A stretch of DNA of 64,000 bases from NCBI GenBank assembly GCA_023078555.1, contig CM041200.1, positions 4,058,936 to 4,122,935 on the forward strand. Direction: 5' to 3'. Below the pieces are notes generated by a model, which ran no database searches, was not told the DNA's origin, and was given only the letters and a program-made list of their open reading frames with translations. Below, piece after piece: positions 1 through 64,000 of this stretch (within the stretch, counting starts at the first letter, position 1; each line of letters starts with the position of its first letter). Source of the stretch: Ulva prolifera (Eukaryota > Chlorophyta > Ulvophyceae > Ulvales > Ulvaceae). Both the position numbers and the translations under genes were made by a program.

Positions 1-1780
1 GGCCGGAAGGTAGTTGTCACGGCAGCCTGCGACATTTTCGCCTCGCCTGCTGGCAAAGCATGACCGGCCACAGGCAGCCCAGCGGGCATCGCGCACAGCA
101 AGCATGTTCAAGCATCGACGCATGTGGATCCAAATCTAGAAGCATATGCATGCATGTGCATGTGTACAAATGTATGCAAATCCAGATGTGGGTGCCATAC
201 AATCCGCGCATATAAGCCGCCATGGCGTTGAGCAAATGATTGGGCGAAATCCTACACCTTGATGGTGTCTGTAGCGCGCATGACAGGGCGCTAGATTCGA
301 ACAGGGTCCTCACGTAGATCGTCGGAGAGTGCCGCCAAATGCATGAGGTGAGCATGTGTTGGCATAGCGGACCTTGCATGCACACGCATGCTGACGCTGT
401 CTCCATTTTCGCCTTGCACCCGGCGGTGGGGCCAGGTACCAAAGTTATAATTTTATTAACAGAATCAACTACATTTCGTGAGGATGACCTCCACCCAGAC
501 AAATCTGAATGCCCTGAGTCACAAAGACATGCCTCATCTACCACATGCTCCGCTAACAGAGCTGAAAGTTTTGTGGATCATACCTGAAATAACTTTTGCC
601 CGGGATGCTGTGCGCCTAGCTGCCCGCCCACGCCTAGCCATGCCTCGGCAGACAGTGGCTGACCTCCAATCACCAGCACACCTGCAAATCACAGCACAGT
701 TGTCATGATCGGTAGGCAGTTGTATGATGTTGTAGCTGTCAAACTCTCGCCGGTACTTGCTGACGTACCAGCGTTGCAGAGCGTGCCACGCCCGCGGCCG
801 CTGCCCCTCTGAAATCCGCTACAGACACGAAATTACCTCTCGCATGGCATGGAATTAACGGTTTTGATCAGCGGCACACTATACACATGCCGCTGGTGTC
901 TGCTACCAGGGCAACAGTCATGCACAGCTCAGCCAGCCCTGCACCTCACGACCCATGCAAAGAGTCTACGAGATCAGCACAAATCTGCCGGTTTTCACAT
1001 GCCCTCCGCTCCGGCTATCCTCTACTCAGCATCTGCCCTGCAGGGCGTCGCCATGCCACGCACACAAACACACCTCATACATGCACGCTGCACATGCGTT
1101 GTGCATGCTGTTTGCACATCTATGGTTCATTTTCTGTCCCCATACTGTGAAATTACAACTTTAGTACCTCGTCCCACCGCCGGAATGCGATGACTTAAGG
1201 CTGCAGGCTAGGGCTGGGGTGTGAGACGGGTGCGCATGCCCATGTTCCCCTCCGTCCCGGCGATGTTGTGCAGTATGTACTCGGTGCTTTGCTTCAGGCC
1301 TTCGGACCTCACGTTCATTTGCTTCAATGTGTAGTGCACGGAAGGCTGGCACTGATTGGTGACGTCAGTACTTCCGACATCCGACAATGACCAGATCGTG
1401 ACATTTTACTGTAATCATGTTCGAGGATTTAGCTGATGCTCCTGCACGGCGACGTGGGGCCGGGGCCGTGGAATCCCGCGATGCCATGCAGTGTACGTTC
1501 TCGTGAGCAGTTTCAATGTGCGACTGCGACAGCTGCGGTCATATATGCAGTGCCATTTCAGGAGCATATTTGTTCAGCTTGGTCTTTTTATCCGCGATCT
1601 GTTGTCCTCTGGTGGTTCCGCGGCCGATAGCACGGCATGATGTTGACACACTGCGTCTCATTGCGCTGCCGGGTGCTGGAAGGTTCGCGTCGCAGAGCCC
1701 TCGCAAGCTGTAGGCGCCCTAATCAGTATCTGTTAGAATTTGTGGTCAGAATGCGCCTCAGGCTGTCGTGTTTCATACAG
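1..1780. other. 5' region without a supported gene
   Basis: Short open frames occur on both strands but none shows a recognisable motif or a chain of phase-compatible exons. The stretch around positions 130-200 is rich in TGCATG/GCATGT steps. The 5' exon(s) of the PAQR gene that starts being recognisable at 1781 should lie at the right end of this interval, because that exon needs one nucleotide carried over from an upstream exon. I could not choose between the candidates. Confidence 0.5.
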
Positions 1781-3643
1781 ATGTTCCGAACAAGGCGACG
1801 GATCACAGGCCTGTCAAGAAGCCGTCATACAACAGCTCCTCCAATGGACACCTGTTATGGTGGGACGAAGTCCCTCCTCAGCTTCAGTTCAACCCATATA
1901 TTGCCTCTGGCTACCGTGCCAACTTGTCCTACAAGAGTTGTATGTGCACACTCTTCACCCTGCACAACGAGACTTGTGCGCTCCTTCCAATGCTGCAGGC
2001 TATTCTCGCTGTTCTCTGCACTAGACCCTTCTCTATGTCAAGAGCAAAGTAGTACTTGTGGTCGGTGAGCATGATGCACATGTACATCAAGTTTGCATCA
2101 CCCCTACATTCACGACTGGGACCACCGACTGGATCTTCTGATCGATGCTTGTGATTGCAATGCCTTGGTGTCTATTTTGGCACTGCTATGCAATGGCCTG
2201 ATGTCACGTGACCTGTTTACTTGGCCTATCTACGCTGAATTGCCATGCACTTACTGCGCTGAGCAGTTCCTGCAGCACTCGGTGTCCGTTCAAGTGATCA
2301 TATTTTATGCTACGCAATGCGTCTCTGCAGGCAGTGCTCTAGGTATTGCTGCATGGGCCTGCTGGACAGAGGAGCCTGACATCTATGCCAGCATGCTTGA
2401 TGCTTCACATGTACCCGAAGCCCACTGCCCCCTGACATGTGACAGCTGTGCTGTAGTCAGCGTGGCTGCTATCCATCAGCAGTGCAGTTGCTTCTCGTAG
2501 GCGATCGGGGTGTTTTTTGCAGGCAACGTATGGCTTCACTTCTGGCCAGCTCTCTTTCTGATAGCCGCAGTCATCTGCATTTGTTGTTCGAACAGCCCTG
2601 ACAAGCTGGCACTCTGCACGGTGCTGGTGCCACAGATTGTTTGTCTTCTGCTGTCAACGACATACCATCTGTTCATGGCACAGGTCAAGGATTATGAGGC
2701 ATGGCTTCGGATCGATGTGCGATTCCAAATGCATGTCCATTGCCGTGTCTGTGTAGTGTGTGCATTGTATCTAGGCTGCAATAACGTATGTGTACTGGGG
2801 CAGATCACTATGCAGCAACCTGCTCTAATTTTTTCTTGGTACTTCTATCAGTGTGCTTAATGTCATCCTGCACACATGTCACAGCAAACAGGTCCCCATC
2901 GTCTCAGCATGATTACCATCTTTGTTGTGGTCAGCATGGCTGTGGTGGCGCGATGGGCTCGAACATGAGCGTGCAGCAGCTTGCACTGGCATGCAGATTT
3001 GCGGTGTCTTTGGAGTCATGATGGTGCCCTACTTCTTCCCGACCTGGTGGGGATATCACTGTCAGCCATTTTGGGGTGCTGCAGTTCTGACTGCGTACTA
3101 TGGCTGCGCTATGGCGGGCCTTGCAGTCGCCGCATTCGCTAAAAGCGTCTCCGCAAGGTGAGCACTTGCTCCTGAGTGCGTGTGCTGCCGCACGGGAACC
3201 TGTTGCATGGCACCAAATTCGACTGGCATTGCGTCAGGTCCCCCTTCAGGGCCTGTTCAGAGCAATCAAAACACGACCTCGCGTGTCATGGAGGCACTCT
3301 GTGCAGGGCTGCCCCAATGGGGATGTTGGTCCTCATTCGATTCGCGTCCTTGCTGCACCGATGGATGCTGGGAACGTGCAGCCCTGCGGCATTACAAAAC
3401 TACTTCCAGTTGGAGGTTCTCTGCACAGTGGGGGCCTTCGTCAACGTTTATCGGGTGCCAGAACGCTGGCTTCACACCAAACAGTCAGCTGCACGTCACC
3501 ACCGAGTGCCACAGCCGCTGGACTTCTGTGGCAACAGCCACAACATTATGCATATGCTGGCACTGATCACCATGTGGAACATCTACAAAGGTATCATATC
3601 AGAGGCAGACCACATACGAAGCGGGATCGGCTGTCCTGCCTGA
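1781..3643 (+). CDS. PAQR-family seven-transmembrane protein (adiponectin/progestin receptor type), 5' end missing
   Basis: Four phase-consistent exons are seen: 1781-1975, 2523-2716, 2997-3157 and 3307-3643, coding for about 295 residues. The first has the family entry region, with the motifs NPYIASGYR and LFTLHNET before membrane segment 1. The three-histidine metal site of PAQR proteins is intact: STTYH at the end of the second segment, the Asp in RIDICG, and HNIMH in the last segment. The family motif YRVPERW precedes the last helix. PAQR proteins are membrane-embedded zinc-dependent receptors or ceramidase-like hydrolases; which ligand or substrate this one uses cannot be seen. The extreme N-terminus (one or more exons upstream of 1781) is not identified. 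The segment between PERW and the last helix is longer than usual, so a small unrecognised intron there is possible. Confidence 0.85.
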
Positions 3644-4309
3644 GACCCTGTGGGTCCTGACCTCTCCCGCTGCACACAGCTATTCCATTCTGCACTTAGC
3701 AGCTTTCAGTAGATTGGTATTAGTAGAATGTCCAGAGCGCCCACGCCTGAGACAGGTTGTGCTGAGTGACGCCGAACTCGCTGCACTCCTGCTACATGAA
3801 TTCTATGGTCTCTCGCCTCGATGAGCACTCTGACGAATGGTCACATTCGTAATTCCAAGTTGACATGCTGAGCCAGACTCATTACTTCGGTCTACTGGAT
3901 GCCTCAAACTCTCGAAAGCAGCTGCTGCGTCAGATGATCAGGCATGCCTCTCTGCCTGCTGCGATGAGCTGCTTGCCACTGTTATAGGCCGTCTACGCCT
4001 TTTCTTGAACCCACTCCCACTCATGTTCGTAGCCCACATCCCCAGTCATTTCTGTTGTACAGAAATTGCCTGAAGGCAGGCCGTCTAGAGACGCATCCAC
4101 TCGGTATACTGTGTACTACATGCCCACATTGGTCAGTGCACATCAGCAATCCAACACTGCAGCCCATTGACGCACGCAACAGCACTGAGTGATGTCAGTG
4201 GCTCACCTGTGAGAGCAAGCCTGGATAGGATTTAGATACAGACTTGCTCGTTTCAACTGGTACATTGGCGTCCGGCGTGACTGTTACAGCCATGCCTGGC
4301 GAAACTAGA
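3644..4309. other. Intergenic, no gene seen
   Basis: No open frame with conserved features. The interval separates the 3' end of the plus-strand PAQR gene from the 3' end of a minus-strand gene, so it probably holds two 3' untranslated regions. I saw no clear TGTAA motif for the PAQR gene here, unlike most other genes in the window. Confidence 0.4.
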
Positions 4310-5288
4310 TCACCTAGCTCCTCTTGAATTCCCTACAGTTACCAATATCTGATTGCGTGCATACCGAATGTGAAGATGCACATGTTCATGCTGCTTAACA
4401 ATGCGTTGAACATTACAAGCTAGCTTTGTACCACCTCCTGTTGAGCGTTGTGGGAGGTTGTAGGAGTAAGGTTGCCAGAAGTAGTCATTGACACGCGCAT
4501 AATCCATGGACAGCGTACTCGTCTTGCTGCCTCGCAAGGGTCTTCTCCAGGTTTCATCTTTTCTGACAATGGCTGATTGCGCACACGACGGCGTCCATCT
4601 GAAAACCGCTGGGCAGCTTCATACAGCGTCTGCATTGGCATGTTTGTGGTAAAGACGCTTCAGAAGTTTTCGGGCTCATACTTGAGACCGGTACGATCAT
4701 TCAAAGCTGAATGGTTATTCTTGCATGGTTCCAACACGCACCCGACCCTTGTCATCTTGAATCCTGCAGACGACAACAAACAAGGACCTGACCAGCATGC
4801 CGTCATCCTCCTCCTGTAACACTGTTTCTCCCGACTGCACTTCTTCCCAAAGCTTCTCCACACTCTTTGCGTTGTCGTGACCATACTGCTCCACCGGAAT
4901 ACCATGCTTTTTCTGCAAATACGAACCATCATGCGCTGACAGGTGTGGTGTGCCCCACAACGGACTAAACGGCACTTCCTGATCCGTCCTCAATAGCTAC
5001 AAGCAAGGTGGCAAACCACACCAATATGGTTCTGAGATGCGACGGGCCTTCCAGCATTGGTGCGCGAAAGCTTTGCTTTTGCATGATGATTCCTCTGAGC
5101 TGCGACAGGCGCGGCAGTACTGGTATCTTCTGCAACATCAATGCAAAGGCCATTAACACTACCGAGAAAGCTGGAATTATCGCTTTTTGTTGACGGGTGC
5201 GATTGCGTTCTGTGTCCCCAGCGATTGGGCGTGGCCTAGCCCCAAGTTGATGCCACGTATCCTTGGCGTCGCAGCAAGCGCAGCGCAC
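4310..5288 (-). CDS. Putative Nudix-like conserved protein, fragmentary gene model
   Basis: Minus-strand exon-like pieces occur in the order of a plant/algal Nudix-like protein. About 4980-4790 codes for a segment with SPLWGTPHLSA and KSVEKLWEEVQSGE. About 4640-4520 codes for LYEAAQRFSDGRRRVRNQP followed by LSEKMKPGEDPCEAARR, which resembles the start of a Nudix box. A last piece near 4500-4310 contains NDYFWQPYSYNLP. Upstream, at 5170-5000, the frame contains a hydrophobic stretch (VVLMAFALMLQ). The expected RE-x-x-EE-x-G half of the Nudix box was not found, so catalytic competence is doubtful and the gene may be degraded or my exon joins incomplete. The assignment rests on remembered similarity of short motifs and is weak. 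Confidence 0.35.
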
Positions 5289-6193
5289 AAGGTAGAGACG
5301 AAGATAGGCTGATCACTTACCTGGGTCCACTGTAGCAGCATTTGTCGGCGCTTCCGTCAATTGCGAGCCATACGACAACACTCTTCACGCAACACGTCTC
5401 GGATCGTGCACGCACAGATCTCAGGACACCATTCAGCAGATGAAGAAGTGATAATGATCGCTGTTCAGGAGCTCAAAATGCATACCCTACCAAACAAGTG
5501 CTGGGTCGCATGGTACTAACGGTGACAGTACCGGATCCGGAGAAGGACAGTGTCGATATGAGATCAGGTCACAAGTCACAAAGCATCCTCAAATACTACG
5601 GCATTCCCGTTTCGCCATTAAGCATTCAAGATGTCATCGAAGATCATGTCAAGGTCTCAGAGCTCCGCCGTGCAGCGGCATGCCCGGGGCCAGTCGTGGC
5701 GTGAAGGTGCAACCTGTTTCGCCACTGTACTGCCAGCACCCACGTACGCACACGCCTCGTCAGCCGGGACGAGCCATCGATCTAGAAGGCGTGCCGGCAA
5801 GCATGCAACGTCCTTGAAACAGTGTGACGTGCGTGGGTGGCCACTTTGTCAGATCGATGATCATGCCGGCGGCACGCAGTGCAAGGTTACGGTCTCCAGT
5901 GCGTTGCAGTTTAAATGGCGCTCATTGACTGTGCGCCTCGAAACATGCCTAGCTAGTGAGGTGTTCAGCCGAAGCCACTTCTGGAACATGAATTGTATCA
6001 GGAAGGTAGTTCGCCTCAGATTTTCTCCAAGCTGTTGCGCTTGAAAGGCGTTCTATGTCGAGCAGCATCGAGAAGACGATATCGGACGAAGTCATCCGTA
6101 AGCTCAACCTTGTGTGCTCACTTCCAGCCCCGATGCTCGATTGTCACGTCAAGACGTATACGCCCTGACACAACGGATCTCCCCTGCGTACAG

Positions 6194-7426
6194 GCTTTGA
6201 AAGCTCAGACCGCGGACGATAGGCACATTGTGTGCACCGAAATCTTCAATGACATCACAGCTGATGTTGAAGAAACCGCTCGCAGTACGGCATTCTTCCT
6301 TGGTCCATGCACGTGCGGAAGTACACATCCGCCCAAACAACATCAGCTCCCTGTGCAGCGGCTTTGAACACTCATGACATCTCCAGCTTCTACGAGGTGC
6401 TGGGTCCTTTCTACCGGCAGAACACCGATGCAGCTGAGATCGTTCTGCACCTATGCCAACAGCTATGGAGCCACAGGTGTGCATCTGTGTGTTGTCGCTG
6501 TGGGAGTGTCCCTACTGCAGCTGTGCCCGCGCTGCAGCTTACGCCAGGGTAGAACCATGAGCATTATGGCACCTTCGTTGCAGGCATATTGTTGCCGTGT
6601 ACGCTCTGCTGCTGCATGGCTGGCTGCTGTTAGGTGGTGGCGCAACCGGGACACGCGCCTCAAAGCTCCTCGTCGTCCTTCTAGCTGGTGCAAAGCAAGT
6701 GTTCGAGCTCGACACTACACAAGGGACAGTATGTCCTCGTCGCTAGTCCTGTCATTTTGCCAGCCCAGTGTGATCACAGGCTCATGCCGCTCTTCTGTTT
6801 GCACCAACTGGCAACCCATGATGTTGACCACAGCAGCATGTGGATGCGCATTGCCATTGCGTCCTAACAGCCCGCAACCGGCCCTCACGTCCGCATTTGC
6901 TTCGATCGCAGCAGCCCATAGGGCTGTCCAGCGATCTTGCTCTGGATAGGGCAGGCTCCTTTGACTCAACCTGAATGCCAATGTCACCAGCGACTGTGCA
7001 GGATCGGTTCAAGAGTCTGCATGCCAACATCATCAGCGGCCTGCGACAGTCGCAGCACCGTGGCTCCAGCCCAGCTGCCAATGCACCCACCCTTGGACCT
7101 CTGCTGCGCATCACCGTAGCATACGTGCCATACTACGTGCCTCCTGGGGAGGTGCTTGGGGTCCTGAGCTCGTGGCCCGACCGCGCAGCAGAGTTCAGCA
7201 ACAGCCATGGGCTCAGCAGCGGGGAGCTGGGCCTGCATGACTACATAATCACAGAGATCGCAGTCCAGATGCACGCCATCGCCAGTGTCAAAGGCCTCCT
7301 GCGGTACCTGCATGGTGTGGAGCCGGTGCTCCTGTGCAGCGAGCAGTGGAAAGCGGATGTGAACATGGTGCCCCTGCTTCGGCTGCAAGGCGAGCTGTAC
7401 AGCCTGACTCTACCTGGCGGCCCGAG
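6194..7426 (+). CDS. Unassigned multi-exon gene, partial exon set
   Basis: Several plus-strand blocks look like real exons because they end at good splice sites and have regular composition. One follows TACAG at 6193 and contains TADDRHIVCTEIFNDI. One around 6370-6477 contains SFYEVLGPFYRQN and ends before GTGTGC. A longer one, around 6975-7426, contains YVPYYVPPGEVLGVLSSWPD and LLRLQGELYSLTLPGG and ends CCCGAG before GTGTGT. The helical, leucine-rich character would suit an alpha-solenoid protein, but I do not recognise the family. More exons may lie between 5450 and 6190 and between 7430 and 8600; the reading frames there are short and were not joined with confidence. Confidence 0.35.
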
Positions 7427-8689
7427 GTGTGTAATGCCGATCTGCCATGTGAAGTATGGCGAGCGCGTCATGTTCTCTCCATGTGGATGCTTCTCTGTCA
7501 ACATGTACCTGCATTGTGGCAGACTGTTTGGACTGTTGTGTAACGTGATGTCATCCTGCAGTGTCGCAGCGGCATTCCTGGATACACACGGAATGAGTCG
7601 ACGGCAATGTGTAAAGTGCAGATAGCAGGGAGCTGTGAGCAAGGGCATCTTTGTGTTTGAGTTTCACTGTACCGATTCCATGCTCCAGGTACTGCCCCGG
7701 CCCAGTACGAAATAAGGCAGCCAAGTTACTGGACCACGCATTTCCAACTGGGAGCCGATCTAGAGCTCTCGTCCGTTGGTGTTTCAGGTTGATGCATCCG
7801 GGGGATTGGCCAGCACTGATCTGGCTGTGGCTGGTAGGCTCTGTCTCGGGGATTCGGCAGTCACTGTGGGATGTCGTGGCAAGGATCTGGGGAGTATGGC
7901 TGTGGCTGTGCCACCGGTGTACAGGAATTCGGAGAACATGATCTCTGCCCTGACGCAGCATGTATCTTGGAGGTAGAGTGTGCGTGCTTGCCCACTTCCA
8001 CCCGATTACTGCTGGGACACAGTACGATCGTACATCATGCTTGAGTTGGGGACCCATTAAAGTCAGCCGTGGTGCTGCATCATGTAAATCCAGAACAAAC
8101 TTTGTCCTCGATGCGAGATGTCAGCAGTGCTCAGCGCTTACAGAGGCGGCACCGACTGCCCTGTGCACTGCGTGGAAGATATGCTCACGCGTGGTTATGA
8201 CAAAGATAACTTAGTTATACGCTTGGTCACTCTCCGGGTGTTTTGTTAAAGGATATGGCGTTTCAAAACAAGAATACACGATGCATCGTGCAGACCGACG
8301 CACAACCGGCTGCTCGCTGCGCCGTGGCTACTGGCATCACGCTGTCTCGTGGTCTCCCCTGCTATCACAAGGTCAACATTCTACCACTAAGCCCACAAAA
8401 TCAAGCTGCAGACGGGTCTGGGCCGTGCAGATTCGGAACCAGGTTTGTGGGGTCTCGTCATCGGTTGGCACCAAGCAGAACTTCGCATCACTGGTTCCCA
8501 TTGACTCCCTCCCAATTGCGCAGGGCAACCGAAACAGTGGTATTTGATTGGTCTACCGGGCAACGTCCATCGCCGCGATGAATGATGATGATTTGGAGGA
8601 GGCAAGGAAATCACTGCCAGGCATGCCCTGATTTGGTGATCTGCTCTATTTCACCATTGCTGAAGGTCATCTCAACTACTCATAATTGA

Positions 8690-8780
8690 GCTTTGGCGTA
8701 GTTGTAACTGGAAAAGTCAATGCGATCGTTGCTAAGAAGGATGAGTGGACGCAAAAGGACTTGCAAGAGCGCAAGGTCCA
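8690..8780 (+). CDS. Possible exon upstream of the EF-hand gene
   Basis: The frame SFGVVVTGKVNAIVAKKDEW and the following QKDLQERK run into a GT (AAG before GTCCAG). The pattern of a hydrophobic end followed by an amphipathic charged helix resembles the region after the last pore helix of voltage-gated or cyclic-nucleotide-type channels. A second short block at about 8875-8919 (FGTILFSYRDIISFAE) is followed directly by a GT donor. Both lie upstream, on the same strand, of the EF-hand exons and may belong to the same transcript. I could not connect them without gaps. Confidence 0.25.
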
Positions 8781-8927
8781 GGTGAACGCCATGCGCACTT
8801 CCATTCTGCCAAACCGAAACACGTCTTCCAGATGAAATGTTCGAGTCTAACTTTCAGGTCAATTTTTGCAGTTTGGAACAATCCTTTTCAGCTATCGCGA
8901 CATCATCTCATTTGCTGAGGTGTTGCA

Positions 8928-8938
8928 CCCCCCCCCCC
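8928..8938 (+). repeat. C11 homopolymer just after a putative 5' splice site
   Basis: Eleven consecutive C residues start seven bases after the GT that ends a candidate exon (GCTGAG before GTGTTGCA). This matches the arrangement seen at two donors of the ARF-GEF gene. Confidence 0.9.
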
Positions 8939-9093
8939 ACTCACCGCTCTGTTGATCAGGAATCAGGAATTGCATAGACATATGTACGAGGTGCTGCTAT
9001 GGGCCATTGTTGAGGTCATAGCCGATGGCACAAGTGCACTGGCAGTGCCCTACTTTGCCTTGTCGGTGGCAGATGTGAGACTGCTGTGTGTAG

Positions 9094-9654
9094 ATATTCA
9101 CTCTTGTGGACACTGACGGCAGTGGCCAGATCTCCCCATACGAGGCAAAACACTTGATGAACCTGATTGGAGAAGAAGTTGAGCTGAGTGATGTTGAGAA
9201 TCTGATCGCTGAGTTCGATCTAGACGGCAACGGCGAGGTGGGCGGGACCACTGTTGTTTTCGCTGGTATTATCACAAATAGGCCACATCAATCCTGCAAT
9301 GTGCAGGTCAGCCTGACCGAATTTGTTTTCGTTCTAGCTCTGCAAAGAAAGAGTGAATTTGCAAAGAAAGATGTCATCAGGTGTGCCTCATGACTCACTG
9401 AAGCGTATGTAGCTTCCTGTTTCAGTTGCATGACAAGCCATATCCTCTGCAGTGCCTTTGATGTGTTTGCGCGGGGAACTCAGACACGCAATGGCGTCAT
9501 CAACAAAGAGGTATTGCAACAGAACTTGATCCAATACGGCCTCAGCGCCGCATCTGAAAGGGACATTGAGAAACTGGTCGCATCTCTTCCGTGCGCTGAC
9601 AACTGCGTGAATGAGTTTGACTACGTCAAGCACATTGCAACATTCCTCTCTTAA
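9094..9654 (+). CDS. EF-hand calcium-binding protein (C-terminal part)
   Basis: Three phase-consistent exons: 9094-9237, 9307-9380 and 9453-9654. The first holds a canonical 12-residue calcium loop, DTDGSGQISPYE. The second loop, DLDGNGEVSLTE, is split by the intron at 9238-9306; both have Asp or Asn at positions 1, 3 and 5, Gly at 6 and Glu at 12. The third exon carries a helix-loop-helix with a degenerate loop (ARGTQTRNGVINKEVL) and ends at a TAA stop. A calcium-sensor role follows from the two intact loops. The first exon starts inside a codon series after a TAG acceptor, so the N-terminus is further upstream. It may be a stand-alone calmodulin/centrin-like protein or the tail of a channel-like protein. 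A TGTAA motif follows at 9801. Confidence 0.75.
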
Positions 9655-9800
9655 ACTGGAACTCTAGCCAAGGAGAGCTGCAGCTGCCTCAGCTTCTACT
9701 TTGGCGTTTGGCAAGGTCTACTGCACATCAACAGCGCTCCCGGACTGTAGTGCAGTGCTTGACTGTCTGTGCATCGGGCGGCTCACAAATCACTAATCAC

Positions 9801-9805
9801 TGTAA
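9801..9805 (+). promoter_or_regulatory. Putative TGTAA poly(A) signal of the EF-hand gene
   Basis: TGTAA lies about 150 bases after the TAA stop at 9652-9654. TGTAA is the known poly(A) signal of chlorophyte algae. Confidence 0.5.
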
Positions 9806-11637
9806 AGGCATCTCCAATGCTGTTTTGCATGCATTGATCGCGTCAAGAACCTATCGATCAATGTGTCGACATTGTGCGATGAGATTGGCTTCCCTTCAGC
9901 AATGTGTTCCCACAAGAGGCGGAGTGGCTGGTCCTGGAGCAACCAAACCTAATCCTGGATCCTCCTGAGATTCAATCGCACTGTGCTCCAGCATCCTGGA
10001 GGCGCGCAATTTCGGCCGGCTCACAGCCATCCTAGTATTTGGTCACAGTGAGAAACAGTGGACATCGGCAGGCAAATGACGGTCATATGCCATAACTGGT
10101 GCCTGAATCTAAGCTTGGCATCTACCCATTGAAATTAGGAATTGTTTGTTGGGTCGACTGGTGGCTGCATTACGGTGGCCTGAGCACGATTGGCGGGGTT
10201 GATGGCCCTCCTGTTGAGTCTTGGTCCAGCACCCAAACAGGTCTCCAGCAGATATTTCGTCCGCAGCAGCAACACGATGGCGCTTGAGTCATGTCAGAGA
10301 CGTAGCATATGCTGCGGGCATGGCCGCGCTGCACTGATGTCCCCAGCTTGAGCACCTTCAGCATCAAGACACAGATGTGGCGTTTGAGACACGTACTTTC
10401 AGCCTTTCAAACTGGCTTTGACCGTCAAATCCACGTCCAGGGCTTCTCGCGCCGCTGAACAGCCCTGGAATCAGTATGGGGGTTGACCAAAGGCTGGTCG
10501 TTGGGTATCCTGTGAAGGCATGTCAAAGTTGGTGGATACAAATGGCACAATACCCTGGGTCGATGGTGCCTCCGCTATAGATGAATGTTGGACCACAGTG
10601 CTGCAGACGTGGCCACTGATGTGTGTGACAGCCGCCGCCGCATACTGTGTAGTGTGTGATACACGTCTGACAACCGCTGCATGCGACAAGGCTGCGCCCA
10701 ACAGGTCAGGTCTGGGCGAGACTTCATTCGGAACAACGCCTCAGGCATATCGGCGTTGCTCATCTGTGCCAGGTTCGTCGCTGTAGCTGATCGGGAAGCA
10801 CATGGTAGCACACTTTCGAAGCTTTGCCTGCAGCAGCTTCAATGTACGCGTGCTGCTGTGATAGCTTGATTTCTAACACATGGCACCACTGAGCGCACAC
10901 TGCCTAAACCCAGCGCCTCCTCCGCAGATGTACGGCTGGGACACACTCTCCTGGCTACACTCGTGCAATATCCTGGCACTGCGGCTTGGTCTAGACCGGC
11001 CCAGCCGCAGACCAGATGGTATATTGCCACTGCCGCTTGGGCCCCTGAAAATGACTAGTGAGGCATTAGCCTGGTCCTGCCAATAGCTTGTGAACGACGG
11101 TTGCGACCACCGCCACAAATTGGTTGTGCATGAAAGCAAGAGACGTGAAATCATTTTCAGTCCGGAGAGAATGAATTAAGCTAATCGTGCTGGGTATACT
11201 TCAGTAAGGCTGCCACACCGTGAACTCCGACACCTATGGCCTTGGCAGACACTTCATTTGAAAAGTACAAAGGACAGAAGCATTGAAAGAACTGCTTCCC
11301 AATGATGCCTCATCTGTTTCCATGAGCGGTGGATGTCCAAGCTTGTCTGATGTGGGCAGCATGCCCGGAATCCTTGGCATGGAGCACTGTCAATGTGTCT
11401 TACACATGACAGCTTGTCAAGCATGAATCGTGTCATGGAGTGGCCCAGCCACCGTCACTAAAAGCGCCTGTTGCGTGCTGCAGCAAAAAAAAAAATCTGA
11501 CAGCATCCAGCACTGTACACTTGTTCTGTCTATGACGATCAGTCCTGTACAGCACCTTGGCCACAATTTCCTGCCCTACTGCAACCCAATACGCGGTCGT
11601 TGTGGGTGCCCTTGTCAAGCAGAATTAGAGGGGCAGA

Positions 11638-11642
11638 TTACA
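11638..11642 (-). promoter_or_regulatory. Putative TGTAA poly(A) signal of the ARF-GEF gene
   Basis: TTACA on the plus strand (TGTAA on the coding strand) lies about 50 bases past the TGA stop at 11689-11691. Confidence 0.55.
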
Positions 11643-11688
11643 TCGGCACTCGCGGATGCACCTTTGATTTGTAGGATCCCGGGAGGTT

Positions 11689-14526
11689 TCACATGAAATG
11701 ACCGAGCTTGGATGCAAACAGGTCTGACAGCGCGACCTGCATCTGCACCGTTGCAGCACGGCACCGGATCATCCGGCACAGAGACGGGAATATCTCCTGC
11801 ATGTTCTGCTTGAGAGTTTCATCTGGGAATGCCTGCAGGATTGCCAGCGTCTCGACCACGAGATCGATCATCGAGTCTTGCTCCGCGACCGTTTGAGACT
11901 GCGTGTCTCCCGCCGGAGAAACCTCAGGCACACTTTCGTCGTCCAGGCCACCTTCGCCACCCTGCAATCCACAACTCCACTCACAACAGCCTACAACAGG
12001 AGCCAGTGGCTGCTCCTGTGGCCTCCACCACGCCATGCACCCTCGCCCACACCATGCATGTCAAAAAGGATGCTCAGGCCCACACCGTCTGCGGAGGCAT
12101 CTCCTCCGGTTTAGCAACGGCCGATGTCGGGGACTCAAACCGCTGCAGGACCGCCGAGCACGCCTGCAGCAGCTGCGCCCAGACCGCGTCCTGCTCCTCC
12201 TGCGCGCTCTCGCCGCTGCAGAGGCTCTTGAGCAGCTTCAGCTCGGCGGAGGCCGCCTCGATCTCGAGTGCTAACAACGGCGGGTCGCCGAGGCCGCCCT
12301 TCCCGGCCGCCACGCCGTCCTCCTGCTGCCACTTGCCCAGGAGGCTGCGGAGGTGCTGATTCGTGTTGACCTACATGCACCAGCTGCTTTACATTGAACC
12401 CCTTAAACTCTCTCTCTCTGATTTGCAGCACGTGCCAGGGCTGTGCGCAGCTGTATCTGCCGCGGTTGCAACAGCATCACAACCTGACAGGAATAACCTC
12501 GAAATGAAACACAGTCTCCAGTCTTCTGTAGGCTGGCATAACCATTTGGGTCACAAAAAATCGTGACAAGGTGTGCCTCAGATGACGCCCAGGGACCAAT
12601 CACCGCATCAGGCCGTGGTCCTGATGGTGGCACCTGGAAGAAGGCCCACCTCAGAGCGGGGAGGAGATGGGAGCAGATGCGCACCAGCCTAGCGTGGTGG
12701 CAGATGTGGCGGGTCGCCTCGACGATCAGCTTCACAGCCGCCGCCGGCATCGAGGCGTGCTGGTGGTCGTAGATGGACACGCAGGACTGCACCAGCAGCG
12801 ACTGCACGTTCGCGCGCACCGCCACCTGCTTCAGGCGGCGCGCCCCGAGGCCCTCCGCCAGCGTGTACTCTGACTTGTCCGCATCGCCTGCAGCTGAACA
12901 CCGTTTGGGAGCTGTCAGGGGTTTGCGTGGTTGCGGCTGTTTGGGCACGCCGCGGCATTTCATGCAACAGCCTCAACATGGACCTGCCGCTCACCAGCTG
13001 TGCATGCAGCTTGTGGGCGTTGCTGTATGGGACACCTAGGGCAATGCCCGACTTGGAGAGGGCCTCAATGCAAGAGACGCGCAAGGCGGGCGCCTGAAAA
13101 CGCATGCTCTCCAGCCAGTGGCAGGCTCATGCACTGGGTGAACGTGCTGGCAACAGCCATGCAGACCCTCCATGCGCGCACACACGCCGCAGTCCCTGCC
13201 CACCGGAAACTTCACACTCATCAGCAGTGCAGTAGCTACCGCCGCAATGGAGCGCAAACAACGCCGCGGAATCTGGCTGCCGCCGACGCAAGTCTCACAG
13301 GACAGAGGCCGCACCGGAATCCTCCTCCGCTCCGCGCTGGTATCGGGCCTCCGGGTACGACACCACCTTGGACAGATCCGGCACGGTCTCCCGCGCGACC
13401 TCGAGGATCCCCGCCATTGCGGCCTGCCACATGTCCCGGTCCATGAACGGCCCGGACCGCGTGATCAGGCGCTCCATCGCCGTGACGCCGACACATGCGA
13501 GGCTATGGTGGGTGCGCAGCATGAACGCCTTGATCTTGACGAGCACGCGCGGCAGCTGCGCGTGCACGAGCGGGTAGAACTTCACCATGAGGTCGATCAG
13601 GTGATGCAGGCAGTGCGAGCACGTCTCGTAGAGCCAGCGGTCGCGCTCCGCCTCCTCGTCTGCGGCCTCTGGCGACACAAACGTCGCGAGGTCGATGTCC
13701 TCGACTTGCACGCTGTCAAAGATCGGCAGCAGCATGCGCTCAAAGACCTTTGCCCAGAAGCCCTTGGAGAAGCACGCGCCGTGCTCGTTCAGGATGTCGA
13801 AGAGCACGTCGAGCGCGGAGCGGCGGACCGTCGGCCGCGGGTCAAACGTGAGCTCCGTGAGGCCGATGAGCAGCGGCATCCAGAAGTAGAGGTGCTCCTC
13901 GCCGTCGGAGAAGCGGCGGGCCTTGTCGAGGGAGCGGCTGCGCAGGTGGCCTGGGGCGCCGCTGGAGGCGATGCTGGCGGCCTCGGCGGCCGCGTCGCCG
14001 CCGTCCGCAGTCTCGCCGTCGGTATCCGTGTCGTCGAGCTGCCGGAAGCGCGTGACGGCCCGCTGCGCGGTCGACATGTCAACCTGCACATGTCCAGATG
14101 CTGACTGCTCATCCTTGTGCCAAGATCGATTGGTCTGTAAGCTTGATCATATGAGCGAGGTGCCCGAAGCGCATGGGCGACTTGTACAGCTCCGGAACAT
14201 GCATGTACACGTGTGCGCGTGCTGGTTCTTCACCGCCGCTCAGGCCGTCAGGGTGGCACCAGCGCCTGGGGGCGTCACGGCCGTACTTATCGCTGAGATT
14301 ATTGCTTTTCAGCTGGCTCTGCTGCTACCCTGCACCTGAGGTTTCCTTGCATACAGAATGATCGGAACTGGGCAGGGTTCCTCCACTGCTGAGCTGGCAG
14401 CACGGTGGCTCAACATGTGCGCGTCAGAATCTCGTGTAGAAACGCGTCATGGGGATAGCCATGCACGGCATTCACCTCCAAGAGAATTCTCACATCATTC
14501 GCGCTGTCAACATACCGGCCGCCATA

Positions 14527-14557
<31 letters not shown>

Positions 14558-17500
14558 TGTAATGGCGCACCGTTACCTTCATTCGCACTACAGCGCCACA
14601 GCATCAAGCGTGCACACGTGGCCAGCCGTGTGGGGGCCAGGTGCTGGTAGCCGCTATGGCAACACAACGCTGTGGCACTGCAGTCGATTGCCAAACAGGC
14701 ACGCAGGCAGGAGGGCAGGGTAGCAGGCAGGGCAGGCACGCAGGCAGGCAGGGCAGTAGGCAGGGCAGCAGGCAGGCGGACGGAGCACCTCCTCGGGCAG
14801 GGTGTCGACATCGCCGATGGAGCCCTCGGCAAGGCGCATCGCGCAGAAGCGCAGGAAGGCGATGGCGTTGAGCGCGACGTTGTCGTCGTGGCTCTGGTTG
14901 GTGAAGCACGTGAGGCAGTTGACGCAGTCCGCAAACACGCCGACGTCCGTCTCCGTGATGACCGTGAAGTGCTCTCGCACGATCTTCTCGACCGTCTCGA
15001 ACGACAGCCGCACGATCGTCGACTCGTTGTCCTTCGCCGCCTGAGAAAACACCTGCACTCGCCAGCACGCTGTTTCGTAGCGATGTGTTGTAGCGTTATC
15101 CACGCACATTTGTATCCGCACGGCACTCGATTGCCATCAAAGTTCTCCTGCCGTTCAGCGCAAGCCGCTCACCCACCAGTGCAATGCATGTACTACACAA
15201 AGAGAACTGGGGAAGCTTTCTCTCTTGCTTCCCGCCCCGCTTCAGTCGGGTTTGAAGAGGCCCCGGCAAGTCATCCATGCAGCCTTGCAGTGGCAGGGTG
15301 GCGACAGCATGGACGAGCCATGGCGCATATGCACAGCCACGCATGCCAGCGCAAGCCCCATCAGCCATGTGCAACATGCGGGCCCCGCATCTGAGGTTTC
15401 AGGCAGTCCAACTGGCGCCATCGTGCAAAACATTCCAAATGCGTGGTAAATTCGCACCATGAACATGGACTTCCAGCCGGACTTGATGTTGGTGACCCGC
15501 GACAACACCATGCGGGAGGCCTGGCGGATGATGAGCTCCCGGATCTCCTTTGCGCCACTCTGCCGCATCACGACCACGAACGGCGTCAGGAAGTCGTTCT
15601 GGAAGGACATGCTCGCCAGCTCGTCCCGCTCCAGGAACTTCTCGGCGACCTGTGCACAGCCGCACGTCGGCGGAGCATCGCCGCCACTCAACACATGGGC
15701 CGGGACGCCCGCCCAAGGCAGGCCCAAGCGAGTAAGACCTAGCGCAGGCAGCACACAGCCGGTGCAGCAGCACATACTCTCAAACAATAGGCTGCGTACA
15801 TGGATGCCCAGCGACAGCAGGCGCCCCAGAACAACACCACACCCAGCCACACACTGCCAAGCAGGCTGCCACAGCACATACGTGCAAGCACATCGCCTCA
15901 GTACCTACAACTTGTACTCAACCGCTGTGGCGGGACTGAACAAGGCCAGCGAGGCCCCAGCACACAGCAATCAGCAGGCATATCGCCGGGGGGGGGGGGG
16001 GGGGGGGCACCTGCCGCAGCGCGTCCATCGCGTACATTGCGACCTGCAGGTTCTCGTGGCAGCCGATGTCCACAAAGTACTCGCTGAGGCCGCGCCAGCC
16101 GTCGCCGGCCTGGGCCGCGTCGGTGCCCCCCTTCCACAGGATCGTCCACACGATGCGCGGCCGCATCATGTTGTGGTGGCACGCCTCGACGATCTTGCTC
16201 AGCGCAAACACGCGCGGCGTCGGCTTGCCGGAGAGCTCCTCCAGCGACACCGTCGTGAGCGCATGCATGAAGTCGATGATCGCCTCCGAGCCGAGCGACG
16301 CCGACATCACGACGACGCGCGCCAGGATGTCATCGTCGACCGCCTCCAGCACGCCTACACGCACCCCGAGTTGCATGCCTCCCATGCATTGACACGACAA
16401 TGCTTCTGCTTCATGCATTTCCGCGGAAAATACTTCCGCCTAGTCTGATGAAGCGGCTCAGTTCTGGGGCCAGTGCAAATGGTGATTGCCTACACTTGTC
16501 TAGAAAAAATAAACAGAAACAGGTGTTCAGCAGCTGGGCGCGAGGGGACGGGCACACCGGGAGCGGGGGCCTTGGACATGAAGTCGGCGGAGAGGCGCAT
16601 GCCTGCGTCGATGAGCGTTCCGGGCTGCATCGGCGCCTTAGGGGATGTCGCGGGGCCTGCCTGCTTCCGCCCGATGTTCCACCACGACTTCTTGAGGTCG
16701 TGCCGCTGGTGCGGGTCGATGGTGGTGAAGAGCGTGAGGTCGGTCGGCGCGCCCGAGGCGACCTGGGCGACAAACGCCCACCGCGACAGGCAGCGCAGGA
16801 TGACGATCCAGTCCCCGTGCAGATGCGACCCTGCAGCCGACACGCCCTGCCCGTCAGACTCACTGTGCCTACAGGCAACATCCGACGGCGAGATCTGCGT
16901 GCGGCGGGAAACACTGGGGGTCAACTGTGGCCGCCGCACGAGCCTATGCGTGAAAATAATTGTGCCGCGTCAGCAAGCAAAAGTCCACTCTGCCGATGCG
17001 TGCGGTCATCACCTCCGACCTCAAGCTAATGGGCACTGCTGGGCGGACGCAATCACACAGCAGCGCGGCACCCATATGGGAGGAAGAAGACAAGCGGGGG
17101 CGCACCGATGCGGTCGGGCACGGACAGCAGGTGCCGCAGGGCGTGCGCGTTCTGGATCTGCATGCTCTGCGGCTCGTGCAGCGAGGTGAAGTTGGCGAGC
17201 GTGCGGACAAAGGCGGAGGTGATGAAGGCGAAGCCGAGGGCGGCGGTGAGGCACGTTGCCTCGACGAGGCCCTGCAGGCACTCCCGCCACAGCCCGGGGT
17301 CAGAGCCGGCCTCGCTGAACGTCTTGGCGAGCGTCGGGAGGATGTATTCCCACACCGACTGCACCAGCGGCCGCAGCTCGTCCGGGTGGCTCGCGGAGTA
17401 GAACTGCAGCCCCTGCGTCTTTTCCTGCACAGCCGCACAGACACGGCTGCTTTGTGGGTTCTGAGATTGACACTGGGGTGCGCGGTGAGGGGCCTGGCTC

Positions 17501-20500
17501 GCGCATCGGCAAGTGTGATGCCTCGGTGGTGTAATCGATGCGTGATACAATGCCGCAGGCGACTGCTTAGTACAGCGACCTGAAAATGGAGACCGAAAGA
17601 CATTCCGAGAGCCGCAGAAAGGGACATCGATGCAGCGAGGCCCCACACTGTCGAGGACTCGGATGACTGCCACCGCACGGTGAGCAGAGAGCACACGCAT
17701 TCTGCGGGGTTGACTGAACACCACCACACTCAAACCCACAGTCCCCATCGCCGGAAGCAACGGGGGGACTCCCGCCGCACGGGCGCACCTTGAGGAATGT
17801 CGAGAGCTGCGAGATCTGGTCCTCCGTCGGCTCTGCCCGCAGCTCCTGCGTGCGGCCAAACATCGCAAAGATGTTCTTCACAAAGTTCTCCGCATCGAAT
17901 GTGAGGCCCGACGCCGCGGCGGCCTCGTCCTCCGCGGCCTCAATCATCGTGTGCCGCATCATGATCTGGTGGTCCCGAATGCGTGTGTACAGGTCCTCCA
18001 GGAACTCCCGCGGGATGTCGCGGCCGTCGTCAATGCCGCGGTTGTTGCGCACAAAGTCGTCCGCCGACATGCGCTTCTTGATCGTCGGGTTGTGCTGGTC
18101 GGTGTTGAGCATGATCACCGAGTAGCTCAGCACGTACGCTGTCTGCACCAGCACCGCGTGGTCTCGCCGGACACAGGCTCACGAGGCAGACTCGAGGGGC
18201 GGGCAACAGGTTCATGCGGCAGCCTCGAAGGCCCACAAACACGCTCGCGCAGCAGGCTCGAGGAGCCGGGTACAGGTCAATGCGGCAATCTCGTGGGGGC
18301 CATCTGAGCATGCCGGCTCGGATACAGTCAGAGGGGGCGCCGCCGCTGGCGCCCTCTGATATGCCGATCGGCGTGAGTGTCCAAGCTCTACTTTACCATC
18401 TGAAAGATCTGGAGCAACACAGGGCTGCTTCCTTCGGGCTACCATGCACGGCATGCATGCTGGCAAGCGCGCAGTCAGGTGGGAGGGTGCCGCCAGCCTG
18501 GTATGCATCACATTGTCATCGTGGTGCTGCTACATCGTGGTGCTGCTGCGCCCATCTCACGTACTTCCGAACGCTATGCCACAGTGGCTGCGCGCAGTGA
18601 GCAGAGACAGGCCCGCAGGGGCTACATGCATGGTACATATGCAAGAGCCCGCACCCCGGCGTTTGCGAAGGGGTAGCCCTCGAGGTGGGAGTTGCAGACG
18701 TGGTACCGCTCCGCGAACTTCTCCATCAGGCGGTCAATCTTCTGGGCCTCGCCTGGCAGCCGGAAGTCTAGCAGGAACAGGCGGATCGCGTCGTCGAACT
18801 TCAGGCCTGTGAAGTCCATCGCGTCGATGTACGCATGCATCACCTGCACGGCGCCGCTGGTGGACACCCTTGCAATGCACACTCGCGGGGGCCGTCACTA
18901 AGACCGCACGCATGCGGGGCCAGGGGGCAGGGGACCCACCTGTTTGCAGGCATCAGCGGGGTCGCTGAGGAAGTCTCCGACCATCGCGTAGTCCAGCCCC
19001 TCGGTCTGCTTCAGGAACAAGGCCACGCTGGCCGCGTCCTGCCCGATCAGACCGTGGTGCTGCAGGTGCGCGATGCCCTTCTTCGGCTTCTCGTTGAACA
19101 GCTCCACGCCCTCCGCCTTGAGGCGCTTGCGCTGCTTCTTGTCGAGGAGGTTCGCGCCCGCGTCGGGCTGCGGCAGCACGACCACCGGCGCCTCCGCCGC
19201 CTCGCCACCATCCGCATTCCCTGGCTGCACCGCGATGCCTGCACCCACACCCTCACATGAACTCCCGCGCTCCCACCGCAGCACCACACCACATCACTTT
19301 CCCTGCCGCGTCACCATGGGTGCCTGCGCCTGTACGATGGGGCCGCTAGACTGTGTGCATGCATGGCGGTGTCACCGCCACGCAAACTTCCTTCTAATGA
19401 CAAAATCCCGGATCACAGCCTCCAGGTAGCAACCTAGACATACACCAGCTTCCCACGCCGACTACACGCGTGCAGTTACAAAGGACGGAGGCCGGACTAA
19501 TGCATGTATGCATGGTCACATGACCGAACTCAGTGGGACACATTGGCAGCTCCGCAGTCCGGGTCCAAGACTATGTTAGTCCCGGGTGGCGCACCACCGG
19601 GCGCCCCGGCGCCGCCGACGCCGTTGTACCACTCAAAGAGGGCGTGGAGCATGCGGGTGACGCATGCGAGGGCGCCGTAGCGCAGCGTGTTGCGCTGGTA
19701 CTGCGGCATCGGCGCGGGCGCGTGGGGGTCCGCGAGCGCGTCGGGGTTGTTGATCGTCGTGATGAGCCCCCGGAACATGCGCTCCAGCAGCACCGTCTCG
19801 GTGCGGTCGGGGTCGCAGTCGTAGTTTACGTAGAGGTCCATCAGCAGCTGCCCGTCCGCGCACACGGGCTCGAGGCACTTGAACGCGACGAGCCGGTACT
19901 CCACGTCCACGTCTTTGAACTCCCCTGGCGGCTCGACACCCTTCAGGATGGTGTGGCGAAAGAGGTACGCCACCTGCACGAGCACGGCAGGGCCTGCGCG
20001 CATGGCTCGATGTGCAGAGAGAGGGCTGCGCGGATGTTAGCAGCCGGCCGCACGGCAGCGCGGACTACAGTGAGTGCAGCAGCAGGGCGCGGGTTGGGAC
20101 GGGGGGGGGCACCTTGGCCTTGATCTCCTCGCGGAAGGCCTTGAGGACAAACACAAACACCTCGCACGTGAGGCGCTGCAGCACAGAGGACGAGCTCTTG
20201 CAGTTTGCGAGCAGGCAGTTCCCGAGCTCGCCCTTCACAATGTGCATCAGCAGCGGGTGCACCCGGAACTGCGCCTGGTGGTTGATCAGCACGACCGCGA
20301 TCAACTCCATCGCGAGGATGCGGCCCCGCGTCACCGACGCGTCCCCCGGCACGTTGGACGTGCGCATTGATAGCTTGCACAGAGCCCGCATCGCCTTGCT
20401 TGCGCCCTGCAGCAGCCGCGCCGCCGCCTTTGACGAGCCCCCCGCCGCGGCGGACGACGGCGCCGCGAGCGACGGCACAGACCCTGTGGACGACGGCCGG

Positions 20501-22625
20501 TTGAGGGAGCCGTTTGCACCGCCCGCCCCGTCTGCGGTGATGTCAGCCAGCTCGATCGCCTGCGCTGGCGGCGCCCGGTCTCCCGGCACCGAGGACTCTT
20601 CAGACCTGCAGGACACAGCGGCACTGAACGCCCACGCATCCAGTGTGCGAGACCGGTCAAGTTGCATAGAACGGCTCTGTACAGCGACGGCGTGCATGTG
20701 CACTGTGGCTTGTAAACGTATATGCAGCTGTATGAGTGCATCAGGCGCTTGTGCGCGCGCGGACCTGGAGCCAGGAGGGCGGACCTGGAGTCGCTTTCCG
20801 GCATGTTGTAAACGTCTTCGGTGAAGGATGAGATGGGCGCGTCGGCAGGCATGACGGATTCCCAGACGGACATGATGACCTGCTGCGCGGTGGCGGCGTC
20901 GCGGCGGGCCTCGGCGCGGGCGCTGCTAACGGCCACGAGGTCCGGCGGCGTGATCGGCCGCACCTGACCGCCCTCCCCGACGACGAGGCGCTGGAAGACA
21001 ACGTTGACGATCTGCGTCAGCACGGCCTTCGCGGCCTGCTGGTTGAGGTCGTTGCGGGACATGATGAAGATGTTGTAGCAGCCGCGGATGACGAGCAGCA
21101 GCACCATCGCGTGCATGGAGATGGTGACGGACGTGACGAACGTGAGCATCGTGCGCAGGACGGCCACCTGCACGCCGCCGCCGTCAGCCTGAAGTGACAG
21201 CTGCAGCTGTAGCACAGATTGCGCCCGCTGCTGCGGGGAGCATGCAGCCTACTGCTTCTTGCGCTCTGGCCTGATCGCATGGAGCTGTGCCGAGGCCGGC
21301 ATTCATTTGTGGGGCAACAGCCCCAACAAACGTTGTCGGGGGGCCACAGAAACTGGTGTGCGGAACCCATGGATGGCAGAGGGCGCGATCGCAGGGGCCG
21401 CACCTCGACCTCCTCGTCACTGCAGCAGTCCTCGCAAGCGCACACGATGTGCAGGGCCTGCGCCGGGATAGTGAGTTTCTCAGGCGCCATGCTGAGGCCT
21501 CGGGCGAGCATGCCAGGCTGCTCCCCGGTGCTGCGCACCTCGCCCTCCAAGACGAGCGTGGCGATCTCGCCCTGGATGAAGCCCGCAGCCACGACCTGCT
21601 GGACTGTGGAGAGCGCGACGATGACAAACTGGGGCTTGCCTGTGGCGACGGCGAGGCGCAGGAGGTGCAGCAGCGCGGTGGCAGCTATGTCAGGGATCGC
21701 ACGGGGCAGCTGCTGTGACCCTGATGGCACGTGGTCCTCGAGCAGGCGCTCGTCTACTGGGAGGGTTGCTCCGTTTTTGTCTGCCGAGCCGTTGGCAAAC
21801 ACCGCACCAGAGTTGTCACCGTTTGCCTCCTGCATGCGAGTCACGTCAGCTGCCCGCAGTGCGGACCGTATGGGGATGGGCAGCAGGTGAACTGGGACAA
21901 CATGGCGCGCGCACTGTCACGTAGTTGTCCACAATGAATCCCTCCAGCCCCTCGGCAGGCGGGCCTGCTTCAGGCGTCGGATCTTTTCCAGGCATCGGCA
22001 TGGTCGCAGCACCGTTGCTGGTACCATGTTCTTCTAGCACACATGCGTCTGTGTTCATGTCTGGCGTAGCGTCGCCTTGCTCTGTGCTCTCTGCGATGGG
22101 CCCCGCTGTGGCATCGGGCAGGTATTTGTGCCTGCGAGAAGATTCAGGCCCGCTGTCCTCCTCCGAAGGTGAACCTTCTGACATCTCAATGGCGCGAAGA
22201 CCATCAGACGATGCGTTCACGACCTGTTCGTCAGATTGGCCTGAACTGACTGCGTCTTCAGGAGCTGCCCCAGCATTTTGCAAGCTGCCAGAGTCAATGG
22301 GAGCCCCGTCCACTGCAGACAGCGTCGCAGCCCCGGCCTTCAACTTATCGTGCTCTTCATGAGATGCCTCCTGTGCCGAATCGGCGCCTGCATCTGAGCC
22401 GGGCGTCTGCGTGGCATCCTGCGGCATGCCAGATGATGCAGCTGCGTCCTCATGTAGAGGACCTGGAGGGTCGGCAGAGTGTACCGCTGCGGCATCACTT
22501 TCGCCGGCGGGTCCCTCAGCCTCCTCCTGGAATGACTCCTTCACACCTGGTTGCGACGGCTGTAGCACACTGGGCGTGCTCGGATCCAGCCCCAGCAGCA
22601 GGTCATCGATGTGATCATGTAGATA
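11689..22625 (-). CDS. Sec7-domain ARF guanine-nucleotide exchange factor, BIG/Sec7 class (N-terminal exon not found)
   Basis: Eighteen minus-strand exons could be chained, about 2,100 residues: 21921-22625, 21414-21829, 20785-21167, 20113-20605, 19542-19973, 18940-19238, 18655-18843, 17789-18142, 17106-17424, ~16556-16830, 16011-16354, 15458-15649, 14789-15052, 13315-14083, 12995-13093, 12634-12887, 12086-12370, 11689-11961. Domain order is that of large ARF-GEFs: DCB ([18 protein letters not shown] near 21070), HUS (19.5-20.6 kb), Sec7 (17.8-19.2 kb) and HDS repeats to the C-terminus. The catalytic glutamate lies in [12 protein letters not shown] (18.76 kb), and [11 protein letters not shown] marks the Sec7 core at 18.1 kb. 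The protein should activate ARF GTPases at the trans-Golgi. Odd points: the first recognised exon adds about 220 acidic, Ser/Glu/Ala/Pro-rich residues between [10 protein letters not shown] and the DCB core, and the introns hold a minisatellite and C/G tracts. The first exon starts at an acceptor, so the start codon is upstream of 22625. It could be ortholog of either BIG1-4 or BIG5; I cannot tell. Confidence 0.93.
14528..14556 (+). repeat. C29 homopolymer in an ARF-GEF intron
   Basis: Twenty-nine consecutive C residues (G on the coding strand) lie in the intron between exons 14789-15052 and 13315-14083. The exact length may be a sequencing or assembly estimate. Confidence 0.9.
14698..14778 (+). 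repeat. GCAGG-type minisatellite in the same intron
   Basis: About 80 bases consist almost entirely of irregular repeats of GCAGG, GCAGGCAG and GGGCA. The block starts ten bases from the donor of exon 14789-15052; on the coding strand it reads CCTGC repeats. Confidence 0.85.
15988..16007 (+). repeat. G20 homopolymer fused to a 5' splice site of the ARF-GEF gene
   Basis: On the coding (minus) strand exon 16011-16354 ends CGGCAG and the intron begins GTG followed at once by a run of 20 C residues. The donor and the homopolymer are therefore adjacent. Confidence 0.9.
18173..18304 (+). repeat. Four-copy degenerate 33-bp tandem repeat inside the Sec7 intron
   Basis: Units run 18173-18205, 18206-18238, 18239-18271 and 18272-18304. 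Each is exactly 33 bases, begins ACA(G/C)G and carries CGGCAG or GCAGCA near base 12 and CTCG at bases 19-22. Because 33 is a multiple of three, one plus-strand frame reads an 11-residue repeat ([22 protein letters not shown] and so on). The array lies in the intron between the two Sec7 exons 17789-18142 and 18655-18843, thirty bases from the 3' splice site. Confidence 0.8.
18328..18359. other. GC-rich inverted repeat (hairpin) in the Sec7 intron
   Basis: TCAGAGGG(GG)CGCC pairs with GGCGCCCTCTGA across a six-base loop: a 12-bp stem with a two-base bulge. It lies 24 bases beyond the 33-bp repeat array, in the same intron. A pre-mRNA hairpin is possible; no function is implied by the sequence. 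Confidence 0.7.
20101..20109 (+). repeat. G9 tract fused to a second ARF-GEF 5' splice site
   Basis: Exon 20113-20605 ends GCCAAG on the minus strand and the intron begins GTG followed directly by nine C residues. This repeats the arrangement at 16008. Confidence 0.85.
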
Positions 22626-25140
22626 CTGCACGGCATACCCTCATCAGCGGCATGCATTCGTACAGACACCAATAATGGGCATGATGTCGTGTGAGGGGAC
22701 TGCGCTGGGCGCAGCGGTCCTCTCGGACAGACGACTATCAGCACATCGACGCTTGCACGTTCTCACCTCCATGCCGTGTGCTACAGCGCACATGATAGAA
22801 ACAATGTACATTAGAAACTGACAAGAACGCCGTCGCGGAAGATTCGTGCCTGCGCTGCATCTCTGCATTCTTTAAACTGTTTACGTCCGCCCGCTCTGCC
22901 AATGAGCTGCGCACACGCTCCCTTGATGATGACCGACGCAGACTGATGCAGCATGGGCGCTTCTTGTCCTCTCACAAAGAACTAGGCCTGGAACTGGAAT
23001 TCGGGAACGGCATCAACATGCCTACATTCGAGTACACACAGGCACCACTGGCAAAAGCCTAGCGCCTGGATGTGACCTCGACGCGCTTCGATACCCAATA
23101 ACAAACACGTCAGTATCGAGATCAAAAGTGAGTGATCAATCGATGGTTTTTGGGTCTCTACTGTCTGCTGAGATTTTTAGGACCTGTCCTACCAAACACT
23201 CGCATAACCAACAGCGCGCGACAAGAACAACATGCAGAACACTCTGTTACAGACCCTGTCGAGCGCAATCATTTGCACGATGCACAAAGATTTGCGATTT
23301 CTGTGTGAAGTGCATCTGCTTGAAGCGCGAAATCCTGCAAGTGTGCACACGCATTGCGCCAGCAGGTGCCTTGTAATCGCGTGCTTCCGTGATTCAGGTG
23401 CCAGCCTCATGGTGCAGAGGGCATCTACCCGTGTCTCAGCACTGCTTATAATGATTCTTCTATGATTGTGTCCACGCCATGATTCGACTGTTCCCGCGAA
23501 TACCTCATTGTTGCATCACATCATCGTTTACCCAGCTTCGGGCAGCAGCGAGGAACATCTTTGCGTATACAGCAAAGGTTGTACAGCTCAAATTCAAGGT
23601 CGTCCCTTGAGCTGCGCTTGACTCAGCCGTGCGAGACCTGTTTGAATGTCAAGCTGCCCGGAGAGGAGGCGACCATCCGCCTTCTCAACGCATTCTGCTG
23701 GCTCACAGATCTCAATTCGAAAATGCTGTTTGTGCGACCTTTCCTGCCGAGCGTGCCACAGTTAGGTGAGAAACTGTCGCTCCTTGGATGCAGTGCTCCG
23801 CTTTTGGCTTGCGACGACTCGCACCAGCAGCTGCAGTGCGCATTTCCATCACAACAAATCAAGTGGTTCTTGCGGAACTCAAATTGCTCCTCCGCACCGC
23901 GTGTCACTGCGCAACGGCAGCAATCTCTGTCAATGCGAGGGGTCGCACATGATAGCCTCGCATCACCAATATCTCCCCGTTCCCCCCTGGCCGCACCAGC
24001 GACAGTAGCTTTCCAGCAATAATCGCTAGCTATGAGTGGAGAAGCTGCATGGAAACGGCTGCTTGCATCGGGCATCCGGTGCTTTCCAGGGGTGCTGCAA
24101 AGAGCATCTGCAAGACGTTGCCCCGACCGCTGCACCTGGATGTAGACGGCTCAGGACGTGTACAATCCACGAGCAAGAGGATGGGGCCAGATTGAGTCAC
24201 CGGACTTGACATGCAACACGGTTACAGGGCGCTGCTACATGCTGTCATGCCATGTACATCGAAACAACACGAGCGTGGCCTCCTGGCCTACATCACGCGG
24301 ATCACATGAGGCGCCCAGGCCCCAACAAAACATGATTCTCCTCTCTCACGATAGACTCCTCGCACCTGTTCATCACTGATCACTGACACACAAGACAGGG
24401 CACTACCATGCACAGCCGGGCGCCCCCGCAGTGCAGCTTGTTGTTTCCAACGACTCTGCCCCCGGACTGCGGCCGGCAGATGTCCACGACGGCATTCGCA
24501 CGCAATGGCCGCCATACAGAGCGGTCGTGGGTGCCGAGCGCCAGAGGCGGAACCCATTGCAGCGTCATGGCGCATGCCTGGTGCAACCTTGCAAGGCCTC
24601 TCGGCGACCCCACGTCAGTACGCCGGCCGTGCGCAGCCACGAGGCAGGCGCAGTCGCCTCGGATGCAGAGTCGGCCAGAGTATGTATGTGAGGCCAACAG
24701 CACACAGGGGTACGGCAGGGTGGAGTAAGAATGGCACAGAGAACAAATCATTGCAGCACTTGTGCCGCAAAACACATGATATGATTTAGAGGTTGTCCCC
24801 AAGATACCACTCTCGGTGCACGAGTGATTTCGTGCGATCGGGCCGAGGGGGGATCTCGTTGGGTGGCCATCGCGTTGTGACGAGCGGATGGCCTGGGCAG
24901 TGCAAGAAGAGACGTTTCAAGAGAACCAGGCATAGCCTTGCCCGGTCCCTGCCAACTCCGAATAATGAAGGCTGCCTGCTGAAGAGGTGGATCACCTGGG
25001 TGTAAAGTAAAGCAACGTAATGCTGGATCTCTTGTATGCACCCGCCGCACCGGTACAGCTGACTCGATGCTGAAGTCAAGATGCCTGTAGCAGAACCTCG
25101 AACTGCGTGGCTGGGTCTGCCTTGGGCTGGACGTTGTAAC
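22626..25140. other. Upstream of the ARF-GEF gene; exons not resolved
   Basis: The first exon and promoter of the ARF-GEF gene should lie here, since exon 21921-22625 begins at a splice acceptor. A frame at 23561-24022 (+) overlaps one at 23623-24135 (-), and another minus-strand frame runs 24380-24802. None has a recognised motif or a compelling exon chain. The minus frame ending at 24786 (GVGRDRARLCLVLLKRLF) looks moderately protein-like but was not assigned. Confidence 0.35.
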
Positions 25141-25145
25141 ACAGC

Positions 25146-25171
25146 GGGGGGGGGGGGGGGGGGGGGGGGGG
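25146..25171 (+). repeat. G26 homopolymer
   Basis: Twenty-six consecutive G residues, then AA and six more G. On the minus strand this gives a spurious polyproline frame. It is not next to a recognised exon. Confidence 0.9.
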
Positions 25172-25379
25172 AAGGGGGGTCCATCAGCAGTCAGGCGCAC
25201 GTGCACGAGCGGCGCTGGGCGCCCGCCCGGGCTGCCTGAGGGGCAGCCGTCGCTGCGTGCGCTCGTGGCCTCGTCCGCTTTGTGGTAGTGGCGGCTCTGG
25301 CGTGCCACGCTTCGCCGCTGTCTTACCCGTGCGTCTGCCTGTGGCTCGCCATTGCGGCGCGACCGGGGAGTTTGAGCAG

Positions 25380-25770
25380 GCTGAGCTGGACTTTGGGGGT
25401 TGCGGGTATGGGTTTGCGGGTGGGCGGGGTGGTGTGCAGGGGCTGGGCGGGGTGGGTTGTGTTGGGGGAGGCAGGGGCCTCCCCTGGGCGGGGATTGCTG
25501 TTGGGGTCTCGCTGTTTCTTTGCTCGGCAGCCTTGGCTGCATGTGCTTTCGGGGCTCTTGCGCCTGGCTGGTGGGCGGGGTGCGGGTGGGGATGGGCGTG
25601 TGGGTGTGCTTGTGGGTGTAGGATGGGAGGCTTGTGTGTGTCTGTGGGTGTGTGTTACAAGGACAAAGGAGGCTTGTGTGTGGTCGTGTGTGTGGCTGTG
25701 TGGTTGTGGCCGGCGCGGGTGCTGAAATTGGGTGGGTGTGTTGGTGTGTGCTGCGTGTGGCTTGTTGCGC
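25380..25770 (+). repeat. G/T-rich low-complexity block with strong strand asymmetry
   Basis: For about 400 bases the plus strand is nearly free of A and built from TGTGTG, GGGTGTG, GCGGGTGG and GGGTTG steps. It holds many runs of three or more G with short spacers. It lies 200 bases past the G26 run. The open frames across it (up to 321 codons) have the Gly/Val/Cys/Trp composition expected of translated G/T repeats and are not taken as genes. Confidence 0.8.
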
Positions 25771-26419
25771 GGTGTGCGATCCCCCTGGCTGTTGCTCGCG
25801 GTGCTACCTGCCTTGCTTGCTATGTCTTTGTAACACATGCACAAACTGGATCCCGCTGGAGCAGTGACGTTCACAGATGCTTAGACTGCAATGTTGTGGC
25901 TTACGGGCCGCCATGGATTTCATCATGTTCGCTAGGCGCCGCAGGGGTGTTGCTTGAAGAGGGAATGATGTGTCCATGCTGTGTCTTCGCCATGCTGTGT
26001 CTTCGTTGTAACTATTGTTGTTTAGGACTCGCGATTCGGGATGCATCACGCATTCACGCACGTGTAGCCACCATGTTACACATCGCAAACGATGAGCCGG
26101 ATCCACGGACAACATGTGCATGCGCGTTTGTCATGGAAAAACTAGAGCTTAGTGTCCAGTCAATTGCAATGTGCCTGTCTGTCATCAGATTGCTGGTGAA
26201 CCATGCACGAGTAGCGTACTGAGTACATGCGAAAGCAGCTGGGCCCGATGAATCGATAGCGTTGTAGCCATGAAGTCGGACGTAGATGAGCATATTCCTG
26301 GGGCTAACGTTGCTCGAGCAGCTTGGACAGGCAATGGCATGTGGCGGGGTAGGCTTGGGACCGACAGTGCGACCTTGGGCGCAGGGACAAAGCCACCAGG
26401 GCATGATATGGACCTGGGA

Positions 26420-26561
26420 TTCATCACCGATAGCTGCAGTCATTCTAAGGGCGGTGAGCAGCGTTTCTGGAGAAGTGGACTCAGGCGGATAGCGCTGCAC
26501 GATGTCCGCGTCAAGATCAACGACAGGTTGCACCAATGCGACAGCGGAATAGGTAACGACC
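26420..26561 (-). CDS. Isolated exon-like segment, function unknown
   Basis: After an acceptor (GGCCGACAG on the minus strand) the frame reads ALVQPVVDLDADIVQRYPPE and then TLLTALRMTAAIGDESQ, ending just before a GT. Composition and splice-like ends look coding, but no neighbouring exon could be joined and no family was recognised. It may belong to an unresolved minus-strand gene between 24.8 and 26.8 kb. Confidence 0.3.
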
Positions 26562-27159
26562 TGTCGGCCAGGTATATGGGATTAAAAATCACCTGATTCA
26601 ACTGTAGCTCACTTGGACATGCGCTGCAGTAACTGCGTGCAGCGCCGGAGGTGATGTGGGTAACAATGCGCAGCGCGCGTTGGATGTGTCTCATACACCG
26701 AATCAGGTGCGCAATAGTAGATGTTCCCCCATCTCAGTCCTTCTCGGCTGTCTATTGGCCACATGCAAAGATTGCCACGATCTAGCTTTTCTGCAGGGGA
26801 TGTTTACACCAAGCATGGATCTAGTGTCCCATGAGAGTGTGCAAGCCAGGCGAATGCCATCTGACTACCTCGAAGCGGGTCATTTTGGTGGCGGCTTGAA
26901 AAATTTGCGTTCTGGCTCGATGATGCAAACAGCTCATCACACCAGGCGGCCAATCACATGTCCTGCAGGCAATGATGCTGCCTGTGCAGACGCCAAAACT
27001 CAAACAGTGTGCGAAGCATCAGCGCAGGCATGTTCCCAGCACCACTTGCGTTAAAGATTTCTTTCAGATTCACTAAATTAGTCTGAACCATAGCGTGTGC
27101 TTTGGCTGATTGATGTCAGATCATGGCGGTCAGGCGGTGTACAGCATGCCAATGTGCAG

Positions 27160-29880
27160 ACAGAAGAGGATGATCCAGGTCCTATTCGTGAACGGGTGAT
27201 TTGTATACCTTCTGGTGCAAGGCCGACATCGTGCACACCAGTTATTGTGCCATTCAAAGCCACCCGCAAGGGTGGTAAAGCAGTACGCAAGCGGACGGCC
27301 AAAGTCAAGAAAGCTCGACCTGACGAGGGGCAGGGACCGGCCAGTAGCACACCAGCACGTCGTCAGGTGAGCTACGGCAGATTGGTAAACTGACATGCAA
27401 GAATTGTTTGGTGTACTAAGTCGAATGTGTCTTCAACTGGTGATATCATCTTGACTTGCAACTGAACGTATGTTGTCTCTGTTGCCCGCTATGAGTTTGG
27501 TTGTGGCCAAGACTGCAGTTCTGGGGCATGACCTCTGTGCATCGCTTTTACCACTCGATGTGGGGTGTGACGTCCACGACTTGTTCTGCAGAATCGACCA
27601 ACGCCCGCCCGCCCAGTTTCTGCCCCACTGGCCAGAAAACTTGCACCTGACAAGAAAGCAGGCGCAGGACAGAAGCAAACGGCAGCAAGCAGTAAAAGCA
27701 GACTCGACATGCACTCACCATCCGGGCGCAACACTAGGGCAGACACAGGGCCTCCTGCGGCAGCAAGCTCACCGATACGGGATCTGCCGCCGGCACTGGA
27801 CAGGCCAGTTCTCATCACCTGTCCGGAAGTAGGCTGCCCTGTGCCAGACCCTGACCTTGCTTCGGATCAACTGATCTGCTCACCTCAGCCGCAAGAAGAG
27901 AGAAGTGCTGCTGTACCAGTGCAATGCTCCGAGGCTTTGCAAGGCTCACAGCATCCGCTTGTCAACACACCACCCCAAGATCGTGGACGCCTGCGGCAAA
28001 ACTTCCAGACTGAAGTGCCACCGTGCTGCCATTGCTCATGTGCTGGCGCCTTGCCTGCATCGGGCTCTCCTCAGGCGGCCCAAGAGCAGCTCCCTCTGCG
28101 CGAAGCAGCGAGGGAAGCACCGCAGGCGATCATGCCGCTCCACAACCCTGAGCGCCAGAGCATGGTGTCAACATTAGAAAGAGCAGTTGCGGATCTTGAA
28201 CGTGATGTCATGGCACGTGCGGCCCGGCCCCCGAGTGATGCCAGTGGGCCCTCGTTTGCCAACAGCCTGGAAAGTCTGGCTGCTCTCGAGGCTGAGATCA
28301 CTGCACAGCAGAGGCGCCTCGCCAGCGTTGGGGTGGTTGCTAGAGGAGGGCTGTACCAGATGGGTAGCGAAGCGCAGCCATTGCATGCATTGCCGTGTCC
28401 TGTCACAGCAGACTGTGAGTTGCGCAGTGGACAACAGCAGCGGACGGCTGCGACTCTACGTCCTCGGGACCCGCAGGACATTTGCCCCTTACAGGAGGCG
28501 AGCATGCCTACACATGCTTTCACGCGGGAACAGCACTCCAGCGGTCGCCATCCCCGACAAGGGCGATATGATCTGTCATCGCACGTCCTGATTCCAGAGC
28601 CTTCGTTCTCTCACACCGCTTCTTCAGCACTGCAGTCAGGTGGACATGGCACTGTAGCACCTGTACACGATAGAGATTCATCTTCTAGCCCGGACGGTAA
28701 CTTTTCCACAGTCTCTATTGAAGACAGGCTGAAGCGGCTCGGGCTATCGGTACGCTGAATCACTCTTCTCTGGGAATTGCTGCCAAAATGTTTGAACGGT
28801 TTACAGCAGGGCTCTCCAGCGGTGTTTCGTGCTCCATGTGTTGGCCATGCTTTGTTGCAAGTCTGTGACTCGAATAGTCTGGAGCTGTAACAGCAATACA
28901 AACAGCAACCTCTTTGGTTCTGCAGGACCAAATCTCCCAGCTAATCAGAGACATTACAGCAGACACAGAGTCAATATCATCACCGGCTCAATCTGCTGGT
29001 GAGAACGTCGCATGGCGCAAGGTGGTGGGAAGCGTGTCTGACGCTGCATCCACAGTCACTCTTCCATCTCTCGCACCCCCTAAGCCACTTGATGCAGTGC
29101 GCGGACTGCGCTCCTCAAGTGCAAGCCCACTGGATGAGTTCGCGAGCTCAAGGTCAAACGGTGGTGAGTCCTCCACCCGGTCTCGTTTGCGGAGGCATGC
29201 ATCAATGCGCTGTTCGCATCTAGTGGTTGTGGTGTGCATTGTATGTACAAGGTCTGCTTGCAGATGCAGCACAAGTCAGTCCAACGCTAGCAGGGCGTAT
29301 GCCGTATTCACACAAGTCAAGTTCCGGCCGAACTCCGTCGCCAACGGACAGCAGCCCATCTATGCCGGCCCCCAAGCCATCGGCGTCATCTCCCCTGCCA
29401 GGGAGTGGGACCTCACAGGTGTCTCGCAGTCCCTCTGGCAGGACGGACGAGTGGAGGGGTGGGCCTGGTTTGTCCCACCGGTCTCAAGGGGAGGGGCCGT
29501 TTGGGGACACGAGCACAGCGAGGAGCATGGACGACGTGCTCAGCGACGTCATGCAAGGCCGGTCATCATGGAACGGCAGCGACGGTGGCCGAAGTGCAAG
29601 CCTCCAGGTAGATGATGACAGGCCGTCAGCAGGAGTGGCCCCGGGGGAAGGGTCGTTCCGTACCAGCACTGGGGGCAACATAGCGACCAGCCAGCAATCG
29701 CCACAGTACAGCAGTCCTGGAGCGCCATTTTCTGTCAGACAAGCTGATAGTGACAAGAGCTTCATGTCGCCAATGGCGAGCTCAGACACATCAATGCGTG
29801 CAGATAGTGCATCTGCCACGCCTGTTGATCTACGCGCTGATGTTGATAGCATCCTCTGTGGCAGCTTCTGGAGATCCTAA
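27160..29880 (+). CDS. Ser/Pro-rich, largely disordered protein of unknown function (5' end open)
   Basis: Exons 27160-27366, 27592-28749, 28926-29163 and 29264-29880 join in phase and give 739 residues to a TAA stop. The N-terminal exon has a basic patch (TRKGGKAVRKRTAKVKKAR) that could be a nuclear localisation or nucleic-acid contact. The middle has two short helical segments, STLERAVADLERDVMARAA and LESLAALEAEITAQQRRLAS, likely short coiled coils, then IEDRLKRLGLS. The last 200 residues are Ser/Pro/Gly-rich. I do not recognise a family. The first exon starts at an acceptor, so an upstream exon is missing; a frame at 26656-27054 is a candidate but was not proven. TGTAA follows at 29987. 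Confidence 0.65.
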
Positions 29881-29986
29881 GTCGCCAGGTTGTTTGCTGT
29901 GGCGGGAGTGCTGCTTATGACTTTTTTCATCATTTGATATGCTGCTGCAAACAGGTGCTATGCTGTACATGGCATCCTACATTCTT

Positions 29987-29991
29987 TGTAA
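29987..29991 (+). promoter_or_regulatory. Putative TGTAA poly(A) signal of the 27-30 kb gene
   Basis: TGTAA lies about 110 bases after the stop codon at 29878-29880. Confidence 0.5.
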
Positions 29992-30603
29992 TGCGCTCCG
30001 CTCTTGCCAGGACGGCCTTGTCGATGGTGTATGTAGTGCTAAAGCCGTGTCGATGACGTCCAATTACTTGTACTTGTGACTAAAACTATTTTAACTGTCT
30101 TCTTCGGCTTGATCAGCAGTGGTCTTGAATGTAGCCATGAACCAGTTACACTTGACTACAGCAGCTTGAAAAACAAGTGCTGTAGTAATGTGTAACAGTC
30201 GGAGTTTGTCCTGTTGCATTTCAGTTGAGAAGTATCAAGAATCTCTTACAACGACAAGCAAAGATGGCCGTGAGGCATGAGCAGCAGAATATGTACGAGT
30301 CGGTGATCACGAATACACAAGTTAGTTGTATAAGTCTGAGCGAGCAACGATGCCGATTCACAGCTGTCACAAACTTTCGTGCTGTGGCATCCCGCGAGAA
30401 AACCTACGACAAATGTATGCACTGTGCCACTTGCACAAGCACATGCTGTGCTCGCACCACAATGCTAAACGTGTGGGACATATTGATGCTCCTGGGTAAG
30501 TTTGGAAGACGGTCTAATCGCACAGCCCAGTGTTAGCAACATCGATATCGGTGATCATCTCCACAAGGTCTATGCAGAGGATATGGAGTGCGTTGTGCAA
30601 AAC
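29992..30603. other. Convergent intergenic region, no gene seen
   Basis: This stretch lies between the 3' ends of a plus-strand gene and the minus-strand LTO1 gene. It is less GC-rich than the surrounding exons. No frame with conserved features was found. Confidence 0.45.
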
Positions 30604-30608
30604 TTACA
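30604..30608 (-). promoter_or_regulatory. Putative TGTAA poly(A) signal of LTO1
   Basis: TTACA on the plus strand lies 25 bases past the TAG stop of LTO1 (30633-30635). Confidence 0.55.
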
Positions 30609-30632
30609 AAATGTGATGGACGACAGGCTGGT

Positions 30633-31243
30633 CTAAAATTCCAGGGTTCTCGCGGGTTTGCCCTCAATGTCTTGGAGAACCTTGACCCCCGCTGTCAACA
30701 CCTTGAAGCGACTCCTCAAGTGGCTCATGCTGTCTTGCAGCTCCTGATCCTGAGGATTTGACGGAAACGTTTCGATCAAATTCTTCACATTCTCTGCTAT
30801 AAGAAGGTGCTTGGGATCAACAAACCCCGGATTTTGCTCTGTGTGTGTTTGCAAAGCTTGGATGCAGCCAAGCATATACCCCAGCTCACGGCCTGCACTG
30901 AAATTCCTGGTTCACGCAAGATCAATCGTTGCTTCAAGATGAATATACCAAGGCTATGATCTGGAGTGTAATCAACAAGATTGCGGCACAATTGTTCTGG
31001 ACCTTTCAACTCCTGCGGACGGGCGCGCACCAACTTCAAGACCTTTTTGGACACCAAGAGCTTGGGCATCCCGACGACCTAATTCAGCGCCATGCCTGCA
31101 CGCGATACCATATCAGTGAGCTGGCCGGTGCAGATTCATCACCGCAACCTCGGCGCAACCTCGGCGTAGGCGGACACGCACTTCCTCCCTTGCGCGAATC
31201 CATCAGCTACAGCCTTTGCCTCCAAATCAAATTCATCATCCAT
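30633..31243 (-). CDS. LTO1: LTO1/ORAOV1 homolog, adaptor for Fe-S insertion into ABCE1
   Basis: Three exons join in phase: 31182-31243, 31031-31095 and 30633-30892, giving 128 residues (human protein 137). Exon 1 starts MDDEFDLEAKAVADGFAQGR. Exon 2 gives GAELGRRDAQALGVQKGLEV, and exon 3 continues GRELGYMLGCIQAL; together these form the glycine-spaced (G-x3-G) array of the Yae1/LTO1 fold. The C-terminal half carries LIETFPSNPQDQELQDSM and LRSRFKVLTAGVKVL, matching the family pattern of FPxxxP followed by an R-x-K/RFK helix. In yeast and human, LTO1 works with YAE1 to recruit the cytosolic Fe-S targeting complex to the ribosome-recycling ATPase ABCE1/Rli1. The C-terminus ends TLEF; family members often end in Trp, which is the usual recruitment signal, so the aromatic Phe here is notable. 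The tiny exons hide this gene from simple ORF searches. Confidence 0.85.
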
Positions 31244-31769
31244 CTAAGTCTGAGTATCCACAGCGACAGTGCTGCCACCTCAGTATTCTATCGATACGTT
31301 TTCATGCGGGCGCTGCAAGGCGCGCTGCATTGCAAGGCATCTCACCGAACGTCGCTTCAGAACACGTATTCGCTTCGCCAAACTTTCGTAGCAGGCGACA
31401 TGGCGCTACACATATTCAAATTCAGATCAACAGCTTGTGTTTGGTGTTGATAAAGAGATCAGCGGGCGCTTCCACTGCTGATCGTCAGGCGCGTTGAAGC
31501 ACGCTGCTCGCCGCGCACACGTCATGACACGCTTCTTCGCGAAGGGTCAACCAGGATCAGCCACGCGATCAGGCATGCCCAGCCTACACCTGGTCAGCTC
31601 AAACAAAGTGTACGCCTCATGTAGACAAGGGCGTTCATGCAGTCGTACCCCGCTTTTGCACAGCTTTGTGCGCAAGGCTGACCTCCTGTTTTGCACCCGG
31701 CTATTAGGGCTGCTCTAAAGAAGCAGTATCGGAACGCGATCATAGCAAATTTTGACTCAGTGAGATATC

Positions 31770-34700
31770 ATGGACGCTTTAGTCGCCCGCTTGGAGAGCG
31801 GGGACAGGGCAGCATTTGAACAGCTGTGTCAGGCTTTGGTATCACCGGACAATGAAGCCCGCAGACAAGCGGAAGACTTCTACAAGAAGCTCTTAGAACA
31901 TAAACCAGATCTCGGTGTCCGATTTCTCGCGAATGGGCTTTCAGATAGCGCTGCTGATCTGAAGCACTTCTGCTGTGTATACTTGCGTAAGGTACGATCT
32001 CCATATCGCTCGCACCAAGCTCCATACAAGTCAGGCAGATCAGCGATAGTGACCTCAGTGCCACGTTAGTTTGTAACTTGCGATGTCGAAAGTACAGTCA
32101 GTCGCGCCGGCGCCTCTGCTCGAATGCCCAAACGCAACGACTACGTGTCCAACCGAACACACGCATGGCTGCCACAACACATCATGCGTTTCAGCTTATG
32201 CTCAGCTTTCTATGCAACCGTGCGAAGCCGCAGGCAGGGCCTGTGGTCACCAGTGTGTCGATACAAAGGTTCATGTTCCATCGTTGAAGTGTATAAAGCC
32301 CGTGTACCATCAATAACACATGACATCATACAGGCTGTTCGTGCTCAAGGGGTCTGGGATGGCTGCTCAGCTGAAACCAAGGTGCGAAGGTCTCTGAAAA
32401 GAATCGCTGCGCATAAAGCAGCCTGTAGATCGCCCTTCACACAAGCGATACAATTTCACGCTGCAACTTGGTATCATCTCATCCCGGTGACATCTTTGAT
32501 CACAGTGTACCAAGTATGGTCCGCATATATGTGTGCTATGCAGGAGCTTGTCAAAACACATGGCATGAAATGCCTGGCAGAAGAAAAGAATCCTGCTTTG
32601 ATGTCACAGCTCGCAGATTGCATGTCACAAGTTGCTAATCAGACATGGCAGAATGAGCAAGAACGCTGGGTGGGCGTTTTGCAGCACCTGCAGCAGTTCA
32701 TCATGTCAGATGATCCTCATCTGCTTGAGGTTGCACTGACCCTTTACGCAAAGCTGACAGAGTGGCTCAGCCAAGAGGATGTAAAAAATGCAGCTCAGAT
32801 GTATGAGGTCCTGTTGCGCTGCCTTCAACATCCGAACCGACGAGTGCAGCTTGCCGCCGCCACAGCCTCTGTCAGCTTCATCAATGTGCGCTTTCATCAC
32901 ACTGCAGCTTCAAATCAGCTCGGCGGCGTGTCATGGTGTCGCACTGCATGGGCCGCCTCTGAAGAAGCTCTGTAGCACCCCTGATTTGCATTCAAGTAGG
33001 ATCTCTGTCAAACATGGACCAGGCAACTAGAAAGAATCTCCGCGTCTGTCCGCTTGAGACACCAAGGGGATTCTACATGCAGAGCTTCGAGGAGGAGCAT
33101 GTGATGTTGCGGCTGGAGGGTTTGGTGCCCCCTATGTTTGCCCTGTCGGCGGCACTTGTGCAAGACAATGCAGAGGTTGAGGCCCGAGACATCCTACTGC
33201 AGCTCCTGGACGTGGCGGAGACCGAGCCGCGCTTGTTCCGCAAGGACTTTGCGAGCCACCTCACCATGCTACTGGCAATCATGCGTGGCCGCATCGGGGA
33301 GGGAGAGGAGCTCGACATGGAGACCCGCTTGGCGGCGCTGGAGGTTGTGGTGACGCTCGTTGAGAAGCGGCCGGCGTTTGTGCGCAAGGACGAGCCACAG
33401 CTGCGGGCGGTCATCACAGGCATGATGGAGCTGCTGCTTGAGCTGGAGGTCACCGAAGTGTGGCACAATGCGATTGAAGAGGAAGACCTTGACAATGGTG
33501 CGCGCTCCTGACACCAGGCAGCACAACCGTACTCTCGCAACGTTTACTTTGTCCTGAAGAACAGTGGCACGGCACTGTCCATGTCCATCCGGTGCTTTGG
33601 TTGCTTCATGGCAAACCGTGGCCGCTCTTGCTTGGCGAGGCCGAGAGGTTGTGCTGTTGGCCTTTGAACAGCTAGGTCCAGCTGGTTGGCGATGCCCTGT
33701 GTGGCCCTCTGCATGCACATGCTGCTGTGTGCAAGGGGTACACAGTGGTCTGCTGGAAGCCATGATCCGTATGCCGTGGGATCCTGAGCTGCATTGCTTC
33801 ACCAGTCACGTGCAGTGCTCACTTCAGCTGGCATGTCCAGGGCAGACTGAGCTATACGAGGCGTCTCTCCAGAGCCTGGACCGTATTGCTCGGCCCATTG
33901 GCGGCAAGTTTCTGCTGGGCTGCCTGTGGCCACTCATCACCGCGTGGTCAAAGGACGCTGACTGGCGGAAACGAGCCGGGGCCCTGTGCGCGATCGCACA
34001 GATCGCGGAGGGCTGCCGCAAGGCGTTGCTGCCAGACGCCCACCTGGCCGGCCTGATGGGCATCTGCTGCGGTGCCATTGGAGACTCCCATGCATTCGTC
34101 AAGTGGTCAGCATGCCAAGCCATCGGTCAGGTTTGTACAGGTGCAGCCCTGGCCAACTGCCTGATCCCAATCAGACATCCATCTGATGTCTCCATCATCC
34201 ATTCCACACCAAGATCTGTCCATCCGGAGCATCCTGTTTGCATGCCAAATTTGGTGGCCGCCATGTCTGCATCACATGTCCGGGCTTGTTGTCTTCCACA
34301 CGTGATCCAGCCGTCTGCTTGCGTCGGCCACGGGAACAGGTTCACCTGCAGCAGCTGACCGCCGCTGTGCGGACATGCAGACCTGGCCACGAAGGTGCAG
34401 CGCAAGCACCACGAGGACATGGTGAAGGCGCTGATGCACCTGATGCGGTCGGAGCAGGAGCCGCGGGTGCAGGCGCACGCCGCCTCCGCGGTCGTCAACT
34501 TCTGCGAGGGCCTCGATGAGACCACTGGCAGCAACATCGTCGGCCGCTACATCAAGCCCCTGTCGGAGCACCTCGTGGTGCTGCTGCAGACGTCCAACCA
34601 GCTCGTCGTTGAGGGAGCGCTCACCGCCACATCGTCCATCGCTGACTCGGCCGGGGTACGGCCTCGGCCTGCTTTGTTGCCGCCCATGCTCACAGCACTG

Positions 34701-37700
34701 GTGTTTGCTGGCGCCGTATTGTTGCAGTCTGCGATCAGCATAGCTTGCTCAAATGGTTTGAAGCTATTTGACAAGCTTCAGAAACCCAAATCATACTAAG
34801 TAAATAAGCAATCAGCCCACCTGATATGGTTAATTGTATTACTAATTAGCTTATTATGCTTAAGCCAATTGAGGTTCTTTTACAGAGTTTTCGAAAAATC
34901 TCGTTTAACTGGGTTTTGTAATACCACTAAATTCAAAAAGTAACTGTTGTACTTTCTGCGGCGCTCTATTCATCGACAGCGTTGACTGACGACAGCCGCC
35001 GCCGTGCAGGAGCTGTACACTCCATACTATGATGCCACCATGCCTCTGCTGAAGCACATCCTGGCGTCTGCGAAAGGCAAGACTCAGCGGCGGCTGTGCG
35101 GCAAGGCGCTCGAGTGCATCTCGCTCATCGCGATGTCTGTCGGCCGGGAGACGTTCCAGAAGGACGCGCAAGACTTCATGCTCTACCTGCGGCAGCTCAA
35201 CACGATGGACATGGACAGCGACAACCCGCTGCTGACGTACGTGCAGTCTGCGGGCACCCGCATGTGCAAGTGCCTCGGCGAGGACTTCCTGCCGATGCTG
35301 CCGGACTTTGTGCCGCCCCTCATCCGCTCCGCAGGCAAGAAGTCCACGTTCCAGGTGCGCCACCCCCGCGCCTCCTGTAGCACCTGCAGGCCTGACACCC
35401 AGTGGCAGCATAGGTGGCGATAGAACAGTCGCATACGCACAAGGGATTGTTCTTCCATAGATTGTCTGCAGGTGTTGGTAGAGAGCGTCAAATGTAGGAC
35501 TGGAGGGTTAACTTCTCGTGATGGGAATAGGGCCATTCTTGAGCACAATCCACGCATGACCGCCTGCAGAACGCACAGGCAACGGACTTGGCAGCAGCTA
35601 GAGTGCACATGGCACGACGGCCGCCTGCTGACACAGGCCATCGCACAGCAGAACACCCATGGAAAATCCACAACAACGCATGCATCTCTCATGATTCGTC
35701 TCAATTGCCCGTGGTGGCAGGAACCTCCGAGGTGCAGACGGGCGGAGCTTGCTGCAGGTGCTGGCGAAGGACGACCCGAAGGCCGACGAGGACGACGAGG
35801 ACTACGTGAGCTACCCCGTCGGCGAGCACATCTTCCGCGTCAGCACCGCGCACACCGAGGAGAAGGCCAACGCGCTCAACATGCTCAGCTGCTACGCAGA
35901 GCACATGGGCCACAGCTTCGCGCCGTACTGCATGGACGTCGCCGCGACGGTGGAGCACGTGCTGTCGACGCCGCTGCTCAACAACGAGGAGATGCGCTCG
36001 ACCGCCGCGGGCCTCGTGCCGCTGCTGCTCGGCTGCATGCAGGACGCGCACAAGCAGAGCTCGTTCGCGGAGGCGACGCCGGAGGCGGTGCAGGCGCTGT
36101 TCGGCCTGCTCATGAAGGGCCTCGTCTCGGTGCGTTGCTCACTGCTGCCCCACTCCGGGCGACCTCCTGCATTGCCGCGTGAGGCCAGGCGATGCAGCAG
36201 GCATGCTGCTGGGTTAATGGGACGCGTCATAATCAGAAAAGTGGACGGCTGTGCTCGATGGACATGTGATATTGCCGCTCTCCAGTGACCTGCTTTGGTC
36301 AAAGTGCCCTGGACTTGCTTGGATCCGAGCTAGGGGTGTGCTGGCCGGCAGCGAACACTCCCGGGTGGAGCTGATGCTCGTGGCACCCCTCTCACATGCA
36401 CTGACGCAATGCGCCACTTGCAGGCGCTGGGCGCTGAGGTGGACACCGACGTCCTGCACTCGCTGTACGAGGGCCTCGAGGAGTCCCTCGACGCGGCCGT
36501 CGACGGACTCATCACCCCCGCCTTCATGGAGCAGTGCTTCCCGAAGATCGAGGACCAGGTCGCGTCACTGATGGGCGCCCGGCAGGAGCGCGCCGAGGAG
36601 CGCGGCGGCCCCGACCTCGACGAGGAGGACCTCGAGCAGATGAACGAGGCGGAGGAGGCGGAGGCCGAGCTGCTGCAGCAGGTCGTTGCGGCGATAGGCG
36701 GCTTCCTGAAGTGCCTCGGCGACGTCGCGCTGCCGCGGGTCGAGGCGCTCGTGCAGAAGTACTTCAACCCGCTGCTGGCGCAGGCGGCGCGTGGGCACGA
36801 GGACCGCTGGGTCGCGCTGCTCGTGATCTCGGACTGCCTGGAGTACGCCCCCGGCAGCCAGAAGCACCTGCCGGCGCTGCTGCCGGAGCTCGTGAAGCAC
36901 GCGCAGTCGGACAGCCACGACGTCGCGAACGTCTGCATCTACACGCTCGGCGTGATCGCCGAGAAGTACCCTGCGGTGCGGCCCCCGCCGGCCTGCGCGG
37001 CTGAGCCGGTCGGCCAGACCCATGCTGTGCATTGCGACGTGCTGCTGAATGGGCCATGCCATGCGCCTCTTGGCACTGTACAGTCACGCGTGGGAGGTGC
37101 ATGTGTGTGCTTCATGTGCGCTGGGGGGTGAGGTACCAGCATGTGGAGAGTTACACAGCACATGACATTGGGCCACTGCCTGGCAGATCATCAGGGCAAA
37201 CTGCCATGCACTACAACGTGTGGAGAGGTGAGGTCACACGCCGTAACAGGAGGTGGAGTGTGTGCGCAGGTGTACGCGCAGCATCACGATGAGCTGCTAC
37301 CGCTGATTCTGAAGACGATCGAGGGCCATCAAGGAGACGATGACTGGGACGTGCCTCGGGACAACGCGGTGGCGGCACTGGGAAAAGTGCTTTTCCACCA
37401 CGAGGCGCGCCTTGCAGGCCCCCCGGGGCTGCAGCTCGCCAAGGCATGGGTGGACAAGCTGCCCCTCACGTGCGACGAGGTCGAGGCCGGCAAGCAGCAC
37501 GAGCTGCTGCGGCAATTCTTGCTGCGGAACGACAGCCGCGTGCTCGGGGAGTCGATGTCGAATCTGCCCCAGATCGCAAACGTGTTTGTCGAGGTCATCG
37601 GCAAAGGGGACCAGCTGCTGATGGAGGACCATGCACAGGAGTTCCGGAATTTCTTTGCGCACCAGCTGCGGCCGGTGCTGGAGCAGAACGGCTGCAATGT

Positions 37701-37773
37701 GCAGGACCTCGTGGGCCAGCTTGAGGCCGGGGACCAGCATCGCTTTGTTTCAGCATTCAGTAATGCCGCGTGA
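31770..37773 (+). CDS. IPO5: Importin-5/karyopherin beta-3 type nuclear import receptor
   Basis: Ten exons: 31770-31991, 32334-32381, 32544-32885, 33083-33497, 33841-34140, 34381-34655, 35010-35354, ~35738-36129, 36424-35975+1000 (that is, to 36975) and 37270-37773, about 1,130 residues against roughly 1,100 for IPO5. HEAT-repeat signatures follow the family order: LRK then WDGCSAETKELVKTHGMKCL, RKDEPQLRAVITGMMELLLE with EVWHN, DWRKRAGALCAIAQIAEGC, AIGQVCTDLATKVQRKHHED, ELYTPYYDATMPLLKHIL, and NDSRVLGESMSNLPQIANVF near the end. IPO5 carries ribosomal proteins and histones through nuclear pores under RanGTP control. ATG at 31770 is chosen because the frame starts there with a typical first HEAT helix (MDALVARLESGDRAAFEQL). 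Third-position GC is modest in the first three exons and near-saturated from 34.4 kb onward. The junction into exon 8 is not exactly placed. TGTAA follows at 37803. Confidence 0.93.
34790..34975. other. AT-rich island inside an importin-5 intron
   Basis: The intron 34656-35009 contains about 185 bases rich in A/T (TAAGTAAATAAGC, TTAATTGTATTACTAATTAG, TTTTCGAAAAATC) between GC-rich exons. The switch is abrupt on both sides. No terminal repeats or target-site duplication could be confirmed by eye. Confidence 0.6.
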
Positions 37774-37802
37774 CGCGCTCGTGTGTCCGCATCAGTAGCG
37801 GG

Positions 37803-37807
37803 TGTAA
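37803..37807 (+). promoter_or_regulatory. Putative TGTAA poly(A) signal of importin-5
   Basis: TGTAA lies 30 bases after the TGA stop at 37771-37773. The next gene is convergent and its stop lies at 37945. Confidence 0.55.
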
Positions 37808-37944
37808 TGAGTTTGTAGTTGTGTGAGGAGATGGAAGCATGTTTACGATTTAGCCGCCATGCACGTGTTTGCCCATAGCCTGGGGTGGCTGGCGAGTGCA
37901 GCACCGTGGGGCTGCAACAATAATAGTCTAGTGATCATTCAGTG

Positions 37945-39894
37945 TTACACGTCCGTTGGGAATGGATGCCACGGAATCTCATGACCTTCGAGAAGTCGAT
38001 CCAGTCGCTCATTGTGGGGCTTGAAAAACTGGCGAATTGCATCTTTCCCCTCGAAGTCGGTTGCCTCAGACGCGTTCATATACAACCCCTTGAAGCCCAG
38101 GCTCGATGGGTTCAAGATGTCCATGTGCTCCTGCGTGAACTCTTCCAGTCCTGCAGCACATATGCATTGGCGAGGTCGCTGCGCGAGCCACGGCACACAG
38201 CAGATTTGGCTAGCAGCAACGGGCTGTCTCAAAGTCCCTGCGGAGCACAAGGATCACACACCAGCAGCCCGAAGAACGTGGTTTACTGCGTCCATCTGAT
38301 TCTGTACCAAGTCATGATAATTTATGATCTGTAAGTCCTCCATCGGGAACCATTCGGTCCAAGCCTTAATCATGGGCTCGTACATGGACAAGGCAGCACT
38401 TGGGGTGTATGGGTGGAAACCAATGTGGATGTTGTCCCTCTTGTGCCTCCAGGGATCCATGGCTGTACAACCAAAGCAGCTCATCCAAGATCTTGCATTT
38501 GTGTCATCTTCGAAAGCGCAACCTGCAACATATTCGCATTTAATCGTGGCTGCATGTGCAAGCAGCGCTCAGTGGCTTTCATGGTGTGCACTGTGGAGTT
38601 GACTCACTGGACGCCATGCCAGACTGGCCGGGACCTGGATGTCGATGCCTGCTCCCAGATGTAATTGTTCATATACACGTGTAAACCATTAGGCTCACTT
38701 GCGGCACTGCTTGTATGCAGGGCGTGCAGAGCTCCCCAGCAGCGCTGCAATGTTTGCATCAAAGGCACTGCTGTGCATGAAATCGTACACGCTGTACGTA
38801 CCAACTGCTCGCATGTACTCCAGTTCCTGCTCCACCGCTTGCGCAAATGTTGGCAGCCGCAGCTGGTAGTAGCGGTACACGGGGCACCACGGTGCCATGT
38901 TCTGGGGTTTACAGGACTGGAGAAAGGGCTTGCTGAACTGGTTGTATGCTGAGTGCATGCGCAAGGCAGGCTCTTTCAGCACCGCAACGGCCTTCGAGTT
39001 CGGAAAGAGATCCCTCATCCGTCGTGCTGCAACGGGAGAATTGATGCTGTGTGGCGTTGCCTCAAGGAGGTAATACTGCTGACATTGCTGCATCTGGAGC
39101 TTCGCATTCGGACTTGTGTACGAGCGCTGCCGAGCGAATTCTTCAGGTGTCTGTGCGATGCCGACGTTGGCGACTAGCAGTGCTTCATCAAACCAATCAT
39201 TGCCAATGCTCTCTGCAGCTTCGTCTGACGCAGCAAAGCTTTGATTGTAACCCATCCATGGTATCAACAATTCACGAGCATCAGGGCCTAATTTTGCAGA
39301 TGTGAAGTAATATGTTTCTTTCGTAGTGATGGCGCCCATGCGATAGTGCGGCTGAGCTGCTGAGATCAAACATGGGTGGCCTCTCAAAAGCTCCCAAAGC
39401 CATGTGGAACCTGACTTCTGTTGACCTGGAAGCGCTCAAGCAGTCGCATCTGGGGTGCATTAGACGATGCAAAGCTCCCCGGCCATGTTCCCAGATTTGA
39501 AAATGTGTGCTCTGCTGCCATGTCAGGCCCCAGAGGCAGCGACGCTTAGCGGTGATCAAGCGACCAGCGATCATGTGTATTTCAGGTTCGCACCGATCAC
39601 AAAAAGCGCATTTACGCTGATGTTGAAGCCCTCGGGCCAGCTTGGGTATGTGTACTGATCGAAACTACATTCTAGCTGGTCGTCGCTGCTTGGCACCCGC
39701 TGCTCCGCAGTTTGAGCCCGAATTTCGCGGGAAGATTGCACCGCAGACGACTGCGATTTGGCTAATTTACTTCTCAGGTGCTCTACTGAAAATCGTCCCG
39801 CGAAGAAGCACGCCCAAATAAGCAGGCCTGCGCCAGTCACAATCACAAACAGCTTGAAAGACAGAGGCGGATCCATGGACCCTGCTGTACGCAT
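37945..39894 (-). CDS. Golgi type II membrane sulfotransferase
   Basis: Exons 39594-39876 (39894 if the first ATG is used), 38699-39425, 38262-38491 and 37945-38150 join in phase, 481 residues from the second methionine. The N-terminus has a signal anchor (LFVIVTGAGLLIWACFFAG) after a short cytoplasmic tail. The 5'-phosphosulfate-binding loop is split by intron 1: FVIG continues into QQKSGSTWLWELLRGHP. The 3'-phosphate-binding region is LKEPALRMHSAYNQF, with its conserved Arg and Ser. These mark a PAPS-dependent carbohydrate sulfotransferase of the Golgi lumen, nearer to the glycosaminoglycan/CHST15-like group than to cytosolic sulfotransferases. It may sulfate cell-wall or extracellular polysaccharides; the acceptor is unknown. 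The acceptor site of exon 3 (ATGCAAG) is less typical than the others. The TAA stop forms part of a TGTAA. Confidence 0.85.
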
Positions 39895-40024
39895 GACACA
39901 TTACGTTTGTGAACGACCAGAGTGCAAGGGCCGATGTATGCGGTCAAGGGCGCTCTGCTAGCGTTTAAACTTCTGCCGGAGCACAGTCATATCGGCCTCG
40001 AAGCGCATTCCTCGTTCCCAGGGC

Positions 40025-40029
40025 TTACA
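40025..40029 (-). promoter_or_regulatory. Putative TGTAA poly(A) signal of coatomer gamma
   Basis: TTACA on the plus strand lies about 90 bases past the gamma-COP stop codon at 40117. Confidence 0.5.
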
Positions 40030-40116
40030 CAATCAATATGAAAAGCCTAGGCAGCTGAATGAAATCTGAACTCGCGCAGTCGCGTCAAGGGCAGCATGCC
40101 CAGAGCGCACATCTGC

Positions 40117-43100
40117 TCACGCGTCTTGCACAATCTCATGCAAGAGCTGGCTGACCTCCGGGGAATCCGCGCGGGAAACCACCTTCATGGCCATGGATCC
40201 AGATGCATCTAATCCGAAAGAGATCCGCACAACAGCTGTATGGCCTCCGCAGAGCTCTCCCGAGAGCATGATGGAATGAGAACGGGCATTGTCTGTGACA
40301 ATGTCGGTTCCCTCAGCAACATACATTCCCATGTGCTCGATCATGGCCTCGACGATCCCTCTGACACCGCCTTGGGGCTCACCCAGACTGTAATCACCAC
40401 TCACTTCTGTTTCGGAGTCCAGCTCCTCCCAAGCAGCCTTGAAGTTCCCGACTGGTTTAGGTTTCATGTAGTCCGAATATGAAATCTGCACACACGGCCC
40501 CGCGCCTTGCAAGCACTGAATGCGTACAAACTATGATCAAGGCCTCCCCACAACATCGTCTGGCCTTCCCAGATGCTTCACCGGCCACACCAGCGACAAC
40601 ACGACAGTAATCGAGAGACAGAAGTGACACTCGCAGATTCACATCCGTTTGACAGAGCACCTCGATGTCTTCGAGTGGATACTCATCCTCATAGCCATCT
40701 TCCTCGACCTCTCCAGTCGTGGCATCGACCTCCTTGACAGTGAACTTGAGCAGAGCACCTGCTGTACCGCGAGACATGGAGCCCTCCTCGCGCATCAGCA
40801 CCAGGAACGTGCTGCCGGTGCTGTTGTGAGGCATGCGCTTCAGGGGCGCTGTCACATCATCAAGAGCCTCCATGCCCTCCAGCTCAGCCAAGTCGAGATC
40901 GACGGTGACATTCTCGAGGACCTGCAACCGCACACTCCTCACGAGCATCCCGCAACGTGCTACAGACCACAACGAACAGCGTTGCACAATCACACAACAG
41001 AAAGCAGATGCTCCACCGAGCTGGCTTTGACCACAAGGCCCACATTCATGCAGGTAGGACTCCCACTCGTCAGCCACACAACCAACACAGAGCACGCCAC
41101 GCAGGCCACCTAACGCCAGCACTCGTACACACCTGATCAGAGATAGTGTTCATGCAGTTGAACTGCAGAACAATGTGCTCGCCAAAGACGTGCTTGACAC
41201 ACGAGACATCATACTCCGTGTCCTCCTCGGTGACAGCCACGGCTTTGCAGCTCTTGAAGCGCGGCCCGAACGAAGCAAACGCCGGGTTGGCCTCCACCTC
41301 CTTCCCGAGATCCTCCTCGTCCGCAGCTGCCGCCGGCGCCGGGGCCGAGTCCATCGTCTTCTTACCCTTTTTCCTGCACACCACCGCACACGTGCATCGC
41401 CATGACCTCCAGCAAGCGCAGCATGTGGAACGCAAACACATGTGGCATGCACTAGCTTCACTATGATCAACGACAGTTCTTGCGGGCACCACTTGCCGAT
41501 CACCAACACCGGCGAGAAGGTGATGTGACTGGCGCTGCTGGTGCGGTCGGCAAACGGCCGCAAGGGACGGAGCCGGGCGGGCAGGGGCGGGGGCGCACAG
41601 CGGGACGGCCGGCTCCTCCACGGCCTTGTCGACGGTCTCGATGTCAAACTCGGCGTCCATCGGAGACGCGAGGTAGCTGCGCAGCGCCTTCTCGAGGTTG
41701 CCGAGGGGCACGCCGAGCTTCGGCACGACCATCTCGGGCGTGCCGGCGCGACTTTCGAGGTGTGCGAGGTACGCGGTGCAGCGGTCGCGGACCTCGTCGT
41801 CGCTGTCCGCGAGGCTGCGGCGCAGGATGATGATGATGCGGTCGCGCAGCTTTGGGCAACGCGCGCAGATGGCGGCGAGCGCCGACGTCGCGGCCGCGCG
41901 CACCGTCGCGTTCTCCAGGATGACGCGGTTGTAGATGAAGCGCACGAAGCGCGCGGGGTCGGCGGTGTCTGGGGCCATCTCACCCAGGAGGTGCAACACC
42001 TGCTCACACACACGATGTCATCACAGCGTCACGTCCCCATCCACACCAGCACTGTCCTGCAACGGCAAGCGCCATCGGAGAAAATGACACTCATTGAACC
42101 CACGGTTCCGGGTCAGAAATCCATCGGCTGGAGCAGGCAAACGTCCACAATGTGGCACAGGAAGGGCTGCTGCAACAGCACAGATGTACTGCCACACGCA
42201 CGGCCGAGAGCCGCTGCGCCTCACCTGGACAGCCAGCGGTGTGAATTCGCAGTCCTCGATGAACTCGGCGAGGTGGAGCAGGCCCGGCTCGCGTGCCTCC
42301 TCGATCGATTGGATGAGCGCCACCAGCGCCTCCACGATCGCGCGCTTGAACTCCGGGCCGCCCTCCTCCCGCAGCATGTGCGCGAGGAAGTTGAGCAGCA
42401 CGCGGTTCTTGCGGGGGTACTTCAGGCACAGCGCCTTGATGGCGCGCACGACGACGACCTTGAAGTCATCCGCGATGTCCGCCGTGAACGTGCGGATCTG
42501 CTTGAGCAGCCGGTCGACGCTGCTCTCGCTGCCCGTCTTGAGCAGCGTCGTGATCGCGTACACCGCGACCGAGCGGTTCGAGTCCATCATCAGCTGCTCC
42601 AGCTCGATGTTGCAGTTTGTGACGGAGGACGGGTGGACCGCGGAGACGGTGTTGAGGATGCGGACGGCCGCGAAGCGCAGCACGGGCTTGGCGGAGGAGA
42701 GGAAGAGGTGCAACACGGTGATGGCCGGCGCGAGCTCGCGCGGGGCGACGTCGCGCAGCTCGCTGATGGTGCGGGCGGCTTGGAACATGACCATGTCGCT
42801 CTTGTGCCTCAGGCTTGCAACGAGGTAGTCGTAGAAGGGTCGCTTCTCGCCCTCCGGCGGCGCGGTGGTATCCTTGAGCACCTTGGCAATGTACTTGATC
42901 TGTACACAGATACGTTGATCACATGCGTACAGCGTACTGGATGCCCAAAATCGTTGAGATCCAGGGTTTGGACGAAGCCAAGTAGGACCACCTAGGCAAT
43001 GAAACAGTGAAGATTGCTTCGACAAAGGCGTGAGGCTGTTGGATGCATGCTTTAATACCCTCCAGCTACTTGCTCTGCGTTTTCAGGGCGATCCTCCCTC

Positions 43101-44366
43101 ACAATCGCACGGTGCGACAAAGACCCGCTGCCTCTGCTCAGCATGCGGCTGTGAAACGTGGGTGCCAGGCTCATGATGAAGGCCATGTTCCCTTGACAGG
43201 TCGGGACCATGTTCACTGCTGGATGTGAGTGAGCAGTCGCTTGCATGGCCAGAGTGATTGAGGCCCGCACCACAAGGCACTGTGCCATGGGACTGCGGAT
43301 GCTTGTTGCCGTGAGGGAGTGTAGAATCTTGGAGATGGCGAGCCGATCAGAGGACTTGATTGCAGTCTGCAGCGCGATTGCATGGTACTGCACCATGGCA
43401 TGTTTGCTCTGAACTGCCTCCTGAATTTCACTTGCCCAGCGCTTCACCACCTCAGCATTTACGCTGAACAGGTGCAGGCCTGCCACCAGGGCGCTTGACG
43501 CGACGATCTGCACACAAATTTGGTGTGAAAATACACAAGGCGCATGCCAGTTGCTGGCCCAGATTGGTGAGGCACGGCATGCGCTTCAAAGACGACAAGG
43601 TATGCGCACCGGAGCTTTGTCCACGATGCCTTGCTTGAAGTACCGCTCCAGTTGCTGCAGCACCGCCCCATCTATGATGCTCCGCAGCACACGGATAGAG
43701 TTCGCCCGATACAGCTCCTGTGGTGCATTCATGTCCTTCATGAGGGAGTTGGTCACGATCATGACTTCCTCTGCATCTGGACAGATGTCCTTCAGACACA
43801 GATACACCATGCGGCGCAGGTTCATTTCTGCGTTCTGAAACAGCTTCGTGACGGCGAAAAATACTTCGCTGGCCTCCTTCTGCATGTGCGTCAAGAGATG
43901 TCGGATGCATGGATCGAGGGGCAAATGGAAGCACAAGCGCATCATGCCGCACCTTTGTGAATGTGTCTCCTTGATGCTGCAGGTATAATAGCTTTGTGAT
44001 CACCTGCAGGCAGATCAGAAGTTGCCATTGGTCGAAGTGACCTGCAACAAGATGCATTCGTTCCTCCCATCTCACGACCAAAGAAGACAGAAAGCCAACG
44101 CGCACCTGCTGACATTTCCTCGGATCAAGATTTGATTGATGGAATATGCGAGCCTCTTGGAGGACGGCTCCCTTCTCTATGCCGTAGAATGGCGAGTACT
44201 CAACTGCAAACGACCGTCATGCTCAAATCAAAATGAGAATGTGGGCAGAAGATGAGTATTATAGCTGCGCACAAGGCTAGATCGTACCGTCCTCGAAGTC
44301 GTCGTCCTTGACTTTGCCATCTCCCCCCCGCAGAGGAATAGTCGAGTCTTGCGCTGTGGCAGCCAT
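40117..44366 (-). CDS. COPG: Coatomer subunit gamma (gamma-COP)
   Basis: Ten exons on the minus strand: 44288-44366, 44106-44203, 43953-44003, 43610-43879, 43271-43507, 42225-42900, 41599-41999, 41133-41373, 40631-40921 and 40117-40485. Family motifs occur in order: EYSPFYGIEKGAVLQEAR, DPRKCQQVITKLLYL, TFTKKEASEVFFAVTKLF, SLMKDMN, YRANSIRVLRSIID, DSNRSVAVYAITTLLKTG, REEGGPEFKRAIVEALV, EFIEDCEFTPLA, RFIYNRVILENATVRAA. The C-terminal appendage ends EVSQLLHEIVQDA. Gamma-COP is part of the COPI coat core and binds ARF-GTP, dilysine cargo signals and ARFGAP. The start MAATAQDSTIPLRGGDGKVK is the first in-frame ATG. Exons 6 and 7 are markedly more GC-rich at third positions than exons 1-5. Exon 7/8 and 9/10 borders are approximate. 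Confidence 0.95.
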
Positions 44367-44859
44367 GTTGCAGTCAGCGATAGGAGCTCACTAGAAGCGT
44401 TTCAGAAGGGGCAAATCCCCCATTTGTACATCCCTGATCAGCGCAGTGCGCGCCACCTTGCTGTACCTTACCGGAGTGTGTGTCAGCCAAGCGATCCCCG
44501 ACAAAACGCCGATACCTGCGAGGTGAGTTGGCTGAAGACAATGATCTGTTCGAGCGAGTGAAGTGCGCACATCATGTTTCAGAATTCCTCTTCGCGCAAA
44601 TCGTGCACTAATTAACGAGGTAGTTCTCTTTCGGTATGGTGCACGGGGGCGCAAAATTTCGCATCTGATCGAAAATAGGCTCGAACAATTGACGTGTGAT
44701 CGGTGTATAATGTTCACTATCATGGCTCGTGCATGTTGCATGTGGACTGTGCTGATGTCCGAATTTCCATGCTACACAAGGCTTGACAACGTATGGTCCT
44801 GTTCTTGAAACCTTCAACGCTCGTGACATCTCGGCGTCTTAGTTAATGAAGTGTTCATC

Positions 44860-45406
44860 ATGCATTCTCAAACTTCCCTGCTGGCGTTGTTTTACACTGT
44901 GAGCGTCGTCACAGCCGTTCTGGTGGGTGCAACAACATATCTACACGGGAGTGACCCAAGCGGTCACATGCTTGCCCTGAGGTGTGACGACTACGACTAG
45001 AGCTCTTGAAATAGGCGATGCAAGAGCTTGATGGGCAATCCTGTACTCTTTTACTCGACACATATCATTTGGTAAGGGACTGCTTTGCAGTGGTCGACTG
45101 GTTCTGCTCCTGGGAAACACATTGCTGCTGTACGTTCTAACGGCAAGCAGCTCACATCTACAGGCGAAGAGGTATGGGCTATATTTAGTACAGTTTGCAC
45201 CGTTTTACATCAGTGTGCTTGCAGCATTGCTGTTGGACTCGGTGTTTGGGATCACTGTCATCATTGCGACGATCCAAGGCAAACATCAAGAACACATACA
45301 AAGTCAACCATGGTTTTGGATCTGTACAGTTGCAATGCAGCTTTCGTACTGTGTGCAAGTCACATGTTCTGGTATAACAGTTGGACGAATTTATGATGCT
45401 GAGTAG
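44860..45406 (+). CDS. Small predicted multi-pass membrane protein, function unknown
   Basis: Three exons, 44860-44981, 45015-45071 and 45091-45406, keep an open frame through both junctions and give 164 residues with about four hydrophobic segments: LFYTVSVVTAVLVGATTYL, LVLLLGNTLLLYVLTA, FYISVLAALLLDSVFG and WFWICTVAMQLSYCVQV. The start lies head to head with the gamma-COP gene, about 490 bases away. The arrangement recalls the membrane part of ER E3 ligases or other small polytopic proteins, but no diagnostic motif was found. Introns of 33 and 19 bases would be very short, so at least one of the joins may be wrong. More exons may follow beyond 45406. Confidence 0.35.
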
Positions 45407-46169
45407 CGTTTGGCAGAGACCATCTCGCGCTTGGCAGTCTCGACGCATGGATTGGGTTGCTGGTGCCATGACGCAGGGGTTCACGGGGCTTGTACGCAGT
45501 GAGTCAGTGCTGTCAGTATGTTTGTTGCCAAGTGGGCTGCTTCTCACAGTCGTGGCGGTTCAGACTGTGTGTCAATGAGCAGGAGAACTTGGATTGGACT
45601 CTTACACCAAGTTATTATTCACGCCGAATGCTCTGATCGTGCTTGCAGCAGTTTGTCTAATAGATGATGTGGATGCATGGCTGCCTTGTGCTCCTGTGGA
45701 TGTGCAGCATCTGGGTGCAAGACCTAAGAGGCTGTGCAATCGCAAGAAACGCTGCAGGAAACACGCGTCCCTGCACACATCAACAAAGCTCAAGATGATC
45801 TTTGAAATTGGCACTGTATCTCCGCCAAGTGATGTCCAAATCACGACAGCAAACTGATTTTCAAGCACAGTAGAGATATGTAGCTGTCGTGTAGCTCCGT
45901 TGCACTGCAATCCTGCCTACACATCGATATTTCGGGAGTGTTTGGCCCGCTTGCGCACTCACGGATCGTGGTGTCTCGTGCCCGGCCACAATCGAATGGC
46001 GAAGCGGTAATACTTGGAATTGAGCACATGAACACGAACAAATGTGTCCGCTGTGTCAGGGCTGTGCCTTCTATGGGATTGCGTTGCAGACCCTAAAGGC
46101 TCGTGTGAATATAGATCTACACTCGCTCACCCACGCGCATGAAAGGTCGGCTCACGGAAAAGTTTTGTC
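45407..46169. other. No gene assigned
   Basis: A plus-strand frame at 45594-45857 starts MDSYTKLLFTPNALIVLAAV. It has a hydrophobic start and then a basic stretch, but no conserved motif; it could be a further exon of the membrane gene. The promoter and 5' region of the 46.2 kb gene should lie at the right end. Confidence 0.35.
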
Positions 46170-46649
46170 ATGCTGACGCTGCCGGTACTGCGGTATAGCC
46201 TATGTGACAGGCTGCGTGCGTGCTGGCCGCAAAATGGTCCAGGCTTTCGGGGAGGGGGGGGCAAGCTGCGCATGTCAGTTCATGCGCATGCTTCCGTCGG
46301 GGACGACGGCCCTATGCGCGCTACCCGAAAGAACCTCGAAGACGGGTCCATTCAGTATCTGTTCTACGATATAGAAGATGCAGCGACTACGCCTCCCGAA
46401 CTCGATCGCAGCCATGGCGAAATGACAGACACGGACGATGATACGGAATCGGACGATGGAACGGAGACAGAAGATGAAGCAATAGAAGATGAGCAAAGAG
46501 ACGATATCCTCAATGATTATACCGTCAAACAGCTGAAGAAAATGTGTAAGGAGAACGGAGTCAAAGGATACTCTACCTTGAGAAAAGGGGGGATCATCAA
46601 GCTGCTTCGTACCTCGGTCAGTGAAGATCAACTCCCAGGCTCCACTTAG
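46170..46649 (+). CDS. Small acidic protein with a C-terminal Rho_N/SAP-like domain, possibly organelle-targeted
   Basis: A single-exon frame of 159 residues from ATG to TAG. The first 45 residues are basic and lack acidic residues (MLTLPVLRYSLCDRLRACW), like an organelle-targeting peptide. Residues about 80-112 are a run of Asp/Glu/Thr (TDTDDDTESDDGTETEDEA). The C-terminus carries LNDYTVKQLKKMCKENGVKG then YSTLRKGGIIKLLR, which fits the Rho_N pattern of two short helices with a KG..GYS.LRK turn. Rho_N domains bind nucleic acid; in plants such proteins act in plastid RNA processing. A related but larger protein is coded at 59.3-62.1 kb. TGTAA follows three bases after the stop. Confidence 0.7.
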   Translation: MLTLPVLRYSLCDRLRACWPQNGPGFRGGGGKLRMSVHAHASVGDDGPMRATRKNLEDGSIQYLFYDIEDAATTPPELDRSHGEMTDTDDDTESDDGTETEDEAIEDEQRDDILNDYTVKQLKKMCKENGVKGYSTLRKGGIIKLLRTSVSEDQLPGST

Positions 46650-46651
46650 AA

Positions 46652-46656
46652 TGTAA
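46652..46656 (+). promoter_or_regulatory. Putative TGTAA poly(A) signal of the small Rho_N gene
   Basis: TGTAA starts two bases after the stop codon at 46647-46649; it may be the signal only if cleavage is very close to the stop, and a second signal further on is possible. Confidence 0.35.
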
Positions 46657-47439
46657 AGGCCGGGATTAATCAGTCAATGCGCCTGTCCGTCCGATGCAAG
46701 ATAATTCTGTTCTAATGAATTGCAATTCAGCGAAGCAATGATCGGCTTACAGCTATTTGATCTTCCCAAGCACGGGTGGTGACATCCATTCATTTCAACA
46801 GACAGCTAAGCACTTAGACATCTCCCTTATCAGCCTTCACTACCTTAAAGTTGTGTAAGCCTGCCCATAGATATTTTCCGTGAGTGTCCATGAACACCTG
46901 CACAGTGCCCAAACTATCTGTGATTCATAGATGACCTGATCGAATCCATGAACACACGCAGTGGGTTGTAAGGTTTGGAGGTATTGTGTGCTCCAGGCAC
47001 ACATCCTGGATACTGTCGAACACAAACACCATCATACTAAAAACCATAATATGATCAAAACTGCTATTGGGTGCTTTCCAGTCCAGCACGCTTGTACGCA
47101 CATGCTTGGGACTAAACAGTGCAGCCGCAGTCAGCAGAGACTGACACAGAGCATGAGATGGACTGAGCGAAACAGAAGCAATGGCAAGTTCAGATGAAGC
47201 ATTTGCAAATCGCATCGTGCGACCGCCTGGCCAACGATCTAATGTTTGGAGCTGCATCGATAGCCGCATCAGAAATGCTATACATGGAAATGCTATACAA
47301 GTCCCAAATACACGGAATCGAGGGCGATTTGCAGCGGAAATGCAGCAATCAAATGCCTTGCTACCAGTGAGGGAAACGGATCGTGCGTTGAACCAAGTGC
47401 TGTAATGGCCATTTACATGAGCCACTTGCAGATACTTTG

Positions 47440-49836
47440 ATGAGTCCTGACGGATACTTTGGCGGACATGCTGCGTGTGCAGGCTGATCTGGTGAGACCG
47501 CACCGTCTTCATACGGTACTGCCCCAACGTGAGTGTTCCACGGGGAACAGGGCTCTCCTCAAAGGCAAAGGAGTGCTCCCCGGCGGCATAGTCCCCCATT
47601 TCAACAACCTGGTCCCAGCATAGCTCTCCTACTGCGTACTTCTTCACACAGCGTAAGCCTTCCACCGCCTCCGGCAGGAAGAACTGGATGCTTTCTTGCT
47701 GTACAGTGCCCTGCTTCACCTGTGCGCACTCCTGAGCCCCTAGGTCTGCTTCGTCAGCAGCAGAAACCAGCTGCAGATCAGTCGGTCATGCTCAGTGTCC
47801 TCAAACAGCTGCAGGTATGCGTCCCACCAAGAGGATTTCGGTAAGCAGCAGGGAGTACACACAGCGGCCTGTACAAGACGCTTGAGCACTCTACAGACAA
47901 AGTAAAAGCACCACATGTCAATGCCACCAGGAAATTCCCAGCTGCTCTTCGGACCTGGCTGAAGTTGCAGGTCACCTGGGCCAAATCACAACACACACAG
48001 CACCACTTGCACGCCTGGGGAGTCATAAATTGCCACAGATAAATACACCACCATGGCTGCAAAGGCGTCACCACACCTGGAGGTCGTCCTTGGACAGCTT
48101 GACACACTCACCACCATCGATTGTGACGACGCTGCCCATCAGTTGCAGCCCAGAGTCGTCCGTCAACACGCGCTCACCGTGCACCCCACCGTCTGAAGAC
48201 GGCATGGACTGCGGAGCGATGGCAGAGCTATGCTGGTACGCGAGCTGCCGGGAATTTGAGGCGGAGGCGTTCCGCAGGGGAGAGGGGTGTGCTGCCTTGT
48301 ATGCCTCAGTTGCGTTCGGAAAGCGCCAGTATGCGCGTGGCCCTGCCAAGATGGGCATATGAATGTCATACTCATGCTCTACAAGCTGTGGTGGCATGAC
48401 GGAGTCATCACCGGACGTGAGAACAGATGATGTGGATCTAGGGCTGTCTGCATGGGATGGGCGAGAATTGGGCGCTGTGTTACTCTTGCTCTCCACCTGT
48501 GCAGCACACTGATGACTTCACCAGCTGCGCTTGGGTCACTGTGTGACATACACGATTCTCCATAAATGCATAAATAAGGCTTCAAAGGACTCATCAAGAA
48601 GCATCAACACATTGTACAGATCGGGAGCTGCCCAGGCACAGTGGTGGAGCGCCCTTGCACAGAACGGGTGCCACTGAAGCACCCCTGTTGCCATGCATGC
48701 AAAAAGCATTGCCAACCATGTATCGACCGATGTATGCTTCTGCCAAGATCGGGCGCGAGGAAGAGTCGTGTACACAGATACTCAAGAAAACAATTGGTAC
48801 TCAGGAAAGCACAAAGCTGTGGACGATGAGGTTGGCAGAGTGGCACCTCAAGCTCTTGGACATCTGCCAGGCGATTCAACGGCTGTCCAGCGTGTGCCAC
48901 ACGCATGCTATCAGAACGTTCAGACCGAGGATGTAGTGGAACATTCTCGGGAATAGCCGACAAGCTAGCATGGCTTGCTGTTGTAGACCCACGACGGGAC
49001 TTGACACGAATGCCACGCCCGCCCTTCTTTTGCTCCATCACAGCAATGTCCTGTAATGAGACAACTGGCAGGCCCTCCGGAACAGGGGGAGGCGTGCTGA
49101 GGGGCATGTCATCTGGTACAGCATACTCGGCTGCATCGCCATCTGCAGTGTGCGGATGATTGGCACCTGGTAAGTCTGTGACATCAACAAATTCGCCGGA
49201 CTCAGGCACATCAGGCAAATCGGTGGGCCTTGTGTTTGCAGTAGTGCCACCTGAACATCAGTAAGACATCTGAACAAGCCATGGATGGGAGACATGGTAG
49301 ACAGACCGAGAGTACAGATCTGTGACGTAACACCAGTGAATGACGCATTGTGAGTGGGACCCGACACGAATCAAAATCGACTATCCCTTACCTGTGCTTG
49401 ATGGATGGCCCTTCTTGCCTAGCGATGACGTTTGATTCAGCTGCCGTAGTGCACTCTCAGTGAGGAGAGCGTTAGGATTTGCGCTGTCAGAGCGCGCGCC
49501 GTGGTCCTTCGGGGACATGGCGTCACCAAATGAGTCGAGTGAAGTTTCAACTGCTGGCTTTAACGCGGCGTGAACGGCGTCTGAGGAAACCGTGCTGTGT
49601 GCATCAGTTGTGCTTGCTTCGGGATGCGGAGCTTGCACGGCTTCCGCGCCCGCCTCGTCCATCACGGCGGGAGCAGCCGTCTCATCGTGTTTGGATTGTC
49701 CTGACTCGTTCATATGTATTGGCTGCGCCGTCCCGCTTTGTTGCTGTGTCGTCAAGCATCCACCCATCGAATGGTTCTCCTGGGCAAAACGCAGTGGCAT
49801 TGCACCAGAAACATTCATTTGCATGAGCAGATGCAC
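47440..49836 (-). CDS. Uncharacterised multi-exon protein with low-complexity N-terminal half
   Basis: Minus-strand exons are approximately 49392-49836, 48847-49250, a short one near 48540-48630, 48079-48497, and one ending near 47500 that starts at about 47768. Exon 1 starts with MHLLMQMNVSGAMPLRFAQ and has Ser/Ala/His-rich low complexity. Exon 2 holds a basic patch (KKGGRGIRVKSRRG). The short exon reads LYNVLMLLDESFEALFMHLW. Exon 4 has HEYDIHMPILAGPRAYWRFP, the most structured-looking part. The last recognised exon has FLPEAVEGLRCVKKYAVGEL and then ESPVPRGTLTLGQYRMK. No family was recognised. The C-terminus is not fixed: the open frame runs on to 46925, but a TGTAA-type signal at 47413 suggests an earlier end. 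Confidence 0.55.
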
Positions 49837-51194
49837 TTCGCGACGAAGAGAAATCGTTCACGACTGCTTAAATATCTTGCCAACTCTTCTAGATGAGGCG
49901 CACCGGAGGTGACCTGATCCAAGAGAACCTGCGCGGCCGAGGCTCACCCGCACTAAACACGCTATGCTACCGTAAAAATTGCTACACTAATACCGTCCAG
50001 CTACTACAGTAGTGCATATAGCTTGGAATACTGCACTCTGTAAATCAATCGTTACGATTGACCTTTGACAGTTGGTTCTTTTTCATCAGCCGGGCGCTCA
50101 AGCAGCATGAAGCATGGCACGGTGCCACTGCAAGCGTAGTCTGAACTTTGAACCTTCGCCGCATTGCAAGGCCAGGATCCACAGGCTCTTGGTCGTTATC
50201 CAAGACACGAGCTGAGTCGGCATGTCGGCACATGCATCGTTGCATCATCCCAGCAAGACACCTCGACACTTTACTGGGCCGGATCGACAGCCCATGGACA
50301 TGCGTGTAATGGGGACTTCACACCGTTGAAAATTGCATAGTTCGTGATTGTTGAGGGCACCATCATGCTGCCTAGTCCTTGCCCTAACTCGACGGCCGCT
50401 GCCATGATGTCCCGTGCGTGAGCATGAGCATGCCAATGGACAAAGGCATCGATCGAGAATGACTATGGCATGGCTCGTGACATACGCGTTGCATCTTGCA
50501 CATCCCAAGCGCGTATGTGAGACCCTGCATCCATTGCCAGATTAAGAGATGTGCACATATGTGTCTGAAAGCTTGGTTTTGTAGCAGCCTCTGATCAGGG
50601 CGCTTGCTAGACCGCTGGCCTTGCATCGACTGGAGCTGCACGGATTGATGAAGATAGCACGATAGTCGTGAATGCACTTGTTTGCACCCAAGGTGTGAGG
50701 TTGATGAATAATGGTAGAACAACACGATAGTTGGCCGGAACGAGATCTCGAACCGCTTTGGATGCACGCAACGCACACCAACATCACATGCAAATTCAGT
50801 GCGCCATACCTGCCATTCCATGTGCGGAATGATGTTAAGCTGCCCTCATGATTTTTACGGCGAATAAATGCACAGCTTTGCAAATCTGGTACAGAATCAC
50901 GTGCATGGCAGGCCAAATGCGGCGCCGCGGTTGCCCTGGCCATCTGGATAGCTCTTGCTCAGTGGAAAGGCCAGTGATGGGGCGGTGTTGCGGCGAATTC
51001 GAGAGATCCGCAACAGTCAGCTCAACGTCGTTGGCGTAAGGGTTGGGCCGAGCCGGTGGTTGCGCAGCATCACGTATACTCCTTGCGCGAACGCAGCGGC
51101 GACCTTGGTCCAACCGCAGTGGGACAATCGACACCAGCAGCACGGCCAGGTGCCGCAAAAAGCGAAGATTGCTTATATATAGTGTGAAGGAGCT
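49837..51194. other. Divergent intergenic region, about 1.3 kb, no gene seen
   Basis: This interval lies between the 5' ends of two divergently transcribed genes, so it should contain both promoters. Minus-strand frames at 50384-50943 have no conserved features. A TATATATAG-like sequence at about 51174-51182 lies 15-20 bases upstream of the ATG at 51195; it is too close to the start codon to be a standard TATA box unless the leader is very short. Confidence 0.4.
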
Positions 51195-53849
51195 ATGTTT
51201 AGTGCTTCTCGAGGTTGCTCAGGCCTTGCCGGGCACCCTGCCAAGAGTGGTGTAGGCGGTTGCAGCACAGCAATTCGGAGAGGAGTACGCTGCAACGCAA
51301 GACACAGGCGTCCAGGTATGTATGCGGATTACTGTACATTCACATTGTAGCTTTTGTATTGCGCCGGTCGAGCTGTGTTCAGTCACCAGCCTGTACAGGT
51401 TTGCTCGCGTCCCCTCACCTGGTAGTTCAGCTGGGCCGGATTCCGCGGAAAAGCTGTGCCTGTATAAGAACTGAATAGTATCGATGTAGTCCCGTTCGCA
51501 TGAAATGCATGCGCCAATGTGTTTAACTGCTGGCAGTGCCATCTGATTTCACGAAGAGCGATGATCTGACTATTTACAAGTCTATCCTGCCGTATGATGT
51601 AATTACAGCTATATTCTAGCTGATGTAGAGGCCGTACAGCCATACGGGACTGGCAGTCGCGTCCTCGCCTCGTCAGACACATTCAAAGATCAAACGTCAC
51701 AACGCGCAGTTGCACATACCCAGACATTCGTAAGCGTGATCCTCATGCAGACTATGCAAGTCGAAGGTCGGGCAGTGATGAGGAGAATGTGCGCCGGGCC
51801 AGCCGGGGTAACATATCCAGCGTTCGTGCGTCCAGTCCCGACACGGCCTCTGCCAGGGATGCATCCTGGGGTTGGGGACGCGAGCAGAACGGCAGGAGCA
51901 GCAATTCTCACGATTCTAATGGAGGAGCACCCATTGACCCTCGGTCGCGCCAGCGTCGATCAGCCAATTATGCATCGCGCAGGTCTAGCTCTGATCCAGA
52001 AAACAACAGGCGTCGTTCATCCTCTCCTGGGCCCTCTTTCTTTGATAACCCAGCTCCAACCTCCCCATCTCCGTCGCCTTCCAGAAACGGTGGGCCACCT
52101 GTTGACCCCCGGGTCCAGCGCCGCCGATCCATTGACTATGTATCGCGGCGAAATGGCTCCAGCAACGGTGCAGCACGTCGGCGCTCCGCCACCAGCCCAT
52201 CTCCCGGACCTGCGCAGGACCAGAGCAGCACTCCGTCATCGTCTCCCACCCGCAGCACCCCACATATCGACCCGCGGGTGCTCCGGCGCCGGTCAATCGA
52301 CTACGCCGCCCGTCGGACCGGCTCCAACAGCTCCGCTTCGCAACATGGCACCGCCTCCCCCAGCAGGCCCTCCGGCGGCCCCCCCATCGACCCCCGCGCC
52401 AGGCAGAGGCGGTCAGCCGACTACGCATCCCGCCGCAGTAGTTCATCACCCAGTAGCCGGCCGGCAGCAAGTCCTCTAGGCGAGTCAGCGCCGCAGAGCC
52501 CTGCGGGGTCCCCATCCCCATACCGGGACCCCCGCGTCCGCAGGCGGGGATCCGTGGACTACGCCTCTCGCCGCAGCAGCTCAGACGGCGGCAGCGCCCG
52601 CCGGCGCAGTTCCTCCAGCCGCACGCCCACGGCCTCAACGAGACGCGCCGCCGCATCTCGCGCCGCCCCGGCGGAGAGCCCCAGTGTCCACCAGCGCCAT
52701 TCGGTCGATTACAGCGGCCGCAGGGGCGCGCAGGACTCCGATGCGAGCCGCAGGTTCGTCGCGCCCGCTGCGGCCGCCGCCACCGGGCAGCCCCCGGTCC
52801 ACCGGAAATCAGCCGACTACGCCTCGCGCCGATCCGGCGGAGACGAAGAGAACCAGCGGCGGCGGTCCGCCGACTCGCGGGAGGCTCCCCGCGAGCCGTC
52901 GGCGGCCGCGCCGAGCGCCGCGTCGCCGCCGCGGCGGCAATCCACAACCCGACGCCGCAGTACGCCGGACTACGCGGCGCGTCGAGGCGGTGAGGTCACG
53001 CGGCGGCGGTCATCCGTCCACTCGCGTTCGCCACCTGCGCGGAGAGGCACCGCACCGGCGGGCGTGCCGGCCGACGCTCGCTCGAACAATGGCGGCGGTG
53101 CCCAGCCGTACATTGCGCGCAAGGCGATCCCGTCGTACGAGTCCCGCCGATCGCGCGACTTTGCGCAGCGGCGGCGCAGCATGCGCTACACGATGAAGGA
53201 GGTCCGCTCTGCGCTGGAGGCTCACAACCGGCGGACAGGTGTGCACCCCACATGCAACTGGTCGTGCGCTATGCTGTGTAGCCGAGCTGTTCGTCCACAG
53301 CGCCACAAAGTTCCGCAGCGAGGCCGATGCGCCCATGCGATGCTGACAGGGTGATGCCCATGCATTCTGCTTGTGCAATCGCCATGGGTGCTTAGGGCCG
53401 CTCACAAGCTGACGGCTACTGTGGTGTGACCGCATGCAGACAGCAGAACTGTTCCATGTACATGTGCAGGGCCCGTGACGAAGGGTCGTGCGCTTGCGGA
53501 CGTGGTGCCGGGTGCCATTCTTGCGGATGTCAATACGAAATTTCTCGAGAAGGCATCACGTGCGTGTGGGGTGTGTGCAGCTGGCGGCCGCATCTCGCCA
53601 CCGCCGATTCCCGGCAGCTCCGTCTTGGATGTGCCTTTTGTGGACTATGGCGCGCACGCATTGCGCTCGATCGAGGGCCTCCTGGACACGCTGTGCGAGA
53701 TCGCTAAGCTGCCCGCGGACGAGATCAAGCGTACCCCACCCCCCCGAAGCGTGCTGCGCCGGGACAGCGATGATGCGGCAAAGGGCGCTCTGAGGTCTCT
53801 TTCTGGCATTGCGAGTCTGATTGTGGAGAAGGCTCCAGTGTCGTGGTAG
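51195..53849 (+). CDS. DYASRR-repeat protein with transit-peptide-like start, novel architecture
   Basis: Exons 51195-51315, 51724-53238 and 53470-53849 join exactly in phase to give 671 residues. Residues 1-38 (MFSASRGCSGLAGHPAKSGV and so on to GVRCNA) lack acidic residues and are Ser/Gly/Arg-rich, like a chloroplast transit peptide with a possible processing site at VRCNA. Residues about 41-540 hold at least nine copies of a loose repeat, DPRxRxRRSxDYASRR followed by Ser-rich linkers, spaced 35-60 residues. The last 120 residues look globular (DVNTKFLEKASRACGVCAAG, GAHALRSIEGLLDTLCEIAK). The RRxS sites fit basophilic kinases. No family was recognised. A role as a multivalent RNA- or membrane-binding scaffold is only inference. 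Third-position GC rises sharply through exon 2. TGTAA lies at 54070. Confidence 0.75.
51732..53190 (+). repeat. Array of diverged DYASRR protein repeats
   Basis: Copies of the core read DYASRR, NYASRR, DYVSRR, DYAARR, DYASRR, DYASRR, DYSGRR, DYASRR and DYAARR in order from about 51747 to 52985, with a decayed tenth (SYESRR) near 53140. Most are preceded by RRRS or RRS and, in the first half, by PIDPR or VDPR. The DNA is diverged at synonymous sites, so the array is old and held by protein-level selection rather than being a recent satellite. Confidence 0.8.
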
Positions 53850-55491
53850 GTTGCGTGGCCGGAGGGGTGGTGGGATTGCCGGCCACAGGCCGCTGGCAGC
53901 ATAATTTCAGAAGTAATGCACCGGATTCGGTCGCCTTTATGATGGGCCTGCGTGTACATTGGGCGTGATAGGAGCAGGCCAGGTGGCGCCGCGTGCCGGG
54001 TGGGCCGTGAGTGAACCTGTCGCTGGAGGTGTGATCTCGCGGGGCCAACTTTACGGCACACACTGGTCGTGTAAAGTCTGCCAGAAACATGAGCGTGTCG
54101 TGTACTGCGGATACCGGTGCCTTGCTCAGGGGGGTCGTGTGAGGACTGGTCCGCACAGCTCTAGAAGCACTGGGCGCGGCCGCTACATGGAGAAGTGCGG
54201 ACCTTATTTTTCATTCCGCACGGGTTGTTTCGAAACGCAACGGCTGCAGGGATATCTCCTCTATCCAAGCAATAGTGACCGCAAGCATTGAGGCAGGTGG
54301 TGTTGAAGAGGCTGACATGTCAGACCTCGACCTACTGAGGTTAGCTGCCTACCGATACAACGGGAGTTGTGCGCTGAGTGCTGAACGTAGTGGATTAGCG
54401 CTATGATTACTGTGTCATAATAAAAGATCTTGTACACCGTCAGACTTGGGACAGTTTGTAAACACAACAAGACAGCAACGACCTCTTCAGGTGTCGCACG
54501 GAGAACACAGTCGAGCTCAGGCAAGCATGCAACTCTCACATTCGTGTTATGGTAAGACTGGTCAGCCTGCAACAAACATAGCGACCATCATGGCACTGTG
54601 GCACAAACATTGCTGCATTACAGACAAGACACCTGCCTTCTTAGCTCTCTGCAGACTGTACGATCGTCGCAGCCTCAGAGCAAACCAGTCACCTCAGGTC
54701 TGGCGCTCATTTTGTTGCTTGAAGCAAGTGGCGAACTGCTTGTATCAGACCTGGCACAAGGTGGCCTTGGCGTGGTGTGATCTCGCTCACCTGTAGCCAC
54801 ATCTTCATGACGGCCGATATAACAAATGTTGCCAGTGCTGTGTCAGAGAGAAAACTCGGACAGCATATGCGCACTGCCCTGCATGCCCACATGTTCCAGC
54901 CCCAGGGTCGCAACGCAACACCGCACAGGCCCACGCCTCATCGTATGCACGACAGCGACCACGCCCAATGTTGAAGACGGGCACAACCCTTGTGGATTGC
55001 GAGATGCACATCCCGCAAGAGGACTGTTGGTCCCTGTGCCACGAGTGTTGGCCATGCGAACGCAAACTTGCAATGGGCACACATCCCCACTGGACACACT
55101 TGAGAGTCTCGCGCACGCTTATTGCCCATGTTCAGCGCATGCGCGCATGCCGTTTGCACCCGCGCACATGCGGCAAGTGGCGCCCCGGTTGACCAAGGCG
55201 TGCTCACCCACAGTGTCTTCAAGGGGTACCAATCTGCCGAGTCCGGCAGCAAACGTTGTATCATGCCCCAGAGCGTCGCAATACAGAGCGCAGCTGCGGA
55301 GCGTGCCGACGAATGAAGCAGCTAGACTACATAGATGCGGTAGCGGTGCTCTTGTCCCGACGGCCTGTCGATACCTTGTCATGGAGTGAAATTGCACTTG
55401 ATGTGCGGCAGAAACCCAGAAGACGCTGCTTTCGACGTACCTTCCCCGATGACGTAGTTAAAGCTCACTTGTAATTGCCGGACGGCGAGCC
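53850..55491. other. Intergenic, about 1.6 kb, no gene supported
   Basis: Open frames on both strands are short and low in conserved features. Frames on the minus strand at 54843-55397 are Cys/His/Ala-rich without a clear motif. The left end carries the 3' region of the repeat-protein gene, the right end the promoter of SF3A1. Confidence 0.4.
54070..54074 (+). promoter_or_regulatory. Putative TGTAA poly(A) signal of the DYASRR-repeat gene
   Basis: TGTAA lies about 220 bases after the stop at 53849. Confidence 0.4.
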
Positions 55492-58400
55492 ATGACAGAG
55501 CTGGGTGACACAAATGGCTCACAGGCCGTGGTCGCCGTTGACACTGTCAGGTCAGCTAAATTACCCGCCCCGCAGCTCGATGTCGTCGAAACACAGACAA
55601 GGGCTATTGGCCTGATCATCCCTCCTCATGATATACGTGTGATCATAGATAAAACAGCAGATTTCGTGGCAAAGAATGGTGCGACGCTGCCACATGCAAG
55701 GAGCAAGTGCAGGCCCATTGATGGGGCACGTGTCGACAAAGGCTTCAGCATAAGGCATCTACAGGGACGGCGTTTGAGCAGAAAATTCTTGCTCAACCGA
55801 GCAATGACAGCAGGAGAAAATTCAACTTCTTGAACTCAACAGACCCTTATCACAAGTACTACAAGTACAAGATCACGGAAGCGAAAGATGGACCAGAAGC
55901 AGCCAAAGCTCAGTTTGAAGCAGCCGGAGGCACGGGGGCAACCCCCTCTGGAGTAGATGAGCAAGATAAACAGGAGGAAGAAGCACCGCCACCAACCCAA
56001 GAACTTCGAAAACCAGACGATGAAAAGTATGCAGTGCACGTTCCTGCAGGTCTTAGTTTCCAGGTGCCCTCTCTTCACACCATCACGGGTCTCCGCACGT
56101 GAAGCTGAGGTTTGGCAGGTTACAAGCTCTGACGCCCTGCAGGAACTCGACATCATCAAACTGACGGCTCAGTTTGTCGCCTTGAACGGCTCAAGTTTTC
56201 TTAGTGGTCTGAAGTCCCGCGAAGAGAACAAAAGAGAGTTCCACTTTCTCAAGGAGAATCATAGCCTCAACCTGTTCTTCAAACGCCTGACTGATGCATA
56301 CTCAGCAGTACGACTTGACAGCAAGGAAGCGCTCGTGCGCCTCAACGAAGATGCAACCGACGCCAACGCAGTTCTGCAAAGGTGCGCTGTGTCCTGAGGC
56401 AAGTGCATCAGTCGGAATCGCTGCCTGGAAACCACGTCATCCGCTGCAGCCTTGGAGAACCCACCACCATGTCCCTGGGCTGCCAGCCAAGCCTGTTGTC
56501 ACCCTGCTTTACCGCAGCGGAGGCCTGGTCCTGAAAGATACTTGCAGGCTCGTTTGCTGTATGTGCTTCTGTGTTGACCCGATCAGGCCCTTGCAAGTCT
56601 GTTCGAAGTTGATGGCAACCGCTTGTGCCTGAAGGTGCCTTCAGAGGCTAGAGTGGAACCGCGCCAAAGAGTCGGAGGCTGACGAGGCGCGCGTTGAGAG
56701 GGAGCGGGAGCGCATGGCGATGCTCCTGATAGACTGGCACGACTTCTCGGTCGTGCGCACGATCGATTTTGACGAATCTGAAGACCTGACGCTCCTCGGG
56801 CCGCCAGTGAACAAGCAGAACGTCATTCAGATGAACCGCGGCGCGGACGCAGAGGACGACGGTGAGCCTCCTCCTCACTCTGCTTGCCAGCATCCTCTCG
56901 TGTGTCCAGCTAGTCACTTGGTCGGCTAGAGGCCTCTGCTGGCGGGCGGTTCATGCACGTGTTCCTGTTCAAATGTAGAGTTTAGCCCTTGAAACACCCC
57001 GGCAGGTGTCAACCAAACATCATTGTTCATCGTCTGCGCCAGCATCACGCCGTTTTGATGTCATCCCGAGCAGCGTGCTGTCGCTCGCTTGAGGTCATCG
57101 TGTGCTCGTCCACCGTGGCAGCACTGGAGGCCTAATTCCCGACCTGATCTGCAGGAATGGACGCAACGGACGTGCCGGCGGCGGGTGGAGCTGCGCCGGC
57201 GCCGCCTGCAACAGGGGCAGTGTCAGCTGCAGCAGACGATGAGGAGGCGGCGCTCATCGCCGCCGGGCAGTCGGCGATGCCCGGCCCCCCTGCCGCCGCA
57301 CCACTCGCCCCTCCCCCCGCCCCCATGGCTCCGGACTCCGCCGCAGGGCAGGTCCTTGTGGCTGCAGACGATGAGGACGGCCCCATCAAGGTGCGGAGCA
57401 TACTTGCACCGCCATACGGGTGAACAACCGACCGGGGCGGTCCGTTGACGTGAATACATGTGGCGTCCGTCATGAAGTGCAGATGTTGCCGTGTCGTGTG
57501 GTACCTCATGCGTGTCGCTCCGTGCCTGTGTTGTTCCAGGTGTGAGTGCTGTGGCTTTGTTTTACTGTGCTCGCTTCTGCTAACAGCGCTCACGCACCCG
57601 CGCTTGCTGAGACTGGTTCGTCAGCACCTGTCCCTGTGCTAGGCATCGACGGTCACCGAGGTTCATAGGAGAACAGTCCTCCAGATGAGTCCGGTCGGTC
57701 GTGCCAGCAGACGCGAGTGCAAAGATTGCATGAGCGCCGGCCATCGCATGCCACAACGCCAAGACAGACTGCCGATCACCGAAAGTAGACGCTTTGGGCG
57801 GCTGCATGTCTGCTTGTTTGGAACATGCAGGACATCCTCAAGGCCCCCCTGTGCGCCGCACCGGCAGAGTGCGTGTCTGTGTGGATGTCCGGGTGCATAT
57901 ATCGCGAGAAGCAGTGCTGCATGGGTGGCGCGTGTGCAGGTTGTGAAGGACTACACGCGGACCGAGGGTGGCCAGGAGTACGACCCTGCCAAGTATGCGG
58001 TGTCGCCCATCACCGGCGAGCTTGTGTTGCTGACAGAGATGCAGGAGCACATGAGAATCAACCTGATCGACCCCAAGTGGAAGGACCAGCGCGAGGCGAT
58101 GCTGGCCAAGATCAAGGAGACTACCAAGGCCTCTGATACGGAGATCATGTCGAATCTAAACCGCCTCGCCGGCACCCGGCCAGACGTGTTTGGCAGCACC
58201 TCGCAGCTGCGTAGTGCGATAGGGGAGGCGGCAGGGGCGGGGGGGGCGCTCGCGCGCGACGGCCCGGCGGCGCCGAAAGCGCCTCCACTGCCAAAGGGGC
58301 AAACGCCGATGCTGGCGCCCCTGCCGGCTGCGCCGGCGGGAGTAGCGACGATGAAGCCACCTCCCCCCCCGGCGTGGACAGGGGGAGCGCCGAAGCCACA

Positions 58401-58524
58401 GGGACCGCCGCCGGGGGCGCCTCCGGCTCTGCCGCCGCCGCCCGGCGCTCTGCCGCGGCCGGCACCGCTGCCTGCGCCGCAGCCACCCCCAGGCGAGCCG
58501 GACCCAAAGCGGCAACGGACTTGA
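55492..58524 (+). CDS. SF3A1: Splicing factor 3A subunit 1 (SF3A1/Prp21), lacking the C-terminal ubiquitin-like domain
   Basis: Six exons join in phase: 55492-55678, 55765-56063, 56143-56381, 56647-56861, 57155-57390 and 57940-58524, giving 586 residues. Two SURP modules are present: IIDKTADFVAKNGTAFEQKI followed by KFNFLNSTDPYHKYYKYKI, and ELDIIKLTAQFVALNGSSFL followed by HFLKENHSLNLFF. The SF3A3-binding charged helix (RLEWNRAKESEADEARVERE), LIDWHDFSVVRTIDF and YDPAKYAVSPITGELV with MQEHMRINLIDPKW follow as usual. SF3A1 belongs to the U2 snRNP SF3a complex and its SURP2 binds SF3A3. Plant and animal orthologs are about 785-793 residues and end in a ubiquitin-like domain that contacts U1 snRNA; this one stops at PDPKRQRT, exactly where the linker to that domain starts. 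TGTAA follows at 58592. Confidence 0.92.
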
Positions 58525-58591
58525 GGCTGTCTCAAGCCGTCAAGCGTGGACAAAGCTTAGCAAATCATGCTTCTGGGCATGTGCTATCACT

Positions 58592-58596
58592 TGTAA
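58592..58596 (+). promoter_or_regulatory. Putative TGTAA poly(A) signal of SF3A1
   Basis: TGTAA lies about 70 bases after the TGA stop, which supports 58524 as the true end of the coding region. Confidence 0.55.
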
Positions 58597-59275
58597 TTGT
58601 GTACCAACAAGAGTGAAATCTGCATCGGGGCCTCCTGTGCCTCCTTAAGCAAGAAGTCTGTATCCTGATGGTGCTTGTGGCCGCTGCTATGTAGCATCAC
58701 AGATGCATATCAAGTGTGGGCTGTGCAGCTGTACTTAGTTGGCATGCCGTAGCTGGCTGCTTTCAACTGTACACAAACATTTTCTCTTTCATTTCGACAC
58801 AGGTGTATACGTACTTGACCCCGAAGTGCGGAGTATCAAAGACAACCTTGTGTTGTGTAAACGGTGTACACGATGTTCCAGCGCCACCGCGCCGCCCTGT
58901 TAACATTAGGCATAATGAACGTGAGCTACACTGAATGTGACAGGTTTCCATGACCCCGTGATTTCGAGTATGATAGTTGCCTTCGTCCCGAAGGTCTGCG
59001 ACTGGTCACGTGAGGCTCTGACATTGAATATGATATGCCTCACAAGAAAGTACATGACTGTTACAACCTCACACCAGGCAGATACTGGTAAGAACACACA
59101 CACCTGCCCCACACAGGCAATGGAAAAAATTCCGAAGCAAGTGCCACCCTCCGCCCCATGCAATGCTCAATACAATGGCCTGGTCCTCAAATCTCTGGTC
59201 TTGCCTGCAATCTATCAGAAGAATGGTGTGGCACACCACACTGTTCGCTTCGGTAGGGATGTCCCAATCAAAAAA
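58597..59275. other. Convergent intergenic region
   Basis: No gene seen. It holds the 3' regions of SF3A1 (+) and of the Rho_N protein gene (-). The latter's TGTAA-type signal (TTACA on the plus strand) is at 59061-59065. No sequence coding for a ubiquitin-like domain was found in any frame by reading. Confidence 0.5.
59061..59065 (-). promoter_or_regulatory. Putative TGTAA poly(A) signal of the large Rho_N gene
   Basis: TTACA on the plus strand lies about 210 bases past the stop codon at 59276-59278. Confidence 0.4.
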
Positions 59276-62123
59276 CTAATGCTGCAGCCCGTAGACATCC
59301 ATCAGCAATGCTCCCACCATCTCATACTTTCGCATTCTCTGCCAGCCCTCTACCCCCAGATCCTCACACAGCTCCTGCAGCTTGTTCATTGACAATGCTG
59401 ACAGGCTCTCGAAATCATCTTCGACATTGGCCCCACCCAGAGACACCTGAGCTGCTCCCGTTACCAGCCTGCTCTGTCCAGGCTGTGCCTTTTCACCCTG
59501 CCTACCTTCACTCGCCCTCTGCTGTACATGCGCACCAGTGTGGTCATGAGCAGCCGCGGGCCCCCCGGCCCCCCCAAACGGCAACCACTGTTTAAGACGC
59601 GAAAACACATCCTGCCCCCGTTGCACTGTGTCCGGAGGTACCTCTGGAGTCACCTCGACATCACTACCATGGCCTTCATCCTCGCTGTCATACGACTTGC
59701 CAAAACGATACACAGTCCTGGGTGACCCCGCCAAGCGCGATCCCGATCGAGGGGACCCTGACCCACGAGAACCAGCCCGCGCACATAGAGGCTGTGCAGC
59801 CTCCCCCTCCCGTTCAGCCTCATCCCCGTCAGCCTCGTCTAAATGCCCATGAGCAACCTCAGGCACACTCCAGCCAAGGGTCATGTTGGCCAGAATGATC
59901 TCTGCAACAAGCTGCACGACGAGCTCGGACTTGGACAGGCGGCCAAAGTTGGATAGGCCCATGTCTTTCGCGAGCCGCTGCAGGGTCGGAAGGCTGTAGT
60001 GCGAGAGATTGCTGGTGTCCAGGTTGGCAATCCGTGTCTGCATGTGAGCATCACGCCGAGATGACCGCCGCATGGCACTGTTCCGCTGACCCACTGCTCC
60101 ACGCCGCACAGAGTGCTCTGCAGAGCACAGGAACGTGAAAACAGCAGTTCTGAAGCTGTCCTTCACATGATGTGCTTGGTACCACTGCAGTCTCGTGTAC
60201 TGTAGTCTCATCAGAAGAGAGGTCATGAACGTACAGGAGGATCTGAAACAGGCAGTGCAGGAAGGTAGAAATTCACACCTGGCATGGCCGATGGTAGACT
60301 CGAGTGGGACACTGCACGCGCAAATGTTCGGGATGCATGGTCATCCAGGGGCTCCAGACATTTGTCGCTGCCTGTTCGTGGGTCCTCTATGTCCTGCTGA
60401 ACATCGCTGTTCGACTTTTGCTCCACTTCTTGTGACGACGAAGGCCTGTCAGATGAGACAGGCTGACTCTCACTTTGCCTTGGACTAGGTGGATCCTTTG
60501 CGGGGAACTCAGTTTGCAGGACACCCTTTTGCTTTGGGTCAGTTCGACTGCGCTTGGTTGCAGGCGGCAGCTTGGGAACAGGTCTGCGAGGATAGTGAGC
60601 CGGAGTACCAGCCTGGTATCCCTTCGGGAGAGTGGGATTGATTTTGAAGAATGACTCTGCAGCAACTCTGGTCTGGATGTCATCAGCCTCATGCGCTTGC
60701 ACAGGCTCATGCACAGGAGATGGCATGTGTGATGAGAAAAACGGCTGGGCGCTGCTGGGAGAGTACATCCCCTCTCCATTCTGCGGCTGGCTGTCTGCAG
60801 CCTCGTGTGCGCTTTGCTGCACGCCAGCAACGTCGTCGTCAATGGCTCCCTGTGTATGTGCATTGCTGCTGTCATCTCTCCCTGAAGGAGCGCTCTGCTG
60901 CTCCCAGAAACCATTGCTTTGGGCCTTGCTGCTGGAATCTACACCATTTGATGATGGCTCCACCTCACCTTGAAGTGGAATGTGAGGCAGTGACTGGCTC
61001 CGTCCATCACGGCCGGCAGCATGGCGCTGCTCACTGCGTTCTTCTCTAGAGGACCGCGGCTGTGCACCATTGCTGACTCTGACAGCACCAGGTATGCCGG
61101 GCTGAGAAGCATTGGTTTGCTGGTGACGGCCTCCCGCAGACGCACCGTTGTGAGCACGTGCAGACCTATGGATGGAACCATTGTGCACCTTTGGAGATGC
61201 GCTTCCGGAGTAGCGACCATTTGAACCGCTGGGGCTGAATGCACGCCCACGGCTCTGGCTCCTCTCAGCAGCAGCTGACCGGCTACGGCCTGGCTGAGAT
61301 TTCCCTGACTGATTGCCGATTTCACTACCGCTGTTGGTGGGACTGCTGTTTAGGCCATCGTCCTGAGCTGACTGGTCACCTGGTGCCATCCACGGCTCAA
61401 CGATTGGATCCGCAGGAGACCACCCATTGGACCCTTTCGCCGCCCGATCTGATGTGAAAAACCCAGGTATAGCATGGCCATCTGATTTTTGGGAAGCGCC
61501 CGCTTGCTTCTCCTGGTTTGGGGCACTTGAGCCTGGCCCAGCATGTGTTGACCCATTAGAATCTCTAGAGGCAGCCTCGTACGTGTGATTGTTGAACTGT
61601 TCATGACAAACGTCGTCATCGTAAAACAGTCGCCGAGCTGTATCTTGTGTGCTGTCTTCAGGATGATATACAGGAAGCTGAAGGGGGCTGGGCTTGACGA
61701 GTCGAGAAGCAACTTCGGCGTAACCTGCTAGCGTGTCATCATCTGCAAAGTCGTTGCGTGTTATATGACCGATCTACCTGAATGTGACTTCATCAAAGAT
61801 GTTTGGCTCGGGCCTGAAGTGCAACTTTTGTGAGGCAACAGCCTGATCGCGGAGACGGCTACGCGCGTACCTTCGGCATCCAGCAATTCGCTTGTGTCCT
61901 GTTCCATGGGCACTGGATACTCCGCTTCTTCGGCCGGATCAGAATTCTGGGAAAGTACAAGAACCATTGTGTCTTGATCTTTGTAATGTCGCATTTCGGC
62001 GAGGCTGAGGTTGTATTCTTGGGTGGGAGTTGCCCTCCGGACTGTGCTGGACGAAGCGGACCATGAGCCCCGCGGACCCGGTGAATGAGCATCGGAAGCA
62101 CTATATAGCTTATCTGCAAACAT
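59276..62123 (-). CDS. Large disordered protein with two C-terminal Rho_N/SAP-like modules, novel
   Basis: Exons 61871-62123, 60279-61742 and 59276-60117 join exactly in phase to give 852 residues. Exon 1 holds EYNLSLAEMRHYKDQDTMVL and an acidic tail. Exon 2 is a 488-residue low-complexity region rich in Ser, Gln, Gly, Asn and Pro with RS-like parts (SRSAAAERSQSRGR). Exon 3 begins with a basic segment (EHSVRRGAVGQRNSAMRRSS), then module 1, HYSLPTLQRLAKDMGLSNFG with RLSKSELVVQLV, at about residues 612-650. An acidic/Ser-rich linker follows, and module 2, LSALSMNKLQELCEDLGVEG with WQRMRKYEMVGALL, closes the protein. Both modules match the Rho_N helix-turn-helix pattern, which binds nucleic acid. 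The first exon does not look like a clear transit peptide. The function is unknown; RNA binding is inferred from the modules only. Confidence 0.75.
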
Positions 62124-63643
62124 AAAGTGCCATGATACGAAGCAAGGAATCCGATGGGCCCAGAGCTGGCGTCATGTTAGGTTCAACCAGTCGCAGCCGT
62201 GTTTCACGGCTAATTGATGGAGCAAGGGACATTACAATTGACATATGCCAACCGTCAGATGTCTATGAAAATTCTCCTGAACAGATCGGCCCGTCCTAGG
62301 CGCAGAGCACCTGACTTACCGCAAGCCAACGGCCGTTTGCGCCCACGCGGACAGCCCTGTTCCAGAGAAGAAGATGTAAAGCATAAGTTGACAAATAAAG
62401 CGGACCTGGCGTAACGCGGACTGCAGCACCAGGAGTTGTGTTCTTCCGCGTCCGTTTTCCCGGGGAGCGTGGACACCCAATATCGCACACAAACATGGAT
62501 TCAGGCAACAATCGATGAGAACGTGTTTCGTTGACTGTCTCCGACCGCCGATGGGGTCATGGCAAGTCTGTTGCAGGTGTATCTACTTCCCGGACCGCAA
62601 AGGAGGATGCGCGCGCGATGTACCAACTGATTAACAATGGACAGTCTCACGGTGTCGTTGGGCTAATTATCCAGCCCTGTCAACGGGGCTGAAGGTGACA
62701 ACTGCGACAATTTCCGACCCTGTTCGGCATGCATTGCAAGTTCATCGGCGTGTCGGCGTTATCTGCTTGAGAATGTATCGGCATGATCTTGAGCATTCCT
62801 GTGTGATGAACAACAAAAGTTTCGGAACTCGGTGTTGGCGTGCGCTTGTAGTATTTGCTGTGGCTGCTGCGCGATGACATGCTCCGGCGATCCAATACCA
62901 CGTGTTCGATGCGCCGACCCGGAAGTAACAACATGGCCGAGCGGAATAAGGTGTCCGTCTTTACTGAATGGTCAGAATTGCTGATGGCCTAAGTTGTCCT
63001 GACCTTTTGAGGCGAGGCCTCACGCGGCAGCAAGCTCGCTTCGAGAGGTACACGTCACCATCGCGCCAGCGGTGCATCGTCATGTCGACTGCTGCAGGTT
63101 GTGCGGTCTCGGTGCTCCACCACGACGCTAAATTTACGCATATTCAGGTGAGATTGCTCATCTCTTACACTCACGCAAGGTCCTTCACGATCCGAGGACA
63201 TTTGCGGCTCACCTCAAGACGGGAAGAATGCAGAATCACGAGCGGGTTATGCGCGAAAACATCGGACATCATAGCACATGTTCTAGGCTACGTACATCAG
63301 TACTCGCACCGATGTCGAGAAGTTGAAGCAGGTGCCGTGGGAGTGGCAAGTGCAAGCGCCTGTTGTCGTTTCCTTCTTGGTGTTTCGCGGGCCCACGGCG
63401 ATGAAACATATGTTACAGCTTCTAAGCAACTGAATTGTGGAGTTGCCTTGTATATAGCTGAGACTGCGATCACGACCCAATCTCTGGATCTCCCGCCTGC
63501 GGTCACACAAGCAGGAATCTACCTAGGTTGCACAATGTTCAAAGAATTGTTACTCGAACTGCACAAAACACGCAGTGCTTGTTGATTGGGCACAGCTGAT
63601 TCAAGTTGAATGACCTGGTTTCCTGATGCCACAGCAATCATGG
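62124..63643. other. Region without a confident gene
   Basis: The left end is the promoter side of the minus-strand Rho_N gene. A plus-strand frame of 205 codons at 62968-63585 ends in a plausible helical segment (QAGIYLGCTMFKELLLELHK) and contains good GT and AG sites, for example CAG before GTGAGA near 63148. No conserved motif was found, so it stays an unproven candidate. Confidence 0.35.
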
Positions 63644-63979
63644 TCACTTTGTGTGCAACATCAAATCGCATCTGCCACATGACAGCAGACAGTGGCCTGG
63701 GCGTCCCGGTGACCCAATCATGAAGGCCGCGTTCGACTCACATTCGCCCGAGTCCGCCCATCCTATGCATGAGAACTCGGCGTCCTTGCAACCTGGGGGA
63801 GCAGGAGGGCGGTCCGGCCTGAATTGCACGTGCTCCACCTTCTCAGCCTTTTCATATGGCATCGCATATCGCGCCACATGGTACCACTTCGTGGCACAAA
63901 CCTTCTCCCTGCAGCAAAGCTCTGCGTCAGAGATATGGAAATGATTTGAGTCATACATGCATTCCCAAGTTGCATGCAA
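63644..63979 (-). CDS. 3' exon of a ShKT-domain protein, cut by the window edge
   Basis: The minus-strand frame ends at 63644 and continues past the right-hand side of the readable frame. Its last 50 residues form a ShKT module with six cysteines: CKDAEFSCIGWADSGECESN, then GHCLLSCGRCD. The spacing and the WA..GEC..N pattern are typical of the ShKT domain found at the C-terminus of algal and plant prolyl 4-hydroxylases and of some secreted proteases. The segment before it has more cysteines (LCCREKVCATKW). The N-terminal catalytic part is outside the window, so the enzyme class cannot be decided. It would act in the secretory pathway. Confidence 0.65.
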   Translation of the reverse strand: MHATWECMYDSNHFHISDAELCCREKVCATKWYHVARYAMPYEKAEKVEHVQFRPDRPPAPPGCKDAEFSCIGWADSGECESNAAFMIGSPGRPGHCLLSCGRCDLMLHTK

Positions 63980-64000
63980 TGCCGGTTGCGCCTGCGTTGG

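Follow-up and report, generated by a model that had tools for sequence, protein, structure and literature searches.

The genome of Ulva prolifera carries a short basic unit of the general form P-phi-phi-x-R-[RK]-x-x-D-Y-[AS]-[SA]-R-R-S-G on several proteins of differing architecture, encoded at five loci. With somewhat more belief than doubt, we read this unit as a lineage-specific Rubisco- or pyrenoid-binding motif system, in which the protein encoded in the window (the whole 64-kb stretch of DNA analysed here) is a linker or tether with Rubisco as its presumed partner. In the following, P1 is the window gene, and P2 to P5 are four further loci of the same genome that carry the unit.

P1 was described from three exons on the plus strand (51195–51315, 51724–53238 and 53470–53849), which join to 2016 nt encoding 671 amino acids. 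The frame is open throughout, both introns are GT-AG and the one stop is terminal. For intron 1, however, two acceptors lie 27 nt apart (51723, used in that description, and 51750), and each preserves the frame. We prefer 51750 because our models of P2, P3 (twice) and P4 begin an exon at the matching point, CAG/A(C/T)TA(C/T), where the first slash marks the junction. Intron 1 may thus end at 51750 instead of 51723, giving a product nine residues shorter (662 amino acids). The preferred model reads:

51195..51315, plus strand: exon 1, start codon and a 40-residue leader without Asp or Glu that ends VRCNARHRRP; donor CAG/GTATGT, phase 1
51316..51750, plus strand: intron 1, phase 1, acceptor CATGCAG/ACTATGC
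51751..53238, plus strand: exon 2, repeat array of ten units, pI 11.9
53239..53469, plus strand: intron 2, CAG/GTGTGC ... GTGCAG/GG
53470..53849, plus strand: exon 3, C-terminal region of 125 residues past the junction codon, plus stop; no known family

An antisense open reading frame of 336 amino acids (51985–52995) was put down to the GC-rich array on the opposite strand, as its shadow, and set aside. An Rfam scan of the 64-kb window at gathering scores gave no match. Among ten neighbouring frames scanned in the window, seven had no match; the others resemble a PRP21-like splicing factor (57643–58521, plus strand, PF12230), an adaptin N-terminal region (42024–43082, minus strand, PF01602) and Rho_N (59279–60340, minus strand, PF07498).

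The units of exon 2 are as follows:

51751..51767, plus strand: unit 1, core (D)YASRR, then SGSDEENVRR
51954..51983, plus strand: unit 2, core RRSANYASRR
52122..52151, plus strand: unit 3, core RRSIDYVSRR
52287..52316, plus strand: unit 4, core RRSIDYAARR
52407..52436, plus strand: unit 5, core RRSADYASRR
52545..52574, plus strand: unit 6, core RGSVDYASRR
52695..52724, plus strand: unit 7, core RHSVDYSGRR
52803..52832, plus strand: unit 8, core RKSADYASRR, then SGGDEENQRRRS
52956..52985, plus strand: unit 9, core RSTPDYAARR
53121..53150, plus strand: unit 10, core KAIPSYESRR, a P5-like variant (compare PSYEARRSG)

Ten copies of Yx[SAG]RR occur in the 495 residues encoded by 51753–53237, against a mean of 0.2 and a maximum of 3 in 2000 shuffles of the same residues, and the units are spaced 36–72 residues apart. 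Across the nine units whose upstream part is complete, identity is 61% in the ten-residue core (221 of 360 residue pairs), but 17.5% in the stretch 14–23 residues past the Tyr. Different codons are used at 132 of the 221 identical core residues, with differences most frequent at codon position 3 (64%, versus 36% and 26% at the other two), and the core is therefore kept as protein and not as DNA. Judged from these comparisons, the P1 units are held by protein-level selection and are not a recent DNA tandem, as the preliminary description had also argued. That text spoke of nine or more DPR-xRRRS-xDYASRR units; the array is real and the count is ten, but DPR is present in only five of them. It further proposed a multivalent array with basic Ser sites, which the ten units of exon 2 support, and a repeat without a known family; indeed, not one Pfam family matched over the whole of P1. 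The unit is not private to the window gene, since it is common to five loci. On a simple scale applied to nine hand-picked segments, the linkers are Pro/Ser-rich and the units more helix-favouring.

The assembly from which the window comes (88.9 Mb, 44 contigs) was searched heuristically, so that five loci are a lower bound. With P1 as query a single further locus was found, P2 (E 2.7e-9), while P3, P4 and P5 came from motif patterns and further protein searches of the same genome. A typed consensus of four units gave 18 rows, 14 of which, all with E ≤0.54, fall in P1 to P5 only; the remaining four (E 2.2–5.4) resemble chance. Two rows, C2:5352611 (E 1.55) and C3:7971139 (E 2.31), contained no unit and were discarded. 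In three pattern scans the five loci accounted for 9 of 20, 7 of 17 and 12 of 13 matches, and the reversed patterns gave 103, 17 and 5; with controls this high, the case from scans one and two rests only on context, namely an open frame, neighbouring units and Glu-Glu-Asn. The further carriers are:

C5:4980130-4980942, minus strand: P2, leader candidate MLSLRAPVASARRAVVLNARRPQP 783 nt upstream (one of two candidates), then six units
C2:11323673-11327019, minus strand: P3, seven units over several exons, then a PGRL1-like membrane domain
C1:10201703, plus strand: P4, one unit at an exon start, then an RbcX-II-like region
C3:4036097-4039716, minus strand: P5, eleven unit-like copies in open frames of 920 and 225 residues

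From all five loci we took 34 units, leaving out one degenerate P5 copy, FSARH. While the Tyr and the two Arg were fixed by the search expression, there is an Asp before the Tyr in 24 units, Arg at −5 in 24, Ser at +5 in 21, Gly at +6 in 23 and Arg at +13 in 22. Glu-Glu-Asn comes after the unit in 13 of the 34, every one of the five genes having such a case, and by a loose expression a basophilic Ser/Thr site lies just upstream of the core in 23. In 15 units the 12 residues ahead of the Tyr contain the pattern phi-phi-x-[RK]-[RK], where shuffling each stretch gives 0.9; since the units are mutually related, this excess speaks for a conserved order and not for the identity of a site. The strings DYAARR, DYASRR and RRSVDY were not seen in print among the literature matches listed.

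In P2, the units are spaced 33, 56, 56, 56 and 50 residues apart, and by analogy this protein, with its leader and six units, looks like a pyrenoid linker. In P3, six units are spaced 49–88 residues apart, and the exon after the last unit continues in frame (NNTQ/EENMRRRS) into the PGRL1-like domain. This C-terminus is 36% identical (E 3.4e-26) to the product of another gene of the same genome, L035, which we take to be PGRL1, although no PDB or Pfam match to L035 named PGRL1. Both proteins have two hydrophobic peaks and both CxxC motifs, but the N-terminal part of L035 is absent from P3 in the alignment; P3 (region C2:11321000-11330500, minus strand) resembles a PGRL1-like membrane protein with a repeat array replacing its N-terminal part. 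A second PGRL1-like gene lies at C1:3186083-3186559, and no unit was seen in the frame read there.

The region that follows the single unit of P4 (145 residues) scored 14.6 bits against an HMM made from five RbcX stretches of solved structure plus the RbcX of this genome, compared with 7.0 for the best of 2000 shuffles. Pairwise z was 7.7 with Arabidopsis RbcX2, 6.3 with the genome's own RbcX and 1.6 with cyanobacterial RbcX. P4 thus shares an RbcX-like core with RbcX-II but stays under the Pfam cut-off (12.5 of the required 27 bits), and P4 alone found no RbcX in the PDB. At the level of sequence, then, P3 is homologous to PGRL1-like proteins and P4 is similar to RbcX. To our knowledge, neither PGRL1 nor RbcX-II carries such a motif. 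RbcX is a Rubisco assembly chaperone, and the genome holds its own RbcX together with RbcS (two loci) and three LCIB_C_CA loci, so we take it as that of a green alga equipped with carbon-concentrating genes; no rbcL turned up in this assembly. The genome's own RbcX frame (C1:5645515 region, minus strand) ends ...RGRHSPNYRRGSSEGIARSRREDE, which resembles a degenerate unit (compare HQRHSVDYSGRRGAQD of P1).

The P5 units sit behind Ala/Glu-rich, coiled-coil-like frames. The frames that precede P5 share similar stretches such as LRALAASFA and LQSLAASLES (region C3:4029000-4048800, minus strand), and a tandem repeat, ASWQLTNWPLHGSSPTGRFMAAHQLA, lies about 4.5 kb upstream. A SAGA1-like identity for P5 through CBM20 was considered and rejected, as none of the nine CBM20 matches in the genome lies near P5. 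When the P1 C-terminus, P2 and part of P5 were compared by sequence with the PDB, no linker came up.

Our models of P1, P2, P3 (twice) and P4 place an exon start within the Asp codon of Asp-Tyr. In P4 the sequence forces this boundary, with only 18 nt of open frame upstream, no ATG and a single AG. In P1 to P3 the frame is open for 87–282 nt upstream with several AG sites, and there the splice site is a choice, made by analogy and by the fit of phase-1 leader exons; the gene models and their common intron position are in that measure putative. CAG-AY-TAY is also found within P3 exons (L049 and L050, two of the seven family rows of the pattern scan), and taken alone it therefore does not establish a splice site. 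Nevertheless, since in four gene models an exon opens with the unit and divides the Asp codon of Asp-Tyr, the unit may be mobile and may have spread as an exon. Four 19-base pattern matches on C4 (2606807, 2651414, 2680278 and 2715616) are identical, have identical upstream flanks over the 60 bases shown and lie about 29–45 kb apart, suggesting a dispersed or segmental repeat.

Acceptor 51750 also lines up the leaders of P1 (VRCNARHRRP-DYASRR) and P2 (VVLNARRPQP-DYAARR). Leader candidates were found for P3 and P4 too, and all four have a cleavage-like site. At 400 random window positions, 35% yielded a candidate exon of some kind, and 3% a candidate that also had a cleavage-like site; given these rates, and since the cleavage-site expression was written after the leaders had been seen, the P3 and P4 leaders are tentative. 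The plastid import proposed in the preliminary description is probable for P1, judging by its 40-residue leader without an acidic residue, ending VRCNA-R, by the similar end of the P2 leader, and by the plastid-type domains of P3 and P4. All five carriers would be plastid proteins.

The conserved-looking C-terminal domain of about 120 residues that was also proposed found no support. The region has no Pfam or NCBIfam family above cut-off (its only matches, Pou at E 0.11 and near_NosP_CTERM at E 0.16, are below it) and, at a limit of E 0.1, a search of the genome gave no second copy. Exon 3 was modelled as helical at low confidence (mean pLDDT 39), too poor for a fold search, and the P1 C-terminus showed no more local similarity to the P3 membrane domain or to L035 than 300 shuffles did. 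A PDB match to a TAL effector (E 1.5e-6) contained no single passing stretch and was rejected as summed weak repeat similarity.

The repeat of EPYC1 is about 60 residues long, and the Rubisco-binding motif of Chlamydomonas has the form [DN]W[RK]xx[LIVA]; this form had no match in P1, the main exons of P2 and P3, or both P5 frames. The two systems differ in the sequence of the motif and in that the Ulva carriers include PGRL1-like and RbcX-like domains. They are alike in that a single short motif recurs on a repeat linker, on membrane tethers and on further proteins, in Chlamydomonas EPYC1, RBMP1, RBMP2, SAGA1, SAGA2 and KEY1. The Chlamydomonas pyrenoid is proposed to be assembled through one Rubisco-binding motif, which EPYC1, RBMP1/2 and SAGA1/2 carry and which is common to the linker, membrane tethers and starch-binding proteins; the available text of this source describes the motif as unknown outside Volvocales and suggests that other lineages use other common motifs (PMC10473226). 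With the carriers also pointing this way, we read the Ulva unit as a presumed Rubisco-binding motif. According to the accessible part of a further report, the Rubisco-binding sites of EPYC1 are phosphorylated by KEY1, in or next to the motif, and this promotes condensate dissolution (PMC13086578). The Ser of the Ulva RRRSxDY would be a possible counterpart.

Pyrenoid linkers have been sought in a FLIPPer search with a repeat spacing of 20–120 residues (PMC11570498, in part), a range that holds P1 (36–72), P2 (33–56) and the six P3 units (49–88). The same partial source describes CsLinker of Chlorella sorokiniana, with a predicted plastid leader and six repeats with helices of about 10 residues, as binding RbcL via F173, L174 or M240, R176 and K177 (PMC11570498). 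By description, not alignment, these helix contacts resemble the phi-phi-x-R-[RK] ahead of the Ulva Tyr core, and the phi-phi-x-R-K half may even engage RbcL where CsLinker does. However, the available text on CsLinker describes no counterpart of the D-Y-[AS]-[SA]-R-R core and no family of other carriers (PMC11570498). PYCO1 of diatoms is likewise a repeat linker that phase-separates with Rubisco, as its source has it in the part available (PMC10288592), but it belongs to a red-type pyrenoid and is likened here by repeat-linker character, not by motif. Apart from CsLinker, the literature matches listed held no such motif or linker from a trebouxiophyte, a lichen alga or another green alga.

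Because one carrier is RbcX-like and one PGRL1-like, the partner is most likely Rubisco or the pyrenoid matrix; we prefer this to the plastid RNA or pigment complexes named in the preliminary description. P1 would then be a plastid-imported, mostly disordered linker or tether, whose ten motifs would each bind one common partner weakly, most likely Rubisco, and would cross-link many Rubisco holoenzymes into the pyrenoid matrix, presumably by phase separation. On P2 to P5 the same motif would bring those proteins to that location too: P2 would serve as main repeat linker, P3, being PGRL1-like, as thylakoid anchor, the RbcX-like P4 as a factor in Rubisco assembly, and P5 as a large scaffold. If P1 is a tether, its C-terminal region would contact something else. 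By analogy with EPYC1 and KEY1, as the available text presents them (PMC13086578), the Ser of RRRSxDY, inside the motif, could be a phosphorylation switch.

A motif as strongly basic as this one could instead bind RNA or an acidic membrane. Basic arrays commonly bind nucleic acids, and P1 has 113 Arg and 116 Ser in 671 residues, RS-rich linkers and the high pI of exon 2. A plastid array might on these grounds bind RNA, DNA of the nucleoid or acidic thylakoid lipids, with P3 merely anchored in the membrane and P4 holding a copy gained by exon duplication. We consider this unlikely, since charge alone would not call for the Asp-Tyr pair present in 24 of 34 units, and since the carriers are PGRL1-like and RbcX-like.

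More doubtful still is a reading in which a plastid kinase or phosphatase, or another stromal hub, uses the unit for docking or as its substrate, such that the arrays gather that enzyme and not Rubisco. The basophilic sites just before the core fit such a role, but the RbcX-like and PGRL1-like carriers would be left unexplained, and basic Ser sites are equally expected in a phospho-regulated Rubisco linker such as EPYC1, as far as the available text on it goes (PMC13086578). The Ser/Arg-rich composition would also suit a nuclear or cytoplasmic SR-like protein with an accidental plastid leader. To us this seems very improbable: the P1 and P2 leaders end alike (NAR...P) ahead of Asp-Tyr in the gene models, P3 and P4 have plastid-type domains, and the whole of P1 has no Pfam domain, hence no RNA-recognition domain, at E up to 10.

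Returning to the Rubisco-binding motif, we give a little less than an even chance to a broader proposal: that Ulva has a second, independently evolved Rubisco-binding-motif system outside Volvocales, in which a unit the size of one exon, its start set by a phase-1 intron within Asp-Tyr, was copied by exon duplication onto a linker, a PGRL1-like anchor, an RbcX-like factor and a scaffold. One weak interaction would then organise the pyrenoid and couple Rubisco assembly with cyclic electron flow. PGRL1 supports this flow, which is thought to supply protons to the CO2-concentrating mechanism, as stated in the available part of PMC10473226. The Ulva genome offers a concrete motif and five loci for testing. 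If the proposal is true, the use of one shared motif to assemble pyrenoids would have more than one origin, a Rubisco chaperone relative and a PGRL1-like protein would join the known kinds of client, and the unit would provide a compact binding peptide for pyrenoid engineering.
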